This document shows positions 1 through 64,000 of a stretch of DNA of 64,000 nucleotides, one piece after another. Position numbers and translations under genes: made by a program. Source of the DNA: Conexibacter sp. S30A1. Lineage in GTDB: Bacteria > Actinomycetota > Thermoleophilia > Solirubrobacterales > Solirubrobacteraceae. The notes under the pieces were generated by a model that saw only the letters and a list, made by a program, of their open reading frames with translations, ran no database searches and was not told the origin of the DNA. The first letter of the stretch is position 1. Each line of letters starts with the position of its first letter. Where the stretch lies: NCBI RefSeq assembly GCF_023330665.1, contig NZ_CP097127.1, positions 3,100,001-3,164,000 of the forward strand, read 5' to 3'.

Positions 1-1
1 A

Positions 2-888
2 GCCCACATCGAGGTGCTGGAGCGCGATCGTCGGCGCTTGAACGCACTGGTTGCCGACAATTTTGCCGCGGCCCGTGATCGCGCGCGCGAAATAGACCGC
101 CAGATTGGCGGCTCGGCGTTGCGGGGACGCGCGCTGACCGAGCTGCCGCCGCTGACCGGCGTGCCCTTCACGGTGAAGGAGTCAGTCGCGCTCAAGGGCA
201 TGCCTCACACCGCTGGGGTGCCTGCGAGGCGCGGTCAGCTGGCAACGCGCAGCGCGACCGTCGTGCAGCGTCTCGTCGACGCGGGCGCGATCCCGATCGG
301 TGTGACCAACGTCTCGGAACTTGGTCTCTGGATTGAGTCCGACAATCCGCTGTACGGGCGTACCGTCAACCCATACGACCCCGCGCGGACCCCGGGTGGT
401 TCGTCTGGCGGTGAAGCGGCCGTGGTGGCATCCGGCGGCTCGCCCTTCGGGGTGGCCGCTGATATCGGCGGGTCGATTCGTGTGCCCGCCCTTTTCTGTG
501 GAGTCTTCGGTCACAAGCCCACCGCAGGACTCCTGCCGAGCACCGGTCATTGGCCGCCACCGACCGACGCTGCCGCGAAGCTGCTGTCGCTTGGGGTTCT
601 GGCTCGCCGCGCCGAGGACCTGCTGCCGTTGATCAAGACCATGGCAGGTCCTGACGGGTTCGATCATGGGGTGGCTCCAATGGCGCTTGGCGACCCGGCT
701 CAGGCCTCGCTGGATGGGCTGACCGTCACGCTCGTGGAGGACAGTGCGCTACGGCCGATGGCGCGCGAGCTGCGCGACGCACGTGAACGGACGGCCGGCG
801 CCTTGGCGGCCGCGGGGGCGCGCATCCGGTTCGTTAGCCGCCCCGGTTGGAAGCGGGCGTTGTTGCCATTTCTGACGGTCTTGAAGGG
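2..888 (+). pseudogene. Amidase (amidase signature family), 5' part, split by IS701-type insertion
   Basis: The frame is open from base 2, so the true start lies left of the window. The protein shows the amidase-signature core: a catalytic Lys in FTVKES, the Gly/Ser loop GGSSGGEAA with the cis-Ser, and the nucleophile region ADIGGSIRVPA. Family members hydrolyse carboxylic amides in the cytoplasm; the substrate here is unknown. The coding frame stops matching the family after TVLKG at base 888, where the IS begins. It resumes after base 2455 in the same frame as KGDDAQAP. Without the insertion the gene would be a normal continuous amidase. As it stands, translation ends at the TAG at 908-910, inside the IS end, losing the C-terminal third. 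Whether the truncated product is stable is unknown. Confidence 0.9.
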
Positions 889-2455
889 TCTCGGGTTTCG
901 CAGTTCATAGGTTGGCGTCGGCCCATGCTTGCTGGACGGCGCTGATTTCCCGGGTTGTGGGGGTTCGGGCTTGTTCGGGTTGAAATTGGTTGGCGATGAT
1001 CGTTCGTCGTAGCTTGACGAGCATGTCGGTGAAGGACGGGGTGCTTTTCGTGAGGTACCAGGGCGCACGAGCGCGATGCTCGGTGACGATGTCGGGGTGG
1101 TGGCCGTAAAGGGCGTACCAGACGATCGTGAGGTCCATGACCAGGAACTGGAACGGGACCGTTCGCGCGACAGCGTTGGGGGTACGGTTGCGGGCCTCGC
1201 CGACCCCGAAGATCTCTTTGCCCTCGAGGAACGCGACCTCGATCGGCCAGCGGTCGGCGTAGCGCTCAACGATCTGGGTGGGTGTGGCCTGCAGGTCGGT
1301 GCTGATCAGCGCGATCTGGTAGCCGCACGGCCTGGTGTCGTCTTTGACGAGGATCACCCGTACCGGGCTGTCGGGTCCCAGCGGCTCCCATAGGCAGCAG
1401 ATCTCGGCGAGCTTGAGCGTCACGGGCTTGCCGTAGCGACAGACGGTGTGAGCCACCCATTCGGTCGCCGGGTCCAGTGCGATGTTGTTGAGGGCCGGGA
1501 GCCGGTCCCCCCATTTGCGGGGTCGGCCGCGTTTGCCGGTGCGTGGTGGCGCGGGGGCGTAGAGCACCGCGTTGGTACGCAACCTGGATGTGATCGTCAC
1601 CCGCTTGGGCCGCTCACGCCACGCGCCGCTGATATACGCGCTGTCGCCGACAACATCGATCTGCCGATCGTGAAGCCGGGCGGCAAGCAGACAGATCATG
1701 TCGTTTGCGAGCTTCACTTTGCCGGGCCGTCCGGGATCGGGCTTTGACGCGCTCACATACTGTTTGCGTCTGGGCTGCCAGAGCCTGAAGAGGACCGGCA
1801 GGCACACCGTCCGCTCCAGAAACGCCAGACGGATGCAGATCCCGGCCACAACCCAGTCATTGCCCCACGCGACCGACCCGGAGCGGCTGTTAGCGGTCGC
1901 GTCATGATGCCAAAACGTGCCGTGGATCCGGCGTCCGCGACGTTTCAAAAGCGTGTCATCGACCGCGACCAGCACCGGCCCGCCGGGGTCTGTGAACCGC
2001 TCAACGATCAGGCACGCGAGCGCCAACCCCAGCTCGTCCACGGACCAACGCGCGTTGGCGAAGAACCGGTGGCAGCGAGCGTGATGCCAGATCCCCGACA
2101 GCCTGGCGCCTGTCAGCATCCCGGTCACGCACCGCAAACGGGTCTGGGAGACCTGACCAACCACCAGGGCGCGAAACGTGTTGAACGTCGGCTGGGTGAA
2201 ACACGACTCAAACAGGACAAGCAGCTCGTTCAGCGAAGATGGGACGCAGAGCATCGGCGGCGACCTCCAGGGGTCAGCCGCGCAGCGCGCCTCCCCTGGC
2301 TGCGACGGACAGGTTTCCTTGACAGCAACCGCTTTCGCAGCAGCCGCCGATGCTCCTTCCTCTCCCGCCCCGAGCTGCTCAGGCCATCAAGCCCGCAGCC
2401 ACCCCGCCGCCGCCAACACGCCGCCGCTCAACCCACAAAAGTGCGAAACCCGAGA
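889..2455 (-). mobile_element. IS701-type insertion sequence, 1567 bp, complete
   Basis: Both ends are visible. The left end begins TCTCGGGTTTCGCA at 889-902 and the right end carries its exact reverse complement at 2442-2455, a 14-bp perfect terminal inverted repeat. The tetranucleotide AGGG lies directly outside both ends (885-888 and 2456-2459), a 4-bp target duplication. Joining the flanks with one AGGG restores an unbroken amidase reading frame. The element carries one transposase gene on the minus strand and about 190 bp of non-coding DNA at its right end. The perfect repeats and intact transposase suggest a recent, possibly still mobile, insertion. Confidence 0.9.
905..2254 (-). CDS. 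IS701-family DDE transposase
   Basis: A 449-residue protein filling the IS at 889-2455. It has the DDE layout of the IS701/IS4-like RNase H-fold transposases: first Asp in VAVDDTLLKRRG (about residue 95), second Asp in VVGDSAYISG (about residue 200), and Glu in WPIEVAFLEGKEIFG (about residue 345). The length is normal for the family and there is no frameshift, so it is probably functional. The ORF starts about 200 bp inside the right inverted repeat and ends 16 bp from the left terminus. Assignment to IS701 rather than another DDE group rests on the overall sequence pattern recalled for that family. Confidence 0.9.
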   Translation of the reverse strand: MLCVPSSLNELLVLFESCFTQPTFNTFRALVVGQVSQTRLRCVTGMLTGARLSGIWHHARCHRFFANARWSVDELGLALACLIVERFTDPGGPVLVAVDDTLLKRRGRRIHGTFWHHDATANSRSGSVAWGNDWVVAGICIRLAFLERTVCLPVLFRLWQPRRKQYVSASKPDPGRPGKVKLANDMICLLAARLHDRQIDVVGDSAYISGAWRERPKRVTITSRLRTNAVLYAPAPPRTGKRGRPRKWGDRLPALNNIALDPATEWVAHTVCRYGKPVTLKLAEICCLWEPLGPDSPVRVILVKDDTRPCGYQIALISTDLQATPTQIVERYADRWPIEVAFLEGKEIFGVGEARNRTPNAVARTVPFQFLVMDLTIVWYALYGHHPDIVTEHRARAPWYLTKSTPSFTDMLVKLRRTIIANQFQPEQARTPTTREISAVQQAWADANL

Positions 2456-2955
2456 AGGGTGACGATGCGCAGGCGCCGCGAGTCTCCTCCTTGCTGGGGG
2501 ATGCTGATGGGCGGCTGGGCAGGATCGGTCAGCTGCTGGGTATCGGTGATGATCACACCCTGCCAACCAGGCTGACGCTTTTCGCTGAGCTGCTGCCGCT
2601 CAGTACCGCCGAACGTCGGCGCGTTTTGGACCGGGCTCAGGAACTCGGGCGCGAGCTGGTTGAGACGATCGGTGACGGCGTGCTGCTGCACCCGGCGCAT
2701 CGGACTCCGGCCCCCCGGCTTGGAAGCACCTACGGACGGCCGTGGTTGCTGACCCCGGCCGCCGTCTTCAACCTGGCCGGGGTACCGGTCACGGAGGTTC
2801 CGCTGGGAGTATCGCGAGCTGGGCTGCCGGTCGGCGTGCAGGTGGCGGCCGCGCCCGGGGCTGATCATCTGAGCATCGCGGTCGCGCTGGAACTCGAGGC
2901 GGTGTTCGGGGGCTGGGTGCCGCCCGAACACGGTCGAGGTTCTCGGGAGCTCTAG
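2456..2955 (+). pseudogene. Amidase, 3' part (C-terminal fragment)
   Basis: This continues the amidase frame after the IS: KGDDAQAPRVSSLLG onwards, ending at the TAG at 2953-2955. The segment contains the conserved C-terminal amidase stretch around FNLAGVPVTEVPLG and GLPVGVQVAA. These residues normally pack against the catalytic core, so their separation should inactivate the enzyme. An ORF extends upstream into the IS (to 2350), but that part is IS end sequence and not original protein. No independent start or ribosome binding site is convincing. Confidence 0.88.
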
Positions 2956-3096
2956 GAAGCTTCGGGATCGTCGGCCTGTGAAGTGCTTGGCGCCTGCGCT
3001 GATGCCTGAATCGCCGGCTCGCTTTCTGCTCGCATCTCGAGTGTTGAGGGCTTCAGGCGCATCCGCTCATCGCTTGTCATACTGATGATCCCTCAA

Positions 3097-3170
<74 letters not shown>

Positions 3171-3737
3171 TCAAAGAAGTACCTGGATAATCGCTACTTT
3201 AATCCTCGCGTAGCCCGCGTTGCTCGCCGGTGTGACTCACGGGCAACCGCGGCGGGCAACCGCGGGATTCGGCTCAGGACCATTTTGGTTTCGTTTTGCC
3301 GGAGGTTGTGGGCGAGGATCTCGTGACATCGATTTGGCGAACGATGTCGGATACCGAGGATCTAGCATCTCGTCGCTGCGGACGGCCCTTGGGGGCTGTA
3401 GAGGGCAACGCTTCCGAGCGGCGCGCCGGGGGTGGCAATCGATTCGGTGCCGGGGCTATTCCCTGTCGGTCATGGGCATGGACGCCTGCACCAGGGCTGC
3501 GGAACTCGCCGAAAGGTGCCGCAGAGCAAGGGTGCGCTTCGCGCGTGGACGGCTCAACCCGTACCGACGAGCACCGCCGGACAGTTGTGCTGGCCTAGCA
3601 GCCGGTCGCGGGAGGGTGAAAATGGGCCGTCGCCTTGCCGCTCGGTGCGAGTCGGTTTGCTCGGGCCCACGGCTATTTCCTGCGAGTCTTTGGGCGGCAT
3701 CTGATGGCCGCTGCTGTCGTGGTTTTGGGGCTGTTGT
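3171..3737. other. Intergenic stretch, no gene recognised
   Basis: Between tRNA-Asp and the convergent aldo/keto reductase gene there are open frames of up to 186 codons. Their translations are rich in Arg, Gly and Cys, show no domain pattern, and overlap one another in all three forward frames, as expected of non-coding high-GC DNA. A short direct repeat of GGGCAACCGCGGC-like sequence lies near 3241-3260. No promoter or terminator is called here. Confidence 0.5.
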
Positions 3738-4754
3738 CTATCGCCTGCGAAGAGACGGCTTGAGGACCTGTTCGCCGTAGCTGGTGTCGGCGGGGTTGAG
3801 GTTGACGCCGGGCTTGACGACCTCGTCGATGCGGTCGAGGATCGCCGGGTCCAGCGCGACTCCAGCTGCCGGGAGCTGGCTGTCGAGCTGTTCCATTGTG
3901 CGTGGTCCGATGATCGCCGAGGTAACGGCCGGGTGGTTGGCGACGAACGCGATCGCGAGTTCGATCATGGAGATACTGGCTTGGTCGGCGACCTCGGCAA
4001 GCTTTTCGACTGCTTCGAGTTTGCGCTGGTTCTCGGGGAGGGTCATGTCAAAACGGGCGGCGAGACGCTGCCGGGCCGGGGAGGTTGGTGAGCTGTCGGC
4101 GCTCCAGCTGCCTGAGAGCCAGCCGCCGGCGAGTGGGCTGTAGGTGAGGATCCCCATTCCGTGCCTCTGGGCGGTGGGGAGCACGTCGAGCTCGATACCG
4201 CGTACCAGGAGCGAGTACGGCGGCTGCTCGGTCCGGAACCGCTCATGGTGGCGATCGCAGGCTATCCACTGTGCCTCGACGATCTCGCCGGCCGAGAATG
4301 ACGAGGAGCCGATGTATCGGACTTTGCCCTGCTGGACTAGGTCGGTAAGGGCACTGAGCGTCTCGTGGATGTCAGTTTCGTGGTCGGGGCGGTGCATCTG
4401 GTAGAGGTCAATCCAGTCTGTGCCCAGGCGCCGCAGGGAGTTCTCGACCTCGGTGATAATCCAGCGGCGCGAGACCCCGCGTCGGTTGGGATCGTCGCCC
4501 ATCGCTCCCCAGAACTTGGTGGCCAGCACGACGTCGTCGCGGCGTCCCTTCAGTGCCTTGCCGACGATCTCCTCAGACTCACCATTCGAGTACACGTCAG
4601 CGGTGTCAACGAAGTTGATCCCGGCGTCCAGTGCGGCGTGGATGATGCGGATCGAGTCGTCGTGGTCGCTGTTGCCCCAGGCGCCGAACATCATCGTGCC
4701 GAGGCACAGCTTTGAGACCTGCACTCCGGTCCGTCCGAGCGGGCGATATTCCAT
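3738..4754 (-). CDS. Aldo/keto reductase, 338 aa (yeast-type voltage-channel-beta/YhdN-like group)
   Basis: An NAD(P)H-dependent carbonyl reductase of the (beta/alpha)8 aldo/keto reductase fold, cytoplasmic. The N-terminus MEYRPLGRTGVQVSKLCLG is typical of the group. The catalytic tetrad is visible as Asp and Tyr in DTADVYSNGESEE, Lys in VLATKFWG and His in DLYQMHRPD. The C-terminal cofactor segment is SAIIGPRTMEQLDSQL. The start ATG at 4754 has an upstream GGAGA on the minus strand. It is the last gene of a three-gene minus-strand run (SDR, AKR, AKR) that diverges from an XRE-type regulator at 6583. Substrate unknown. Confidence 0.92.
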   Translation of the reverse strand: MEYRPLGRTGVQVSKLCLGTMMFGAWGNSDHDDSIRIIHAALDAGINFVDTADVYSNGESEEIVGKALKGRRDDVVLATKFWGAMGDDPNRRGVSRRWIITEVENSLRRLGTDWIDLYQMHRPDHETDIHETLSALTDLVQQGKVRYIGSSSFSAGEIVEAQWIACDRHHERFRTEQPPYSLLVRGIELDVLPTAQRHGMGILTYSPLAGGWLSGSWSADSSPTSPARQRLAARFDMTLPENQRKLEAVEKLAEVADQASISMIELAIAFVANHPAVTSAIIGPRTMEQLDSQLPAAGVALDPAILDRIDEVVKPGVNLNPADTSYGEQVLKPSLRRR

Positions 4755-4770
4755 GATCGGTCTCCTTCTC

Positions 4771-5664
4771 TCAGGCTTCGGGGATCTCGCGGCCGAAGGC
4801 TCCGAGGGTGATCGCGTCGGGCTCCGGCCCGCCGCGCCGGCCGGTGTCCAAGGCGTCGATCGCGGTCATCTGCTCGTCGGAAAGCTCGAAGTCAAACACG
4901 GCGATGTTCTCGGCGATCCGGCTTGGCTTGGTTGACTTGGGGATGACCGAGCGGCCGTGCTGCAGCCCCCAACGCAGCATCACCTGGGCCGGACTCCTAC
5001 CATGGAATTTGGCAGTGGCTCCGATGACTGAATCATCGAGGGTGCTGCCGTGGTCGCCGTCGCGGTAGAAGGTGATCCCGCCGATCGGTGACCATGCCTG
5101 CGTGAGGATCCCGTGCTTGGCATCGAGGCTCTGGACGTCTGGCTGCTGGAAGTAGGGGTGGCACTCGATTTGGTTGACCGCCGGCACGACTGTGGCCTGC
5201 GCAAGCAGCTCGGTGAGGTGTTCGACCATGAAATTGCTGACACCGATCGCGCGGACCTTGCCGTCGGCGAGCAGTGTCTCAAGCGCGCGGTAGGCCTCGA
5301 GCGTCCGGTCAAACGCCGACGGAAGCGGCTGGTGGAGGATGAGCAGGTCGATCTGCTCGACATCGAGCTTGCGGGCGCTCTTCTCGAACGCGTGCAGGGT
5401 CTCGTCGTAGCCGTAGTCGCTGATCCAGATCTTCGTCTCCACGAAGACCTCCGAGCGGTCAATGGCGGAGCCATGGATAGCCTCGCCGACCTCGCGTTCG
5501 TTGCCGTAGGCCGCGGCGGTGTCGATGTGGCGGTATCCGGCGTCGAGCGCGGCGCGGACGGCGTCGCGGGTTTCCTCGGGAGGCGTCTGGAAGACCCCGA
5601 GTCCGAGGGCGGGGATCTCGACGCCGTTGTTGAGGGCCAGGAGAGGTGTGCTGATGGCGGTCAT
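4771..5664 (-). CDS. Aldo/keto reductase, 297 aa (2,5-diketo-gluconate reductase-like)
   Basis: A second aldo/keto reductase, only 16 bp upstream of the first and so probably cotranscribed, but of a different subgroup. The short form with TPLLALNNGVEIPALGLG resembles the DkgA/morphine-6-dehydrogenase branch. Catalytic residues are Asp and Tyr in HIDTAAAYGNEREVG, Lys in FVETKIWIS and His in LLILHQPLP; the cofactor motif SVIPKSTKPSRIAEN follows. It should reduce aldehydes or ketones with NADPH. Pairing two distinct AKRs with an SDR suggests detoxification of reactive carbonyls, which is an inference from context. Confidence 0.92.
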   Translation of the reverse strand: MTAISTPLLALNNGVEIPALGLGVFQTPPEETRDAVRAALDAGYRHIDTAAAYGNEREVGEAIHGSAIDRSEVFVETKIWISDYGYDETLHAFEKSARKLDVEQIDLLILHQPLPSAFDRTLEAYRALETLLADGKVRAIGVSNFMVEHLTELLAQATVVPAVNQIECHPYFQQPDVQSLDAKHGILTQAWSPIGGITFYRDGDHGSTLDDSVIGATAKFHGRSPAQVMLRWGLQHGRSVIPKSTKPSRIAENIAVFDFELSDEQMTAIDALDTGRRGGPEPDAITLGAFGREIPEA

Positions 5665-5707
5665 GGTCGAATTGATCTCTTTCGTCGTAAAGTCGGGGTT
5701 GGCGCGT

Positions 5708-6445
5708 TCAGCCGGCCTGGCCGGTCGGGCGCACGAGGATCTCGTTCAGGGACACGCCGCGCGGGCGGGAAACCGCGAACGCGATGATCTCGGCGATGTC
5801 CTGTGCCGCGATCGACGTCTGCTCATACATCCGTTCGGCCGCGGCCTTGGTCTCTGTGTGGGTGATGTGGTCGGTGAGTTCTGTCGCGACCGCGCCGGGC
5901 TCGATCACGATCACCCGCACGTCTGGCTGCAACTGCTGGCGCAGCGACTCCGACCACCCGTTCATGCCCCATTTCGTCGCCGCGTAGACCGCATTGCCAG
6001 GCCGGGCGGTCCGGCCGGCGACCGAGGAGAGGTTGATCAGGTCACCACCGCCGTCGGCGATGAGCTGATCGAGGAACACCTCGGTCGTCGTGATCGCCCC
6101 GAGCAGGTTGGTCTCGATCATCCGCCGATAGTCGCCGAAAAGCTCGGCGGAGAACGGGCCGAGCAGCATCACCCCGGCGCTGTTGACCAGAACATCGACG
6201 CGGCCCAGCTCATCCTGGACGCGCCGGGAAGCGGCGAGGATCGAGTCGCGCTCGGTGACGTCGGCCTCGATCGCGACCGCGCTGCTACCGAGCTCGTCGG
6301 CAAGCGTCTCGATGCGACCAAGACGCCGGGCCAGCAGCGCGACTCGATAGCCGTCGTCGGTCAGCGCGCGGGCGGTCGCCTCGCCGATCCCCGACGACGC
6401 ACCGGTGATGACCGCGACCCGGCCCGTGGTGTCCTGAGTGCTCAT
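5708..6445 (-). CDS. SDR-family oxidoreductase, 245 aa
   Basis: A classical short-chain dehydrogenase/reductase. The nucleotide-binding motif TGASSGIGEA lies near residue 15, the structural motif is NSAGVM, the catalytic Ser lies in INLSSVAG, and the active-site pair is YAATK. An Asp after the cofactor-binding beta-strand region is absent and Arg residues follow (ALLARRLGR), which favours NADP(H). Its length is usual for the family. It is the promoter-proximal gene of the minus-strand oxidoreductase run and faces a divergent XRE/MmyB-type regulator across about 137 bp that contain an inverted repeat. That arrangement suggests it is a direct target of the regulator. Confidence 0.92.
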   Translation of the reverse strand: MSTQDTTGRVAVITGASSGIGEATARALTDDGYRVALLARRLGRIETLADELGSSAVAIEADVTERDSILAASRRVQDELGRVDVLVNSAGVMLLGPFSAELFGDYRRMIETNLLGAITTTEVFLDQLIADGGGDLINLSSVAGRTARPGNAVYAATKWGMNGWSESLRQQLQPDVRVIVIEPGAVATELTDHITHTETKAAAERMYEQTSIAAQDIAEIIAFAVSRPRGVSLNEILVRPTGQAG

Positions 6446-6527
6446 AGTCGTGTCCTCTTTCGCGTGGAAGTCATGAGGCCCGGTGTCACTCTCGCACCGT
6501 CCGCCGAGATGTGAGAGGCCCTGTCAG

Positions 6528-6550
6528 AGGGGTACTGCCAGGGCACCCCT
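6528..6550. promoter_or_regulatory. Inverted repeat, probable operator between SDR gene and XRE regulator
   Basis: A 23-bp imperfect palindrome with outer arms AGGGGT (6528-6533) and ACCCCT (6545-6550), around an inner CTGCCAG. It lies in the divergent intergenic region, 33 bp before the regulator start. This is where a dimeric repressor would control both directions. Binding is not shown by sequence alone. Confidence 0.5.
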
Positions 6551-6582
6551 ACGCCGGCTCGCGCGGGCGTAGAGTCCGGTCA

Positions 6583-7476
6583 ATGGAGCCAGCAAGCGAG
6601 CTGTCGCAGTTCCTGACCTCCCGGCGAGCGAAGGTCACGCCCGAGCAGGCCGGCCTACCGAGCTACGGGCAGCGACGCGTGCCCGGCCTGCGCCGCGAAG
6701 AGGTCGCCTCCCTCGCGGGCGTGAGCGTCGAGTACTACAAACGCCTGGAGCGCGGGAATGCCACCGGCGCCTCCGATCAGGTGCTCGCCGCGATAGCCGA
6801 CGCGCTGCGCCTCGACGATGCCGAACGCGCGCACCTCTTCGACCTTGCGCGCGCGGCCAGCGCGATCACCCCACAGCGCCGACGGACAGGATCGGCTTCG
6901 CAGCCGATCCGGCCCGCCGTGCACCGGATCCTCGAGAGCATCGACGCGCCCGCGACCGTGAGCAATATGCGCTGTGACTACCTCGCCGCCAACGTGCTCG
7001 GCCGCGCCCTCTACGCCCCCTTGTTCGACAGCCGCGAACGACCGCCCAACAGCGCCCGCTTCACCTTCCTCGACCCCGCCGCCCAGGAATTCTTCATCGA
7101 ATGGGAGAAGGCCGCGAAGGACCTCGTCGCCGCCCTGCGCCAGATGGCTGGCCGCAACCCGTACGACCGCGCGCTGTCAGACCTGGTCGGCGAGCTATCG
7201 ACCCGCAGCGACGCGTTCCGCGTCTGGTGGGCCGCGCACAACGTCCGCTACCACCAGACCGGCACCAAACGCCTGCATCACCCCGTGGTTGGGGAGCTCG
7301 AGCTCAGCTACGAGGTCATGGAACTCGCCGCGGACACCGACCTCCGCCTCGCGGTCTTCACCGCCGAGCCCGGCACCCGCTCCGAAGAGGCCCTCAATCT
7401 CCTCGCCAGCTGGGCCGCAACCCCGGACCAGCTGCCCGGCGAGCATCCGGCCACCGACGGCGCCGGGCGCGGGTAA
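6583..7476 (+). CDS. XRE-family transcriptional regulator with MmyB-like ligand-binding domain, 297 aa
   Basis: The N-terminal helix-turn-helix is the MmyB type: RRVPGLRREEVASLAGVS followed by YYKRLERG (about residues 25-65). The remaining 200 residues match the MmyB-like ligand-binding, PAS-like domain, with the conserved NMRCDYLAANVLGRALY segment. The start chosen is the ATG at 6583; an ORF extension to 6511 would run through the palindromic operator. Such regulators are usually adjacent to and divergent from SDR/AKR genes, which they repress, as here. The ligand is unknown but is probably a lipid or small hydrophobic molecule by family analogy. Confidence 0.9.
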   Translation: MEPASELSQFLTSRRAKVTPEQAGLPSYGQRRVPGLRREEVASLAGVSVEYYKRLERGNATGASDQVLAAIADALRLDDAERAHLFDLARAASAITPQRRRTGSASQPIRPAVHRILESIDAPATVSNMRCDYLAANVLGRALYAPLFDSRERPPNSARFTFLDPAAQEFFIEWEKAAKDLVAALRQMAGRNPYDRALSDLVGELSTRSDAFRVWWAAHNVRYHQTGTKRLHHPVVGELELSYEVMELAADTDLRLAVFTAEPGTRSEEALNLLASWAATPDQLPGEHPATDGAGRG

Positions 7477-8198
7477 CCGCGCAGCAGACCCGCAACCGCG
7501 CCCCGAGAACGGCAACGCCTGACCTCACGCACAAGCGCCCTGCATTCGTGAAGCGACGAGGCCCTCGCCGCGAATCACAACCGCCCTGCTCCGCGCGGAA
7601 TCCAAGACGAGCGCTTTCACGATCAGGACCCGTTCGGCACCGCTTCAGCTTTGGCGACGAAGCGATCAGCTACGGAAGGCACATGACGTGGGTCTCGGGG
7701 TCTGGTGATGTCTTCGGTGATGGAACGGACTGGGTGACCGTGGACGGCAGCTTCGCGTGGCTGCTCCCCGCGGCTGCCGATGTTGCCGTCCACGCCCGTG
7801 AGCACGACGGTTCTCGTCGTTCGGTAGCGCTGGCTGCTTGGGTCTCCTTGTGGCCGCTCCGTCCGAGATCAGGCCGTCCGTCTGAATCGGCGTCCCTGCG
7901 CCGTGGCCACCGAGAGATGCGGGACTCGCGAGTGGGTGGTCGTCGTCTGGTTGGCTGGTCGTCGGGTTCGCTGGTCGGCCGCGGTCGGGTTGTCGCGGTG
8001 CTGCTCGTCGGGGCCAGACGCGTGGTGATCGGTGGCGCGGAGCAGCCTGTTGACGATGCTGGTGTCGTGTCGTGGACGATCCGGTCGGCTCCTGCGTGCC
8101 CGACACCCGCGGAGGGTTCCAGCGGGGTTGCGGTCGCTCTTGCACTCCCATAACCGGGCTGGCGGCCTGGAGCGGTCCTGTGGGAGGATGATGGTCGG
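7477..8198. other. Intergenic stretch, no gene recognised
   Basis: About 720 bp with overlapping open frames on both strands whose translations are low in complexity (Arg-, Pro- and Gln-rich) and mutually exclusive. None has a start with a ribosome binding site and a recognisable domain. This is the boundary between chromosomal-looking genes and the mobilisation module, so an attachment site or a degraded integrase could have been here. I see no integrase motif. Confidence 0.4.
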
Positions 8199-8801
8199 GT
8201 GTTGGGTGAGCATGACCGGCAGGTTCTGGATCTTGCATCGGCCTGGTCGGTGTTTGTGGCCGATCAGGTGGGGGTGCTGCTCGGCTGCGATCAGGACACG
8301 GCTGAACCGGTGCTTGATGGTCTTGTTGACTGGGGGTTGTTGTTGCGGGCCAGGTTGCTGCCGGCCGGTCAGCCGTTCTACCGCGTGACCAGTGAGGGGC
8401 TCGCCGAGGTCGGGTCGAGTCTGCCGGTACCGGTCGTTGACCTGGTGGGGTTGCGTGGAGAGCTTGCGGTGGTGTGGCTGTGGCTCATGGCGCGTATCGG
8501 CCGGCTTGGTGAACCGGTTGTTTCGGTCAGCTCGCGCAGGGAGCTTGCAGCCAGGCCGGGGATGGTGCAGGGGCCGGATGTGCTGGTCGCGACCGACCGC
8601 GGGTGGGTGGCGGTGCACCTGCTTCTAGGCATCCCGGACCTTGCGCTGTTGCGCCGCGTGCTTATGAGCTACGGCTCCGATCCACGGTTCGTTGAGGCGA
8701 TCGTTCATGTTGAGAGGCAGAGCACCGGTGCTGCGGTCAAGGAGCTCGTCCAGGGCCTTGGGTTGGCGAGCATGGTTCGTCTTCAGTCCGTGATCCTCTA
8801 G
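8199..8801 (+). CDS. Replication-relaxation-like winged-helix protein, 200 aa
   Basis: The start is GTG at 8199, with a strong GGGAGGA site about 10 nt upstream. Residues 1-65 look like a winged helix: a hydrophobic-patterned helix pair, VLDGLVDWGLLLRARLLP, then a wing ending FYRVTSEGLAEV. Actinobacterial replication-relaxation (PF13814) proteins have this layout. The C-terminal half contains GPDVLVATDRGWVAVHLLL, resembling a degenerate nuclease-like core seen in that family. Such proteins occur beside TraG-type ATPases and relaxases on conjugative elements, and the neighbours here fit. The family call is by pattern, not by search. Its stop overlaps by 4 bp the convergent stop of the next gene. 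Confidence 0.55.
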   Translation: MLGEHDRQVLDLASAWSVFVADQVGVLLGCDQDTAEPVLDGLVDWGLLLRARLLPAGQPFYRVTSEGLAEVGSSLPVPVVDLVGLRGELAVVWLWLMARIGRLGEPVVSVSSRRELAARPGMVQGPDVLVATDRGWVAVHLLLGIPDLALLRRVLMSYGSDPRFVEAIVHVERQSTGAAVKELVQGLGLASMVRLQSVIL

Positions 8802-9691
8802 CTCGAGGTGGGCTGGACGGGTTGGGCGTGCTGCCAGATGTGCTGGTAGTGGTCTTCGAACTGTTTGAACAGCACCGGCTGGCGGTCGGCGCGCAGCCAG
8901 ATCACCGGGCTCTGGTCAGCGGGGGTGGCGTAGAGGTGTGGGGATATGAGCTGCTGGTTGTCGGCACGGATGATGCTGTGGTAGCCGGCCGCCACGAACA
9001 CCCGAACCTCGATCCCACGGGCTGCTTCCGTGTTGAGCAGCTGGAGTGTTTGGACGGCTTGGTCTGCGAGGGTGGAGCGGGCTGCGAGCTTATGCGTGCC
9101 CTCTGCTTCAGCTTCTGTGATCGTCAGGTGCGCCGACTCGGGGTGAGAGACCAGCACCCGAACCAGGACACCCTCTTGGGCTTTGCCGGCCAGCAGCTCA
9201 ACGTCCTGTGGTTCGGTGAGAACGTGGTGGAGCGTGAGATCAAGCAGATCGATCTGCACGCTCGCTTCTTTGACCAGCTGCCGCCAGCCCGGGACAGCCA
9301 GGTCGCCCACCGTCGGGTAGACCGGGACGAGCTGCTCATCCTCACCGTAATTGGTGTCGTATTCGTCGTCCTCGTAGTCGGCGTCGTCGTCATGGTCGGC
9401 GTCGTCATCCTCGCCGGCGCTGCCGCCCCCCATGTTGTTGTCGTTTGTGCGGCCCGCCTGTTGTTGGCGGGTGCCAGGCACACCGGGTTCTGTTTCGGGG
9501 GTGAGGTGTGGCCATAGTTGCTGTTGGGTGGTGCCGAGCGCCTTGGCCAGCCGGCTCCGATACCGGGGGTAGGGGGTGCGGCCTGCGACCCATCGCTCGA
9601 TCGTTTTCGGGTCGACACGCACTTGGTCGGCGAGCTCCTGGATGTCGATCCCGGTGTTTTGGATCGCGTCACGGAGCTGCTTGTTTGCCAT
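8798..9691 (-). CDS. XRE-type regulator with PLD-like C-terminal (DUF5919-type) domain, 297 aa
   Basis: I chose the ATG at 9691 (MANKQLRDAI). The longer frame to 9769 would translate the upstream repeat array and is unlikely. Residues 1-60 are an XRE helix-turn-helix (DIQELADQVRVDPKTIERWVAG). A very acidic Asp/Glu linker follows at about 95-125. The C-terminal 170 residues begin WRQLVKEASVQIDLLDLTL and resemble the phospholipase-D-like domain found fused to XRE regulators (DUF5919). The catalytic HKD motif is not evident, so a sensor rather than an enzyme is likely. It is transcribed divergently from the transfer genes and is the natural candidate to bind the 10-bp repeats beside it. Confidence 0.72.
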   Translation of the reverse strand: MANKQLRDAIQNTGIDIQELADQVRVDPKTIERWVAGRTPYPRYRSRLAKALGTTQQQLWPHLTPETEPGVPGTRQQQAGRTNDNNMGGGSAGEDDDADHDDDADYEDDEYDTNYGEDEQLVPVYPTVGDLAVPGWRQLVKEASVQIDLLDLTLHHVLTEPQDVELLAGKAQEGVLVRVLVSHPESAHLTITEAEAEGTHKLAARSTLADQAVQTLQLLNTEAARGIEVRVFVAAGYHSIIRADNQQLISPHLYATPADQSPVIWLRADRQPVLFKQFEDHYQHIWQHAQPVQPTSS

Positions 9692-9740
9692 TGCGCGTGT
9701 TTTTAGAATCTCGGGTGATGGTGGGCGCTTTGAGTGTAAG

Positions 9741-9820
9741 TCGTCCCAACTCGTCCCGAGTCGTCCCAACTCGTCCCAGGACGTCTTTGAAGTCGTCCCA
9801 AGTCGTGGTAGAGACGTCCC
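9741..9820. repeat. Phased direct repeats of TCGTCCC (operator or iteron array)
   Basis: The heptamer TCGTCCC occurs at 9741, 9751, 9761 and 9771 with exactly 10-bp spacing, again at 9793, and as ACGTCCC at 9814. The 10-bp period places the sites on one face of the helix. The array sits in the divergent region between the XRE/PLD-like regulator and the small HTH gene that opens the transfer operon. A two-copy version with the same 10-bp spacing, on the opposite strand, lies at 11877-11893 upstream of the relaxase gene. Confidence 0.8.
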
Positions 9821-9844
9821 AGCAGATCATGGATCGTTGCTGGC

Positions 9845-10327
9845 ATGAGCGTTTCTCAAACACACATCAGACGCCCCGCCCGCGTCAGCGCGAGCCGGGC
9901 TGCAGGACAGACAGCAGCACACACGCCGGCACGGCCGGCGCCGACGGCAGGACGGACATCCGGGCTGGCGCCAAGACGGGCGCCGGCACGCACGGCAGGA
10001 CGGACATCGGCGCTGGCGCCAGCACAGGCGCCCGCGCCCACGCGCGTGGCCGGGCAGGCCGGAGGGCTCATCGCCGGACAGACCGCCAGCCTGGCGGCAG
10101 GGCATGCACCTGCGACGGTGCCGGGACGGCCTGTGCCGGTCGGTGGGGTGGGGTTGACGCGGGATCAGGTGATGACCGCCACGGAGGTTGCTGAGCTGTT
10201 GGCGTTGCCGGTCTCAACGGTGTATTACCTTGCGCGGCAGGGCCGGTTGCCGGCCAGTCGTTTGGGGCGCGCCTACCGTTTTTTGCGCCCGGCCTTGGAG
10301 CGGTTGCTTGAGGATGGTGGGTGGTGA
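9845..10327 (+). CDS. Small HTH (excisionase-type) protein with long low-complexity N-terminus
   Basis: The last 60 residues are an excisionase/MerR-type helix-turn-helix: MTATEVAELLALPVSTVYYLARQ, then a wing with RLGRAYRFLRPALERLL. Such proteins act as DNA-bending or accessory factors in mobile elements. The preceding 100 residues are almost entirely Ala, Pro, Arg, Thr and Gly and come from a duplicated 48-bp DNA unit. The true start may therefore be the GTG at 10148, giving a typical 59-residue protein. The stop overlaps the start of the coupling-protein gene, so the two are translationally coupled. The HTH call is firm; the N-terminus is uncertain. Confidence 0.65.
   Translation: MSVSQTHIRRPARVSASRAAGQTAAHTPARPAPTAGRTSGLAPRRAPARTAGRTSALAPAQAPAPTRVAGQAGGLIAGQTASLAAGHAPATVPGRPVPVGGVGLTRDQVMTATEVAELLALPVSTVYYLARQGRLPASRLGRAYRFLRPALERLLEDGGW
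9948..10043. repeat. Two tandem ~48-bp units inside the HTH ORF
   Basis: The sequence starting GGCAGGACGGACATC at about 9949 recurs at about 9997 with the same flanking order (CTGGCGCC shortly after). Both units code for TAGRTS-x-LAP-type residues in the HTH ORF frame. They contain GGCGCC-rich dyads and could be structural DNA rather than protein-coding. Confidence 0.6.
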
Positions 10328-11817
10328 GCTGGGGGCCGTCACATCAGAAACCGAAGCTGCCGCAACCAGGCCGGGTCACGATGGTGCTGGTGGGGGTTGT
10401 GGTGCTCGCATGGGTCTATGGCCATATCCCAGACATCGTCGGGTTGGTGATCGTCGGCGGGGTTACATGGCGGTTTGTGAGCTGGATCGACAGCCGTGAC
10501 CCGTACGCCGGCAAAAACAAGCCGGTCCCGGCAGCGGCTACCGTCCCGCCGGCGGGTGCGGACGGGAAGCAGGCGGGGGTGTGGCTTGGACGCGACGAGC
10601 GCGGGACAGGCTGTTGGTCCAGGGCGCAGCGGGCGGTGCTTGTGATCGGCCCGCCACGCTCCGGGAAGACGAGCGGGGTGATCATCCCGACGGTGTCTGC
10701 TCATCGTGGGCCGGTGGTTGTGACCTCCACCAAACCGGATGTGCTTGCTGCAACCAGGAATAGGCGAGAGGCCTCAGGGACGGTGTGGCAGTTTGACCCG
10801 ACCGGCCAGGCCCCACTGGTGGCGGGTGCTGAACGGTTGCGCTGGTCACCGCTCACCTGTTCGCTTGATTGGGATGGGGCATTGTTGATGGCCCGCGCGA
10901 TGGTCCAGGCCGCCACCGTGGGTGCCGGCGTCACGGATGGTGATCATTGGGCAAGACGCTCCCAGGCTCTGCTGGCCGGGCTGTTGCATGCCGCCGCCAC
11001 CGGCGGGGAGTCGATGAGCACGCTGGTTGGCTGGGTGTCAGGTCATGAGCTTGATCTGCCGGCCGGACTGCTTGCGGCTCACGGGAGCACCCCGCTTGCC
11101 TCACAGGCGCTTGACGGGATCGCTGCGGTGGAGGACAGGGAGCGTTCTGCGATCTTCTCAACCGCGGCGGGGGCGCTTGACGCCTACAGCTCCCAGGCAG
11201 CCCTTGAGGCGACCGAGCAACCGAACTTTTATGCCGGACGGTTTGTGAGATCCAACGACACGATCTACATCAACGCCCCCGCTGAGCATCAGCACCTCGC
11301 CGCCCCCCTGGTGTGCGGTCTTTTGGCGGAGATCCGTCGCGGGACATATCAGGCACATAGCGCCGGGGTGCTTGACCGGCCTGTGCTGTTCGCCCTGGAT
11401 GAGGTTGCGAACATCGCCCCGATCCCTGAGCTACCGCAGATCGCCTCAGAAGGCGGAAGCCAAGGCCTCCTCCTGCTCGCCGTCCTACAAGACCTAAGCC
11501 AGGCGCGTGGACGGTGGGGGACCGTCACCGACGGGTTCTTGACCCTGTTCGGGGACAAGCTGATCCTCCCCGGGGTTGCTGATCAGCGGACGCTTGAGAC
11601 GATCTCGGTCACGTTGGGTGAATATGACCGCCAGGTCGTCTCAGAAACCCGGATGCGGGTACCGGAGAAAGCGTGGTTGCAGCGTGCTGAGACGATCTCA
11701 ACCCAGCGCACCCGGGTGCTGTCTGCCGGTGAGATCGCAAACATCCCTGCCGGCAAAGCGCTGCACCTCGACGGCGTCTCCTGGCAGCTGTTGACGCTCA
11801 CCCCCGCCGGCCGCTAA
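10321..11817 (+). CDS. TraG/TraD-type coupling protein (type IV secretion ATPase), 498 aa
   Basis: A conjugative coupling ATPase that would bring the relaxase-DNA complex to a secretion channel at the inner membrane. The N-terminus has two close hydrophobic segments (about residues 20-50), as in TraG/VirD4. Walker A is IGPPRSGKTSG at about residue 107. The Walker B region is VLFALDEVANIAPIP at about residue 357, followed by the conserved SEGGSQGLLLLAVLQDLSQ. The C-terminal TraD-interaction region (GDKLILPGVADQRTLE) is present. It starts at GTG 10321 or 10324, overlapping the HTH gene stop. No mating-pair-formation genes are seen, so the element probably uses another element's channel. Confidence 0.9.
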   Translation: MVSWGPSHQKPKLPQPGRVTMVLVGVVVLAWVYGHIPDIVGLVIVGGVTWRFVSWIDSRDPYAGKNKPVPAAATVPPAGADGKQAGVWLGRDERGTGCWSRAQRAVLVIGPPRSGKTSGVIIPTVSAHRGPVVVTSTKPDVLAATRNRREASGTVWQFDPTGQAPLVAGAERLRWSPLTCSLDWDGALLMARAMVQAATVGAGVTDGDHWARRSQALLAGLLHAAATGGESMSTLVGWVSGHELDLPAGLLAAHGSTPLASQALDGIAAVEDRERSAIFSTAAGALDAYSSQAALEATEQPNFYAGRFVRSNDTIYINAPAEHQHLAAPLVCGLLAEIRRGTYQAHSAGVLDRPVLFALDEVANIAPIPELPQIASEGGSQGLLLLAVLQDLSQARGRWGTVTDGFLTLFGDKLILPGVADQRTLETISVTLGEYDRQVVSETRMRVPEKAWLQRAETISTQRTRVLSAGEIANIPAGKALHLDGVSWQLLTLTPAGR

Positions 11818-11876
11818 CCCAGCAGCCCACCACCACTCCACCCCTTCCATGCGGAAACTCATCCCCCGCATACGTC

Positions 11877-11926
11877 GGGACGACTTGGGACGTCTAGGGG
11901 CAAGCACACCCTGTGCGTACAGTGTG
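11877..11926. promoter_or_regulatory. Repeat pair plus inverted repeat upstream of relaxase (operator and candidate oriT)
   Basis: GGGACGA at 11877 and GGGACGT at 11887 are reverse-strand copies of the 10-bp-phased heptamer found at 9741-9820. Immediately downstream, CACCCTGT (11907-11914) and ACAGTGTG (11919-11926) form an imperfect 8-bp inverted repeat with a 4-nt loop. An inverted repeat close upstream of a MobF relaxase gene is the usual place for oriT. The nic site cannot be assigned. Confidence 0.45.
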
Positions 11927-12195
11927 GCCCCCTCGGACAGAGAGCCCGAACGGCTCAAGAGACATCCAGCCCTGGCAGGCATGCAGGCCCGGGCAGGCAG
12001 CGCACCGCGACGGTGTCCGCGTGGGTGGGCCGCGGCGATCTTCTTTGCGGCTACGACCGGCTGCGGACCGGTTCCCGCCGGCAGCTGGTCTGCAACGCCG
12101 GCAAGTGGGGCTGGGGGTCAGGTCGTGTGCACGACGGTTGGGTCAGCGGGCGCCAGCCCTGCCTGGCGGGCCACCCCGGATCCGGGGGCGGCGGG

Positions 12196-14757
12196 ATGTT
12201 GACGGTCGCGAAGGTCACCGGCCGCATGGCTGCCGGGTACGCGCAGTATTTGGAGGGCAAGACCACCCCGACGGTGCTTGGGGACTACTACCTCAAGAAC
12301 GGGGAGCGGGTCGAGGCACCAGGCCGCTGGATCACCGGTGCCGAGCAGGTCGGTTGTGATCCGCAGCAACCGGTTGGTGGGGACGTGCTGCGGGAGCTGA
12401 TGGCTGTCCGTCATCCCGTGACCGGACAGCAGTTGCGGCGCACCGGCTCGAGTGGTGAGGCTGTGGCGGCGATCGATGCGACGTTCTCAGCACCTAAGTC
12501 TGTGAGCGCGATCTGGGCTTTGGCCGACAACGAGCTCCGTGCCAGCATTGAGGCGGTACACGAGCTGGCGATCGACCGGGCGATCGGCTACGCGGTCGGA
12601 CAGGTGGCGATGGTTCGTCACCGCCCAGACCGCGACACGGTTGTGCACACCAAGGCCACGGGGGTTGTTGCGACCAGTTGGCGGCACACGACCGCCCGAG
12701 CCGTGGGTGAGCGCGTCCCGGACCCGCAGCTGCACTCCCATGTGTTGTTGCACGCCGCTGTGCGTGGGGATGGGAAGGTGGTTGCGATCGATTCGCGCTC
12801 CTGGTTTGTGCATCGCCGTGAGCTCGGGGCCGCCTACCGCACCGAGCTCGCCCACGAGCTGAGCGCACTGGGGTTTGAGATCACGCGTGGCACCGGGCGT
12901 GACGCACGGTATTTTGAGATCCAGGGTGTGCCACAGGATTTGATCGACACCTGGTCAACACGCCATCACCAGGTGCAGGACCAGATCCGCCAAACGCTTG
13001 AGCGGACCGGTGATAAGCGGATCAGTGCTGCCGGGGAGCGGCGTGCCGCGCTCACCACGCGTCAGTGCAAACAGCCCGCCACCAATGCTGAGCTTGACCA
13101 CCAGTGGCAGAAGGCCGCGTCAAGCGCGGGGTTCAGTACGGAGCGCGTGGAGGCGCTGCGTGACATGCACAGACCCGGTCTTGAGCCCCCGGGGTTGCGG
13201 GAGCTGTTGGCTGGGCTTACGGAGTTTGATGCGACGTTCACCGACCGGGACGCCAGGGCGGTCACGCTCGAGCAGGCCGCCGGAACCCCGATCAACCAGG
13301 CGCTCGCGGTGCTCTCACAGGCACGCGAGGAACGGGCGGTCCTCAGGCTGGCGGATGGGAGCAGCACCACCGCCTGGCACCGGGCGCTTGAGAACCTGAC
13401 CGTCGGGATCTTCAAAGACCTCGTGCGAGAACGCTCCCACACCATCCCAGGAGGACTTGTGGAGCAGGCGGCCGCAACGATCAACCGGCGGCTGGCAAAA
13501 CACGGCGCCCGGCTCTCCAACGAGCAACAGCAGGCCCTTGAGCTTGCGTGCGGGGACCGGCAGGTCGTGATCATCCAAGGCCAGGCCGGCACCGGCAAAA
13601 GCACCCTGCTGCAGGCTGTTGCGCTCGCCCACCACGCCGATGGGCGGCAGGTGATCGTCACAAGCACCGCCGCCGCCGCGGCCGAACGCCTCGCGCGCGA
13701 TCTTGCGGAGGTCGGGGTCAGCGCCCCCGCCTACTCCACCATCGCGCTCAAGCACGCGATCGACACCAGCCAGGTCCAGGTCGACGCGCAGACGACGGTG
13801 ATTCATGATGAGGCGGCGCTCGCCTCCACGCGCGAGCAACAACAACTCCTCGACACCATCGAGCAGCGCTACGCCCGGCTGATCATCGTTGGTGACCCAC
13901 AGCAATCAAAACCCGTTGGGGCCGCCGGCCTGTGGTCACGCCTCGAACACCTCGCCCAGACCCAGCACTCGCGCGTGGAGCTGAGCATCAACCTCCGCGC
14001 CCACGATCCCGATGACCAGCGCGACCAAGCACTGTTCCGGGACGGCAAGCACCACCAGGCACTCGCAGGCTACAGCTCACGTGGACGCCTGCACATCTCA
14101 GCCGACCAAACCAGCGCCGAACACGCAGCACTTGAGGCAGCACACCAAGACCGCAGCGCCGGCAAGCGCACGTTGGTGATCACCCAAACCTCAAACGAGC
14201 ACCTCGATGAGCTGAACGCGCACGCGCAGGCGTTGCGGGTCCGTGACCGGCAGCTCGGTCACAACACCCTGAAAATCCCGGGGCGGCCATACCGGCTGCG
14301 GGCCGGGGATGAAATCCAAATCCGTCACACCATCACCCTCCCCGACAGCCCGATCAGAAACGGCACCACCGCCACCATCACCGCGATCAAACCCGCGGCC
14401 GGGCTGACGATCAAACTCACCGACGGGCAGATCATCCAAATGACCCGCGCGCAAGCCCAGCAAGCCGACCTGCGCCTCGCTTACGTACAGCACCCCGTCC
14501 CCGCACAAGGCCTCACCACCGACACCACCCACCTCATCGTCGCCGAGCACACCACCGCCGAAGGAACATATGTCGCGCTCACCCGCGCCCGGCAACAAAC
14601 CGACATCCACGTCAACCACGAAATCCTCCAAGACAGCGAGCTGCAACCCCTGGAACGGCTCGCCGAACGGGTCGGACGCAGCGAGCCCGAGGTGCCATCG
14701 ATCGCAATGCCACTCGCCGCGCGGCACGACCGGCGCCTGAACCCTTATAAAACGTGA
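12196..14757 (+). CDS. MobF relaxase-helicase (TraA/TrwC-like), 853 aa
   Basis: Start ATG 12196 gives the family N-terminus MLTVAKVTGRMAAGY, with candidate nicking tyrosines at residues 15 and 18. The HUH metal-binding motif is PDPQLHSHVLLH at about residues 175-186. The C-terminal half is a RecD-like helicase with Walker A GQAGTGKST at about residue 462 and Walker B VIHDEAALAS. Helicase motif regions end in YVALTRARQQTDIHV. The enzyme would nick oriT, stay covalently bound to the strand and unwind it for transfer. A longer frame back to 12013 shows no family match. The gene lies 378 bp downstream of the coupling-protein gene, across the candidate oriT. Confidence 0.92.
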   Translation: MLTVAKVTGRMAAGYAQYLEGKTTPTVLGDYYLKNGERVEAPGRWITGAEQVGCDPQQPVGGDVLRELMAVRHPVTGQQLRRTGSSGEAVAAIDATFSAPKSVSAIWALADNELRASIEAVHELAIDRAIGYAVGQVAMVRHRPDRDTVVHTKATGVVATSWRHTTARAVGERVPDPQLHSHVLLHAAVRGDGKVVAIDSRSWFVHRRELGAAYRTELAHELSALGFEITRGTGRDARYFEIQGVPQDLIDTWSTRHHQVQDQIRQTLERTGDKRISAAGERRAALTTRQCKQPATNAELDHQWQKAASSAGFSTERVEALRDMHRPGLEPPGLRELLAGLTEFDATFTDRDARAVTLEQAAGTPINQALAVLSQAREERAVLRLADGSSTTAWHRALENLTVGIFKDLVRERSHTIPGGLVEQAAATINRRLAKHGARLSNEQQQALELACGDRQVVIIQGQAGTGKSTLLQAVALAHHADGRQVIVTSTAAAAAERLARDLAEVGVSAPAYSTIALKHAIDTSQVQVDAQTTVIHDEAALASTREQQQLLDTIEQRYARLIIVGDPQQSKPVGAAGLWSRLEHLAQTQHSRVELSINLRAHDPDDQRDQALFRDGKHHQALAGYSSRGRLHISADQTSAEHAALEAAHQDRSAGKRTLVITQTSNEHLDELNAHAQALRVRDRQLGHNTLKIPGRPYRLRAGDEIQIRHTITLPDSPIRNGTTATITAIKPAAGLTIKLTDGQIIQMTRAQAQQADLRLAYVQHPVPAQGLTTDTTHLIVAEHTTAEGTYVALTRARQQTDIHVNHEILQDSELQPLERLAERVGRSEPEVPSIAMPLAARHDRRLNPYKT

Positions 14758-14790
14758 GTATGAACAGCGAAAATACGGGTTGCTGCACGC

Positions 14791-15425
14791 ATGCTGGCGC
14801 CTCAGGGGCTCACGCATGTGGTGCAGCATGAAGGGCTGTTGGTAAAGGTGGATGTTCGTGCGGACGGCAGCGCTCTGGCCGGGCATGTGGACACCACGCT
14901 GCTGGCTGGGGTCGCCGACCGGGTTGGGCTACACGGGCGCTGTCTCTGCCGATGGTCTCGACACGCCAGCACGCCACGGCACGTGACCAGGGGGTCGCTT
15001 TGCGCGATCTGGCGGTGTTGCCAGCCGATGGCGGTGACAGCTTGACCGATCTTCGCGTCCAGCGTGAGCGGCCTGACCTGTTCGGGAACCTCGGCTCTGA
15101 CGCGAACGCGTCTCGGGTGACTGACTCGGCCGACGAGCACACGCTTGGCCGTCTGCGTGAGACGGCCGCGGCAGGACGGGCGGAGGCGTGGAGGAGCGGG
15201 GCAAGACCGGAGCGCGCGGTGTCCACACGGCATAACCGTCTGGACCGGACGGTCATTGATGTTGACGGCTCGCTGACCAGCGTGCACTCGGAGCAGGAGC
15301 AGGCCCACGGTAGGCTCAAGGGCGGTTGCGGCCATCATCTGCTGCTGGCGTACCTGGAAAGGGACGGGGAGGTGCTGGTGGCGGACAGCTGCAGACCAGG
15401 GAACGCCGGGGCGAACAGCGCCTGA
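14791..15425 (+). pseudogene. IS1380-family transposase remnant, frameshifted and truncated
   Basis: Two frames carry successive IS1380-like pieces. The first is VRADGSALAGHVDTTLLAGVADRVGL (frame starting 14791). After a shift near 14940 comes LRDLAVLPADGGDSLTDLRV, then TVIDVDGSLTSVHSEQE and LLLAYLERDGEVLVADSCRPGNAGANSA. In intact transposases these precede and include the first catalytic Asp (the DVD segment). The frame ends in a stop at 15423 and the C-terminal half is not seen. The fragment abuts the 3' end of the relaxase gene and is clearly inactive. Confidence 0.75.
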
Positions 15426-15786
15426 GTGTGGACGCCGGAAGGGGTCCCGAAGTGGAACGGCCCCCTCCAGCGCCCATCCACCGCCGTCATCCAAGACGAC
15501 CATCGCGGACATGCGGCAGCGGCCCTGAAGGTCGTGGGAGCCTTTGCCAGGTCTGCCGGGATCGACTGGCTGCGCATCCGATGGGACCAGCCAAAGACCA
15601 ACCCCTCAAGCGGCAACATGCCCGCCAAGCTGGGGCGCACAATCGTCGCCACGCACAAGACCTGCAAAGCCCAGGTCAGATCCTCCGCCAGCAGTAGTCA
15701 CGCAGCTCCACCACGTATGGCCAGCCGCAGGGCTCAGAAGGGCGGCGGCTAGACGCTAGTCAAGTCCCGAGGCCGTAGGGGCATTC
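15426..15786. other. Degenerate stretch after IS1380 remnant, no gene recognised
   Basis: About 360 bp with overlapping short frames on both strands. It may include more decayed IS1380 sequence, but no conserved transposase segment is recognisable. It ends at the promoter of the ABC-transporter operon. Confidence 0.4.
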
Positions 15787-15850
15787 TTGACAGCGGGCGC
15801 GCGGGTATGTATCGTTCGCTCATCCGATTATGCGTTCGCAATTGCGGATA
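15787..15850 (+). promoter_or_regulatory. Promoter with palindromic operator, site A (ABC transporter operon)
   Basis: TTGACA at 15787-15792, a 17-bp spacer and TATCGT at 15810-15815 form a sigma70-type promoter. Downstream, TTCGCAATTGCGGATA at 15835-15850 contains the 10-bp perfect palindrome CGCAATTGCG. The same kind of site follows promoters at 22015, 29728 and 33904. It lies about 220 bp before the substrate-binding-protein gene, so the leader is long. Confidence 0.6.
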
Positions 15851-16071
15851 TAAAGAGGGAGGAAGGGCAACGGAAAAGCAATTGATTCCGCTTGTGCCGC
15901 TCGCGCTGGCGGGTCGCACGCACATTTCACTTGCTACGTGACCGGCCGCATGTTTTTGGTGCAGGGGGCGCTCTAGGCGCCTCCATCGGTTAGGTCACTT
16001 CAGACGACTGTCGGTTCCGTCATGTGCGACCGACAGCGTGCAAACAACAAGACGGTGAGGAGAACACTTTA

Positions 16072-17301
16072 ATGAGGATCACACGTCTCAGGATTCGAGC
16101 CGCAGCTTACGCGGCCGGAGGCACCGCAGCCATTGCTGGAGTTGCCGCCATTGCAGGGGTTGCCGCCACATCAGCGACTGCGCATCAGGGCCGGGCCGCG
16201 TCAGGGCCAATCCAGATTCTTGATATCACCGGCACCAGCGGCGCGACTGCGATCTTCGGAACGCAGGAGACGCTGGGCATGCAGGCGGCCGCCAACTACT
16301 ACAACAAGCGCGGAGGCATTCTCGGCCACAAGATCAAGATCGACATCGTCAACGACAACAGCGACCCAGCCACTGCCGCCAGTGACGCCTCTCAGTACCT
16401 GAGCGGAGGCGGCGCGAGCAAGTATACGATGGTCTGGGCCGGCCAAGAAGGTACCACGAGTGCTGCGATCATCCCGATCGTAAAGAAGTACCACGTCTAC
16501 ACGACTGCTGTAAACGATGGCAACGGCCAGTGCCAGAAGGGGTCCAACTGCCCGAACATCTTCCTTCAAGCCGGCGACCTTTCAGCGGGCGAAGCCGCCG
16601 ACACGGCTGCCCTCAAAAAGGATGGCTTCAAGAAGATCGGAATCATCCAGGAACAGGGGACTTACGATCAATCTGAGGCGACATATATGCTTCCCGACCT
16701 GAGAAGGGCTGGCATCAAGTACACGGTCGTGACGTTCCCGCCGACGGCGGTCAGCCTGACGCCTGAGATGCAGACGTTGAAGAACGACAACGTGAAGGCG
16801 GTCTTCGCAATGACGCTCGGCCCGGCGGGCGGCTACGTTCTCGCCGCGAGGGCGGCTCTCGGCTGGTCAGTGCCCGTCCATTTCGATGTCGCCGGCTCGA
16901 CCGTCAACCTGGCCTCGCTCGTGCCCAAGGGCACGAGCCTGGCAAAAGTCTGGGAGACTGAGCAGTACTGCGAGAACATCAAGGCCAAGGGAATCAACTG
17001 GAACTTGATGAAGGCGAACGCACCGAGCGCACCCGCTGGAGACATCGAGTGCACGATCGCTGGCGACGGTTGGCAGGCCATCGTGATGCTCGCCGACGCC
17101 GCCGCCAAAGCGAAATCGCTCTCCGCGAGCGCGCTCATCAAGGCGACATCGACGCTGAAGATAACGAAGGGTCTTGTGAGCAGCCCGACGGCCTGCTGGA
17201 CGCGCAGCAACCATGAGGACACCTGCCAAGATGCCGGCTTCTACGACATCGTGCCGCTTGGCAATCTGAAGAACAGCAGGCTGTATCCGCGCAAGTCCTA
17301 G
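16072..17301 (+). CDS. ABC transporter substrate-binding protein (branched-chain amino acid type), 409 aa
   Basis: Start ATG 16072 follows GGTGAGGAG. Residues 1-37 form a secretion signal: basic MRITRLRIRAAAYAAGG, then an Ala-rich hydrophobic core and a probable cleavage after ATAHQ or similar. The mature protein has the periplasmic-binding fold of the LivJ/aromatic group: opening IQILDITGTSG, then NYYNKRGGILGHKIKIDIVNDNSDP, typical of that family. It delivers solute to the permeases encoded next. This family also binds aromatic acids, amides and other hydrophobic molecules, so leucine transport should not be assumed. The neighbouring catabolic genes point to a carbon source. Confidence 0.92.
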   Translation: MRITRLRIRAAAYAAGGTAAIAGVAAIAGVAATSATAHQGRAASGPIQILDITGTSGATAIFGTQETLGMQAAANYYNKRGGILGHKIKIDIVNDNSDPATAASDASQYLSGGGASKYTMVWAGQEGTTSAAIIPIVKKYHVYTTAVNDGNGQCQKGSNCPNIFLQAGDLSAGEAADTAALKKDGFKKIGIIQEQGTYDQSEATYMLPDLRRAGIKYTVVTFPPTAVSLTPEMQTLKNDNVKAVFAMTLGPAGGYVLAARAALGWSVPVHFDVAGSTVNLASLVPKGTSLAKVWETEQYCENIKAKGINWNLMKANAPSAPAGDIECTIAGDGWQAIVMLADAAAKAKSLSASALIKATSTLKITKGLVSSPTACWTRSNHEDTCQDAGFYDIVPLGNLKNSRLYPRKS

Positions 17302-17329
17302 GGTACAGACAGGGAGTCTGAGGGGTCTC

Positions 17330-18205
17330 ATGGCCAACATCATTTGGACCGGGCTAGTGCTAGGTTCGGTCTACGCACTTGTGGCAACTGGGTTCACCAT
17401 CGCAATGGTCCCGACGGGCGTCTTCAACTTCGCTCAAGGGGCAATCGTGGTGGCGGGTACCTTCTTCACCTATCAGTTCCTGTCGGTTTCGGGCGTCGCC
17501 ACTGGCTGGACACTTGCCCTGACGACGTTGATAGGCGCGGGAGCGGGGCTTCTGTGCGAGGTATTGACTGTCCGACCCCTCAGATGGGCCCGTGGTTCGG
17601 TCGACAACGCCATGGTCACGACTGTGGGCGCGTCGACCGCGATCATCGGGCTGGTGGGCGCAAATTGGGGATACGTTCCGTTACTCGTGCCGTTTCACGG
17701 ACCGAGCGGCTTTCTTCACTTACTCGGTGCCGTAACAACGCCGATCCAGATCATCACGGTCGGGTCTGCGATTGCTGCTGCACTTGGGTTCGAAGCGCTC
17801 TTTCGCTTCACTCGGCGCGGCCAGGCTTGCCTGGCCGTCGCCGAAGACCGCGACCCCGCGATGCTCCGAGGCGTCAACGTCAGCACGCTTTCAATCGCGG
17901 CTTTCTCCGCAGCCGGAGCATTCGGCGGTCTCGCGGGTTTTATCATCGGCCCGACTACCTATGCGGATGCATCACTCGGTGCCACATTGGCGCTCTACGG
18001 GTTCGTGGCCGCGGCATTTGGAGGGCAGGGCAGCTTCGCTGGCGGACTCGCCGGCGGCTTCGTGGTTGGCATAGTCGCGACGTTCGCATCCACTTACCTA
18101 GGAGCCAACTACAGCGACCTTGCCGTGCTGGTGCTGCTGCTCGTCACCTTGGGGCTACGGCCGCAGGGGCTTGGAAAGGGCGGTGCTCATGCCCGGATTG
18201 TCTAA
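17330..18205 (+). CDS. Branched-chain-type ABC permease, LivH-like, 291 aa
   Basis: A membrane permease with about eight hydrophobic segments. It has the LivH signature opening IWTGLVLGSVYALVATGFTI and the coupling region RGQACLAVAEDRDPAMLRGVNVSTL. The C-terminus runs GFVAAAFGGQGSFAGGLAGGFVVG into a final helix. Length is normal. It starts 28 bp after the binding-protein gene, and its last 17 bp overlap the start of the fused permease/ATPase gene, so the three form one operon. It should pair with the LivM-like half of the fused protein. Confidence 0.93.
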   Translation: MANIIWTGLVLGSVYALVATGFTIAMVPTGVFNFAQGAIVVAGTFFTYQFLSVSGVATGWTLALTTLIGAGAGLLCEVLTVRPLRWARGSVDNAMVTTVGASTAIIGLVGANWGYVPLLVPFHGPSGFLHLLGAVTTPIQIITVGSAIAAALGFEALFRFTRRGQACLAVAEDRDPAMLRGVNVSTLSIAAFSAAGAFGGLAGFIIGPTTYADASLGATLALYGFVAAAFGGQGSFAGGLAGGFVVGIVATFASTYLGANYSDLAVLVLLLVTLGLRPQGLGKGGAHARIV

Positions 18206-20915
18206 GCGGAGCGCGGACAAGGCCAAAAGCGTGAATCAAGGTCCCGAGCAGCGCTCGGAGGCCGCAGCATGGCGCCGCTACTGGGCGCGATGGCTCCTTG
18301 GCGAGAGGTTGCCATTTGCCTTGCCGATGGTTCTGGCGCTCGCCGTGATTCTCTTCCCGTTTTGGTCGGGAAGCAACTACTGGATGCTTGAGATTCCACT
18401 CATCCTGTGCTTTGCGCTGGTGGTGAGCGGAGTAAACCTCAGTTTCGGGTTTGCCGGCGAATTGCAGCTCGGGCAGGTCTTCATGTTCGCCATTGGTGCC
18501 TACATCCCGATGGTGCTCGCCACTCAAGGGGTTACCACGGACGTCATCGTGCTCATGGTCGTTGGTGCCCTCGTTGCGACGGTCTCCGGAGTGTTCGTCG
18601 CGGTGCCGGCCATGCGGATCGGCGGTTGGGCACTAGCGATGGCGTCGTTCTTCTTAGTGATCACGATTCCGGACCTGACGAGCATCTTTCAGAGCGACAC
18701 GGGCGGGCTCAACGGGCTTACGAACATCCCGAATCCATCGCTGTTCGGAATTCCTCTAGGTGAGACAGGGTTGTTCGAGGTTACGGCGGTGGTGACGGTA
18801 CTGTGGTTTGCTTGTTACCGTAACCTAGTGACATCCCGCTACGGGGTTGTGTTTCGTGTGCTGCGCGAATCACCGGTCCTGACGCAGTCACTGGGCTTCT
18901 CGACATTCCGACTCAAGACCAGCGTGTATACGCTGGGCGCCCTGCCGGCCGGAGTCGCCGGCTGCCTCTACGGATTCCTCACGCTGGTGCTTGAGCCCAC
19001 GGACTTCGGCTTCAACCTTGGGATCGGGACGGTCGCCGCAAGCCTCTTCGGCGGCACCGAGAGCGTGTACGGGGTGTTGTTCGGCGCGGCAGTCCTCCAG
19101 CTAGGCCCGGAGAAGTCGGCGGTGTTTTCCAACTACTCGCCGGTCGTGTATGGGGGATTCCTGATCCTTGCGGCTGTGTTGCTGCGAGGAGGTGTTGCCA
19201 GCCTCGGCAAGGTCGGGCTTCACAAGGTTGCGCTATGGCTCGATCCAAGTCTAGCCTCAGAGACCATCTTGGACGCTAACCCGGGCGTTGACAGCGGCTT
19301 TGACCGGCTGACGCATCACGGCCATCGCCCGGCCCATGAGTCCCGAACGGGGTCGGGGCTCGTGAAGCTCATGGGGCAGCGTCTGGACGTTACCGGCATC
19401 AACATGTCTTTCGGAGGCGTTCGAGCACTGCAGGACGTTACATTGAGCGCAGAGCCAGGTCGCGTTACCGCTTTGATCGGCTCCAACGGCTCCGGCAAGA
19501 CGACACTGCTCAACGTCATTTGCGGGTACGCGAAGCCTCAGTCCGGGTCGGTTACGCTTGACGGACAGGACCTCTTGCGGAAGAAGCCCCACCAGATCGC
19601 GCGCCTGGGGATCGGACGGACGTTCCAGACCCCGGCAATCCCCCGCGGTGTATCCGTTCGTGACGTTGTGGCCTCAGGTCGTTACGCGAAGGATCACCTG
19701 GGCTTCCTAGCATCGATTTTCCGCGTGCCACGGTACTGGCGAGCGCAACGCGCTGACCGCCGCGAGGCGATGGCGCTGCTCGATCGCGTCGGTCTCGCGG
19801 GTATCGCCGCGCAAGAGGCCGCAAGTCTGCCGTTGGGAACACGCCGGCTGGTTGAGGTGGTGCGTGCACTCTGCGCCGGCCCGGGCCTGATCTTGCTGGA
19901 CGAGCCCGCCTCCGGACTCAACGAAGAAGAAGCGACACGACTGGCGGCGCTCGTCGGGATGATGGCTCAGGCGGGCGCGGCGGTAATCGTAATCGAGCAT
20001 AACTTCCGGTTCATACGCAGCATCTCGCATTCCATCAACGTCCTGCATCTTGGGCGCCTGATCGCGACTGGGACCGCTGAGGAGATCGCCGAGGACCGTC
20101 AAGTGATCGAGAGTTACCTAGGCGAAGCTCATGGGAAGTCGGGATCGGCTGACCGGCACGAGCGGACCGAGCAGTCTGTCGTCGCGACGGCCACATCGGC
20201 TGAGCCGCTGCTCGTTGTTGAGTCGTTGGAGTCCGGTTACGGAGACCTGCGCGTCCTGCGCGGCCTCTCGCTGTCGGTCGCGCCCGGCAGCATCGAGGTC
20301 ATCTTGGGCCGAAACGGGGTCGGCAAGACGACGCTTCTCTCAGCGCTTGCTGGGTTGCTGCCAACATGGACGGGGTCGATCACTCTGGGTGGCCGGCCCG
20401 TACACCGCCTTGCGCCGTACCGCCGAGCAGCAGCAGGCATCGTTCTGGTGCAAGAGGGCAAGCGGATCTTCCGTCAGCGCACCGTCTGGCAGAACGTGAT
20501 GCTTGGTACCTACACCCAGAAACTGAACCGGAGAGACCGCGAAGCGCTCTGCCAACAGGTATTGGCCGGGTTCCCGGCGCTTCTGGGCCGGCTCAGCGAG
20601 CGGGCCGATGGGCTGTCCGGCGGTCAGCAGCAGATGCTCGCCATCGCGCAGGCGCTCGCCTCTAGGCCAAGTATCCTCCTTCTCGACGAACCATCCGCCG
20701 GTCTCGCGCCCGCGATCGTTGACGAGCTCTTCGGTCGGCTTCGGAGCCTCGCCGACGACGGGCTGAGCATCCTGTTGGTCGAGCAGCTCGCCGACAAGGC
20801 GATCGCGATCGCCGACCACGTCACGCTGCTCGACGATGGGCACGTGGTGACGTCGGGCCCGCCGTCACAGTTCGCCGACGCTCAGGCACTCGAGAGCGCG
20901 TATTTCGGGCTCTAA
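18189..20915 (+). CDS. Fused LivM permease-LivG ATPase-LivF ATPase, 908 aa
   Basis: A single uninterrupted frame holds three normally separate subunits. Residues about 30-345 are a LivM-like permease with multiple hydrophobic helices and NLSFGFAGELQLGQVFMFAIGAY. After a hydrophilic linker, residues about 395-650 are a LivG-like ATPase: Walker A GSNGSGKTT near 430, Walker B LILLDEPASGLNEEE near 566, and the unusual signature SLPLGTRRLVEV in place of LSGGQ. Residues about 680-908 are a LivF-like ATPase: Walker A GRNGVGKTT, signature LSGGQQQ, Walker B ILLLDEPSAGLAP. A longer frame to 18120 lies inside the LivH gene; ATG 18189 is preferred. The alcohol dehydrogenase gene follows 17 bp later. Confidence 0.9.
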   Translation: MPGLSKRSADKAKSVNQGPEQRSEAAAWRRYWARWLLGERLPFALPMVLALAVILFPFWSGSNYWMLEIPLILCFALVVSGVNLSFGFAGELQLGQVFMFAIGAYIPMVLATQGVTTDVIVLMVVGALVATVSGVFVAVPAMRIGGWALAMASFFLVITIPDLTSIFQSDTGGLNGLTNIPNPSLFGIPLGETGLFEVTAVVTVLWFACYRNLVTSRYGVVFRVLRESPVLTQSLGFSTFRLKTSVYTLGALPAGVAGCLYGFLTLVLEPTDFGFNLGIGTVAASLFGGTESVYGVLFGAAVLQLGPEKSAVFSNYSPVVYGGFLILAAVLLRGGVASLGKVGLHKVALWLDPSLASETILDANPGVDSGFDRLTHHGHRPAHESRTGSGLVKLMGQRLDVTGINMSFGGVRALQDVTLSAEPGRVTALIGSNGSGKTTLLNVICGYAKPQSGSVTLDGQDLLRKKPHQIARLGIGRTFQTPAIPRGVSVRDVVASGRYAKDHLGFLASIFRVPRYWRAQRADRREAMALLDRVGLAGIAAQEAASLPLGTRRLVEVVRALCAGPGLILLDEPASGLNEEEATRLAALVGMMAQAGAAVIVIEHNFRFIRSISHSINVLHLGRLIATGTAEEIAEDRQVIESYLGEAHGKSGSADRHERTEQSVVATATSAEPLLVVESLESGYGDLRVLRGLSLSVAPGSIEVILGRNGVGKTTLLSALAGLLPTWTGSITLGGRPVHRLAPYRRAAAGIVLVQEGKRIFRQRTVWQNVMLGTYTQKLNRRDREALCQQVLAGFPALLGRLSERADGLSGGQQQMLAIAQALASRPSILLLDEPSAGLAPAIVDELFGRLRSLADDGLSILLVEQLADKAIAIADHVTLLDDGHVVTSGPPSQFADAQALESAYFGL

Positions 20916-20932
20916 CGACAAGAGGAGCCGGC

Positions 20933-22018
20933 ATGTTCAAAACGAACGCACTAGTCACGAAAGGACCCAAGCAGGGTTTCCGGCGCACACGAATCGAACG
21001 ACGCGATGTCGGACGGCTCGACGTGCTGATTGACATCGCCTATTGCGGCATATGCCACTCCGACGTCTCCTACGTCGACAACGAATGGGGCCGGACCATC
21101 TTCCCGCTGGTGCCGGGCCACGAGATTGCCGGTGTCGTGTCGGCGGTCGGCAGTGACGTCACCCGATTCTCTCCCGGCGATCGCGTGGGTGTTGGGTGTC
21201 TCGTCGACACATGCGGCGAGTGCCACAACTGTCTGGCTGGGCACGAGAACCACTGTCAGGGACAGCGTACGTCGACCTACAGCTCGCGTGATCGAGACGG
21301 ACGCGCCACAGACGGTGGCTACAGCGAACAGATCGTTGTGACGGAGGACTTCGTCGTACGAATCCCTGAGACCCTCTCGCTCGAGACGGCCGCACCACTG
21401 CTGTGCGCCGGCATCACCGTCTACTCGCCGCTGACTCGCTGGGGCGCAGGCCCCGGAACCCGAGTCGGCGTACTCGGCCTCGGCGGCCTCGGCCACGTCG
21501 CACTCCAGATCGCGCGCGCGCTTGGAGCACGAACGACCGTCTTCGACCTCGACCCGGCAAAACGTGACGACGCTCTCCGGCTCGGCGCCGATGCTTACAT
21601 AACAGCCACGGACTCGGCATCTCTCGAGGCGCTGGCCAGCTCTCTGGATCTCATGATCTGCACGGTCCCTGCGAACCTCGACCTCAACACCTATCTCGCG
21701 ATGCTGGACGTAGACGGCAAGTTCGTCGTCATTGGCGTCCCGAGTAAGGCCCTGACGATCGACGCGTTCTCATTGATCATCAATCAACGCGCGTTGGCAG
21801 GGTCGCGGATCGGCAATCTCAAGGAGACCCAGCAGATGCTCGACTTCTGCGCCGCCCACCAAATCGGTGCCGAGGTCGAGGTGATCTCGGCCGACGAGGT
21901 TGAAAGAGCCTACGGGCGCGTGCGCGCGGGAGACGTACGCTTTCGGTTTGTGCTCGACACCTCCACGATCCGGACGCTGGGAGAGGAAAGCAAACGCGCG
22001 TCGTCGCTGGTGGCTTGA
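20933..22018 (+). CDS. Zinc-dependent alcohol dehydrogenase 1, 361 aa
   Basis: A medium-chain dehydrogenase of the cinnamyl-alcohol/YahK-like group. Catalytic-zinc residues are Cys in CGICHSDVSY and His-Glu in VPGHEIAGVV. The four structural-zinc cysteines lie in DTCGECHNCLAGHENHC. The Rossmann motif is GLGGLGHVALQIA. It should interconvert a primary alcohol and an aldehyde with NAD(P). It begins 17 bp after the transporter gene with an AGAGGAG site and closes the first transcription unit. The promoter of the next unit overlaps its stop codon. Its paralogue is at 25074; the two differ enough to suggest different substrates or directions. Confidence 0.92.
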   Translation: MFKTNALVTKGPKQGFRRTRIERRDVGRLDVLIDIAYCGICHSDVSYVDNEWGRTIFPLVPGHEIAGVVSAVGSDVTRFSPGDRVGVGCLVDTCGECHNCLAGHENHCQGQRTSTYSSRDRDGRATDGGYSEQIVVTEDFVVRIPETLSLETAAPLLCAGITVYSPLTRWGAGPGTRVGVLGLGGLGHVALQIARALGARTTVFDLDPAKRDDALRLGADAYITATDSASLEALASSLDLMICTVPANLDLNTYLAMLDVDGKFVVIGVPSKALTIDAFSLIINQRALAGSRIGNLKETQQMLDFCAAHQIGAEVEVISADEVERAYGRVRAGDVRFRFVLDTSTIRTLGEESKRASSLVA

Positions 22019-22083
22019 CGAGGTGGCTCACGCGGAGTAACGTGGTTCGTTCCGATTTAGGATCGCTAATTCGCAAATCCGAA
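22015..22083 (+). promoter_or_regulatory. Promoter with palindromic operator, site B (ALDH operon)
   Basis: TTGACG at 22015-22020, a 17-bp spacer and TAACGT at 22038-22043, followed by TTCGCAAATCCGAA at 22070-22083. A TCCGATTT at 22051 mirrors AAATCCGA at 22075, giving a longer dyad. The -35 overlaps the stop codon of the upstream gene. The operator ends 5 bp before the proposed TTG start. Confidence 0.5.
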
Positions 22084-22088
22084 CAGGT

Positions 22089-23573
22089 TTGAGTGAGAAA
22101 GTGAAACAGGCAGGAAACGCGACAGGCGCAGCCGTCGGCGTGGACGACGGACTCCACACCGTGATCGAGCGCGACAAGATCTTCGTCAACGGCAGCTGGC
22201 AGCAGTCAACAAGCGACGAGGTCATCGCCGTCATCAACCCTGCGACCGAAGAGACGCTCGCGGTCGTCCCGAAGGGCACGTCTCAGGATGTCGAAGCCGC
22301 CGTGACGGCGGCTGCAGGCGCGCTCGAGAGCTGGGGAGCATCGTCGCACGACGAGCGCGCGGCGGTCCTCAACAGGATGGCCGACCTGATCGACGAGCGC
22401 GCAAGTGACATCACGCGAACGATCGTCAGTGAGATGGGCCAGCCCGAGCGTCTGGCAGCGGCGCTACAGACAGCCTCGCCCGCGGAGAACCTGCGCATCA
22501 TCGCCTCGAGTATCGAGGAGGTCGTCTGGAGCGAGCAGATCGCGAAGACGAGTGTCCAGCGGCTCCCGGTGGGGGTAGTCGGTGCGATCACCCCCTGGAA
22601 CGTTCCGCTCCTGATGATCTGCATGAAGGTCGGCGCGGCGCTATCCGCCGGATGCCCGGTGGTCTTGAAGGGCAGTGAGATCGCGCCCTTGAGCTCATTC
22701 ATCTTTGCCGAGATCGCACAGGAGGCAGGAGTGCCGGACGGGGTCCTGAACCTCGTCAGCGGCACCGGGCCAGAGGTCGGCGAGGCACTGGTCTCGCACC
22801 CACTCGTCGACATGGTCTCTCTCACCGGTTCTGTGAGGGCCGGTCGGCGCGTAATGGAGCTCGCAGCCCAATCAGTCAAGCGAGTGGGGCTCGAGCTTGG
22901 CGGGAAGTCGGCGAACATCATCTTTGAGGACGCCGACTTCGACAGAGCGGTCGCTGACGGAATTGCCGATGCGTTTCGGAACGCCGGACAAGCTTGCGGT
23001 GGATTGACCCGCGTTCTGGTCCCCGAGCGACGGCTGGCGCAGGCGGCCGAGCTGGCTGTAGCGACGGCACAGGGTTTCGTCGTGGGCGACCCGTTCGACC
23101 CGGCGTCGACGATCGGACCCGTGGCGACGGAGGGCCAGCGCGACCGCATCCGTGGCTATATCAACACGGGCATCGCGGAAGGAGCAGCACTCCTGACCGG
23201 CGGACCGGAGGCGCCTGTCGGGCTCGACTACGGGTTCTACGTGAAGCCGACCGTCTTCACAGGAGACAACACGATGCGTGTGGCCCGCGAAGAGATCTTC
23301 GGACCCGTCGTTGTGATCATCCCTTTCGCCGACGAAGCGGACGCTATCCGTATTGCCAACGACTCGCCCTACGGTCTCGCCGCCGGAATCTGGTGCGGAG
23401 AGGACGAACACGCAAGACTGCTCGCTTCCAAGCTGCGTGTGGGGCGCGTGCGCATCAACGGATCAGCGGTGAACCGCCGCGCGCCGCATGGGGGCTTCAA
23501 GCTCTCCGGCATCGGCCGGGAATGGGGCCGCTTCGGGATTGAAGAGTTTCTCGAGTATCAAGCTGTTGGTTAG
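22089..23573 (+). CDS. Aldehyde dehydrogenase 1, 494 aa
   Basis: An NAD(P)-dependent aldehyde dehydrogenase of the main ALDH superfamily. The catalytic Cys is residue 303 in NAGQACGGLTR, the general base Glu lies in GLELGGKSAN, the Rossmann-like stretch is LTGSVRAGRRV, and the oxyanion Asn lies in ITPWNVPL. The residues after the Cys (Gly-Gly) differ from the common Ser-Ala or Asn-Ala and are shared with the second ALDH. The start is uncertain: TTG 22089, GTG 22101 or GTG 22161 are all in frame, and none has a strong ribosome binding site. It is the first gene of the second transcription unit. Confidence 0.93.
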   Translation: MSEKVKQAGNATGAAVGVDDGLHTVIERDKIFVNGSWQQSTSDEVIAVINPATEETLAVVPKGTSQDVEAAVTAAAGALESWGASSHDERAAVLNRMADLIDERASDITRTIVSEMGQPERLAAALQTASPAENLRIIASSIEEVVWSEQIAKTSVQRLPVGVVGAITPWNVPLLMICMKVGAALSAGCPVVLKGSEIAPLSSFIFAEIAQEAGVPDGVLNLVSGTGPEVGEALVSHPLVDMVSLTGSVRAGRRVMELAAQSVKRVGLELGGKSANIIFEDADFDRAVADGIADAFRNAGQACGGLTRVLVPERRLAQAAELAVATAQGFVVGDPFDPASTIGPVATEGQRDRIRGYINTGIAEGAALLTGGPEAPVGLDYGFYVKPTVFTGDNTMRVAREEIFGPVVVIIPFADEADAIRIANDSPYGLAAGIWCGEDEHARLLASKLRVGRVRINGSAVNRRAPHGGFKLSGIGREWGRFGIEEFLEYQAVG

Positions 23574-23625
23574 CGCCCGAGTGCAACCACGCCCATTCAT
23601 TTTCAGAACGAGGAGAACGACCCAA

Positions 23626-25077
23626 ATGACCACGGTTTCCGAAGAGCAGCGCACGGCTCAGTACACGACCGCGACAGACATCTTCGTTGGCGGTGAATGG
23701 CGCAAGTCATCCGCCACCGAGACGATCGCGGTCATCAACCCGGCAACCGAGGAAACGATCGGCGAGGTGGCTCGCGGCACCGCCGAGGACGTAGATCTCG
23801 CCGCCAAGGCGGCCGCCGCCGCATTCGACGGCTGGTCACAGACGCCGAACGGCGAGCGTGCCGCCGCGATTCACCGGCTTGCAGATCTGCTCGAGGTCCG
23901 TGGCGACGAACTCACGAAGCTGATCGTCAGCGAGGTTGGACAGCCCATTACGTTCGCAGTCGGATCCCAGACTGACGTCGCCGTCAGCGACCTCAGACAC
24001 TTCGCCGACGCAATCAACGATGTCGCGTGGGTCGAACTAGTCGAGGACTTCATGGTCCGTCGTGAACCTGCCGGCGTCGTCGGTGCCATCGCAGCATGGA
24101 ACGGACCGCTGCGCTCAGTAGCCCTGAAGGCGGGAGCGGCGCTCGCTGCCGGATGCACCGTCGTTGTCAAGCCGAGCGAGATCGCCCCGCTCAGCGCCTA
24201 CGTCTTCGCGAACCTCGTGAACGAGGCGGGGATCCCCGCAGGCGTCTTCAACCTCGTCAGCGGAGAGGGTCCCGTCGTCGGCGAGGCGATCGCCTCCCAC
24301 CCGCTGATCGACGTCGTCTCACTGACCGGCTCAGTTCGGGCCGGAAGCCGCGTGATGGAGCTCGGCTCCCGCTCGATCAAACGAATGGCACTCGAACTCG
24401 GGGGAAAGTCCGCCAACGTCATCCTCGAGGACGCAGACCTCGAGCAGGCAATCAACGTCGGTTTGGACGACGCTTTCCGCAATGCAGGTCAGGTTTGCGG
24501 TGGTCTGTCGCGCACGCTCGTTCCCAGAAGCCGCTTGGCCGAAGCTGAGCAGATCGCTGTCGCGAAAGCCGAGAGCTTCCTGATGGGCGATCCGCTGGAC
24601 CCCAGCACAACGCTGGGGCCCGTGATCACCGAGCGCCAGCGCGAACGGATCCGCGACTACATCCGCTCAGCTCAGACCGACGGCGTGCGCATGCTGGTCG
24701 GCGGAGCGGAACAACCCGAAGGCTTCGACTGCGGCTACTACATCAAGGCGACCGTCTTCTCCGGCGACAACCACGACCGACTCGCCCAGGAGGAGATCTT
24801 TGGACCCGTCAACATCATCATTCCCTTCGACAGCGAAGCCGACGCGATTGGGATCGCAAACGATTCTTCCTATGGTCTCGCTGGCGCAGTCTGGAGCGGC
24901 GACCCGGAACATGCGCGCGCCGTTGCCGCCCGGCTGCGTACAGGGCGCATCCGCATCAACGGCACACCAATCAACATGAAGGCCCCGCACGGCGGCTTCA
25001 AGCTGTCTGGCATCGGGCGCGAGATGGGGCGCTACGGAATCGAAGAGTTCCTTGAATACAAATCCGTGATCGGATGA
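23626..25077 (+). CDS. Aldehyde dehydrogenase 2, 483 aa
   Basis: A paralogue of the upstream ALDH with the same architecture. The catalytic Cys is residue 291 in NAGQVCGGLSR, Glu lies in ALELGGKSAN, and the Asn position reads IAAWNGPLRS. Start ATG 23626 follows a good GAGGAG site; a longer frame to 23488 overlaps the previous gene and is discarded. The stop overlaps the ATG of the second alcohol dehydrogenase (ATGA), so these two are translationally coupled and probably act in sequence. Two ALDHs in tandem suggest oxidation of two carbonyls or of two successive intermediates. Confidence 0.93.
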   Translation: MTTVSEEQRTAQYTTATDIFVGGEWRKSSATETIAVINPATEETIGEVARGTAEDVDLAAKAAAAAFDGWSQTPNGERAAAIHRLADLLEVRGDELTKLIVSEVGQPITFAVGSQTDVAVSDLRHFADAINDVAWVELVEDFMVRREPAGVVGAIAAWNGPLRSVALKAGAALAAGCTVVVKPSEIAPLSAYVFANLVNEAGIPAGVFNLVSGEGPVVGEAIASHPLIDVVSLTGSVRAGSRVMELGSRSIKRMALELGGKSANVILEDADLEQAINVGLDDAFRNAGQVCGGLSRTLVPRSRLAEAEQIAVAKAESFLMGDPLDPSTTLGPVITERQRERIRDYIRSAQTDGVRMLVGGAEQPEGFDCGYYIKATVFSGDNHDRLAQEEIFGPVNIIIPFDSEADAIGIANDSSYGLAGAVWSGDPEHARAVAARLRTGRIRINGTPINMKAPHGGFKLSGIGREMGRYGIEEFLEYKSVIG

Positions 25078-26168
25078 GCCCGTCGCACGCAGACACCGCC
25101 GCGATCGCCCGCAAGCAGGCGATTACCGCCTACGCCCGGGCAATGACGAGCGCCACGGCGAGCTTCGAGACGATCGAGATAGAACGGCGCGAACTCGGCC
25201 CCCACGACGTGCTCATCGAAATTGCCTACGTCGGGATCTGCCACACCGACGTGCACCACGCGCGCGCGGAATTCGGACACACCCACTACCCGATCGTCCC
25301 CGGCCACGAGATCGCAGGGACCATCTCAGCGATCGGGAGCGACGTGGCCAAGTTCACGGTTGGCGACGCGGCAGGCATTGGCTGCCTCGTCGACTCCTGC
25401 CGAGAATGCAAAGAGTGCAAGGCCGGCCAGGAGTCCTACTGTCGCACCGGCAAGGTCCTGACCTACAACGGGATCGGGCGCGACGGCGGAGTGACGCTCG
25501 GCGGCTACAGCGAACGCATCGTCGTCGACGAGCGCTTCGCTGTCCTGATCCCGTCAGCGATGCCGTTGCATCAGACCGCACCGCTTATGTGCGCCGGAAT
25601 CACGATGTATCAACCGCTGCGGCACTGGGGAGCGGCGTCAGGCAAGCGCGTCGGGATCATCGGGTTCGGCGGGCTCGGTCATATCGGCGTGCAGATCGCT
25701 CACGCACTCGGCGCGCACGTCACCGTGATCAACAAGACCGAAGAGCAGGCCGACGACGCCCGCCGAATGGGCGCCGCCGACTTTCGCATCACGTCCGACG
25801 CGCGCACGTACAGCGAGCTTGCCGGCTCGCTCGACCTGATCGTCTCCACCGTGCCGGCCAGCTACGACATGAATGCTCATCTGAACCTGCTCGATCAGGA
25901 CGGTGTCTTCGTCAACCTCGGTGTGCCCGAAAAGCCACTCAGCATCGAGCCCTATTCGCTGCTGACACACCGCCGATCACTAGCCGGCTCCATGAGCGGT
26001 GGCATGCCCGAGACCCAAGAGATGGTCGACTTCTGCGCCGAGCATCACATCGGTGCGGAGGTCGAGATCATCGAAGCTGGCTACATCGACCAGGCGTTCG
26101 ACCGGCTCGTCGCAAGCGACGTTCGCTATCGCTTCGTCATCGACGCAAGCACGTTCGCGTCCGACTAG
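25074..26168 (+). CDS. Zinc-dependent alcohol dehydrogenase 2, 364 aa
   Basis: The same medium-chain family as the gene at 20933. Catalytic zinc residues lie in VGICHTDVHHA and VPGHEIAGTI. The structural cysteines lie in DSCRECKECKAGQESYC and the cofactor motif is GFGGLGHIGVQIAHAL. It begins in a 4-bp overlap with ALDH 2. Together with the upstream copies the order is ADH-ALDH-ALDH-ADH, a mirror arrangement. NAD(P) preference is not clear from sequence: the residue after the second beta-strand is Asn (VINKTEEQ), where the first paralogue has Asp. Confidence 0.92.
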   Translation: MSPSHADTAAIARKQAITAYARAMTSATASFETIEIERRELGPHDVLIEIAYVGICHTDVHHARAEFGHTHYPIVPGHEIAGTISAIGSDVAKFTVGDAAGIGCLVDSCRECKECKAGQESYCRTGKVLTYNGIGRDGGVTLGGYSERIVVDERFAVLIPSAMPLHQTAPLMCAGITMYQPLRHWGAASGKRVGIIGFGGLGHIGVQIAHALGAHVTVINKTEEQADDARRMGAADFRITSDARTYSELAGSLDLIVSTVPASYDMNAHLNLLDQDGVFVNLGVPEKPLSIEPYSLLTHRRSLAGSMSGGMPETQEMVDFCAEHHIGAEVEIIEAGYIDQAFDRLVASDVRYRFVIDASTFASD

Positions 26169-26182
26169 CAGCAGGCTGCGAG

Positions 26183-27553
26183 ATGACCAACGCCGCACGT
26201 AAGAACCTGACGCTCGCGCTGGCCGACTATGCCTCCGCCACGACCGTCGAGGACATGCCCGAAGAGGTCCGGGAACGCGGCCGCCAGATCGTGATGGACG
26301 AACTGGCCTGTGCCGCATTCGGTCAAACGCGTCCTGCGGGGCAACTCGCCACGCAGTATGTCGCCAGCATCGGTGGCCCCGGACCGTGTCGCGTTCTAGG
26401 AACCGCGGTCCGGACAACGGCCCCGTACGCGGCGCTGGCCAACGGCACCGCCGGTCACGCCGACGAGGTTGACGGCGCCCATGTTGTCGGCGGACATCCG
26501 GGCGCCACGATCGTGCAAGCCGTGGCGGCGGCAAGCGAGCACCGAAGAGCGACCGGTGCGGATCTGCTGAACGGGGTCGTCCTCGGTTACGAGATCGGCA
26601 ACCGGCTCATCCGCGCCTGCGGCGGCGTCTTCGGCGTCAAGTCGCGTCTTCATCTTCACGCGGACTTTTTGCACGCCATTGGAGCCGCAAGCGCTGTAAG
26701 TCGCGTCTTGGGACTCGACGCGGAAAGACTCAGTCACGCCATGGCGCTTGCCACCTTCCAGGCCAACGGTCTCTGCTCGCTGTTCCAGGAGCGGCGGCAC
26801 ATCAGCAAATCGTTCTGCAACGGCCAGTACGCCTCCGCCGGCATCAGCGCCGCACTTCTCGCGGCGGCAGGGTTCGAAGGTTGCGAGGACGTGATTGGCG
26901 CGGCCGACGGGGCACTCGAGGCATGGGGTCTGCAGGACGCGCGCGACATTCTCATGGAAGGGCTGGGCGCCGACTTTGCGGTGATGGGAGCCAACTTCAA
27001 ATTCACAAACGCCGGCTATCCGATCCATGCTGTGGTCGAAGCGGCCATGACGCTCGTCGCTGAGCATTCGATCGATCCCCAGGACATCCGAGGCGTCGAA
27101 GTGGGGATGCCGACCAACGCCATGCGCGTGGTCGACAGCCGCAAGATGCACAACATCTGCGTTCAGGACATGCTCGGCGCCGCGCTCGCGCAAGGCGGCC
27201 TATCGCTGCGCACCAGCCCGTTCCCGAAGATCCTCGAAGACGACCTGTATCAGAGGATCCGCGCTGTGATCGTCGTGGCGCCGGACGCAGAGCTCGACGC
27301 CGAGCTGCCAAACGGCCGTGGCGCCAGAGTCCAAATCGTCACACGCGACGGCGCCGCGGTCGTTCACCGCGTCGACTGGCCAAGGGGTCACAGCGCCCGA
27401 GGCGGCACAACCTGGCAGGACCTGGCCGGCAAATGGCGTGACGCTCTGCCCACCCTCGACGTAGACACGCTCGTCAGCCTGTGCCAAGGCCTCGAGAACA
27501 TCGACGACGTCGACGAACTACTACGAATCTTCGACGGCGCTGCCAGCGCTTAG
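26183..27553 (+). CDS. MmgE/PrpD family protein, 456 aa
   Basis: A member of the 2-methylcitrate dehydratase/cis-aconitate decarboxylase fold family. Recognisable segments are RGRQIVMDELACAAFG, the active-site-side GTAGHADEVDGAHVVGGHPGA and GYEIGNRLIRACG. The frame is open for 777 bp upstream, but that part is a shadow of the dehydrogenase gene; ATG 26183 lies 14 bp after its stop. Family members dehydrate or decarboxylate small tricarboxylates, and many catabolic ones have unknown substrates. Its presence suggests that a branched or polycarboxylic intermediate arises in the pathway. Confidence 0.88.
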   Translation: MTNAARKNLTLALADYASATTVEDMPEEVRERGRQIVMDELACAAFGQTRPAGQLATQYVASIGGPGPCRVLGTAVRTTAPYAALANGTAGHADEVDGAHVVGGHPGATIVQAVAAASEHRRATGADLLNGVVLGYEIGNRLIRACGGVFGVKSRLHLHADFLHAIGAASAVSRVLGLDAERLSHAMALATFQANGLCSLFQERRHISKSFCNGQYASAGISAALLAAAGFEGCEDVIGAADGALEAWGLQDARDILMEGLGADFAVMGANFKFTNAGYPIHAVVEAAMTLVAEHSIDPQDIRGVEVGMPTNAMRVVDSRKMHNICVQDMLGAALAQGGLSLRTSPFPKILEDDLYQRIRAVIVVAPDAELDAELPNGRGARVQIVTRDGAAVVHRVDWPRGHSARGGTTWQDLAGKWRDALPTLDVDTLVSLCQGLENIDDVDELLRIFDGAASA

Positions 27554-27603
27554 CGCGCGACTCGCCGGAGAGCAAACCGAACCAGAACGCGGAGGAGAGA
27601 ACC

Positions 27604-27981
27604 ATGTCAACCATTGAAATCGGCGAAGGCATAATGAGCGAGCTGATGGGCGAGGACTACCTGCCCAAGCGCGCAGCACAGCGCGACAGCTTCAACGATG
27701 TGCTGCAGGACTACTCGGCTGAGGTCTGCTTCGGCCGCGTCTGGTCACGCGACGGACTGGATCGCAAGCTGCGCAGCGTGATCAACATCGCGATGCTCGT
27801 CGCGCTGAACCGGCCCAACCAGCTACGCCACCACCTTGAGGGTGCCCTCAACAACGGTTGCTCGGTTGAAGAGATCAAAGAGATCCTGCTGCAGACCGCG
27901 GTCTACTGCGGGCTGCCCGCGGCAAGCGACGGATTCCGGATCGCCGACGAGCTCATGCGTGAGCGCGGGCTCGCGAGCTAG
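27604..27981 (+). CDS. Carboxymuconolactone decarboxylase (CMD) family protein, 125 aa
   Basis: A small all-helical CMD-fold protein of typical length. The core VINIAMLVALNRPNQLRHHLEGALNNGCSVEEIKEILLQ matches 4-carboxymuconolactone decarboxylase relatives. The AhpD-type redox CxxC is absent, so a peroxidase role is unlikely and a decarboxylase or lactone-processing role is more likely. The His pair in LRHHLEGA occupies the usual active-site region. ATG 27604 follows GGAGGAG. It lies between the MmgE/PrpD and hydroxyacid dehydrogenase genes in the second transcription unit. Confidence 0.85.
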   Translation: MSTIEIGEGIMSELMGEDYLPKRAAQRDSFNDVLQDYSAEVCFGRVWSRDGLDRKLRSVINIAMLVALNRPNQLRHHLEGALNNGCSVEEIKEILLQTAVYCGLPAASDGFRIADELMRERGLAS

Positions 27982-28027
27982 GCACGTCCACAGCTACTGA
28001 ACCACCAAGGATTGGAAGGAAGAAGCG

Positions 28028-28981
28028 ATGAAGATCGGATTCATCGGGCTCGGAGCCATGGGACGCGGGATCGCCGCCAACCTCCAGAGCTCCGGCCACG
28101 ACCTAGTGGTCAACGACCTACGGCGAGAAGCTGCGGCAACCTACATCGAGAACGGGGCGACCTGGGCCGACACGCCACAGGAGCTCGCCTCCCAGGTCGA
28201 GCTGGTGTTCACCTCGCTCCCGACACCGCAGGATTTCGAAGCCGTGGCGCTCGGCCCTAACGGTCTGGCCTCAGGCTTTCGCGAAGGCAGCGTGTGGTTC
28301 GATCTCACGACCAACTCGGTCGAGATGATCCGCAAGGTGCACGCGATCCTCGCCGAGAAGGGCGTCCACTTGATGGACGCTCCCGTGAGCGGCGGCCCGA
28401 AGGGCGCGGCCAACGGCCGGCTGGCGATCTGGATCGGCGGCGACCGTGACGTCTACGACAGCCACACCGAGATTCTCGCCACGATCTCCGATGACGCACG
28501 CTACATCGGCGACATCGGCGCCGGTACCATCGCAAAGCTGACCCACAACATGGCCAGCCTCGCGATCAACGCCGTCGTTGCCGAGGTGCTCACCATGGGG
28601 GTCAAGGCCGGCGTGGATCCGCTCACGCTCTGGGAGGCGATCCGCAACGGCGGCGCCGGCCGGCAGCGAGCATTCGACAACATCGGCCGCCGCTTCCTGC
28701 AGGGCAAGCTCGACACACCGAGCTTCCAACTGCGCCTGGCCTACAAGGATGCGCAGCTGGCGATGCAGCTCGGCCGCGAAGCGGGCGTGCCCATGCGGCT
28801 CTGCAACCTCACGACGATGGAGATGACCGAGGCGCTGAACCGCGGCTGGGGCGATCGCGACAGCCAGTCCTTCTTGCAGCTTCAGCAGGAGCGTGCCGGC
28901 GTGCCGCCGTTCAAGCTCGCAGAGGAGGACGTGGCACGCGTCTACGCCCAGCAGGCCGAGTCCGGCTACAACGTCCGGTAG
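28028..28981 (+). CDS. 3-hydroxyisobutyrate dehydrogenase-like enzyme, 317 aa
   Basis: A beta-hydroxyacid dehydrogenase. The N-terminal dinucleotide motif is GFIGLGAMGRGIAANL. The substrate-binding DAPVSGGPKGA region is near residue 120, and the catalytic Lys lies in GTIAKLTHNM. Length is slightly above average, with an extra C-terminal tail. It would oxidise a 3-hydroxyacid (or reduce the semialdehyde) with NAD(P). ATG 28028 follows GGAAGGAAG. The next gene starts 6 bp later, so coupling is likely. Confidence 0.9.
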   Translation: MKIGFIGLGAMGRGIAANLQSSGHDLVVNDLRREAAATYIENGATWADTPQELASQVELVFTSLPTPQDFEAVALGPNGLASGFREGSVWFDLTTNSVEMIRKVHAILAEKGVHLMDAPVSGGPKGAANGRLAIWIGGDRDVYDSHTEILATISDDARYIGDIGAGTIAKLTHNMASLAINAVVAEVLTMGVKAGVDPLTLWEAIRNGGAGRQRAFDNIGRRFLQGKLDTPSFQLRLAYKDAQLAMQLGREAGVPMRLCNLTTMEMTEALNRGWGDRDSQSFLQLQQERAGVPPFKLAEEDVARVYAQQAESGYNVR

Positions 28982-28987
28982 GCGAGG

Positions 28988-29731
28988 ATGTCCACCGACA
29001 AACCCCCGTTCGTACTGATCCACGGAGGGCGACACGGCGGATGGGCGTGGAGAGAAATCGCCCACCGTCTCCGCGGACTGGGTCACGAGGTGTACACACC
29101 GACGCTCACCGGGCTCGGTGAACGTGCGCACCTCGTGAGCCGGGAGATCGGGCTCGATACGCACATCAACGACATCGCCGCCGTCTTCAAGTACGAAGAC
29201 ATCGAGGACGCCATCCTCGTCGCCCACAGTTACGGAGGAATGCCCACTGCCGGCGCGATGGAACACATCGCCGACCGTGTGCGCTCGGTGATCTGGCTCG
29301 ACGCCCACCTGCCGAAAGAGGGCGAGTCGATCTTCGACCTGATCGGCGGGGAACGAGCACGGCGCATGATCGGGATGTCCGAAACCGATGGCGAAGGCTG
29401 GCTCGTCCCAGTCTCAGACGCGAGCTGGTGGGGTCTAACCGACCCCGAGCAGATCGCCTGGGTCAACTCCAAGACGACACCGCAGCCGATCAAGACCTAC
29501 ACCGACAAGATCGGAACGGTCGACCGCGCATGGTCTCACCCGGGCCTAGCTATCGAGTGCAGACCATCGCGGCTGCCCGAGGTCGACCTTGAAAGACAGC
29601 GCACGCGCGCCGCCGAAGAAGCCACATTCGACTACATCGCGCTCGACGGCTGCCACGAGATCATGGTCACCGATCCCGATGCCCTGATGGAGATCTTCGC
29701 GGGCGTCGTCAGCGGCGCGGTGGCGCCTTGA
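28988..29731 (+). CDS. Alpha/beta hydrolase (EstC/salicylate-esterase-like), 247 aa
   Basis: An alpha/beta-hydrolase with the oxyanion segment LIHGGRHGGWAWRE, nucleophile Ser in VAHSYGGMP, and probable catalytic His in DGCHEIMVTDPD. The GERAHL and DAHLP elements are typical of the pyrethroid-hydrolase/methyl-salicylate-esterase/hydroxynitrile-lyase branch. It may cleave an ester or lactone. It ends the second transcription unit, and the promoter of the third lies at its stop codon. Confidence 0.88.
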   Translation: MSTDKPPFVLIHGGRHGGWAWREIAHRLRGLGHEVYTPTLTGLGERAHLVSREIGLDTHINDIAAVFKYEDIEDAILVAHSYGGMPTAGAMEHIADRVRSVIWLDAHLPKEGESIFDLIGGERARRMIGMSETDGEGWLVPVSDASWWGLTDPEQIAWVNSKTTPQPIKTYTDKIGTVDRAWSHPGLAIECRPSRLPEVDLERQRTRAAEEATFDYIALDGCHEIMVTDPDALMEIFAGVVSGAVAP

Positions 29732-29771
29732 CAGCGGTTGGGGCCACGCATATTCTGTTCGTATGTGCGAG
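29728..29771 (+). promoter_or_regulatory. Promoter with operator-like sequence, site D (MaoC to IclR operon)
   Basis: TTGACA at 29728-29733, a 17-bp spacer and TATTCT at 29751-29756 form a strong promoter. Immediately after, TTCGTATGTGCGAG at 29758-29771 is a weaker match to the palindrome at the other three promoters. It would overlap the transcription start. This unit includes the IclR regulator gene, so autoregulation is possible. Confidence 0.5.
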
Positions 29772-29803
29772 GCTTAGATCGGAATCGCGAACGAAGGAGA
29801 CAG

Positions 29804-30970
29804 ATGACAGCTTCAAAGGATGACCTTGGGGTCATCGAAAGCGAACTCGCACGCGGCCGCTTCACGGATGAAATGCTCGCCGAGATGCGGGCGTTGATCG
29901 GCACGGAACTCCGCACCGAGCTGTCCGTCAACAACGAATACGCGGACCGGCACGCAATCCTGCGCTTCACCGAAGGAATCGGTGATGACAACCCCCTGTG
30001 GACCGATCCGGAGTACGCAGCAGGCAGCGTCTACGGCGGAATCGTTGCGCCCCCAAGCTTCATCTTCGCCTGCCTCGGCTCGGTTCAGGTGGGCTGGCGC
30101 GGGCTCGGCGGATTCCATGCCGAGACGAAATGCACGTTCCACAAGCCGATCCGCGAAGGCGACCGCATCCTCGCGACCGTCGTATTCGACGGATTCGACG
30201 GACCGACAGACAGCAACTTCGCAGGACGACGGATCAAGGACTACCTACGCCAAGAATACCGCAACCAGGATGGTGAGCTGGTAGCCACGTTCATCTGCTC
30301 GCGTGTCAGATTTGAACGCACGGAGGCCCAGTCCCGCTCCAAGGAACGCGAAGTCGAGATTCCTCACCCCTGGACCGACGCCGAGATCGAGCAGATCGAA
30401 TCGGACATTATGGCCGAGACGCCACGGGGCTCAGACCCGCGCTACTGGGAGGACGTCAACGTCGGCGATGAGTTAGACCTGATCACCAAGGGGCCGCTCG
30501 GAATCACCGACTTCATCGCATACGTCGCCTCTGGCGCTGCCCCCATCCCGCGCATCTCCGCCCACCGCGTGGCGCTCAAACGATACCGCAAGCATCCGAA
30601 GTGGGCCTACCGCGACCCGCAGACCAAAGCACTCGAGCCGGTCTACTCGGTCCACTACAACGACTACGCGGCCAGGCTTCAGGGTGCGCAGGCGGCCTAT
30701 GACGTGGGGATTCAGCGCACCTGCTGGCAGATCCACTCGCTCACGAACTGGATGGGCGACGCCGGCACGCTCAAGGCCGCTGACTCGCAATACCGGGCAC
30801 ACGTCTACCTCTCCGATGTGATCCGTCTCGGTGGACGCGTGACCGGCAAGGAGATCGACGCCGACGGCGATCACGTCGTTCACGTGGAGACCTGGGCAAA
30901 CAATCAGCGCGGCAAGAACGTGATGCCCGGGATCGCGACAATCGCCTTGCCACAGCGCGATGCCACGTGA
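29804..30970 (+). CDS. MaoC/FAS1-like double-hotdog dehydratase, 388 aa
   Basis: Two tandem hotdog domains. The first (about residues 20-190) has GDDNPLWTDPEYA and YGGIVAPPSFIFA, the N-terminal MaoC-type pattern. The second begins near YWEDVNVGDEL and contains HYNDYAARLQGAQAAYDVG. Such proteins hydrate or dehydrate CoA thioesters (for example mesaconyl-type or steroid acyl-CoAs). Start ATG 29804 follows GAAGGAGA; an upstream extension to 29738 would overlap the operator. It is the first gene of the third unit and overlaps the next by 11 bp. Confidence 0.82.
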   Translation: MTASKDDLGVIESELARGRFTDEMLAEMRALIGTELRTELSVNNEYADRHAILRFTEGIGDDNPLWTDPEYAAGSVYGGIVAPPSFIFACLGSVQVGWRGLGGFHAETKCTFHKPIREGDRILATVVFDGFDGPTDSNFAGRRIKDYLRQEYRNQDGELVATFICSRVRFERTEAQSRSKEREVEIPHPWTDAEIEQIESDIMAETPRGSDPRYWEDVNVGDELDLITKGPLGITDFIAYVASGAAPIPRISAHRVALKRYRKHPKWAYRDPQTKALEPVYSVHYNDYAARLQGAQAAYDVGIQRTCWQIHSLTNWMGDAGTLKAADSQYRAHVYLSDVIRLGGRVTGKEIDADGDHVVHVETWANNQRGKNVMPGIATIALPQRDAT

Positions 30971-32207
30971 TCGGTCCGTGGTCCCTGGCGAGGTGTCAGG
31001 GACCACGGATGCGCCAAGCGATCGCGGGCCCGCGCCCTTGAAGTTCCAGCACGCGACGCCGGCGTTCAGGACATTCTGCGGAGAGGACGCTCTCGCCGCA
31101 CTACCTGGGCAACTCGACCGGCTCAAGCTCCGACGCGCCGTGATCGTCTGCGATCCATCGATTGCTAGCCGTCACGCCGAAGCTCTGCAACGCGTCGAAT
31201 CTGCGTTGGGGGAGCGTCTAGTCGGGAGATTCGACGCTGTCGAACCACACAGTCCAGTGCGGACCGTGCTCGATGCCGCCCGAGTGCTCGAGGATCAGTC
31301 GGCCGATACCGTCGTCGTGGTCGGCGGCGGATCCTCAATTGTGACCGCGCGCGGCGCGTCGATCGTCGTAGCTGAAGGATCGAACCTCCGCGAGTTCTGC
31401 ACGCGGCGCGACGAAGATGGGAAGTTCATCAGCCCGAGGCTGACCGCTCCGAAGCTCCAGCAATGGATCGTCCCGACGACGCCAACCACTGCCTACGCGA
31501 AAGCCGGCTGCGCGCTCAGAGACGAAGCCACCGGCGACAGGCTTGCGTTGTTTGATCCGAAGCTGCGGGCACAAGCCATCTTCCTCGACCCCACCTTGGC
31601 GCTCACCGCTCCCGTACCCGTGACGCTCGGCGCAGCACTGAACGCATTCGCGATGGCCGTCGAGGGCTTACAGTCGAAGCTGGACGACCCCCTGACAGAA
31701 GCGCTATTGATGCATGCCCTTCGGATGCTCGGAGATTCGATCCCGCGGCTCGTGCGCCAGCCCGAAGACGATCAGACACGGCTGCAACTAATGCTCGCCT
31801 CGGTGCTCTCGGGCCAAGGAAGCGACTATGTTGGCGGCGGTCTCGCGCAAGCGCTCTCGCACGCGACCGGACCGCGGTCAACCACATCGAACGGCGTCGT
31901 CGAGGCGCTTTTCCTTCCGCACGTGATCAAGTACAACGCCCCGGTCGTCAAGCACGGACTCGACAAGGTCGCCAGCGCCCTCGGCTATGCGGGCGGCGAA
32001 GCGGACTCCGGCACGGAAGCAGCGGTGGCAGGGGTCGAGCGGGTGCTTGAGGCAGCCGCAGTGCCGCGACGCCTGCGTGATGTTGGCGTGGACGGTGACG
32101 CGCTCGCTGACATCGCACGACACGTACTCGAAGACTGGACAATCAGCCGCATCCCGCGCACCGTTACCCGCGACAATGTCGAGACGCTGTTAGGCGCCGC
32201 GTGGTGA
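30960..32207 (+). CDS. Iron-containing alcohol dehydrogenase/maleylacetate reductase-like protein lacking metal ligands, 415 aa
   Basis: The fold is recognisable from VVVVGGGSSIVTARG (cofactor GGGS loop), PTTPTTAYAK and LPHVIKYN. In metal-dependent members the four ligands are Asp, His, His, His. Here, by hand alignment, they read Asn228, Met232, His301 and Asn311 (contexts ALNAFAMAVE, LSHATG, TSNGVVEA). Three of four are replaced, so iron or zinc catalysis is improbable. It may be a metal-free reductase, like some maleylacetate reductase relatives, or a diverged function. The start is uncertain: ATG 30960 overlaps the previous gene, and homology begins only near residue 27 (LKFQHATP). Confidence 0.78.
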   Translation: MPRDRSVVPGEVSGTTDAPSDRGPAPLKFQHATPAFRTFCGEDALAALPGQLDRLKLRRAVIVCDPSIASRHAEALQRVESALGERLVGRFDAVEPHSPVRTVLDAARVLEDQSADTVVVVGGGSSIVTARGASIVVAEGSNLREFCTRRDEDGKFISPRLTAPKLQQWIVPTTPTTAYAKAGCALRDEATGDRLALFDPKLRAQAIFLDPTLALTAPVPVTLGAALNAFAMAVEGLQSKLDDPLTEALLMHALRMLGDSIPRLVRQPEDDQTRLQLMLASVLSGQGSDYVGGGLAQALSHATGPRSTTSNGVVEALFLPHVIKYNAPVVKHGLDKVASALGYAGGEADSGTEAAVAGVERVLEAAAVPRRLRDVGVDGDALADIARHVLEDWTISRIPRTVTRDNVETLLGAAW

Positions 32208-32286
32208 AGGCAGCGCATCGGTCGCGCCTGTCGCGACCGGAGCCGACATCGGCTCAACACAGCCAGCATCGCAACGAGGAGTACGG

Positions 32287-33036
32287 ATGACGGAAGATGT
32301 GAGCACCGAAGTCGACGGAAATGTAGCCATCGTCGAGATCCATCGCGGTCCCAACAACTTCTTCGACGAGGAGTTGCTCGGCCAAATCGCCAAGTCAGTG
32401 CTGGCTCTGGATGAGCGCTCGGACGTCAGGTCGGTGGTGCTCTGCTCGGAGGGCAGGCACTTCTGCGCAGGCGCCGATCTACGAGATGCGACCGCCGACA
32501 GCATCCGACGCATGTATAGGCATGCCTTTGCGCTGTTCACCGCACGGCGTCCGATCGTAGCCGCAGTTCAAGGTAGCGCCGTGGGTGGGGGACTCGGCCT
32601 TGCGCTAGCCGCAGACTTCCGAGTTGCGCGTCCCGACAGCCGGTTCACTGCGAACTTCGCTCGCATCGGCTTCCACCAAGGATTCGGCCTGTCAGTCACG
32701 CTCCCTTGGGTGGTCGGCAGCCAGACAGCCAAGAATCTCCTGTACACGGGCCGCGCAGTTGCGGGCACCGAAGCTGCTGAACTCGGGCTCTGTGATCGAG
32801 TCACCGAGGGCGACGTCCGTGACGCTGCGTTGGAACTCGCAACTGAGATCGCAGGTTCGGCACCTCTCTCGCTGGTCGCAATCAGAGCAACAATGCGGCG
32901 CCGACTCGTCGCCGAGGTTTCCGCCGCCCTCGACCTCGAGGCCGACGCTCAGACCGCGTTGCTGGGGACCAAAGACTTTGCGGAGGGGGTGTCGGCGTCT
33001 ATTGCGCGGCGGGATCCCATCTTCACGGGGACGTGA
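32287..33036 (+). CDS. Enoyl-CoA hydratase/isomerase-family protein, 249 aa
   Basis: The crotonase fold is clear: the oxyanion-hole segments are HFCAGADLRD and VQGSAVGGGLGLALAADFR. By hand alignment the two glutamates that catalyse hydration are replaced: the PEI-type segment reads NFARIGFHQG, and the second position falls at Asn in TAKNLLYTG. It is therefore more likely an isomerase, decarboxylase, C-C hydrolase or other crotonase variant acting on an acyl-CoA. ATG 32287 follows GAGGAG. Its stop overlaps the start of the IclR gene. Confidence 0.85.
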   Translation: MTEDVSTEVDGNVAIVEIHRGPNNFFDEELLGQIAKSVLALDERSDVRSVVLCSEGRHFCAGADLRDATADSIRRMYRHAFALFTARRPIVAAVQGSAVGGGLGLALAADFRVARPDSRFTANFARIGFHQGFGLSVTLPWVVGSQTAKNLLYTGRAVAGTEAAELGLCDRVTEGDVRDAALELATEIAGSAPLSLVAIRATMRRRLVAEVSAALDLEADAQTALLGTKDFAEGVSASIARRDPIFTGT

Positions 33037-33827
33037 TATCGATGACGTCGCAAGCGAAGCCGCAGGCACGCGATGTAGTCTCTCGACGCATGCCGCAGAA
33101 CCATCGGACTGTGGATCGCGTCACACGGATCCTCGAAGAGGTCGTATACAGGCCCGGAATGACGTTCGCGGAACTCGCGCGAGCGGTGGATGCCCCGAAG
33201 AGCTCGGTGCATGGATTCGTCGGCGGTCTACTGACCCAGGGCTGGCTCTACGAGACCGACCACCGTTTCTATCTCGGCCCGGCTGTCTACTCGCTCACGC
33301 TCGCTAGTGGTCACATACGCGCGGGGTCGGTCTCGCACGCAGACCTCGAGGCTCTTCATGAAGAGACGGATGCAGCCGTATTTCTTGGCACGCTCGCTGG
33401 AGATCATTTGATCTACATCTCCCAAGTCGGAAGCGATCCCGTAGCAGGCTTCGAAGCTCGCTCGAACATTCGCCGTAGGCCGCTGGAGACTGCAGGAGGC
33501 AAGGCGCTGCTGGCCGCTTGGCCGGAGATGGAGCGCGAAGCCTACCTGCGCCGGCGTGACCCGTCCGAAGCTGAATCCGTGCGAGGCTTCTTGGAGGAGC
33601 TCCGGGAGATTCAGCAGACCCGGATAGCGAGAAACGTTCGGCAGGGCGGCAGCCGGTTCGCTATCGCAACGACCGTGTACGGCCAGTCCGGGGCCCCGGT
33701 GGCCTCCGTGACGCTGGTCGGGCCAACAGCTCAGTTGGAGCCTCGAGGAGCAGAGCTGGCCGAGGTTCTGCTCAAGCGCGTCGACTCGTGGCAGCACCGC
33801 TCGGTCCAAGCGCGCGAAGCGATCTGA
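33033..33827 (+). CDS. IclR-family transcriptional regulator, about 260 aa
   Basis: An N-terminal winged helix (TVDRVTRILEEVVYRPGMTFAELARAVDAPKSSVHG) precedes an IclR effector domain with the conserved GVKA-like region NIRRRPLETAGGKALLA and C-terminal RFAIATTVYGQSGAPVASVTLVG. In-frame starts are GTG 33033, ATG 33042 and ATG 33090. IclR proteins bind short palindromes and sense small acids. It is embedded in the locus next to site C and is the obvious candidate for the palindromes at 15835, 22070, 29758 and 33955. Activator or repressor mode is unknown. Confidence 0.9.
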   Translation: MISMTSQAKPQARDVVSRRMPQNHRTVDRVTRILEEVVYRPGMTFAELARAVDAPKSSVHGFVGGLLTQGWLYETDHRFYLGPAVYSLTLASGHIRAGSVSHADLEALHEETDAAVFLGTLAGDHLIYISQVGSDPVAGFEARSNIRRRPLETAGGKALLAAWPEMEREAYLRRRDPSEAESVRGFLEELREIQQTRIARNVRQGGSRFAIATTVYGQSGAPVASVTLVGPTAQLEPRGAELAEVLLKRVDSWQHRSVQAREAI

Positions 33828-33903
33828 GGGAACTCGGCGAGCCGTGGCGGCACGCTAGGCCGACCCAGGCCTGCGCGAGTACCTAGCCCTTCGCGCGCTC
33901 TCC

Positions 33904-33970
33904 TTGACAGTGGCGGCCGGGGAAGATTACACTGTTCAGCAACTCGACCGCATATTCGTAATTACGGATA
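33904..33970 (+). promoter_or_regulatory. Promoter with palindromic operator, site C (CoA-ligase operon)
   Basis: TTGACA at 33904-33909, an 18-bp spacer and TACACT at 33928-33933, then TTCGTAATTACGGATA at 33955-33970 with the perfect core CGTAATTACG. The site lies between the IclR gene and the acyl-CoA ligase gene, 66 bp before the ligase start. Confidence 0.62.
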
Positions 33971-34035
33971 GCGCTTGAGGGGGCTTGAGGTCGGCGTCCC
34001 GAGAGCTCTGAAAACGACCGCTGTAAGAGGGCACG

Positions 34036-35715
34036 ATGATGTCTGCTGCTCAAGATTCCCAGGAAGTCAGGATGCCCGCAACCGCCGCGTCGGTCGGGTC
34101 GATTGTCAACAGTGTTAACTGGGGTGACCAGATCGGGATCGAGCAGGTACGCGGGGCGCCGTTCCGGATGTACACCCATCGACCCCGTCGGCTGACCGAG
34201 GTGCTTGAGCTCGCGCATAGCTGGGCGCAGCGCACATACCTCGTCCAGGGCGAGCGAGAGGTTAGCTTCGACGCGTTGCTCGGCAGCGTCGTTCGCAAGG
34301 CAACAACGCTTGCGGAGAGCGGGGTCAGCGCCGGAGACCGCGTGCTGATGCACGGCTGGAACAGTCCCGACTGGGTCATCAACTTCTGGGCCTGTCAATA
34401 CCTGCGCGCCGTGCCCGCACTGGCTAACGCATGGTGGAGCAAAGCCGAGGTCGCAGATGCACTCGCACTGGTCGAGCCTAAGACAACTTTGGCCGATCCC
34501 CGCTGTGCGACCAGTCTACCCCCTAAAGCCAAACGTGCCATCTGGGAACTTGACATGACCCAATCCGGAAATGGCGCCACTGCTGCGCCTAGCGACGGCG
34601 ACGAATCTGATGCCGCCGTCATCATCTTCACCTCCGGCACCGCAGGCAAGCCCAAAGCAGTCGAACTCTCCCACAGATCGCTTCTGGCTAACCTCCAGAT
34701 GCTACTGCAGGTCACCCATCGGCTGCCTCACGAGGTTGATGAGAACTCCGGCGAGGTCGTGCTGCACACCGGGCCGCTCTTTCACGTCGGTGGCCCCCAG
34801 ATGCTGCTGCGCTCAGTCGTCGTAGGCCACACCGTGATCATGCCATCCGGTCGCTTCGACGCGGGAGAGGTGCTTGCCTTGATCGAGCGTCACAAAATCG
34901 CTCGATGGGCTGCCGTTCCGACGATGGTTACGCGTGTGCTCGACCACCCGGACCTTCACAAGAGAGATCTGAGCAGCCTGCGAGCACTGACGACCGGTGG
35001 CGCTCCGATTCATCCTGAAATGTTGGAGCGAGTCCGCCAAGAGTTCCCGGGGGTGAGGACGGGCGTGCCCACCGGCTACGGACTGACCGAGAACTGCGGG
35101 CAGGCCACGGCAGCGTCTGGCAGGGACACGCTTAATCATCCCGGCTCGGCCGGCCGGCCGCTGCCGCTGGTCGAGATCGGGTTCGAACCGCACCAGGACC
35201 TGCCAGACCCGGAAGTCCTGATCCGCTCCGCGACGCAGATGACACGCTACATCGGACTCGACGAGTCTCCGATCGACAGCGAGGGCTGGTTGCACACTGG
35301 CGACTTGGGACACTTCGACGAGGATGGTCGGCTGTGGATCACCGGACGCGCAAAGGATCTAATCATCCGCGGTGGCGAGAACATCGCACCGGCAGCGGTC
35401 GAACGCGCACTGATAGCCGTCCCCGGCGTGACGGAAGCCGCAGTGGTCGGCATCCCACACCCGGAATATGGCGAAGAAGTCTGCGCGTTCGTAGTCACGG
35501 ACGGAACGCACACGAGCGAGACTCTGACCGAACGGCTTAAGGGGCAGCTCGCGTCATTTGCGATACCGAGCGTCTGGTATCTGCGCCGCGAACGTCTGCC
35601 GACGAACCAAACCGAGAAGGTCGACAAACCCGCGCTGCGCGAACATGCGATCGCTGAACGGGGAGCCGGCAGTCGGTCAACAAGCCTAGGTCGTGCTGGA
35701 CGCGACAGCACCTAA
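34036..35715 (+). CDS. AMP-forming acyl-CoA synthetase, 559 aa
   Basis: ANL-superfamily ligase. The P-loop IIFTSGTAGKPKAVELSH, the adenine motif PTGYGLTENCG, the hinge region GWLHTGDLGHFDEDGRLWITGR and the catalytic Lys near the C-terminus in PTNQTEKVDKPA are all present. It activates a carboxylic acid to its CoA thioester via an acyl-adenylate. The substrate is unpredictable; the medium length and context suggest the acid made by the aldehyde dehydrogenases. The start is ATG 34036 or 34039. The CaiB gene follows after 2 bp. Confidence 0.93.
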   Translation: MMSAAQDSQEVRMPATAASVGSIVNSVNWGDQIGIEQVRGAPFRMYTHRPRRLTEVLELAHSWAQRTYLVQGEREVSFDALLGSVVRKATTLAESGVSAGDRVLMHGWNSPDWVINFWACQYLRAVPALANAWWSKAEVADALALVEPKTTLADPRCATSLPPKAKRAIWELDMTQSGNGATAAPSDGDESDAAVIIFTSGTAGKPKAVELSHRSLLANLQMLLQVTHRLPHEVDENSGEVVLHTGPLFHVGGPQMLLRSVVVGHTVIMPSGRFDAGEVLALIERHKIARWAAVPTMVTRVLDHPDLHKRDLSSLRALTTGGAPIHPEMLERVRQEFPGVRTGVPTGYGLTENCGQATAASGRDTLNHPGSAGRPLPLVEIGFEPHQDLPDPEVLIRSATQMTRYIGLDESPIDSEGWLHTGDLGHFDEDGRLWITGRAKDLIIRGGENIAPAAVERALIAVPGVTEAAVVGIPHPEYGEEVCAFVVTDGTHTSETLTERLKGQLASFAIPSVWYLRRERLPTNQTEKVDKPALREHAIAERGAGSRSTSLGRAGRDST

Positions 35716-35717
35716 AG

Positions 35718-37013
35718 ATGGGGGTAACGGAAGTGTTTGCTACTGATACTCTGGGCCAGGGCGCGTTGACCGGCATCACGGTGCTGGATCTAGGGCAAGC
35801 GTTTATGGGCCCGTACTGCGCGCTACTACTGCAACGGCTGGGCGCCGACGTGATCAAGGTGGAGCCGCTGAAGGGAGAGCCATACCGGCGGCCGACTGTT
35901 CGCAAGGGCACCGAGATGATGCAGTTCGGTCTGCTCAATGCCGGCAAGCGCAGCGTCAGCCTCGATCTCAAGAACCCTGAGGGACGGGAGCTGTTTCTGC
36001 GGCTCGCCGCAACCGCCGACGTGGTTATCCAGAACTTCGCGCCCGGCACATTCGATCGTCTCATTGGTGTCGATGCAGTGCTGGACGCTAATCCACGGCT
36101 GATCCTCGCCTCGGGTAGCGGTTACGGGAGCACGGGCCCCTACCGATCGCTGCGTGCCATGGATCTGACGGTCCAAGCGATGTCTGGCGTCATGGCGACC
36201 ACCGGGTTTCCTGACGGGATTCCGGTGCGCACGGGCCCGTCGGTGGTCGACTTCATGGGTGGCGCCCACCTCACCGCGGCGGTGCTCGCTGCTCTCGTGC
36301 AGCGCTCGGTGACTGGCAAGGGTCAACACGTCGAGGTTGCGCTTTATGACGCGATCCTTCCATCTCTCGCTTCGAACATCGGAGGGTACCTCGACAACGA
36401 CGGAGCGATCCCAGAGCGCACCGGGAACCGCCATGGCGGGTTGGAGGTTTCCCCGTATAACTCGTACAAGACTCAGGATGGTTGGGCCGCGATCCTCTGC
36501 CTGCACGATCGTCACTGGGCATCGCTATGCAGAGCGATGGAGCGCCCCGAACTGATCGAGGATCCGGCATTCAAGACCGGACGTGCACGTGCCGCATCCA
36601 TCGACCGCGTCGATGCGGTCGTCGAGGCTTGGACGTCGACTCGAACTACCGACGATGTGATCATGGTATTGAGCGACGCCGGCATCGCCTGCGCTCCTGT
36701 GAAATCCCTGAGAGAGGTCATCACCGACCCACAAGTAGCTGAGCGCGGGATGCTGAGGTACCACTCCCGTGAGGATCGAGACTGGTGGACGCTCGGCAGC
36801 CCGCTGCGCCTTTCCGACTCGCCTGCGCCCGAGGAGAGCGAGGTCCCGAGGCTGGGTGAGCACACCGCCGAAGTCCTTGCAGAACGACTTTTGCTCGAGA
36901 GGAGTGAGCTCGAAGCCCTTGATGCCTGCGGAGTCACCGGTACTGGGACCGAGGTCAAAGACGGCTATCACGGCCGCTCATCGCTCGCGCTCGTGGACAC
37001 CGCCGATTCGTAG
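35718..37013 (+). CDS. Class III CoA-transferase (CaiB/BaiF family), 431 aa
   Basis: Family features are the opening LTGITVLDLGQAFMGPYCALLLQRLGADVIKVEP, the segment NAGKRSVSLDLKNPEGRELF, and the catalytic Asp in GPSVVDFMGGAHLTAAVL. These enzymes move CoA between carboxylates via an aspartyl anhydride. With a CoA ligase just upstream, the pathway could charge a first acid with ATP and a later one by CoA exchange. An alternative GTG start lies at 35733. It is part of the fourth unit, 2 bp after the ligase. Confidence 0.92.
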   Translation: MGVTEVFATDTLGQGALTGITVLDLGQAFMGPYCALLLQRLGADVIKVEPLKGEPYRRPTVRKGTEMMQFGLLNAGKRSVSLDLKNPEGRELFLRLAATADVVIQNFAPGTFDRLIGVDAVLDANPRLILASGSGYGSTGPYRSLRAMDLTVQAMSGVMATTGFPDGIPVRTGPSVVDFMGGAHLTAAVLAALVQRSVTGKGQHVEVALYDAILPSLASNIGGYLDNDGAIPERTGNRHGGLEVSPYNSYKTQDGWAAILCLHDRHWASLCRAMERPELIEDPAFKTGRARAASIDRVDAVVEAWTSTRTTDDVIMVLSDAGIACAPVKSLREVITDPQVAERGMLRYHSREDRDWWTLGSPLRLSDSPAPEESEVPRLGEHTAEVLAERLLLERSELEALDACGVTGTGTEVKDGYHGRSSLALVDTADS

Positions 37014-37025
37014 TTGGGGTTGGAG

Positions 37026-38021
37026 ATGAGGGCGCCTGAACCAGGCGATGGGACCGGCATCTACCGGGTTGAGCTTCCAACGTCATTTCCTGTCGGGCCG
37101 GTCAACTCGTACCTGATCGAGGACGACCCGCTCACGCTCGTTGACGCCGGGCCGAACGCTGCCACCACCCTCGTCGCGCTCGAGGACGGTGTGGCAGCGT
37201 TGGGCCACAAGATCAACGAGATCGAGCTCATCATCGTCACCCACCAACATCTGGATCACATCGGTCTGGTCGGCTTGCTGGCAGAAAAGACCGGCGCCGA
37301 GGTTGCCGCCCTCCAAGAGCTGCAACCGTGGCTGGCCTCCTACGACCAATCGATCCGCGCGCAACACCGATACATGCGCGAGACGCTTCTAACCCATGGC
37401 GTCCCAAGGGACATCTGTTTGGTGGTCGACGCGATGAATCGGCGTTCCAGCGGCTGGGGTGCCCCCGTCAACGTTACGATCCCGCTCGTCCCCGGACAAG
37501 AGTTACGCCTCGGCACCCGTACCTTCACGGTTCTACACCGACCCGGCCACTCGCCATCCGACACGGTGTTCTGTGACTACGACGCACGTGTCATGATCGG
37601 TGGTGACCACCTGCTTGGCCACATCTCGTCCAATCCCGTGCTGACGCGGCCGCTCGACGGCCGGGAGCATCGACGACCACAGGCACTTGCCACCTACCTG
37701 GACTCGCTCGGGAAGACCGCGACCGAGCCAATAGACGTGGTCTACTCTGGGCATGGCGACCCAGTACACGCACACGCGGAACTGATCAAGACCCGTGTTG
37801 AGATGCACCGGCGTCGCTGCGAGCGCTTGCTTGAGCTGATCGAAGCACGTCCGCGGACGGCGTTCGAGCTCGCCCGCGAATTATGGCCTGACGAAGCCGT
37901 ACGGCAGGTGCAACTGACGATCTCAGAAGTACTGGGTCACGTCGATCTTCTGATCAACGCGGGCGATGTTTTCGAGCTGCAAGGAGAAGGCGGTCAAATC
38001 GAGTTTCTCCGGAGCCACTAG
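37026..38021 (+). CDS. MBL-fold metallo-hydrolase, 331 aa
   Basis: The zinc motif HQHLDH lies in IVTHQHLDHIGLVGLL near residue 77. The later ligands are His in HRPGHSPSDTVF, Asp in VMIGGDHLLGH and His in VVYSGHGDPVHAH. A C-terminal winged-helix-like segment (ARELWPDEAVRQVQLTISEVLGHVDLL) matches the LACTB2-like group. It probably hydrolyses a thioester or lactone. I prefer ATG 37026 over TTG 37014 because GGGGTTGGAG precedes the ATG. Confidence 0.88.
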   Translation: MRAPEPGDGTGIYRVELPTSFPVGPVNSYLIEDDPLTLVDAGPNAATTLVALEDGVAALGHKINEIELIIVTHQHLDHIGLVGLLAEKTGAEVAALQELQPWLASYDQSIRAQHRYMRETLLTHGVPRDICLVVDAMNRRSSGWGAPVNVTIPLVPGQELRLGTRTFTVLHRPGHSPSDTVFCDYDARVMIGGDHLLGHISSNPVLTRPLDGREHRRPQALATYLDSLGKTATEPIDVVYSGHGDPVHAHAELIKTRVEMHRRRCERLLELIEARPRTAFELARELWPDEAVRQVQLTISEVLGHVDLLINAGDVFELQGEGGQIEFLRSH

Positions 38022-38035
38022 GAGCCGTAAGCGGC

Positions 38036-39181
38036 ATGCCGAAGTCGCCTTTGCCGTCGATCGTTCCTTGCGCCGGGCGGACTGCGCTCGTGGTTGGTGG
38101 CACCGGGCCCTCTGGCCCAGACTTGGTCGAGGGACTGTTACAGCGTGGATTCGAGACGACGATCTTCCATAGCGGGACGCACGAGGTCCCACTACCCGAG
38201 GAGGTACGACACATCCACGGCGACCCGCATTTCCCCGAAACGATCGCCAAAGCGCTTGGCGGCAGCGAGTTCGACGTCGTGATTGCGCAGTACGGCCGAC
38301 TGCGCCACATAACCAACTACTTCAACGGTCGCACGGGACACATGGTCGCCGTCGGCGGTGCAATGACACCACTGGCACCCCGGTTCGACCCACGTTGGGG
38401 CGCGATGGGTCGACCTGCCATCGTACGCGAAGATCAGCGGCCGCTGATCGCCACCGAGTCCGACGGCAAACTCGGCTACCGCATTGCTGAAGCGGCAGAA
38501 CAATTCCTCGCTGCCGGCCAAAGCGGCGCGTTCGACGCCACATACATTGCCTATCCGACGCTCTACGGACCACGACAACCGGGTTCGCCCGAGTGGGCCA
38601 TTGTCCGCCGGATCCTTGACGGCAGACGCCAAATCATCGTTCCCGACGCCGGGCTCCGCCTCGAGTCGCGGGCGTTTGTTCGCAACGTGGGCCTCGCACC
38701 GTTGGCGGCCATTGACAACCAGTCGATGGCCGCCGGTAAGTCCTATGTTGTCACCGACAACGACATTTACACGGTGCGGCAACGGATCGAGTTCATAGCG
38801 CAATACATGGATGTCGAGGTCGAGTTCGTCGACATGCCCTTCGACATCGCCACACCAGCACATCCTCTGTACCGGTCAGGGCCTGAGCATCGTGCAACGC
38901 GGGGCGACGCGATAAGGGAAGAACTCGGATACTGCGAACGGTTCGACACCGCTACCGGAATCGCCCAAACGGTCGACTGGCTCCGGTCCGCCACAGCGCG
39001 CGAAATTGACGAATTGGAGTCGCAACTCGGCGACAGCTTCGACTACGACTTCGAAGACGTGCTAATCGACTCGTGGCGGCGGATGATGGGTGTACTTCCG
39101 CGGTCGGCGGACTCGGATTACAGGTACTCGCACGTATACAGGCACCCTACCAAGCCCGGCGAGGCATGGCGGAGAGCATGA
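38036..39181 (+). CDS. NAD-dependent epimerase/dehydratase-like protein, 381 aa
   Basis: An extended SDR fold: TALVVGGTGPSGPDLVEGLLQRG is the dinucleotide-binding motif, with a following HSGTHEVPLPEEVRHIHGD region typical of atypical SDRs. The Tyr of a YxxxK-type pair is not obvious, so a reductase or isomerase of the atypical class is possible. It is the last gene of the locus. Beyond its TGA at 39181 the sequence turns into mobile-element debris, so the operon could originally have been longer. Confidence 0.82.
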   Translation: MPKSPLPSIVPCAGRTALVVGGTGPSGPDLVEGLLQRGFETTIFHSGTHEVPLPEEVRHIHGDPHFPETIAKALGGSEFDVVIAQYGRLRHITNYFNGRTGHMVAVGGAMTPLAPRFDPRWGAMGRPAIVREDQRPLIATESDGKLGYRIAEAAEQFLAAGQSGAFDATYIAYPTLYGPRQPGSPEWAIVRRILDGRRQIIVPDAGLRLESRAFVRNVGLAPLAAIDNQSMAAGKSYVVTDNDIYTVRQRIEFIAQYMDVEVEFVDMPFDIATPAHPLYRSGPEHRATRGDAIREELGYCERFDTATGIAQTVDWLRSATAREIDELESQLGDSFDYDFEDVLIDSWRRMMGVLPRSADSDYRYSHVYRHPTKPGEAWRRA

Positions 39182-39502
39182 GTATCTGCGCTCGGTGCTG
39201 TGCCACGAGGTACGTGTACTGCGCTACGCCGCGCCGTAGAACCGCGGCGCGGATCCCACCGCGTCCACCAGATCAACCAGCGGCCTGACCCGCACCCCGA
39301 GCCGCGACCCCTGCCAACGCAACCTCCCCTCCGACCGTGTCGAGCAAGAACTCGCAGCACTCGCCGCCGCCGGCCGCGGCCATCGCAGCCAGACCGTCAC
39401 CGGCGGCGGTCCCGCCGAACTCTGCACCGGCGCACCGACACACAGTGCCTGACCCGGACGTCCTCAATGGCAGCCGTTGCAGCTAGCCTCAGACCCTTCG
39501 GT
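39182..39502. other. Degenerate stretch between catabolic locus and mobile elements
   Basis: Low-complexity Arg/Pro/Ala-coding frames in several registers and no recognisable protein. Some of it may be a diverged right half of the DUF6431-type element whose terminus is recognisable just downstream. Confidence 0.35.
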
Positions 39503-39575
39503 CGTTAGGTCGTTCGTCATGCAATCACCAATCCCGGACGACGCCGCGATCACCATCCAACGTGTCCGTCAACAA
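39503..39575. mobile_element. Remnant right end of a DUF6431-type element
   Basis: The stretch with GGTCGTTAGGTCGTTCGTCATG and ending GTGTCCGTCAACA parallels the last 75 bp of the two complete elements at 54090-55283 and 56960-58150 (GGTCGTTCGGTCGTTCATGA through GTGTCCGTCAACA). It is diverged, with no linked DUF6431 gene recognisable. It marks an old insertion at the edge of the catabolic locus. Confidence 0.55.
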
Positions 39576-39692
39576 GCGCGATCATCCGGGCGCTCGGGCG
39601 ATGCATGGGCTCAGGCCGACGGACGAGCAGGGAGGGGGAGCGAAAGGTGCGCCACCCAGTGGCGAGTGCGCGCAGTTTCCACTGGGTGCTTA

Positions 39693-40962
39693 GTGCTCCG
39701 CTACATAAATAACCTAACGTATTAGCATCCGGCCCACGCCGTAGCGTGTCTGGCATCCTGTCCTCTCATGAAGTGACGTTGATGCCGAGGCACAGCCCGT
39801 ATCGGATCGAGTTGAGCGACGAGGAACACGCGGTCCTGGAGCACGTCGCGCGCTCATATACGTTGCCGTACTGGCAGGTTATACGTGCTCAGATGGTGCT
39901 GATGGCGGCCCAGGGGATGCGCAACGACCAGATCGCTGCCGAGCTTCGCTGTCGGCGCGAGGTGGTCTCGCAGTGGCGAAAGCGGTTCTTCGAGCAGCGC
40001 CTGGGCGGCCTCGAGGACCGGCCACGGCGCGGTAGACCGCCGACTTTTCCCCCCTCAGGTGCGGGCTGAGGTGATCCGCCTGGCGTGCGAGCGACCCGTC
40101 GACAGCGAGGTGCCGCTGGCGCGCTGGTCCTCCAGCGAGCTGGCCGCTGAGGTGATCTCGCGCGGGATCTGCGAGCAGATCTCCGGGGTGACGGTCTGGC
40201 GCTGGCTGTCTGAGGATGCGATCAAGCCGTGGCAGTACCGCTCGTGGATCTTCCCACGGGACCCCGAGTTCACCGCCAACGCCGGCCGGATCCTCGACCT
40301 GTACGCCGGCCGCTGGGAGGGCGAGCTGCTGCATCCCGGCGACTACGTCGTCTGCTGCGACGAGAAGCCCTCGATCCAAGCCAGACGCCGCAAGCATCAG
40401 ACGCTCCCGTCCGCGCCCGGCATCGGCCGCGGGCAGCGCGTCGAGCACGAATACGAGCGCAACGGCGCGCTCTGTTACTTCGCCGCCTGGGACGTCAAGC
40501 GCGCCAAGCTGTTTGACCGCTGCGCCCCGGCCGACGGGATCGAGCCGTTCGATGCGCTGGTCGAGCAGTTCATGACCGTCGAGCCCTACAGCAAGGCGAG
40601 ACGCGTGTTCGTGATCGTGGACAACGGCTCCGCGCACCGCGGCAAGAAATCGATCAGACGACTCCAAGGCCGATACGAAAACCTGATCCTGGTCCACACA
40701 CCGGTCCACGCGAGCTGGCTCAACCAGGCCGAGATCTACTTCTCCATCGTCCAGCGCAAGGTCCTGACACCCAACGACTTCGCCGACCTCGCCACGCTCC
40801 AGCAGCAGCTACTCACGTTCGGCCGCCGCTACGAGCACATCGCCGCGCCGTTCGAGTGGAAGTTCACCCGCGCCGACCTCGACCGCCTCGCGCACCGCCT
40901 CGACCTACCCGCCGCCCACGCCGCCTGACTCAATACGTGGGCGAACTTCTGAGCCAGAGCAC
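39693..40962 (+). mobile_element. IS630-type insertion sequence, about 1270 bp
   Basis: The left end GTGCTCCG (39693) and the right end CAGAGCAC (to 40962) form a short terminal inverted repeat. TTA flanks both sides (39690-39692 and 40963-40965), containing the TA duplication expected of IS630/Tc1-type transposition. Exact termini could be off by one base. The transposase inside is split by a +1 shift. Confidence 0.65.
39782..40928 (+). pseudogene. IS630-family transposase in two frames (frameshift at a C6 run)
   Basis: The first frame (from ATG 39782) gives the N-terminal helix-turn-helix: AAELRCRREVVSQWRKRFFEQRLGGLEDRPRRGRPP. The second (in frame with 40059-40928) carries the DDE domain: Asp in VVCCDEKPSIQ, Asp in VIVDNGSAHRG, Glu in ASWLNQAEIYFS. 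The frames meet at TTTTCCCCCC (40045-40054), where a +1 shift would join TFPP to QVRAEVIRL in line with intact relatives. This could be a programmed frameshift or a disabling indel; sequence alone cannot decide. No other damage is seen. Confidence 0.8.
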
Positions 40963-41474
40963 TTAGATGCAAGAGACCCCCGCTCCGTGAGGGCGACGGC
41001 TTCGCTTGGCCGCACCGTTACGGGGCGTTCTCACTCAGGGGCGGATTGCTGAGACCGCCAGCCTGATTTGGCCCCAGTGCGACGGGGCGAGTTCCAGCCA
41101 ACGTCGGAAAGCGCCGGACAACCGGCATGAGAGAAGGGAATGAGAGAGTCCTACATCGAAGATTTAGCGAACCGCGGTGGCCCTGCCCATGCGTTGGCGT
41201 TCCGTGAGGGCGCAGCGAAGCGTTGGTGTCGGGGTGCGTGCAGGCCGGCTATTGAGCCCCGAAATGCTGAACAGTCTGGGTGCCGACACGGTCGACGTCG
41301 GTGGAAGGCAATACTTGCGGCGGCGTTATCGCGAGTCGTCGTGAGGCCCGGCGGGGTCGGAGAACCTGTGCATGTGCGTGATCTCTCCATGCTGAGAACC
41401 GGGAGGGCTTGCGGTTATCCGCCTGTCGTGATGGCGGGGCGGGTCGCGCGGGGAACGCCGGTGGCGGTAATCCC

Positions 41475-42971
41475 GTGACGCACGACCGTGAGCAGTCGGA
41501 CGGCCTGATAGTACCTGTGAAGCTGTCGAACAACGCCCGAGACGGGGCGGCGGAGGCGGTGGAGGGAAGCGGGCCGGTCAAGGGGAACGCGGCAGGCAAA
41601 ACGCGTCCCGGACACTGTGCCGGGCATGACGCGCCAAGTGCGCTTGACCGTGTGCGACGGATCGCAAGGCAGGACAAGGACGTGCGGTTCACCGCGCTAC
41701 TGCACCATGTTGACGTCGATCGCCTGCGGGCGGCGTACTTTGCGCTTCGGCCAAAGGCCGCACCGGGGGTGGATGGCGTCACGTGGGACGACTACGGGCA
41801 GGATCTGGAGGGCAGCCTCACGGATCTCCACGCTCGTGTTCACAGGGGCGCCTATCGAGCGAGACCGTCTCGGCGGGTGTTCATTCCGAAGCCGGATGGG
41901 CGGCTTAGGCCGCTCGGCGTCGCTGCGCTTGAGGACAAGATCCTTCAGCGGGCGGTGGTCGAGGTGCTGAACGCTGTCTATGAGCAGGACTTTCTCGGTT
42001 TCTCTTACGGCTTCCGTCCGGGGCGCTCACCGCATGACGCGCTGGACGCACTGGCATACGGGATCAACCGTCGGAGGGTGAACTGGGTGCTCGACGCTGA
42101 TTTCAGCGACTACTTTTCCAGGCTCGACCATCAGTGGCTGGTCAAGTTCTTAGAGCACCGGATCGCGGATGAAAGGGTCTTGCGGCTGATCCAGAAATGG
42201 CTGGCCGCGGGGGTCATCGAGGCCGGGTCGTGGACAGCATTGCCGGACGGCGTTCCCCAGGGGGCCTCGGCCTCTCCGTTGTTGGCGAACGTTTACGCGC
42301 ACTACGTCCTTGACCTGTGGGCTGACCAATGGAGACGTCGGCACGCGCACGGTCATGTTGTGATCGTGCGCTTCGCCGATGACTTCGTGGTGGGTTTTGA
42401 GCACCGGCAGGACGCGGAACGGTTCTGGGTTGAGCTTCGCGAGAGACTCGCGAAGTTCGGGCTGGAGCTTAACGCCGAGAAGACCAGGCTGATCGAGTTC
42501 GGGCGGTTTGCCGCCCGTGATCGTGCAGCCCGAGGGCTCGGCAAGCCTGAGACGTTCCAGTTTCTCGGTTTCACGCACATGTGCGGGAAGGCGAGGAAGA
42601 CGGGACAGTTCAAGCTCTTGCGGACCACCGACTCGAAACGGATGCGCGTCAAGCTGCACGCTCTCAAGCGGGAGATGGCGTGGCGTATGCACCAGCCCAT
42701 TCCGGCGCAGGGCCAGTGGCTTGCCACGGTCCTTCAAGGGCACTACAACTACTACGCGGTGCCCAACAACAGCGAGGCGCTCCACGTCTTCCGCGAACAG
42801 ATCATCCGGTACTGGCGACACTCGCTGCGGCGACGTAGTCAGCGCAACCGGATCGACTGGACGCGAATGAACGTCTTGGCTGACCGATGGCTACCAGCCC
42901 CGCGTATCTTGCATCCTTGGCCTGAACAGCGATTCGCCGCCAGAACCCAAGACAGGAGCCCAGTGCGGTAG
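41475..42971 (+). CDS. ltrA: Group II intron reverse transcriptase/maturase, 498 aa
   Basis: The intron-encoded protein has RT blocks in order: PGVDGVTWDDYG, RRVFIPKPDGRLRPLGV, FSYGFRPGRSPHDAL, LDADFSDYFSRLDH, the catalytic FADD in VIVRFADDFVVGF and FGLELNAEKTRLIEFGRFA. The maturase (X) domain follows, with LQGHYNYYAVPNN and the DRWLPAPRILHPWPEQRF tail. I chose GTG 41475; the ORF extends to 41409 without homology. The stop at 42969-42971 lies inside the domain V hairpin, so the coding and ribozyme parts overlap. It supports splicing and mobility of its own intron. Confidence 0.92.
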   Translation: MTHDREQSDGLIVPVKLSNNARDGAAEAVEGSGPVKGNAAGKTRPGHCAGHDAPSALDRVRRIARQDKDVRFTALLHHVDVDRLRAAYFALRPKAAPGVDGVTWDDYGQDLEGSLTDLHARVHRGAYRARPSRRVFIPKPDGRLRPLGVAALEDKILQRAVVEVLNAVYEQDFLGFSYGFRPGRSPHDALDALAYGINRRRVNWVLDADFSDYFSRLDHQWLVKFLEHRIADERVLRLIQKWLAAGVIEAGSWTALPDGVPQGASASPLLANVYAHYVLDLWADQWRRRHAHGHVVIVRFADDFVVGFEHRQDAERFWVELRERLAKFGLELNAEKTRLIEFGRFAARDRAARGLGKPETFQFLGFTHMCGKARKTGQFKLLRTTDSKRMRVKLHALKREMAWRMHQPIPAQGQWLATVLQGHYNYYAVPNNSEALHVFREQIIRYWRHSLRRRSQRNRIDWTRMNVLADRWLPAPRILHPWPEQRFAARTQDRSPVR

Positions 42972-42990
42972 TCCCGCACGCTGGGATCTG
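42956..42990 (+). ncRNA. Group II intron domain V
   Basis: The stem-loop GAGCCCAGTGCGG-loop-CCGCACGCTGGGATC has the AGC catalytic triad at its base, a five-base-pair upper stem (TGCGG/CCGCA) and a CG bulge region, all typical of domain V. It overlaps the maturase stop codon. Confidence 0.72.
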
Positions 42991-43028
42991 CGCGGGGGGC
43001 GGTCAGCAACGGCCGTCCCCACCGCAAC

Positions 43029-44762
43029 CAACAGTTGACAGATCAACCCTACCGGTTGGGGTGGCGGAGCGCTACAGACCGGGGTGCCGTAGCGGGGTGG
43101 GAGCGGGAGCCCCGGAGGGGCGATGGCTCTCACCCCGCTACGGGCGCGGCTGCCGGGCGGGGGCACGGGGTGTCCTGCAGACCCCGCCGGACGGGCGCTT
43201 GCTGCTGTGCACGGCCGTTGGTCGTGCGTGGGCATAGCGGGCGCCAGCGTGTAAGCGCGCGCTGGTGCGCTGATGCCCGGTCAGGCGTGTGGCGGGATGT
43301 TGCTGGCCGTGGCCGTCGCGGGCTCTGACCCCGCTGCGGGCGTGGCCGGCACCCGGGGGCATGGCATACCGGCAGCGTGGCCCACGGCGACGATCTGGGG
43401 ACGTTGTTTGCCAGCACGCACGATGCTGCGCATGTCACGCCGCGGCCGCGCTGGCGGTGATCGCGGCTGGCGAACACGCCGTCAACACGCTATGGGCGGG
43501 TGAGGCGCTGCGCTCGATGTCTATGCGGCGAGCTGCTCAAGCTCCATGTCCAACAGCTGCGCTGGGGTGCGCCACCCCAGCGTTCTGCGTGGCCGGCCGT
43601 TTATCTCTGCTGCGACACGCTCAAGCTCATCCGGGCTGTGCTGGGAGAGGTCGCTGCCTTTCGGGAAGTAGTCCCGCAGAACACCGTTCATGTTCTCGTT
43701 AGACGCCCGCTGCCACGGGCTGTGAGCCTCGCAGAAGAACACGCTTGTGCCGGTGCTGGCAGTGACCTGCTCGTGGCCTGCCATCTCGGTTCCTTGATCC
43801 CAGGTCAGCGACCGGCGCAGCGCCGGCGGCAGCACGGCGAGCTTGTGCTCAAGCGCTGCGTTCAGCGCCTGGGCGCCTTGCCCGCCGTCCAGGTGCAGCA
43901 ACACCACAAACCGGGTTTTGCGCTCAACCAGCGTCCCGATCGCACTGCGGTTGTACGCACCCTTGATCAGATCGCCCTCCCAATGCCCGGCAATGCTGCG
44001 GTCCAGCGCCTCCTGCGGGCGCTGGTCGATCATCCGCATGCTCTCAGGCCTTTGACGACGCTGATCAGGGCGCAAGCGCCGCTTACGCCGCCGCCTGCGG
44101 CACGGGCGCGTGATATCCACCAACGGGTCATAGATCGCCTGATACACCGACTCTGTGCACAACTGCCGAGCGCGCTCACCCGGAAACCTCGTGTGCAGCT
44201 CGTGGGAGACCTGCTCTGGGCTGAAACGCCTGCCAAGCAGCCCCGTTACGGCTTCGTGCAGCACCGTGTCGGTAGCGACCCGACGCTGCCGCACACGACC
44301 AAGCCGCCCGCCGGCGAGACGCTGCGCGCCGTGCGGGCGATACGAACCATCATCGGCACCGTTACGCGACAGCTCCCGGCTGACCGTCGAGGCGCAGCGC
44401 CCGATCCGGCGGGCGATCTCACGCACACCCAGCCCCTCGCCACGCAGATCCGCGATCCTCACCCGCTCCTCCTCGCTCAAATACCGGTCGCTACGCGGCT
44501 TTCGCTCAATGATCATCACCGGCGGATAGTGGCGAGAGCGCCCGACAGCAGACCGGACCGTCCGCCCATAACGCCACCTCACGCCGGTCTTACGATGCAC
44601 ACCAACCTGCCGGCACGCCTCGCTGTTGCTCACACCCTGCGCGATCAACGAAGCCCATCGTGCCCGCTTCTCAGCCTGCGGCGCCGTTCCCGGTGACCGT
44701 CTCTCTCCTGACATCGCAACCCCCGAACCGTGGTGGTGTTGCGACGATCACTCGAATCCGCC
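43029..44762 (-). repeat. 1734-bp inverted repeat, left arm (IS30-type element copy 1)
   Basis: This matches 51633-53366 in opposite orientation; paired coordinates sum to 96395 over the whole length. Identity ends at both edges exactly (43028/53367 and 44763/51632). The arm includes the IS30 transposase and about 490 bp of non-coding DNA beyond its stop. Confidence 0.88.
43521..44714 (-). CDS. IS30-family transposase, copy 1, 397 aa
   Basis: An IS30 transposase with two N-terminal HTH regions (LIAQGVSNSEACRQVG and RIADLRGEGLGVREIARRIGRCASTVSREL). The DDE core shows Asp in AGHWEGDLIKGAYNRSAIGTLVERKTRF, a second Asp in RRSLTWDQGTEMAGH and Glu in SPWQRASNENMNGVLRDYFPKG. Full length, no frameshift. 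It differs from copy 3 (51681) at only a handful of residues, for example GVHRKT against GVDRKT. Confidence 0.93.
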   Translation of the reverse strand: MSGERRSPGTAPQAEKRARWASLIAQGVSNSEACRQVGVHRKTGVRWRYGRTVRSAVGRSRHYPPVMIIERKPRSDRYLSEEERVRIADLRGEGLGVREIARRIGRCASTVSRELSRNGADDGSYRPHGAQRLAGGRLGRVRQRRVATDTVLHEAVTGLLGRRFSPEQVSHELHTRFPGERARQLCTESVYQAIYDPLVDITRPCRRRRRKRRLRPDQRRQRPESMRMIDQRPQEALDRSIAGHWEGDLIKGAYNRSAIGTLVERKTRFVVLLHLDGGQGAQALNAALEHKLAVLPPALRRSLTWDQGTEMAGHEQVTASTGTSVFFCEAHSPWQRASNENMNGVLRDYFPKGSDLSQHSPDELERVAAEINGRPRRTLGWRTPAQLLDMELEQLAA

Positions 44763-44846
44763 GAGCTTGATTTGGCCCCACCTTCCGTCCGAGCGTGACT
44801 TGATGGTCCGTGTTTCTTGGAGCACGGATCGGAGGTTGCAGAAGGG

Positions 44847-45587
44847 ATGTCAAGAGTGGAGCTGTTTGAGAAGATCCGTAGGGATCACGAGTTCGCGGGC
44901 GTGTCCAAGCGTGAGCTGGCGCGCCGGTATGGGGTGCATCGCCGGACGGTCAACCAGGCGTTGGAATCGGCGTTGCCGCCGGAGCGTAAGCAGCCGGAGG
45001 GCCGTCCAGCGCCGGCGCTTGGACCGTTTAGGGAGTGGATTGATGGGATTCTGGTCGCGGATCGGGACGCGCCGCGTAAGCAGCGGCACACGGCCAAGCG
45101 GATCCGGGATCGGCTTGTGGAGGAGCGCGGTGTGGTTGTGGCCGAGTCGACGGTGCGTGATCACGTTCGTAAGCGCCGCCGGGAGCTTGGGTTGCTGGCG
45201 GAGGCGTTCTGTCCGCAGGTGCATGATCCGGGTCAGACGGCGGAGGTTGATTGGGGTGAGGCGACCGTCAGTGTGGCTGGCACGCTGACGGTGCTCGGCT
45301 TGTTTTTGATGCGCTCGTGCTTTTCGGGGGCGTGTTTTGTGATGGCGTTTGAGTCGCAGTCCCAGCAGGCGTTTTTGGAGGGGCATGTGCATGCGCTGGA
45401 CTGGTTCACGGGCGTGTTTGCGACGATCAGATACGACAATCTGAAGTCTGCGGCGAAGAAGACGTTGAAGGGCCGCAACCGGGTTGAGAGCGAGCGGTTT
45501 GTTGCGTTGCGCTCGCACTACCTGTATGAGTCGTGGTTCACGCTGGTGGGTATCCAGGGCGCCCATGAGAAGGCGTTTGTTTCATAG
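44847..45587 (+). pseudogene. istA: IS21-family transposase IstA, C-terminally truncated
   Basis: The N-terminal HTH is KRELARRYGVHRRTVNQAL. The integrase core starts at QTAEVDWGEATV and continues through TIRYDNLKSAAKKTL. In intact IstA the segment GAHEKGGVEGEVG follows; here the frame departs after GAHEK at about 45572 and stops at 45587, where the serine-recombinase unit begins. No IstB gene is present. The IS21 left end (TTGATTTGGCCCC at 44769) resembles the sequence just before the group II intron, so the intron may sit in a related IS end. Confidence 0.82.
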
Positions 45588-47669
45588 TGCACCTCCTGGG
45601 CTTGTTTTGATGTGTTCTCGGTTTGCGAGGCGTTGGCCGAGGTGTTTGACGAGCCTCGGGTCGTCGGGTTGGGGTGGGTCGTAGAGTTGCTCGTTGCGGT
45701 CGTTGGCTTTGTGGGATGTGAGCAGCCCGGCGCGGGCCCAGGCCTTGATCGTGTGGTGGTGCACGCCGAGTTGCTCGGTGATCTCGGTGAGCGTCAGCAT
45801 TCCGGCGGCGTGCAGGCGGGCTTGGTGGCTGCCGAGCCTGTGGTTCTTGCCCAGGCACTTCACGATGTAGCCGGTGAACGGGCTGCCATCGAACGACTGC
45901 AGGTCCTGGGCGTTGAGGATCGCGGCGATCTCACTTTCGGTGTGCTCGTCGAGCAGCCGGTCGATCTGGGCGATCACCTCGGCCGGGGTTTTGCGCTGCT
46001 CACCGATCGGGGTTGGGAGCGGTAGCGTGAGGCTGGTGGTCTGCCCGCCACGGAAGCGGACGTGCACGTGGATCTCCTCGGTGCGGTTCAGGGTCACGTC
46101 CTCGATCAAAAGCCGGGCGATCCGTTTGCGCTCACGCGCGGGGGTGGCGGGATCTGACCACAGCGCCGGGAAGTCAGCGGCAAGCTGACGGATCCTGGCC
46201 TTGTGCTGCTCGGTCAGCTGAGCGCGAGCGGTCTCGGTGCCGCGCTGGTAGTCGTCCTGGGCGTCGTTGAGTTGACGGAGCTTGTCGTTCCAGTCCGCTT
46301 CGAGGGTGTCGGCGACGAGGCGGTTTGAGGGGTCCACGGCGAGGTAGCGGCGGCGGGCGAGCTCAGCATGCTGTTGGGCGCGCTGCACATGGCTTCTGCG
46401 CAACTGGTCGGCTTCGTCGGCGCGTTGCTCGAGCTCGGCCTGGACGCTCAGCGCGACCTCCAAAGCGAGCGGCGTGACGGTCTCGAGCAGCAGCCGGCTG
46501 ATCGTCTCATCGACACGCTGGCCGGGGATCGTCTGGCACTGCCCGGTGTGGTGCTGGATGTTGGCGCGGATGCAGCGGTAGTCGGGGACGAGTTCGCCGC
46601 GGCGTTGGTGGTATTGGACGCTCATCCGGTTTCCGCAGCGGCCGCAGATGACGATGCCTTGCAGCAGCGCGGGTCCTTCGCGGGCGGGGCCGCCGGCGCG
46701 GTCCTGCCCGTGAGCGCGGGCGTTCTCGGCGAGCGTGCGCAGGTTCTGCTCGAACTGCTCGAAGGTGAGGTAGCCCGGGTGGCTGTCGGGGATCAGTGCT
46801 GTCCACTGCTCGCGCGGGAGCTGATGGGAGGTCATCTTCCCGTCCGGGGTTTTTCGGTTCTTGCGCCGGCCATACGCGAACGCGCCCGCATAGCGGGGGT
46901 TGTGCAACGCGCGCAGCACCCGCCAGTGCGCGGGCTCGACCCACGCAAGCTCACCGGCCAGGTGCCCTTTACGGATCCGGGTTGGGAACAGCAGCCCCTC
47001 GCGCTTGAACTCGTAGACGACCGCGCGAGCTGACCCCGTCCGCGCAAACGTTGCGAACACGTGGTGCAGCGCGTTCTGCACGCTGCGGTCAGGATCAAGC
47101 ACGACCTTTCCGGACGGGTCATAGACAAGGCCGACCGGCAGCGGCATCTGCAGCTCACCGCGGCGGGCTTTGGACAGGATTCCGCCCTGCAACCGGGCGC
47201 GGATGAAATGCAGCTCCGCCTCCGACATGGTGCCCTTCAAACCGAGCAGCAGTCGGTCGTTGAAATCAGCGGGGTCATAGAGCCCGTCCTCATCGCAGAT
47301 CAGCGTGCCTGACAGCCCGCAGATCTCCAAGAGACGATGCCAGTCGGCGTTGTTGCGTGCGAGCCGTGAGACCTCCAGGCCGAGCACGATCCCGGCCTTC
47401 CCGAGACCGACCTCGGCTACGAGCCGCTGGAACCCCTCACGGTCCGCCGCGGAGGCGCCGGACTGCCCCTGATCAGTGTCGATCACAACGATCCGCTCCA
47501 CCGGCCAGCCGAGCGCGATCGCGCGCCTGCGCAGCGCGTATTGGCGCTGAGTGGACTCCGTGTTCTGCATCACTTGGCGCAAGGTCGATTGCCGCACATA
47601 CAGAAACGCGGTCCGTTGCAGATGCTCGGCGGTGACCTTCGCTGCCGTGTTCGAAGCCAGCGCGCTCAT
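45582..47669 (-). CDS. Large serine recombinase, 695 aa
   Basis: The catalytic domain carries the nucleophile Ser in FLYVRQSTLRQ, with the supporting motif LEVSRLARNNADWHRLLE. A recombinase domain (ALHNPRYAGAFAYGR) follows, then a zinc ribbon (ICGRCGNRM) and a long coiled coil. The C-terminal region includes a MerR-like HTH (LTEITEQLGVHHHTIKAWARAGLL) ending near residue 690. It would excise, integrate or invert DNA between short sites through a Ser-DNA intermediate. Upstream on the same strand lie an HTH protein, a small ORF and a DUF5372-like gene that usually accompany this recombinase type. Confidence 0.93.
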   Translation of the reverse strand: MSALASNTAAKVTAEHLQRTAFLYVRQSTLRQVMQNTESTQRQYALRRRAIALGWPVERIVVIDTDQGQSGASAADREGFQRLVAEVGLGKAGIVLGLEVSRLARNNADWHRLLEICGLSGTLICDEDGLYDPADFNDRLLLGLKGTMSEAELHFIRARLQGGILSKARRGELQMPLPVGLVYDPSGKVVLDPDRSVQNALHHVFATFARTGSARAVVYEFKREGLLFPTRIRKGHLAGELAWVEPAHWRVLRALHNPRYAGAFAYGRRKNRKTPDGKMTSHQLPREQWTALIPDSHPGYLTFEQFEQNLRTLAENARAHGQDRAGGPAREGPALLQGIVICGRCGNRMSVQYHQRRGELVPDYRCIRANIQHHTGQCQTIPGQRVDETISRLLLETVTPLALEVALSVQAELEQRADEADQLRRSHVQRAQQHAELARRRYLAVDPSNRLVADTLEADWNDKLRQLNDAQDDYQRGTETARAQLTEQHKARIRQLAADFPALWSDPATPARERKRIARLLIEDVTLNRTEEIHVHVRFRGGQTTSLTLPLPTPIGEQRKTPAEVIAQIDRLLDEHTESEIAAILNAQDLQSFDGSPFTGYIVKCLGKNHRLGSHQARLHAAGMLTLTEITEQLGVHHHTIKAWARAGLLTSHKANDRNEQLYDPPQPDDPRLVKHLGQRLANREHIKTSPGGAL

Positions 47670-47702
47670 CGTTGTGTCTCCTCTCGGGTCGTTTGTGGCC
47701 GG

Positions 47703-47924
47703 TCATGCCGCAGCGGCGCACGCCAAGGCCATGCTCGCCAGCACGCTGACGATCTCCCCTTCGGCCACCGGCGCGGCGGCGTTCGGGGCAAGCGGCGGCG
47801 TGACGGGCGGCGCGGGCGCGGTGCTCTGCCACACGCGCGTCCAGGCGCTGACGCCGCGGTGCTCAAGCAGCGCAAGCCCGAGCCGCGCGCTGCCTGGTCC
47901 TCCCGCGAGCGCCTGGCCGCGCAA
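47703..47924 (-). CDS. Small protein of the serine-recombinase unit, about 73 aa
   Basis: The translation LRGQALAGGPGSARLGLALLEHRGVSAWTRVWQ and a C-terminal VSVLASMALACAAAA match, from memory, a short protein regularly found between the HTH gene and this kind of recombinase. The start is unclear: TTG 47924 lacks a ribosome binding site, and homology seems to extend upstream in frame (DVDRYEQ). Function unknown. Confidence 0.5.
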   Translation of the reverse strand: MRGQALAGGPGSARLGLALLEHRGVSAWTRVWQSTAPAPPVTPPLAPNAAAPVAEGEIVSVLASMALACAAAA

Positions 47925-47964
47925 CTGCTCATACCGGTCGACATCACCACGGCCGCGGGCTCCC

Positions 47965-48441
47965 TCATCGATCGCCCTCCTCTCGCGGACGGTCAGCGCG
48001 CGCGAGCGCCCGCTCGATCGAGCGGCGATGAACCCGCACGCCGAACCGCTCCGCGATCAGCTCAACAAGACCGGTCGAGCGCAACCCAGGATCGCCGGCG
48101 AGCCGCTCCCGAGCGAACGACACCACCTCGTCAGTCAGCTTATGCGCGCGCCTGGGTCCCGGGCGGGCCGGCACCAGCCCCGCGAGCCCGCCCGCGTCAA
48201 GCGCCGCTGCCGCCTCATAAAACGACGGGCGTGAGAACCCGAACTCCTGGGCTGAGCGCGCGACCGTGTCCCCGTCGACCCGCACACGGCGGACCATCTC
48301 GTACTTCACCTGCACCAGATCCCGCGGGTCAAGGAACTCCGAGGCCGCGAAGCGCTCATCACGAACCGCCTCAGGCCGCGGGTTCAAGCTCCGTTCCGCT
48401 CTAAGCGCCTGAACCTTCGGATCCTCACCCTCACTGACCAC
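47965..48441 (-). CDS. Helix-turn-helix protein of the serine-recombinase unit, 158 aa
   Basis: A homeodomain-like HTH: KYEMVRRVRVDGDTVARSAQEFGFSRPSFYEAAAAL, followed by a second helical segment ending VHRRSIERALAR. It resembles the N-terminal DNA-binding part of IS-type transposases, without a catalytic domain. I place the start at GTG 48441 (or 48438), 5-8 nt after GGGAGG, rather than the longer frame. It probably regulates or assists the recombinase encoded downstream and may bind the repeats just upstream (48461-48623). Confidence 0.72.
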   Translation of the reverse strand: MVSEGEDPKVQALRAERSLNPRPEAVRDERFAASEFLDPRDLVQVKYEMVRRVRVDGDTVARSAQEFGFSRPSFYEAAAALDAGGLAGLVPARPGPRRAHKLTDEVVSFARERLAGDPGLRSTGLVELIAERFGVRVHRRSIERALARADRPREEGDR

Positions 48442-48460
48442 CGCAACCTCCCTCAAATTG

Positions 48461-48623
48461 TGTTAGGCACATTATGCCGCGACTGTCGGACGAAGCTATC
48501 CACAAGACGACTCAACTCCCGGAGATACACAGCCTATTCGTCCTCGTGGGAACACGAGGCCGGGTGCCTCCGCCCAGCTAGCGGCATAATTGCCCTTACG
48601 CTTGTGGCGTAATTCGCCTTACA
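48461..48623. repeat. Three copies of a 20-bp site beside the serine-recombinase unit
   Basis: GCGGCATAATTGCCCTTACG at 48581-48600, GTGGCGTAATTCGCCTTACA at 48604-48623, and GCGGCATAATGTGCCTAACA on the minus strand at 48480-48461. The shared core is GGC-R-TAAT-NN-SCCT-W-AC. Two are tandem with a 3-bp gap and the third is inverted. They could be binding sites of the HTH protein or recombination sites. Confidence 0.65.
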
Positions 48624-48879
48624 CCTCGTCGCCTGGTTCCGCCCGGCGAAGACTGTCGATCAGCTCGCCGAGCACCACCAGGTCCACAACCCGTAGCGCG
48701 CTACGCCCGTCCGAGACCGCGACGAACGCGTCCGGCGCGGCAGCGTCCGTCCACCCCGTCGGCAACGAGCACTGAGCCCCGCCCTCGTCGAAGAAGAACA
48801 CGCGATCCTCACCCCACGCCTGCCGGATCCCGACCAACACGAACTCTCGCCCCACCCACGGGTGGAACGGATGCGTCAC
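48619..48879 (-). CDS. DUF5372-like small protein, about 86 aa
   Basis: VTHPFHPWVGREFVLVGIRQAWGEDRVFFFDEGGAQCSLPTGWTDAAAPDAFVAVSDGRS is the characteristic pattern of the DUF5372 family, which accompanies recombinase/HTH cassettes in actinobacteria. GTG 48879 is the most likely start; the frame is open further upstream without homology. It ends at 48619, at the edge of the repeat cluster. No biochemical function is known. Confidence 0.68.
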   Translation of the reverse strand: MTHPFHPWVGREFVLVGIRQAWGEDRVFFFDEGGAQCSLPTGWTDAAAPDAFVAVSDGRSALRVVDLVVLGELIDSLRRAEPGDEV

Positions 48880-49142
48880 AACAACTCGCTGCTCACCGTC
48901 GCAACTGAGTGCAGTTGACAGCGATCGCCAAGGGTGGTGTGGAGATGGACAGCCCCCGTTTGTCGGTCCACCACGAGTGAGAGTGTGGGTGGATGTGACG
49001 GCCGGGAAGTTAGCGTGACCGGCGGACGGACAGCTTGGGGTTGCTGCCGCGGCCAGTGTCGCTGAGGCGGGAGCGCAGCGAGCGCCGAAGCGGCACTCGC
49101 TGCGGGCGCGTCGCCGTCCCGGCCTGGTGGTCGGGGTGCTGC

Positions 49143-50000
49143 TCATGCCGTGAGCTTCTCGGCAGGCTCGGGGTCTGCGAGCGGCCCAAGCACGGCCGGG
49201 GTGATGCCATACCCGGCAGCGAACGCGGCGGGGGTGAGCATCTGAAGCGAGCTGTGGGGTCTGCGGTGGTTGTAATCCTCCCGCCAGTCTTCGGTCAACA
49301 CCCGGGCCTCAGCCAGACACGAGAACTCCTCGATATCGAGCAGCTCGTCCCGGACACGGGAGTGGAAGCTCTCGACGTAGGGGTTCTGCCATGGGGAGCC
49401 GGGGTCGATGTAGACGGTCTGGGTGCCGGCGCTCTCACACCAGTCCTTCAGAGCGTGTGCGGTCATCTCCGGGCCGTTGTCCATCCGCAAATGCTCGGGG
49501 GCGCCACGCTCAGCCACAAGGCCCTCAAGCAGGGCTACGACGGTGTCGGCGTCGATGCTGCGCGCCACGTGCATCACGAGTGCTTCGCGGGTGAACTCAT
49601 CCACGATGTTGCAGAACCGCAGCACACGACCGTCTGCGGTCTGATCGGCCTGGAAATCGAACGTCCACACGTGGTTGGGGTGCTCAGCGACCAGACGGCG
49701 GTCCGGTGAGGTTGACTCCCCAAGCCGGCGGCGTTTGCGCTTGTGTTGCGGGACCCGTAGCCCCTCCTCACGCCACAGACGCCCCACCCGTTTGCGGTTC
49801 ACATCCCACCCCTGCTGGCGGAGGTGATGATGCGCCCGGCGATACCCCCACCGCGGCCGGTCCTTGGAGAACTGCCGCAGCTCCGCCCGCAGCGCGGCGT
49901 CATCATCAGCCCGCCTGGGCTCATAGCGCTCCGTAGAGCGATGCTGGCCCACGACCCGGCATGCCCAGCGCTCGCTCACACCAAGGCGGTCGCGCAACAT
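49143..50000 (-). CDS. IS3-family transposase OrfB, 285 aa
   Basis: The integrase core is intact: N-terminal HTH-21-like DRPRWGYRRAHHHLRQQGWDVNRKRV, first Asp in HVWTFDFQADQTADGR, second Asp in LRMDNGPEMTAHALKDW, and Glu in SPWQNPYVESFHSRVRDELL. In IS3 elements OrfB is made by a -1 frameshift from OrfA. The OrfA 3' end is present at 50030-50171, but its 5' half is gone, so this copy is not autonomous. Confidence 0.88.
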   Translation of the reverse strand: MLRDRLGVSERWACRVVGQHRSTERYEPRRADDDAALRAELRQFSKDRPRWGYRRAHHHLRQQGWDVNRKRVGRLWREEGLRVPQHKRKRRRLGESTSPDRRLVAEHPNHVWTFDFQADQTADGRVLRFCNIVDEFTREALVMHVARSIDADTVVALLEGLVAERGAPEHLRMDNGPEMTAHALKDWCESAGTQTVYIDPGSPWQNPYVESFHSRVRDELLDIEEFSCLAEARVLTEDWREDYNHRRPHSSLQMLTPAAFAAGYGITPAVLGPLADPEPAEKLTA

Positions 50001-50029
50001 CCAGGCCGCCTGGCGCTTGCGGGCTGGGC

Positions 50030-50171
50030 CTACCAGTTTCCCCGGGCAACCTCCTTCAACGCCCGGACCTCAAGCTCCTTGTCAGCGACGATCTGCTTCA
50101 ACGTGACGTTCTCACGCTCAAGCTCCTTCAACCGCTTCGCGTCCTGAGCCTTCATCCCGCCGTACTGCTCT
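50030..50171 (-). pseudogene. IS3 OrfA, 3' fragment
   Basis: The minus-strand frame reads MKAQDAKRLKELERENV, then a Leu-rich coiled segment (LKQIVADKELEVRALKEVARGNW) and a stop at 50030-50032. This is the usual C-terminus of an IS3 OrfA. Upstream sequence is replaced near 50189 by the left end of IS30 copy 2. Confidence 0.75.
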
Positions 50172-50238
50172 CGTTCCGCACTTCTCGGAGGGCGGATTCG
50201 AGTGATCGTCGCAACACCACCACGGTTTGGGGGTTGCG

Positions 50239-51432
50239 ATGGCTGGGACGGGAAGGCCGCGAGGGCGTCCGCCGCTGACGGCGCAGCGGGCGCAGTGGGC
50301 TGTGCTGATCGCGCAGGGGGTGAGCAACAGGGAGGCGTGCCGGCGTGTCGGGGTTGACCGCAGCTCGGGTAGGCACTGGCGTAACGGCGACACGGCGCGG
50401 GATGCCATCGGCCGTGTCCGGCACTATCCGCCGGTGAAGATCATTGAGCCAAAGGCGCGCAGCGACCGGTATTTGAGCGAGGAGGAGCGGGTGCAGATCG
50501 CCGATTTGCGTGGTGAGGGGCTGGGTGTGCGTGAGATCGCCCGCCGGATCGGGCGCTGCGCCTCGACGGTCAGCCGTGAACTGTCCCGTAATGGCGGTGA
50601 GGATGGTTCCTATCGCCCGCATGGCGCGCAACGTCTCGCCGGCGGGCGGCTTGGTCGTGCGCGGCAGCGTCGCGTCGCTACCGATACGGTGCTGCACGAC
50701 ACGGTTCTGGGGCTGCTTGGCAGGCGTTTCAGTCCGGAGCAGGTCTCCCACGAGCTGCACACGAGGTTTCCGGGTGAGCGCGCTCGGCAGTTGTGCACAG
50801 AGTCGATCTATCAGGCGATCTATGACCCGTTGGTGGATATCACGCGTCCGTGCCGTAGACGGCGGCGTAAGCGGCGCCTGCGCCCTGATCAGCGTCGTCA
50901 AAGGCCTGAGAGCATGCGGATGATCACCGAACGTCCGAGCGAGGTTGAAAGCCGTGATGTCGCCGGGCATTGGGAGGGTGATCTGATCAAGGGCGCGTAC
51001 AACCGCAGTGCGATCGGCACGCTGGTTGAGCGCAAAACGAGGTTTGTGGTGTTGTTGCACCTGGACGGCGGGCAGGGCGCCCAGGCGCTGAACACGGCGC
51101 TTGAGCACAAGCTCGCCGTGCTGCCTGAGGCGCTGCGCCGGTCGCTGACCTGGGATCAAGGAACCGAGATGGCAGGCCATGAGCAGCTCAGCGCCAGCAC
51201 CGGCACAAGCGTGTTCTTCTGTGAGGCTCACAGCCCTTGGCAGCGGGCATCCAACGAGAACATGAACGGTGTTTTGCGTGACTACTTCCCGAAGGGCAGC
51301 GACCTCTCACAGCACGGCCCGCAGGAGCTTGAGCGTGTCGCAGCAGAGATAAACGCTCGGCCACGCAGAACGCTGGGGTGGCACACCCCAGCACAGCTGT
51401 TGGACATGGAGCTTGAGCAGCTCGCCGCATAG
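50239..51432 (+). CDS. IS30-family transposase, copy 2 (divergent), 397 aa
   Basis: The same architecture as copies 1 and 3, but clearly diverged at the N-terminus (MAGTGRPRGRPPLTAQRAQWAVLIAQG) and mid-region (ITERPSEVESRDVAGHWEGDL where the others read IDQRPQEALDRSIAGHWEGDL). The DDE residues are conserved. ATG 50239 lies 48 bp inside the left end GGCGGATTCGAGTGATCG. It is arranged head-to-tail with copy 3, whose left end starts about 200 bp after this stop codon. Confidence 0.92.
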   Translation: MAGTGRPRGRPPLTAQRAQWAVLIAQGVSNREACRRVGVDRSSGRHWRNGDTARDAIGRVRHYPPVKIIEPKARSDRYLSEEERVQIADLRGEGLGVREIARRIGRCASTVSRELSRNGGEDGSYRPHGAQRLAGGRLGRARQRRVATDTVLHDTVLGLLGRRFSPEQVSHELHTRFPGERARQLCTESIYQAIYDPLVDITRPCRRRRRKRRLRPDQRRQRPESMRMITERPSEVESRDVAGHWEGDLIKGAYNRSAIGTLVERKTRFVVLLHLDGGQGAQALNTALEHKLAVLPEALRRSLTWDQGTEMAGHEQLSASTGTSVFFCEAHSPWQRASNENMNGVLRDYFPKGSDLSQHGPQELERVAAEINARPRRTLGWHTPAQLLDMELEQLAA

Positions 51433-51632
51433 ACGCCGGGCGCAGCATCTCGCCCGCCCATAGCGTGTTGACGGCGTGTTCGCCAGCCGCGATCACCGCC
51501 AGTGCGGCCGGGTCCTGACATGCGCAGCATCGTGCGTGCTCGCGCACGATGTCCCCAGACCGTCGCTGTGCGGCAGGCCGCCGGTGTGCCGTGCCCCCGG
51601 GGGTGCCGGCCGCGCCCGTGGCGGGGTGAGAG

Positions 51633-53366
51633 GGCGGATTCGAGTGATCGTCGCAACACCACCACGGTTCGGGGGTTGCGATGTCAGGAGAGAGACGGTC
51701 ACCGGGAACGGCGCCGCAGGCTGAGAAGCGGGCACGATGGGCTTTGCTGATCGCGCAGGGTGTGAGCAACAGCGAGGCGTGCCGGCAGGTTGGTGTTGAT
51801 CGTAAGACCGGTGTGAGGTGGCGTTATGGGCGGACGGTCCGGTCTGCTGTCGGGCGCCCTCGCCACTATCCGCCGGTGATGATCATTGAGCCAAAGCCGC
51901 GTAGCGACCGGTATTTGAGCGAGGAGGAGCGGGTGAGGATCGCGGATCTGCGTGGCGAGGGGCTGGGTGTGCGTGAGATCGCCCGCCGGATCGGGCGCTG
52001 CGCCTCGACGGTCAGCCGGGAGCTGTCGCGTAACGGTGGTGATGATGGTTCGTATCGCCCGCACGGCGCGCAGCGTCTCGCCGGCGGGCGGCTTGGTCGT
52101 GTGCGGCAGCGTCGGGTCGCTACCGACACGGTGCTGCACGAAGCCGTAACGGGGCTGCTTGGCAGGCGTTTCAGCCCAGAGCAGGTCTCCCACGAGCTGC
52201 ACACGAGGTTTCCGGGTGAGCGCGCTCGGCAGTTGTGCACAGAGTCGGTGTATCAGGCGATCTATGACCCGTTGGTGGATATCACGCGCCCGTGCCGCAG
52301 GCGGCGGCGTAAGCGGCGCTTGCGCCCTGATCAGCGTCGTCAAAGGCCTGAGAGCATGCGGATGATCGACCAGCGCCCGCAGGAGGCGCTGGACCGCAGC
52401 ATTGCCGGGCATTGGGAGGGCGATCTGATCAAGGGTGCGTACAACCGCAGTGCGATCGGGACGCTGGTTGAGCGCAAAACCCGGTTTGTGGTGTTGCTGC
52501 ACCTGGACGGCGGGCAAGGCGCCCAGGCGCTGAACGCAGCGCTTGAGCACAAGCTCGCCGTGCTGCCGCCGGCGCTGCGCCGGTCGCTGACCTGGGATCA
52601 AGGAACCGAGATGGCAGGCCACGAGCAGGTCACTGCCAGCACCGGCACAAGCGTGTTCTTCTGCGAGGCTCACAGCCCGTGGCAGCGGGCGTCTAACGAG
52701 AACATGAACGGTGTTCTGCGGGACTACTTCCCGAAAGGCAGCGACCTCTCCCAGCACAGCCCGGATGAGCTTGAGCGTGTCGCAGCAGAGATAAACGGCC
52801 GGCCACGCAGAACGCTGGGGTGGCGCACCCCAGCGCAGCTGTTGGACATGGAGCTTGAGCAGCTCGCCGCATAGACATCGAGCGCAGCGCCTCACCCGCC
52901 CATAGCGTGTTGACGGCGTGTTCGCCAGCCGCGATCACCGCCAGCGCGGCCGCGGCGTGACATGCGCAGCATCGTGCGTGCTGGCAAACAACGTCCCCAG
53001 ATCGTCGCCGTGGGCCACGCTGCCGGTATGCCATGCCCCCGGGTGCCGGCCACGCCCGCAGCGGGGTCAGAGCCCGCGACGGCCACGGCCAGCAACATCC
53101 CGCCACACGCCTGACCGGGCATCAGCGCACCAGCGCGCGCTTACACGCTGGCGCCCGCTATGCCCACGCACGACCAACGGCCGTGCACAGCAGCAAGCGC
53201 CCGTCCGGCGGGGTCTGCAGGACACCCCGTGCCCCCGCCCGGCAGCCGCGCCCGTAGCGGGGTGAGAGCCATCGCCCCTCCGGGGCTCCCGCTCCCACCC
53301 CGCTACGGCACCCCGGTCTGTAGCGCTCCGCCACCCCAACCGGTAGGGTTGATCTGTCAACTGTTG
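51633..53366 (+). repeat. 1734-bp inverted repeat, right arm (IS30-type element copy 3)
   Basis: The reverse-complement partner of 43029-44762. Its right edge at 53366 abuts a 28-bp fragment of a group II intron 5' end. Recombination between the arms would invert the 6.9 kb between them. Confidence 0.88.
51681..52874 (+). CDS. IS30-family transposase, copy 3, 397 aa
   Basis: Nearly identical to copy 1 but on the opposite strand. Full length, with the HTH and DDE residues described for that copy. Differences include GVDRKT, VGRPRHYPP and NGGDDGSY. The intact frame and near identity to copy 1 imply recent duplication or gene conversion between the two arms. Confidence 0.93.
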   Translation: MSGERRSPGTAPQAEKRARWALLIAQGVSNSEACRQVGVDRKTGVRWRYGRTVRSAVGRPRHYPPVMIIEPKPRSDRYLSEEERVRIADLRGEGLGVREIARRIGRCASTVSRELSRNGGDDGSYRPHGAQRLAGGRLGRVRQRRVATDTVLHEAVTGLLGRRFSPEQVSHELHTRFPGERARQLCTESVYQAIYDPLVDITRPCRRRRRKRRLRPDQRRQRPESMRMIDQRPQEALDRSIAGHWEGDLIKGAYNRSAIGTLVERKTRFVVLLHLDGGQGAQALNAALEHKLAVLPPALRRSLTWDQGTEMAGHEQVTASTGTSVFFCEAHSPWQRASNENMNGVLRDYFPKGSDLSQHSPDELERVAAEINGRPRRTLGWRTPAQLLDMELEQLAA

Positions 53367-53394
53367 CGACGTTGGCTGGAACTCGCCCCGTCAC
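53367..53394 (-). mobile_element. 28-bp remnant of a group II intron 5' end
   Basis: On the minus strand GTGACGGGGCGAGTTCCAGC and the following eight bases match the start of the intron at 41077, apart from a missing CG after GTG. It is preceded by the same kind of exon end, TTGGCCCCACC. The rest of the intron is replaced by IS30 copy 3. Confidence 0.7.
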
Positions 53395-53611
53395 GGTGGG
53401 GCCAAGCGAAGTCGTCGTTCTCAATTGCGGCCGACAGTCACCCCAGCGCATCTTCGGAGCCCCGCAATCGTCGTCCAGCGCCGTTCATCTCTGCGAGAGC
53501 TGCGCACGCTACCGGCCGTTTGAGCCCATCATTTACTGCCCGATATTCATGGGCCTGAGACCCGGTTCTAGTTCGACTTGGTCTCTGAAAGTCGTGATCT
53601 TGTGACGAGTT

Positions 53612-54089
53612 TTATGTGGTGGGGGCGAGCCTCGCGTTCTCGATGTAGTCGCTGACCGCGGATTCGAGGGTTTTCAGTGCGCGGCGAACCTCAATCGTGG
53701 CTGGCGGTTTGTCGGCGTCCAGGAGTGGGCGCAGGAGCCGGTTCTGCAGCTTGGTGTAGAACACGGCGACGCGGATCCCTTCGCTGGTGAGGACGTAGGT
53801 GTTGCTGTGGGGCAGGCGCGTGATGAGTCCGTGCAGCCGCAGGCGGCGCAGGTCGTAGCTCATCTTGGTGGTGCTGTAGTCGGGGCCGAGGAGTCCGGCG
53901 ACGAGCCCGCGAAGGCTTTTGTTGGTGAAGCCGGTGACGGCTGGTAGGAGACAGCACAGCGCGCCGGCCAGAGCCATGACGCGCGAGTCGCCGAAGCGCA
54001 CGGCTCCGGCGCGCTGGCCCTCATCTTGGTAGGGCTGGTGGATGCGCTCAAAAAGCGCAGAGCCGATGGCACAGCTCTGGCCGGCCTGT
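53612..54089 (-). pseudogene. Protein family of unknown function, 3' fragment (C-terminal ~158 residues)
   Basis: The minus-strand frame from 54084 reads AGQSCAIGSALFERI, then LRFGDSRVMALAG-like sequence (VRFGDSRVMALAGALCC), TNKSLRGLVAGLLG, KMSYDLRRLRLHGLITRLP and a C-terminal YIENARLAPTT. It ends at a stop at 53612. It is the C-terminal winged-helix-like part of the protein whose N-terminal part lies at 58151-59294. The last five bases (54085-54089, CCTGT on the plus strand) are the target duplication also present at 58151-58155. Confidence 0.8.
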
Positions 54090-54184
54090 TGTTGAGCGAC
54101 ACGCTGGGTGGTGATGGTTGGGCCCTCAAACGCCGTTGAGCGTGGTGATGTGATCGGCTGCTGATCGCGGTCAACGCCAGGATC

Positions 54185-54313
54185 GTGGTGATGACCGGCT
54201 GGGTCGCCGTGTTCGTCCGTAATTTGCGGGCGTGGACCGCTGCCCTGCCGCCAGCGGTGATGCTGCTTATCACCATGCTGGTGGCGGCGTTTGCCGGTAC
54301 GACCAGCGTCTGA
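54185..54313 (+). CDS. Possible 42-aa single-pass membrane peptide in DUF6431-type element (copy 1)
   Basis: GTG-GTG-ATG at 54185-54193 opens a frame with a hydrophobic stretch LPPAVMLLITMLVAAFAG after a basic VRNLRAW segment, giving a plausible membrane helix. An identical ORF is in copy 2 at 57055-57183. No clear ribosome binding site is seen, and high-GC chance ORFs of this size are common. Confidence 0.25.
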   Translation: MVMTGWVAVFVRNLRAWTAALPPAVMLLITMLVAAFAGTTSV

Positions 54314-54395
54314 TATTGCTTGCAACACGAGTTCCCCCGGGGGTCTCGCGCGAGGGTCGTTGAGAGCCTGGCCCAGCTGAGGAGCGTGGTGTGGT

Positions 54396-54980
54396 GTGTG
54401 CGTGATGGCGATGAGCGCAGAGCTGGTGGTGGTGGAGGCTGATCTGGTGGCTGGGCGTTTGTGCTGCCCGGTTTGTGACGGGCCGCTTGTGCCGTGGGGG
54501 TTTGCGCGCGAGCGCACCGTGCGCCTGCTTGATGAGACACGCTTGCTGCGGCCACGGCGAGCGTGCTGTCGGCGCTGCGAGCAGACGCACGTGCTGCTGC
54601 CAGCCTGGGCGCTCGCCAGGCGGCGTGACGGGACGGAGGTGATCGGCCGGGCGCTTTTGGCCAAGGCCAACGGTCAGGGGCATCGCACGATCGCAGCGGC
54701 GCTCGGGCGCCCACCAGGGACGGTGCGTGGCTGGTTGCGCACCTTCACGCGCCGCGCCGGGGCGATCACCACGACCGCCCGCCTGTGGGAGCGTGCACTT
54801 GACCCGTCAGCCGACCAACAGATCGTGTCCGGCTCACCGCTGGTGCAGGCGGTGGACGCGCTCGGTCGTGCGACCCGGGCATGCCGGCTACGGCTGAAGC
54901 TGACAGCGTCAGCGTGGGAGCTTGCTGTGGTGTTGACGGGCCTGTTGCACGGGCCGGGACGCGACCCACCAGGGTTCTGA
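54396..54980 (+). CDS. DUF6431-type protein, copy 1, 194 aa
   Basis: An N-terminal zinc-ribbon-like region has the pairs CCPVC (about residue 25) and CCRRCEQTH (about residue 55). A helix-turn-helix follows: GHRTIAAALGRPPGTVRGWLRTF (about residues 92-115), then a helical C-terminus. The pattern matches the DUF6431 family by recollection; it resembles the DNA-binding half of a transposase without catalytic residues. GTG 54396 is 11 nt after GAGGAG; ATG 54405 and 54411 are alternatives. It may be the terminus-binding subunit of this element, acting with a partner supplied elsewhere. Confidence 0.75.
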   Translation: MCVMAMSAELVVVEADLVAGRLCCPVCDGPLVPWGFARERTVRLLDETRLLRPRRACCRRCEQTHVLLPAWALARRRDGTEVIGRALLAKANGQGHRTIAAALGRPPGTVRGWLRTFTRRAGAITTTARLWERALDPSADQQIVSGSPLVQAVDALGRATRACRLRLKLTASAWELAVVLTGLLHGPGRDPPGF

Positions 54981-55277
54981 GACCCCGGGGTGTTGGTGGC
55001 CACGCGCGGTGGGTCGCATCGCTCGGACCGCACACGCCCCGCACCCCGAACAACATCCCGCGTCCTGGCGCTACGCCCCTGCCGAGCGATCAACAGCGAC
55101 AGCGAAGCGGTCACAAACGCGCAACGCACCACCACCCGCCCCCGTGCCCCCTGTTTCTCTTCCTTGCCGCCGTTCCCAGGGCCACAGGAGAACGCTGCAA
55201 GGGGCTTTGGTCGTTCGGTCGTTCATGACCCAGATCATCACCCCCGATGACGCGATCATCACCATCCTGAGTGTCCG

Positions 55278-56366
55278 TCAACACTGTGGCCTGTTCTTAC
55301 GATTCTGCTTGATCCGTTCTTCACGCGCGCGCCTGATGCCTGCGGCGCGGGCGCGGCGGATGCCGGGCCCGCGGCCGTGATGCTCATCATCGGGGGTGAC
55401 ATACCCGATCGAGGCGTGCAATCTGATCTTGTTGTACTCCTCCCTGGCGCGGGCGAGGGCGCTGTCAAGCACAGCGGGGTCGCTGATCGCTAAGAGCAGC
55501 GGCCACTCGCCTTTGACGTGGCTGAAGAAGCTCTCGATATGCGCCTGGTCTGTGGGGGTGCCGGGCCGGCCGTGATGCTGGGTGATCGCCATGATCGCCA
55601 TGAACTGGCGGGTGTCGATCGCGGTCATCTCGGTGCCGTTATCAGACCAGGCGACCAGCACCGGCAGCTCGTCAGCCTCGTCGATGACGGCCGGCGGCGG
55701 CGCGTCGACGCTGGCAAGCGGTCGTCCGTCGGGGCCGAGCAGCCCCTGGTCCTCGAGCGCTTTGGCGAACAGCAGTTGCGCCTGGGTTGAGGTTTGCTCG
55801 CTTGAGAGCAGATAACCGATCCAGTAGCGGGTAACGACATCAACGATCGCGTAAGCGATGCGCTTGCAGCGGGTGAAGTGGGTTGCGTCCCAGATCCAGA
55901 TCCGGTTTCTCTCCCACGGAATCTGAGGAAAGACGGGCTTTAGCGGCCGGGCGCGAACCGGCTCGCCCGGCAGGCTGACCTGATGTTTGAGCGCCACGCG
56001 CAACACCGTGGATGGGCTCACGAACACCTTGCCGGTGTAGCTGCCACGGTGCGCGAGCTTGCGATGGGAGCGATCAACCGGCCCCCAGGTCTCGATCAAC
56101 TCAAGGATCGCCTGCTCCTCCCAGCCCAAGATCCCATGGACCGCGCCACCACCCGGATCGCGGTCCTCCAAGCTCCCGGTCTCTCTCAGGCGCGCCCGCC
56201 AGCGATACGCACGCACATCCGCCAGATCCAGCACCCGGCACGCACGCGCGTGCGCCCACCCCTGCCCGACCGCCACATCGATCAGCCCCAACAGCTCGAG
56301 CTTGACCCCCGCGCTCACCCGCGCGGGGACCGGGCCGAAAAGCCCGAGCGCTGCCTTCCCCTGTAC
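55278..56366 (-). CDS. IS3-like transposase OrfB, about 362 aa
   Basis: The integrase core is complete: Asp in RIWIWDATHFTRCKRIAYAIVD, Asp in VAWSDNGTEMTAIDTRQF, Glu in PTDQAHIESFFSHVKGEW. N-terminal HTH-like sequence (VAVGQGWAHARACRVLDL) follows the point where a -1 shift from OrfA is expected. The last codon and stop (TGT-TGA) are supplied by the end of DUF6431-type element copy 1, so the original C-terminus may have been a few residues longer or different. An open frame continues upstream to 57581, but that is antisense to the second element and not part of this protein. Confidence 0.85.
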   Translation of the reverse strand, partial: VQGKAALGLFGPVPARVSAGVKLELLGLIDVAVGQGWAHARACRVLDLADVRAYRWRARLRETGSLEDRDPGGGAVHGILGWEEQAILELIETWGPVDRSHRKLAHRGSYTGKVFVSPSTVLRVALKHQVSLPGEPVRARPLKPVFPQIPWERNRIWIWDATHFTRCKRIAYAIVDVVTRYWIGYLLSSEQTSTQAQLLFAKALEDQGLLGPDGRPLASVDAPPPAVIDEADELPVLVAWSDNGTEMTAIDTRQFMAIMAITQHHGRPGTPTDQAHIESFFSHVKGEWPLLLAISDPAVLDSALARAREEYNKIRLHASIGYVTPDDEHHGRGPGIRRARAAGIRRAREERIKQNRKNRPQC

Positions 56367-56665
56367 AAGGAAAGCTCGATCGCCATCTCCTTGATCGCCT
56401 CCGACAAACGATCGTTCTCCGACCGGCACTCCGCAAGCTCCACAGCCTCCGCAGACAGCACCCGCCCCGGCTTCGCGGACGCGAACGCCGCCAACGACGC
56501 ATCCTTCGCCAACTGCCTGAGCCGGATGATCACGCTCACGTCGACCCCGTACTTCCGGGCCGCATCCGCCTGCGAGAGCTCCTGCGAAGTGACCTCCAAA
56601 AAGATCTCCCACTTCTCCTCCGGCGAGAGCTGCCGGCGAGCTTTGCGCTTTCCGTTCTCCATCAT
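56315..56665 (-). CDS. IS3-like transposase OrfA, 116 aa
   Basis: MMENGKRKARRQLSPEEKWEIFLEVTSQELSQADAARKYGVDVSVIIRLRQLAKDA is a typical OrfA helix-turn-helix with a following leucine-rich coiled coil (ELAECRSENDRLSEAIKEMAIEL). It overlaps OrfB by about 50 bp in a different frame, as expected for programmed -1 frameshifting. ATG 56665 follows GGAGGTCC on the minus strand. Inverted-repeat-like ends TGTGGCCTGTTC (55285) and, inverted, TGGGCCTGTTTTC (near 56723) bound the pair. Confidence 0.85.
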   Translation of the reverse strand: MMENGKRKARRQLSPEEKWEIFLEVTSQELSQADAARKYGVDVSVIIRLRQLAKDASLAAFASAKPGRVLSAEAVELAECRSENDRLSEAIKEMAIELSLYRGRQRSGFSARSPRG

Positions 56666-56744
56666 CTGGACCTCCTAAATCAAGGCCCCGCACACTACCC
56701 CGCATACGGTTAGAAAACAGGCCCACCTGTATCGCGAAGTCAGA

Positions 56745-56930
56745 CGCAAACCACACACGCGCGAGTGTCTGGTCGAGCACGGCGGGGTCGCTGATCGCTA
56801 AAAGCAGCGGCCACTCGCCTTTGACGTGGCTGAAGAAGCTCTCGATATGCGCCTGGTCTGTGGGTGTGCCGGGCCGGCCGTGATGCTGGGTGATTGCCAT
56901 GATCGCCATGAACTGGCGTGTTGGGTGAGT
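56745..56930 (-). pseudogene. Second IS3-like OrfB fragment (C-terminal part)
   Basis: The minus-strand frame reads FMAIMAITQHHGRPGTPTDQ, then AHIESFFSHVKGEWPLLLAI and LDQTLARVW, matching the OrfB at 55278-56366 but breaking off on both sides. It is a leftover of another copy of the same IS, trapped between the IS3-like element and DUF6431-type element copy 2. Confidence 0.75.
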
Positions 56931-56959
56931 CGCCGGGGGGAGTTGCACCCCCCGGCGCT

Positions 56960-58150
56960 TGTTGAGCGACACGCTGGGTGGTGATGGTTGGGCCCTCAAA
57001 CGCCGTTGAGCGTGGTGATGTGATCGGCTGCTGATCGCGGTCAACGCCAGGATCGTGGTGATGACCGGCTGGGTCGCCGTGTTCGTCCGTAATTTGCGGG
57101 CGTGGACCGCTGCCCTGCCGCCAGCGGTGATGCTGCTTATCACCATGCTGGTGGCGGCGTTTGCCGGTACGACCAGCGTCTGATATTGCTTGCAACACGA
57201 GTTCCCCCGGGGGTCTCGCGCGAGGGTCGTTGAGAGCCTGGCCCAGCTGAGGAGCGTGGTGTGGTGTGTGCGTGATGGCGATGAGCGCAGAGCAGGCGGT
57301 GGAGGCTGATCTGGTGGCTGGGCGTCTGTGCTGCCCGGTTTGTGACGGGCCGCTTGCGCCGTGGGGGTTTGCGCGCGAGCGCACCGTGCGCCTGCTTGAT
57401 GAGACACGCTTGCTGCGGCCACGGCGAGCGTGCTGTCGGAGCTGTGAGCGGACACACGTGCTGCTGCCGGCCTGGGCGCTCGCCAGGCGGCGTGACGGGA
57501 CGGGGGTGATCGGCCGGGCGCTTTTGGCCAAAGCCAACGGTCAGGGGCACCGCACGATCGCAGCGGCGCTCGGGCGCCCACCAGGGACGGTGCGTGGCTG
57601 GTTGCGGACCTTCACACGCCGCGCCGGGCCGATCACCACGACAGCCCGCCTGTGGGAGCGTGCGCTTGACCCGTCAGCCGACCAGCAGATCGTGTCCGGC
57701 CCCCCGCTGGTTGGGGCCGTTGACGCGCTCGGTCGTGCGACCCGGGCATGCCGGTCACGGCTGAAGCTGACAGCGTCAGCGTGGGAGCTTGCTGTGGTGT
57801 TGACGGGCCTGTTGCACGGGCCGGGACGCGACCCACCAGGGTTCTGAGACCCCGGGGTGTTGGTGGCCACGCGCGGTGGGTCGCATCGCTCGGACCGCAC
57901 ACGCCCCGCACCCCGAACAACATCCCGCGTCCTGGCGCTACGCCCCTGCCGAGCGATCAACAGCGACAGCGAAGCGGTCACAAACGCGCAACGCACCACC
58001 ACCCGCCCCCGTGCCCCCTGTTTCTCTTCCTTGCCGCCGTTCCCAGGGCCACAGGAGAACGCTGCAAGGGGCTTTGGTCGTTCGGTCGTTCATGACCCAG
58101 ATCATCACCCCCGATGACGCGATCATCACCATCCTGAGTGTCCGTCAACA
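56960..58150 (+). mobile_element. DUF6431-type element, copy 2, 1191 bp
   Basis: A direct repeat of copy 1 (same orientation), with the same termini and near-identical sequence; it is 3 bp shorter owing to a deletion early in the DUF6431 gene. The right end at 58150 is followed by CCTGT (58151-58155), the partner of CCTGT at 54085-54089 before copy 1. The two copies with the IS3 material between them therefore behave as one inserted block. Confidence 0.8.
57266..57847 (+). CDS. DUF6431-type protein, copy 2, 193 aa
   Basis: A paralogue of the gene at 54396, one residue shorter (AEQAVEADL for AELVVVEADL) with about ten substitutions, including CCRSCERTH for CCRRCEQTH. The zinc-ribbon cysteines and the HTH are intact in both. 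The substitutions keep the frame and the likely metal ligands, which suggests both copies were functional until recently. Confidence 0.75.
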   Translation: MCVMAMSAEQAVEADLVAGRLCCPVCDGPLAPWGFARERTVRLLDETRLLRPRRACCRSCERTHVLLPAWALARRRDGTGVIGRALLAKANGQGHRTIAAALGRPPGTVRGWLRTFTRRAGPITTTARLWERALDPSADQQIVSGPPLVGAVDALGRATRACRSRLKLTASAWELAVVLTGLLHGPGRDPPGF

Positions 58151-59294
58151 CCTGTTCGATCATAAGCAGCCGCTGGTTCACCTGCCGGGCTTTGTCGATC
58201 AGCTCTGGGAGGTTAGACAGTCGGGCCTTGACGCTGAGGTCGGCGGGCTTGTTGATCACGGTCTCGACGCGCAGCGCACGACCGCCTTTGAGGTACTGCT
58301 TGACACGGGAGTGCTTGTAGCGGAAGTCGATTCGCACGTCGGTGCCATGGGAGACGACCCGGGTGGCGAACCGGTCGGTCTTGCTGCTGGCGCGGCGGGC
58401 GAACGCGAGTGAGATCTCTTCGGGGCGGCCGATACCGATGTTGTCGGCGACCAGTGCTTCGAAGAAGCTGCGGGCGTGGCTTGGGGCGTTGAACACGAGC
58501 GTGCGCGAGACCTCTGTTTGGCGCATCGAGAGATCCCACCAGTAGCCGGCGGACCGGTCCTGGGAGGTGAGCGGCGTCGGGATGGTGGTGCTCCAGCGAT
58601 CGAAGAACGCTTGCACGTGCTCGGGTGAGAAGCTGTCGCAGATAGCCTGCAGCCGCTCGGGGTCCTCACAGGCCGCAAACCCGTTTTCAAGCTCGGTGAA
58701 GCCGAGCCCCTCGCGCAGTGCCTGGCGCTTGACCCACTCATGCCCGTTGAGCCAGACCTTCCCCGGCCACGGACAGTAGGTGCACAGCTTGATAAACCCG
58801 GCCCCGAACTCAGGGTCGAGGATGTAGAAGTAGTAGACCCCGACGCGACGGTCTTCTTTGAAGAACTCGAAGTTCGGTCTGACCCCTGGCTGCTTGCGCC
58901 GGTTGCGGCCGGAGAACACCCACTGATACTCCTGACCCTGCACGATCGCGACGACCCCGTAGCGGCCTTCCCGCTCAGCCCTCTCAAGGTGCGGGCGGAC
59001 GTGATCAAGCTTGCGATCCCCCCAGTCGCCGTGATCGCGCTTGGCGAGCTCGAGGATCGGGATCTCGTGCTCGGCCGCGTAGCGCTTGACCTCGGCACGA
59101 AACCGGTTCCCGATCGGCGACAGCAGCGCCGCCGAGGCGATCGGCTTGCCGAGATGACCGCACAGGAACCGCACCACCTGCCCACCAACCTGCAGGTTCG
59201 GCAGATAAGCGTTCAGATAAAGCCTGTCCACACACTCGATCTCGAGTGCCACGTGCCCGTCGAGCACGTCGTTGATATTCGCCACGCCAGCCAT
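58151..59294 (-). pseudogene. Protein family of unknown function, 5' fragment (N-terminal ~381 residues)
   Basis: Start ATG 59294 (MAGVANINDVLDGHVALEIE). Recognisable family segments: CVDRLYLNAYLPNLQVGGQV, FYILDPEFGAGFIKLCTYCP, KVWLNGHEWVKRQA, DRSAGYWWDLSMRQTEVSRT, and KHSRVKQYLKGGRALRVETVIN. The frame breaks after RLLMIEQ at the element end. Joined to the fragment at 53612-54084 it reads MIEQAGQSCAIG without a gap, giving an intact protein of about 540 residues. I recall related proteins annotated only as hypothetical in actinobacteria; I cannot assign a function. Downstream residues read into the element and are not original. Confidence 0.82.
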
Positions 59295-59364
59295 CCACAC
59301 AGCATGAACACAAAGGGCGGGCCTTGCCCACCCGACAACGTCACAGCCCTCCACGGGGGGAGGC

Positions 59365-59390
59365 CGGGAGGGGGGCCCGACCCCCTCCCG
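59365..59390. terminator. Strong GC hairpin, possible terminator
   Basis: CGGGAGGGGG pairs with CCCCCTCCCG around a 6-nt loop. It lies upstream of the family gene start (59294, minus strand) and not at a gene end; no T-run follows. It may insulate the region from readthrough, or be part of an unrecognised element end. Confidence 0.3.
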
Positions 59391-59580
59391 TTAGCTAGAA
59401 GTCACGAGAGAACATCCGAAGCGTGAGCACTGGCTATGACCAGCTCGTGATGGAGTGCTATGCCGCTGCCACATCAGGCCTCAGCGGTTATGAGGTCGAC
59501 CTCGATCGCCACGTAGTGGCTGTTGCATACGGGATCCATGAGCAAGAGACTTGTAAAGCGGGATTGAGCAATCTAGATTG

Positions 59581-60030
59581 ATGATGATTCCCAGGGGCGC
59601 TCCAACTACTCCAGAGATCGTGGCCAGCGCGTTGGCCGTTGGCGTGAGCCTCCTATCTAGGCGGCTCCGCCAGCCGCCTGCAGCGGGAGAGTTGACGCTG
59701 CCACAACGTTCAGCGCTCGCAAAGATCGAGCGCAACGGACCCACGACAGCATCAGCGCTGGCCAAACTCGAACAGATCAGCCCTCAGGCGATGGGCGTCA
59801 CGGTAGCCTCCCTCGAGTCCGGCGGACTTATCGTTCGCTCGGCCGACCCCAGCGACGGGCGGCGCGTGATGCTGTCAACAACGGCGGCGGGTCGAGCCGC
59901 GATCCAGGCGAGAGCGGAGGCGCGCAACGCCCTACTGGCAGAAGCATTGGCCGTCAACTTCTCCTCCGAAGAGCTCGAACGCTTGCTTGCAGCGGCCCCG
60001 CTTCTAGAGCGTCTTGCCCAGGTTGTCTGA
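59581..60030 (+). CDS. MarR-family transcriptional regulator, 149 aa
   Basis: A winged-helix MarR core: LTLPQRSALAKIERNGPTTASALAKLEQISPQAMGVTVASLESGGLIVRSADPSDGRRVMLSTTAAG, with the DGRR wing motif. ATG 59581 or 59584 (TTG 59578 also in frame). Its stop is separated by 1 bp from the start of the MFS gene, so the two are coupled. MarR/MFS pairs usually form drug-efflux operons in which the regulator represses both genes until a ligand binds. Confidence 0.92.
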   Translation: MMIPRGAPTTPEIVASALAVGVSLLSRRLRQPPAAGELTLPQRSALAKIERNGPTTASALAKLEQISPQAMGVTVASLESGGLIVRSADPSDGRRVMLSTTAAGRAAIQARAEARNALLAEALAVNFSSEELERLLAAAPLLERLAQVV

Positions 60031-60031
60031 G

Positions 60032-61729
60032 ATGACCGGGGTCGCAACCGAGCACCGCGTGAAGCACGTCGATGACAACTACAAGTGGGTGGCGCTGGCG
60101 AACACCACCGCATCGGTCTTTATGTCCCAGCTAGATGGATCGATCGTGCTCATCGCGATGCCGGCTATCTTCAGGGGCATCGGCCTTGACCCACTGGCGC
60201 CAAGCAACATCGGCTACCTCCTCTGGATGGTCATGGGTTACCGTTTGGTCCAGTCCGTGCTCGTCGTCGCAGCCGGACGTCTCGGCGACATCTACGGTCG
60301 AGTGAAGCTCTACAACGTCGGTTTCGCGATCTTTACCGTAGCCTCGATCGTCCTTTCCGTTGACCCCTACCGGGGGGCCGACGGAGCGCTTTGGCTGATC
60401 GCTTGGCGCGTGCCACAGGCTGCCGGCGGGGCCATCCTTATGGCAAACTCGATCGCGATCCTGACCGACGCGTTCCCCGCCAGCCAGCGTGGCTTCGCGC
60501 TCGGTACCAACCAGATCGCCGGACTGGCGGGAATGTTCATCGGTCTCGCTGCCGGCGGGATCCTCGCGGCGATCGACTGGAGACTGATTTTCTGGGTCAA
60601 CGTTCCGGTTGGGATCTATGGCACTGCCTGGGCGTATTGGAGGTTGCGAGACGTCGCCGAGCGCTCGGGCGGCACGATCGACTGGTGGGGAAACATCACC
60701 TTCGCTTTGGGACTGAGCGCGGTACTGATCGCCAGCACGTATGGCATACAGCCGCTCGATGGCAGCACGACGGGCTGGACGAACCCGTGGGTCCTAGCGG
60801 GCCTCGTCGGCGGGATCGCACTGCTGATTGCGTTCGGCTTCATCGAGCGAGGCGTTTCAGAGCCTATGGTCCAACTAGGCCTATTCAGGATCCGCGCCTT
60901 CGCGGCCGGCAACGTAGCGAACTTCTCGGCATCACTGGCCCGTGGCGGGCTGCAGTTCATGGTTGTGATCTGGCTTCAAGGGATCTGGCTGCCTCTACAT
61001 GGATACACCTTCTCCCGAACGCCACTCTACGCCGGTCTATACATGCTCCCGTTAGCGTTCGGATTCATGATCGCCGGGCCGACCGCAGGAACCCTGTCCG
61101 ACCGTTGGGGGTCGCGAGGAATAGCGACTGCCGGCGCTCTTACGCTCGCGCTCAGCTTCGCGGGTCTGATGCTGCTGCCGGTCAACTTCTCGTTCATGGC
61201 CTTCGGCTCGCTCCTGCTCCTCGGCGGCGTCGGAACCGGCATGTTCGTGTCACCGAACGCCTCGTGGATCATGGGCAGCGTTCCCGCGTCGCAGCGCGGA
61301 GTCGCCTCCGGCACACGGTCGACGTTCCTAAACAGCGCAACCGCGGTCTCAATCGCCGTAGTATTTACGACGCTCGTCGCCGGCGTCGCCGGTAGCCTCC
61401 GCCCGACTCTCTACCGCGGGTTAACCCGAGCCGGACTCGCGCATCCACTCGCCCACAGGCTCGCTGGCCTCCCACCAGCTTCATCTCTGTTCGCGGCAGT
61501 TCTTGGTGTCAATCCGCTGGAACATCTCCTCCGCGAATACCACGCGCTCGGGCTGTTGACAGCCTCGGCAAGAGCAACCCTCACCAGCCGTACCTACTTC
61601 CCGCATCTGATTTCCGCGCCGTTCCACACAGGCCTCGTCGTTGCTCTGAGCACATCCATCGTGCTCTCACTGATCGCGGCAGGCGCGTCATACGTTCGGC
61701 TCGGATCTGCCCGAGCAGTCAGCAGGTGA
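60032..61729 (+). CDS. MFS transporter, DHA2 (14-TM) type drug exporter, 565 aa
   Basis: Many hydrophobic segments across 565 residues, consistent with the 14-helix DHA2 family. The motif-A-like loop is GRLGDIYGRVKLYNVG and the second half carries GTLSDRWGSRGIATAG. Motif-C-like Gly/Pro content appears in the NSIAILTDAFPASQRGFALGTNQIAGLAGMF region. It should use the proton gradient to export hydrophobic compounds. A large extracellular or terminal loop (LYRGLTRAGLAHPLAHRLAGLPPASS) lies before the last helix. ATG 60032 is preferred to 60014, which overlaps the MarR gene. Confidence 0.92.
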   Translation: MTGVATEHRVKHVDDNYKWVALANTTASVFMSQLDGSIVLIAMPAIFRGIGLDPLAPSNIGYLLWMVMGYRLVQSVLVVAAGRLGDIYGRVKLYNVGFAIFTVASIVLSVDPYRGADGALWLIAWRVPQAAGGAILMANSIAILTDAFPASQRGFALGTNQIAGLAGMFIGLAAGGILAAIDWRLIFWVNVPVGIYGTAWAYWRLRDVAERSGGTIDWWGNITFALGLSAVLIASTYGIQPLDGSTTGWTNPWVLAGLVGGIALLIAFGFIERGVSEPMVQLGLFRIRAFAAGNVANFSASLARGGLQFMVVIWLQGIWLPLHGYTFSRTPLYAGLYMLPLAFGFMIAGPTAGTLSDRWGSRGIATAGALTLALSFAGLMLLPVNFSFMAFGSLLLLGGVGTGMFVSPNASWIMGSVPASQRGVASGTRSTFLNSATAVSIAVVFTTLVAGVAGSLRPTLYRGLTRAGLAHPLAHRLAGLPPASSLFAAVLGVNPLEHLLREYHALGLLTASARATLTSRTYFPHLISAPFHTGLVVALSTSIVLSLIAAGASYVRLGSARAVSR

Positions 61730-61971
61730 GAGAACCGAGGGATCAACGACCGTGCGGCCGAGAACGGAGAACGCCGGATATCCTGGAGATGAGCGTGGTT
61801 TGGGCTGGAGCGACGGTTGTGGTTGCTGTCGGCGAGCACGCCACGCCGGAGGGCCCCCCTGTCCGGACCTAGGGGTGGTCGAGCTGGCCAAGCGGGCGGT
61901 TTTGGGGGTGGCTGAATGACGGGGCCGGCTTGACGTGAACTTGCGGGTTCCGTGGCCTGCCCCGGGCAGGC

Positions 61972-63920
61972 GCTAGCCGGAAGTTTTCGCTGTTGAAACG
62001 CGGATCCGCCCGGAGTCGCTGGGTTTGCGCGGTTCCGGGCGGGGTTTTGCTTGGCTACTTGTTGGTGAGGCCGAGCAGTTCGAGCGCCTTGGTTTGCAGA
62101 TCGGTCGGCTCGGTGTGCTTGATGATCGTGGTGTTGGTGTTGCCGATCCGGATGGTGGTCTGGCAGATTGTGGCGAGGTTTGAGAGCAGGTCGGGGAGGG
62201 TGTGCGCGGGATGCTCCTCGGGGCTGGCGGCGCCGGCGTGGCCGGCTTTGATGCTCGCGGCGTGGGAGCGCTGTGCGGGGCGGGTCGGGTCAGCGGGCGC
62301 GTGTGGGGCGGGGTCGGTGAACAGCATCGGCGCGAGGCGCTGCTCGAGCTCGAACTGGACATGGCGGGCGAGCATGCAGAGGAACACGTGCGCACGCACA
62401 CGATCGGCGAGGCGGTGGTGGACCGGGCGGATCTCGAGCGTTGACTTCATCTGCTCAAACGACCGCTCGTTGACTTTGAGCTGCTTGTAGGCGCGCACGA
62501 CAGCGGGGGCGCTGAGCCGCTTGGCGGGCTGGTCGGTACGCAGTATGTAGATGCCGTCCAGGGCGGCCTCCTGGTCGATCTGTTCCTGGTCGCGGGCGTA
62601 GCTGAACTGGCCGTCTGCGATCTTGAGGGTGAAGTGCTTGGCCATCTTCTTCTGGTTGATAACCCGTCCGGCACGCTGGCCGATCTTCCCCGCGTCCGCA
62701 CCGTGCAGCCGGCCGGTCGGGCTCTGAACCATGTTCTTGACTTTCGCAAGCTCGGTCTCGGTGCCCTCAAGCAGCGCCTGGCGTTTGCGGGCACGCTCAG
62801 CCGCGACAGCCGGGTTGCGGCACACGACCAATCGCTCTCCCGGGAACTCCGGTGACTCGATCTCACACAGCCCCATCTCGTCAAGCAGCGAGAGCTGATA
62901 GCCCGCTGCGACGGTCAGCTTCTGGATCTGGGTTGCGCGCAACGCGGTCACAAACCCAACCCCGAGCTTCTTTAGCTCGACTGTCCGGGCGTGGGTGATC
63001 ATCCCGCGATCGCCGATAAACACGACATGCTCGACCCCGAACTGGTGCTTGACACGCAAGACGGCGTCCTTGAGCGTGGCGGGATCGGCGGTGTTGCCCT
63101 CAAACACCCGCACCGACACCGGCCGACCCTCGGGTGAGCAGCACAGCCCATAGACGATCTGGTGTTTGCCACGCACACCGTCACGGGAGTAGCCGATCGC
63201 CTCAAGCTCGCAGTGACGGCCCTCCAGATAGCTTGAGGACAGGTCATAGAGCACAAACCCGTCCGCCGCCAAGTGCCGGCGCGCGAGCGTGCGCTCAACC
63301 CGGTCTTGGCGCTCTGACAGCCAGTCCATCGCCGAGAGCAGCTCCGCCTCTGACACCGTCCCGAGATCAAGCTCTGTGGCGAGCGTCGTCTGGGAAACCA
63401 GCCGGGTGAGCGACAGCTTCGACCCCGCCGCGATCAGCCGCTGACAGATCATCGCCACACACAAATCCCGCTCCCGACAGCGCTCGCGTGACAAAAGCCG
63501 CTCCAGATCCAGTGAGCGCAACACGCCAAGCACCGCCCGCACATGCCCGTGCGGCAGTGAGCGCTCAACCCGGAAGCGATCCTGCGCAGAGACGAGCGTC
63601 TCGCCGGCCAGCGCACGCCGCAACGCCTCAAGCGCGGCAGGTGGCAGATGCGAGACGTTCCCCAGATTCTCGTGCTTGACCTTCCCGCCCTCACGGTAGG
63701 AGCGGCGCAGAATGTGCGACTCGTACTCCCGATCCTTGTACCTGGACTTGATCCTGGCTACATGAATAGCTCCCTCAGACCGTCGCGGCATAAGCACAGC
63801 CTACCGCTTCATCCAGGCAAAGTCAACAATTCTTTGGCTACATCAACCAGATCAAAGAAACCGGATCGCCCCGCAACAACAGGCGATCCGGCTCAGAACC
63901 TACGAAAACTTCCGGCTAGC
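61972..63920 (-). mobile_element. IS1634-type insertion sequence, about 1.94 kb, complete
   Basis: The 18-bp sequence GCTAGCCGGAAGTTTTCG at 61972-61989 is repeated inverted at 63903-63920. Because GCTAGC is itself a palindrome, the outer 6 bp may instead be a target duplication flanking 12-bp inverted repeats (CGGAAGTTTTCG). The element carries one intact transposase on the minus strand. Nothing recognisable remains in the 80 bp to its right. Confidence 0.85.
62055..63797 (-). CDS. IS1634-family transposase, 580 aa
   Basis: The family N-terminus is HVARIKSRYKDREYESHILRRSYREGGKVKHENLGNVSHLP. The DDE residues lie in DGFVLYDLSSSYLEGRHC (first Asp), VEHVVFIGDRGMITHART (second Asp) and the late YKQLKVNERSFEQMKSTLEIRPVHHR segment (Glu). 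Full length for the family, without frameshift. The start is ATG 63797 or 63791; homology begins near residue 12. The C-terminal 80 residues, after RLAPMLFTDPAP, are low-complexity and variable in the family. Confidence 0.92.
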   Translation of the reverse strand: MLMPRRSEGAIHVARIKSRYKDREYESHILRRSYREGGKVKHENLGNVSHLPPAALEALRRALAGETLVSAQDRFRVERSLPHGHVRAVLGVLRSLDLERLLSRERCRERDLCVAMICQRLIAAGSKLSLTRLVSQTTLATELDLGTVSEAELLSAMDWLSERQDRVERTLARRHLAADGFVLYDLSSSYLEGRHCELEAIGYSRDGVRGKHQIVYGLCCSPEGRPVSVRVFEGNTADPATLKDAVLRVKHQFGVEHVVFIGDRGMITHARTVELKKLGVGFVTALRATQIQKLTVAAGYQLSLLDEMGLCEIESPEFPGERLVVCRNPAVAAERARKRQALLEGTETELAKVKNMVQSPTGRLHGADAGKIGQRAGRVINQKKMAKHFTLKIADGQFSYARDQEQIDQEAALDGIYILRTDQPAKRLSAPAVVRAYKQLKVNERSFEQMKSTLEIRPVHHRLADRVRAHVFLCMLARHVQFELEQRLAPMLFTDPAPHAPADPTRPAQRSHAASIKAGHAGAASPEEHPAHTLPDLLSNLATICQTTIRIGNTNTTIIKHTEPTDLQTKALELLGLTNK

Positions 63921-64000
63921 TGATGGTTTGTGGGCACGCTGACGCGCGGAGGCCTTCCGACTCTCCAACCCGGGCGGCGTCTTTTCTAACGCGCTTGCAT

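What the first reader, a model, noticed from the sequence alone, without database searches (positions are those of the whole stretch)
54085..58155. A mobile element that encodes only a DUF6431-type protein, moving as a pair
Two 1.19-kb copies have matched imperfect inverted ends (TGTTGA-GC/CG-GACAC) and one DUF6431-type gene each, with zinc-ribbon and HTH but no recombinase. CCTGT lies outside copy 1 on the left and outside copy 2 on the right, so the whole block from 54090 to 58150 inserted, or expanded, at a single target with a 5-bp duplication. A third, decayed right end lies at 39503-39575. Either the element depends on a transposase in trans or DUF6431 is part of an unrecognised transposition mechanism.
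Basis: partly seen in the sequence, partly recalled or inferred. Interest (0 to 1): 0.7.

Follow-up and report, generated by a model that had tools for sequence, protein, structure and literature searches.

The report
Transposase-less mobile element keeping one gene
A short jumping-DNA element in this bacterium has no transposase of its own but keeps one conserved DNA-binding gene, and it probably rides on the enzymes of larger relatives that still carry the full set.

Summary
The window holds two complete 1.19-kb copies (54090-55283, 56960-58150). The genome holds five more complete copies and one split copy; all eight have an open DUF6431 gene. Four of five solo copies have exact 5-6-bp target duplications. 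The 54090-58150 block sits between CCTGT repeats inside one host gene that is uninterrupted in relatives.

Larger transposons with the same kind of ends encode DUF6431, an rve/Mu_C transposase and an AAA ATPase: eight near-identical 4.56-kb copies in this genome, and a 4.52-kb one in a congener whose first 28 bp equal the window element's. So the short element is a non-autonomous relative, most likely moved in trans.

It is probably not a fresh deletion. DUF6431-only elements occur in 5 of 28 genus genomes and in Streptomyces and Pseudofrankia. Their ends match full elements of related hosts, but their DUF6431 has diverged and stays under purifying selection. DUF6431 looks like a DNA-binding accessory. 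Open: one complete chromosome has two identical copies and no detected helper. New variant of a known kind.

The parts
54085..54089 (.). CCTGT, left half of the 5-bp target duplication
54090..55283 (+). Copy 1 of the DUF6431-only element, 1194 bp
54090..54117 (+). Left end, 28 of 28 bp identical to full element L109 (congener G013)
54396..54980 (+). DUF6431-type gene of copy 1, 194 aa, zinc ribbon + HTH
54424..54889 (+). Stretch holding every difference between copies 1 and 2 (27 substitutions, 3-bp gap); conversion-like mosaic
55205..55283 (+). Right end region; 80% to full element L109's right end
55284..56959 (.). DNA between the copies: an IS3-type element (orfA 56315-56665; orfB up to about 56324, both minus strand), its left part cut off by copy 1, then a second IS3 fragment at about 56758-56921
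56960..58150 (+). Copy 2 of the DUF6431-only element, 1191 bp
57266..57847 (+). DUF6431-type gene of copy 2, 193 aa
58151..58155 (.). CCTGT, right half of the 5-bp target duplication
58156..59354 (-). 5' part of the host gene interrupted by the block
53612..54084 (-). 3' part of the same interrupted host gene
39261..39574 (+). Relic of a full element: end of its fourth gene (39261-39433) and its right end (39493-39574)

Best explanation
The 1.19-kb sequence is a non-autonomous transposable element of an actinobacterial DUF6431-TniA-TniB-type transposon family. Full members encode DUF6431, a DDE transposase of the rve/Mu_C (TnsB/TniA) type and an AAA ATPase of the TnsC/TniB type, between TGTTG...CAACA ends, and make duplications of 5-7 bp (5-8 bp in the short elements). 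The short elements lack transposase and ATPase genes but keep both ends and a DUF6431 gene of their own. Shown: ends, copies, duplications, single-site insertion, full relatives with matching ends, purifying selection on DUF6431 between transposase-less elements. Inferred: transposase and ATPase of full elements mobilise it in trans, while its own DUF6431 acts in cis as a DNA-binding accessory, at its ends or in target choice, which is why the gene is kept. Also inferred: the paired block arose by replicative transposition (a cointegrate-like target-copy-donor-copy-target structure) or as a composite; the identical outer parts of the two copies fit a common recent origin, and the differences in the gene would then be later conversion from another copy.
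For: Full elements in the same genome: eight 4561- or 4567-bp copies, 99.8-100% identical, with rve, Mu-transpos_C and AAA_22 domains; 6 of these 8 have exact 5-7-bp duplications. Full element L109 (4517 bp) has the same first 28 bp and the same domains, with a TniB match below cut-off. Short-element ends resemble those of full elements from related hosts: window element to L109 62/72, the two Streptomyces elements to Sphaerisporangium 58/72, against medians of 39-41. Selection: omega 0.17-0.36 for 6 of 7 transposase-less pairs (0.54 for the seventh) against 0.26-0.31 for three full-element pairs. Window and G015 elements align over their whole length, so their ancestor was probably already short. 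The protein model (pLDDT 90.9) is zinc-ribbon-like strands, HTH and helices.
Against: No transposition was measured. Only 2 of 5 genus genomes with DUF6431-only elements hold a family transposase. G015 (Conexibacter sp. DBS9H8 chromosome, one contig) has two identical copies with 5- and 8-bp duplications and no family transposase; its one weak hit (E 4e-4) looks IS3-type by eye. S. triticirhizae and S. cavernae have no hit at E 0.001. In the own genome all strong transposase hits are of the other end type; an L109-type helper was seen only as a relic. The matching full element L109 itself shows no exact duplication, nor does L111. DUF6431 of the short elements is not close to that of the matching full element, which weakens simple interchange. 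The Pseudofrankia element's ends match no full element well (39/72).
Confidence: 0.72

Rival explanations
1. Ordinary internal-deletion derivatives: each short element is a full element that lost its transposase and ATPase genes, and DUF6431 is only a passenger left over.
For: Same order of parts and a shared right-end block. In the pruned wide tree the data do not reject grouping by end type (AU p 0.353 and 0.231). Short elements with different end types are no closer to each other in DUF6431 (32-50%) than to full elements.
Against: Genus-level tree puts all 15 short-element rows on one side of a 98/97 branch from 12 full-element rows, though 8 of the 15 are copies of the window's own element. 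With matching ends, DUF6431 identity is 42-50% (4 pairs) against 50-91% between full elements with equally similar ends (12 pairs). Omega well below 1 between short elements of different species.
Confidence: 0.15
2. The short element is a satellite whose DUF6431 represses or redirects the full element's transposase, as a regulator rather than a cis-acting helper.
For: DUF6431 has a repressor-like make-up (zinc ribbon, HTH, helices) and has diverged from the full elements' copy while the ends stayed matched.
Against: No data on regulation; full elements keep their own DUF6431, so a helper role is equally open.
Confidence: 0.08
3. DUF6431 alone moves the element, by unknown catalysis or by recruiting an unrelated nuclease or transposase.
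For: Two identical copies with duplications in a one-contig chromosome without a family transposase; two Streptomyces hosts without one.
Against: No recombinase domain, no match to a solved recombinase fold; the invariant residues are shared with full elements that have their own DDE enzyme; a lost or plasmid-borne helper explains the same data.
Confidence: 0.05

Closest known systems
Tn5053/Tn402-type transposons (TniA, TniB, TniQ, TniR)
   Same: Full members: DDE transposase with rve and Mu_C domains followed by an AAA ATPase; TG...CA ends; short target duplications. Tn5053's gene set and resolvase: passages of PMC9527255 seen.
   Different: DUF6431 first instead of TniQ; no TniQ or resolvase match in the four genes; duplications vary in length; the window element has neither TniA nor TniB.
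IS21 (IstA-IstB)
   Same: DDE transposase plus AAA ATPase (passages of PMC11208146 seen); variable short duplications (recalled for IS21).
   Different: ATPase matches AAA_22, no IstB match; IS21 model scores 44 bits against a cut-off of 160 for the full element's transposase; a further gene, DUF6431.
IS481
   Same: Nearest NCBIfam model for the full element's transposase.
   Different: 150 bits against a cut-off of 224; ATPase and DUF6431 partners.
Mobile insertion cassettes (MICs) and MITEs
   Same: No transposase; rely on an active transposase for mobility (PMC6542083, passages seen); MICs carry a non-transposase gene (recalled).
   Different: The retained gene is the element family's own accessory, under purifying selection, in several diverged short elements.
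TnpB-only IS200/IS605 elements (recalled)
   Same: Transposase-less elements that keep the accessory gene of the family.
   Different: DUF6431 is a DNA-binding protein by sequence and model, not an RNA-guided nuclease.

Membership tests
DUF6431-TniA-TniB-type transposon, non-autonomous member | TGTTG-type inverted ends matching full members | tested here: met
   28/28 bp at the left, 62/72 over both ends to L109
DUF6431-TniA-TniB-type transposon, non-autonomous member | DUF6431 gene near the left end | tested here: met
   16 of 18 own-genome matches over the cut-off, copy 1 included, copy 2 just under; both just under when scanned as proteins
DUF6431-TniA-TniB-type transposon, non-autonomous member | Short target duplication as in full members | tested here: met
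   own solo short copies 4 of 5 exact; own full copies 6 of 8; full L109 and L111 none
DUF6431-TniA-TniB-type transposon, non-autonomous member | Moves when full-element proteins are supplied | not testable with these tools
   Needs a transposition assay
Tn5053/Tn402 | TniA and TniB encoded | tested here: not met
   Absent from the window element; related proteins in full elements
Tn5053/Tn402 | TniQ and resolvase TniR encoded | tested here: not met
   No such Pfam match in the four genes of the full element or in the window's DUF6431
IS21 | IstB-type ATPase | tested here: not met
   AAA_22; no IstB match
IS481 | Transposase over the NCBIfam IS481 cut-off | tested here: not met
   150 bits, cut-off 224 (full element's transposase; the window element has none)
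Mobile insertion cassette / MITE | No transposase gene, IS-type ends, several copies with duplications | tested here: met
Mobile insertion cassette / MITE | Mobilised in trans by a related transposase | not testable with these tools
   Inferred from matching ends only

The most novel reading that the evidence does not exclude
DUF6431-only elements are a self-standing class: an old transposase-less lineage across Actinomycetota in which a small zinc-ribbon/HTH protein is the only element-encoded factor and is sufficient for mobility, by recruiting whatever DDE enzyme or nuclease the host offers. The two identical, duplication-flanked copies in the Conexibacter sp. DBS9H8 chromosome without a family transposase would be its signature.
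Probability: 0.06. Interest if true: 0.9.

Novelty: new variant of a known kind. Interest (0 to 1): 0.55.

Why it matters
Non-autonomous elements usually keep only their ends; a gene inside tends to decay or to be cargo. Here transposase-less elements keep one accessory gene of their own family under selection, in several species and with different end types. That points to a cis-acting job for DUF6431, a domain of unknown function in Pfam, and offers a simple way to test what it does in TniA/TniB-type transposition: ends, helper and DUF6431 come naturally separated. My one search for the word DUF6431 in the paper library returned a single paper, on another subject (listing only).

Tried and rejected
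Larger IS with the transposase deleted only in these copies: judged too simple; full relatives exist, but their DUF6431 is not close. DUF6431 as hidden recombinase: no recombinase domain, no PDB sequence match, no Foldseek match at E <= 0.001 (weak hits only, many TetR-type). TnRErm46 of Rhodococcus equi (PMC6794481, passages seen) looked similar by keywords (IS481 transposase, an AAA ATPase motif, TGTTG ends) but is a different element with a CTAG target. The weak G015 transposase hit looks IS3-type by eye (no family search). The DNA between the copies was searched to see whether copy 1 had its own duplication; copy 1's right flank is an internal part of IS3. The plasmid search (55 records) led to two Streptomyces plasmids in which the DUF6431 match, annotated as helix-turn-helix, precedes a DDE transposase, a small ORF and an AAA ATPase. 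Paper searches: I saw no description of this family in their listings.

Limits. Genus tree: 7 pieces or duplicate rows were left out before it. Wide tree (81 rows): 16 of 22 transposase-less rows share one branch (95/98), the other 6 are scattered. For one search I dropped 16 rows, 10 of them transposase-less and among these the 6 scattered ones; the 12 left are one side of a branch with only 55/87, so that result is partly made by the choice of rows. The end scan covered 19 of 23 transposase-less loci with room (four near-identical Mycobacterium loci left out) and gave no convincing ends for most of them. Ends of L103, L162, L166 and L177 were picked partly by their duplication, so those duplications are not independent; L162's two ends match only 10 of 20. 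Of the short elements from other genomes, 8 of 10 have exact duplications of 5-8 bp; L100 and L117 have none. The 21 full elements and 24 are those whose ends looked plausible by eye, mostly.
Full report
Checking the observation. The window (bases 3100001-3164000 of a 3.46-Mb single-contig genome) contains two direct copies of a 1.19-kb element at 54090-55283 and 56960-58150. Their outer 306 bp are identical at both sides; all 27 substitutions and a 3-bp gap lie at 54424-54889, inside the single gene. Five more complete copies at 93-94% identity, one copy split by an insertion, and several end fragments lie elsewhere in the genome. The gene is open in all eight copies. It matches Pfam DUF6431 (E about 2e-5, slightly under the cut-off) and HTH_23 (over the cut-off), and nothing recombinase-like.

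Target duplications. Four of the five complete solo copies have exact duplications of 5 or 6 bp (GCTGGC, CAAGGG, GCTGA, GGGAT); the fifth, L006, has none. In the window neither copy has its own duplication of 5 bp or more, but the outer pair does: CCTGT at 54085-54089 and 58151-58155. Joining the flanks with one CCTGT gives a 570-codon open frame on the minus strand. Of 61 genomes searched, two congeners (G021 76%, G023 73%) hold the uninterrupted gene across the junction, and a third at 43% (G022). The whole 4.06-kb block is therefore one net insertion. The DNA between the copies is an IS3-type element whose left part is cut off by copy 1, followed by a second IS3 fragment.

Full relatives. 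A block of the short element's right part also occurs, at 75%, in a 4.56-kb element present eight times, 99.8-100% identical, in the same genome. It encodes DUF6431 (210 aa), a 455-aa protein with rve and Mu-transpos_C domains, a 271-aa AAA_22 ATPase, and a 423-aa protein without Pfam match at E 0.1 that resembles phage DNA primases in PHROGs. Six of its eight copies have exact 5-7-bp duplications. In congener G013, L109 (4517 bp) encodes the same set; its first 28 bp are identical to the window element's and its right end is 80% identical over 80 bp; it shows no exact duplication.

How widespread. Within the genus, DUF6431 genes were found in 10 of 28 genomes. DUF6431-only elements of about 1.0-1.2 kb, some decayed or cut by contig ends, occur in 5 of 28 (G000, G008, G015, G020, G024). 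The family's transposase was found in 8 of 28, one of them (G009) a distant 29% match. A scan of genome contigs found 148 relatives and kept 80; 52 of the 80 have a transposase match just downstream, 28 do not, 5 of these for lack of room. Among the rest, Streptomyces triticirhizae (1077 bp), S. cavernae (3113 bp, with an ankyrin-repeat gene inside) and, with weaker ends, Pseudofrankia (1081 bp) have elements with duplications of 6, 8 and 8 bp.

Probably not a recent deletion. In the genus-level tree 15 short-element DUF6431 rows (8 of them copies of the window's element) lie on one side of a 98/97 branch, 12 full-element rows on the other. The wider trees are less firm: 16 of 22 in one branch at 95/98; 12 of 12 at only 55/87 after I dropped 16 rows, the six scattered ones included, and grouping by end type is not rejected (p 0.353, 0.231). 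The clearest measure pairs ends with protein: among full elements, the 12 pairs with 54 or more of 72 end bases in common share 50-91% of DUF6431; the four short-to-full pairs that alike share only 42-50%. Against a single old lineage, short elements with different end types share only 32-50% of DUF6431. Ends of 9 of 10 short elements follow those of full elements from related hosts. DUF6431 is under purifying selection between transposase-less elements: window to G015 dS 0.71, dN 0.12, omega 0.17; other pairs 0.20-0.36, one at 0.54; three full-element pairs 0.26-0.31. Among the eight own copies omega is 0.16-0.52.

What DUF6431 is. AlphaFold2 with 61 sequences gives mean pLDDT 90.9: a beta-rich N-terminal part with a CxxC...CxxC pattern, a helix-turn-helix, and C-terminal helices. 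No solved structure matches at E 0.001 and none by sequence. I see no RNase H-like fold in its order of strands and helices. In full elements it is encoded first, before transposase and ATPase. I infer a DNA-binding accessory, for end recognition or target choice.

Mechanism (inferred). Most likely the transposase and ATPase of a full element act on the short element's ends in trans, with the element's own DUF6431 acting in cis. The direct repeat of two copies around foreign DNA, with a duplication only at the outside, is what a cointegrate or a composite leaves. Related transposons without TnsA make cointegrates (passages of PMC9527255), and the full element shows no TnsA or resolvase match. 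The identical outer parts of the two copies fit a recent common origin; the differing gene centre then needs gene conversion from another copy, which mosaic differences among the other copies make plausible.

Against this. G015 holds two identical copies with duplications of 5 and 8 bp and no family transposase; its only weak hit looks IS3-type. G008 and G020 (90% and 69% complete) and two Streptomyces hosts show none; Pseudofrankia has weak hits only and the Frankia MAG a fragment. A lost or plasmid-borne helper is the simplest answer, but independent mobility is not excluded. In the window's genome the strong transposase hits are of the other end type, and the L109 type was seen only as a relic.

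Verdict. Real, and probably more than a deletion product: transposase-less elements that keep one accessory gene under selection. New variant of a known kind (non-autonomous transposons / mobile insertion cassettes), interest 0.55.

Noticed in passing
G000:C1, eight places incl. L021 2248-6808; G024:C83 (L111): The 4.56-kb full element is present eight times at 99.8-100% identity, and a congener (G024) holds a copy whose four proteins are 100% identical: a recent burst and a recent transfer between species.
   Followed up: partly
L023 2374-6940; L028 2860-7420: Two full-element copies lack exact duplications: one sits inside the DUF6431 gene of a related full element, the other close to a second right-end-like stretch.
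   Followed up: no
window 54424-54889: The two window copies are identical for 306 bp at each side but differ by 27 substitutions and 3 bp within the gene; other copies look mosaic too.
   Followed up: partly
L177 5648-8760 (Streptomyces cavernae): A DUF6431-only element with an 8-bp duplication carries a 485-aa ankyrin-repeat gene as cargo.
   Followed up: partly
L170-L175: Six Mycobacterium genomes share a DUF6431 gene with no transposase match downstream in the DNA held; a transposase/ATPase pair lies about 4 kb upstream on the other strand.
   Followed up: no
window 50227-51432 and 51681-52874: Two similar transposase-like ORFs in tandem, IS30-like by eye (no family search run).
   Followed up: no
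L021 5236-6504: Fourth gene of the full element, 423 aa, primase-like in PHROGs (E 2e-10); matched in only part of the full elements.
   Followed up: partly
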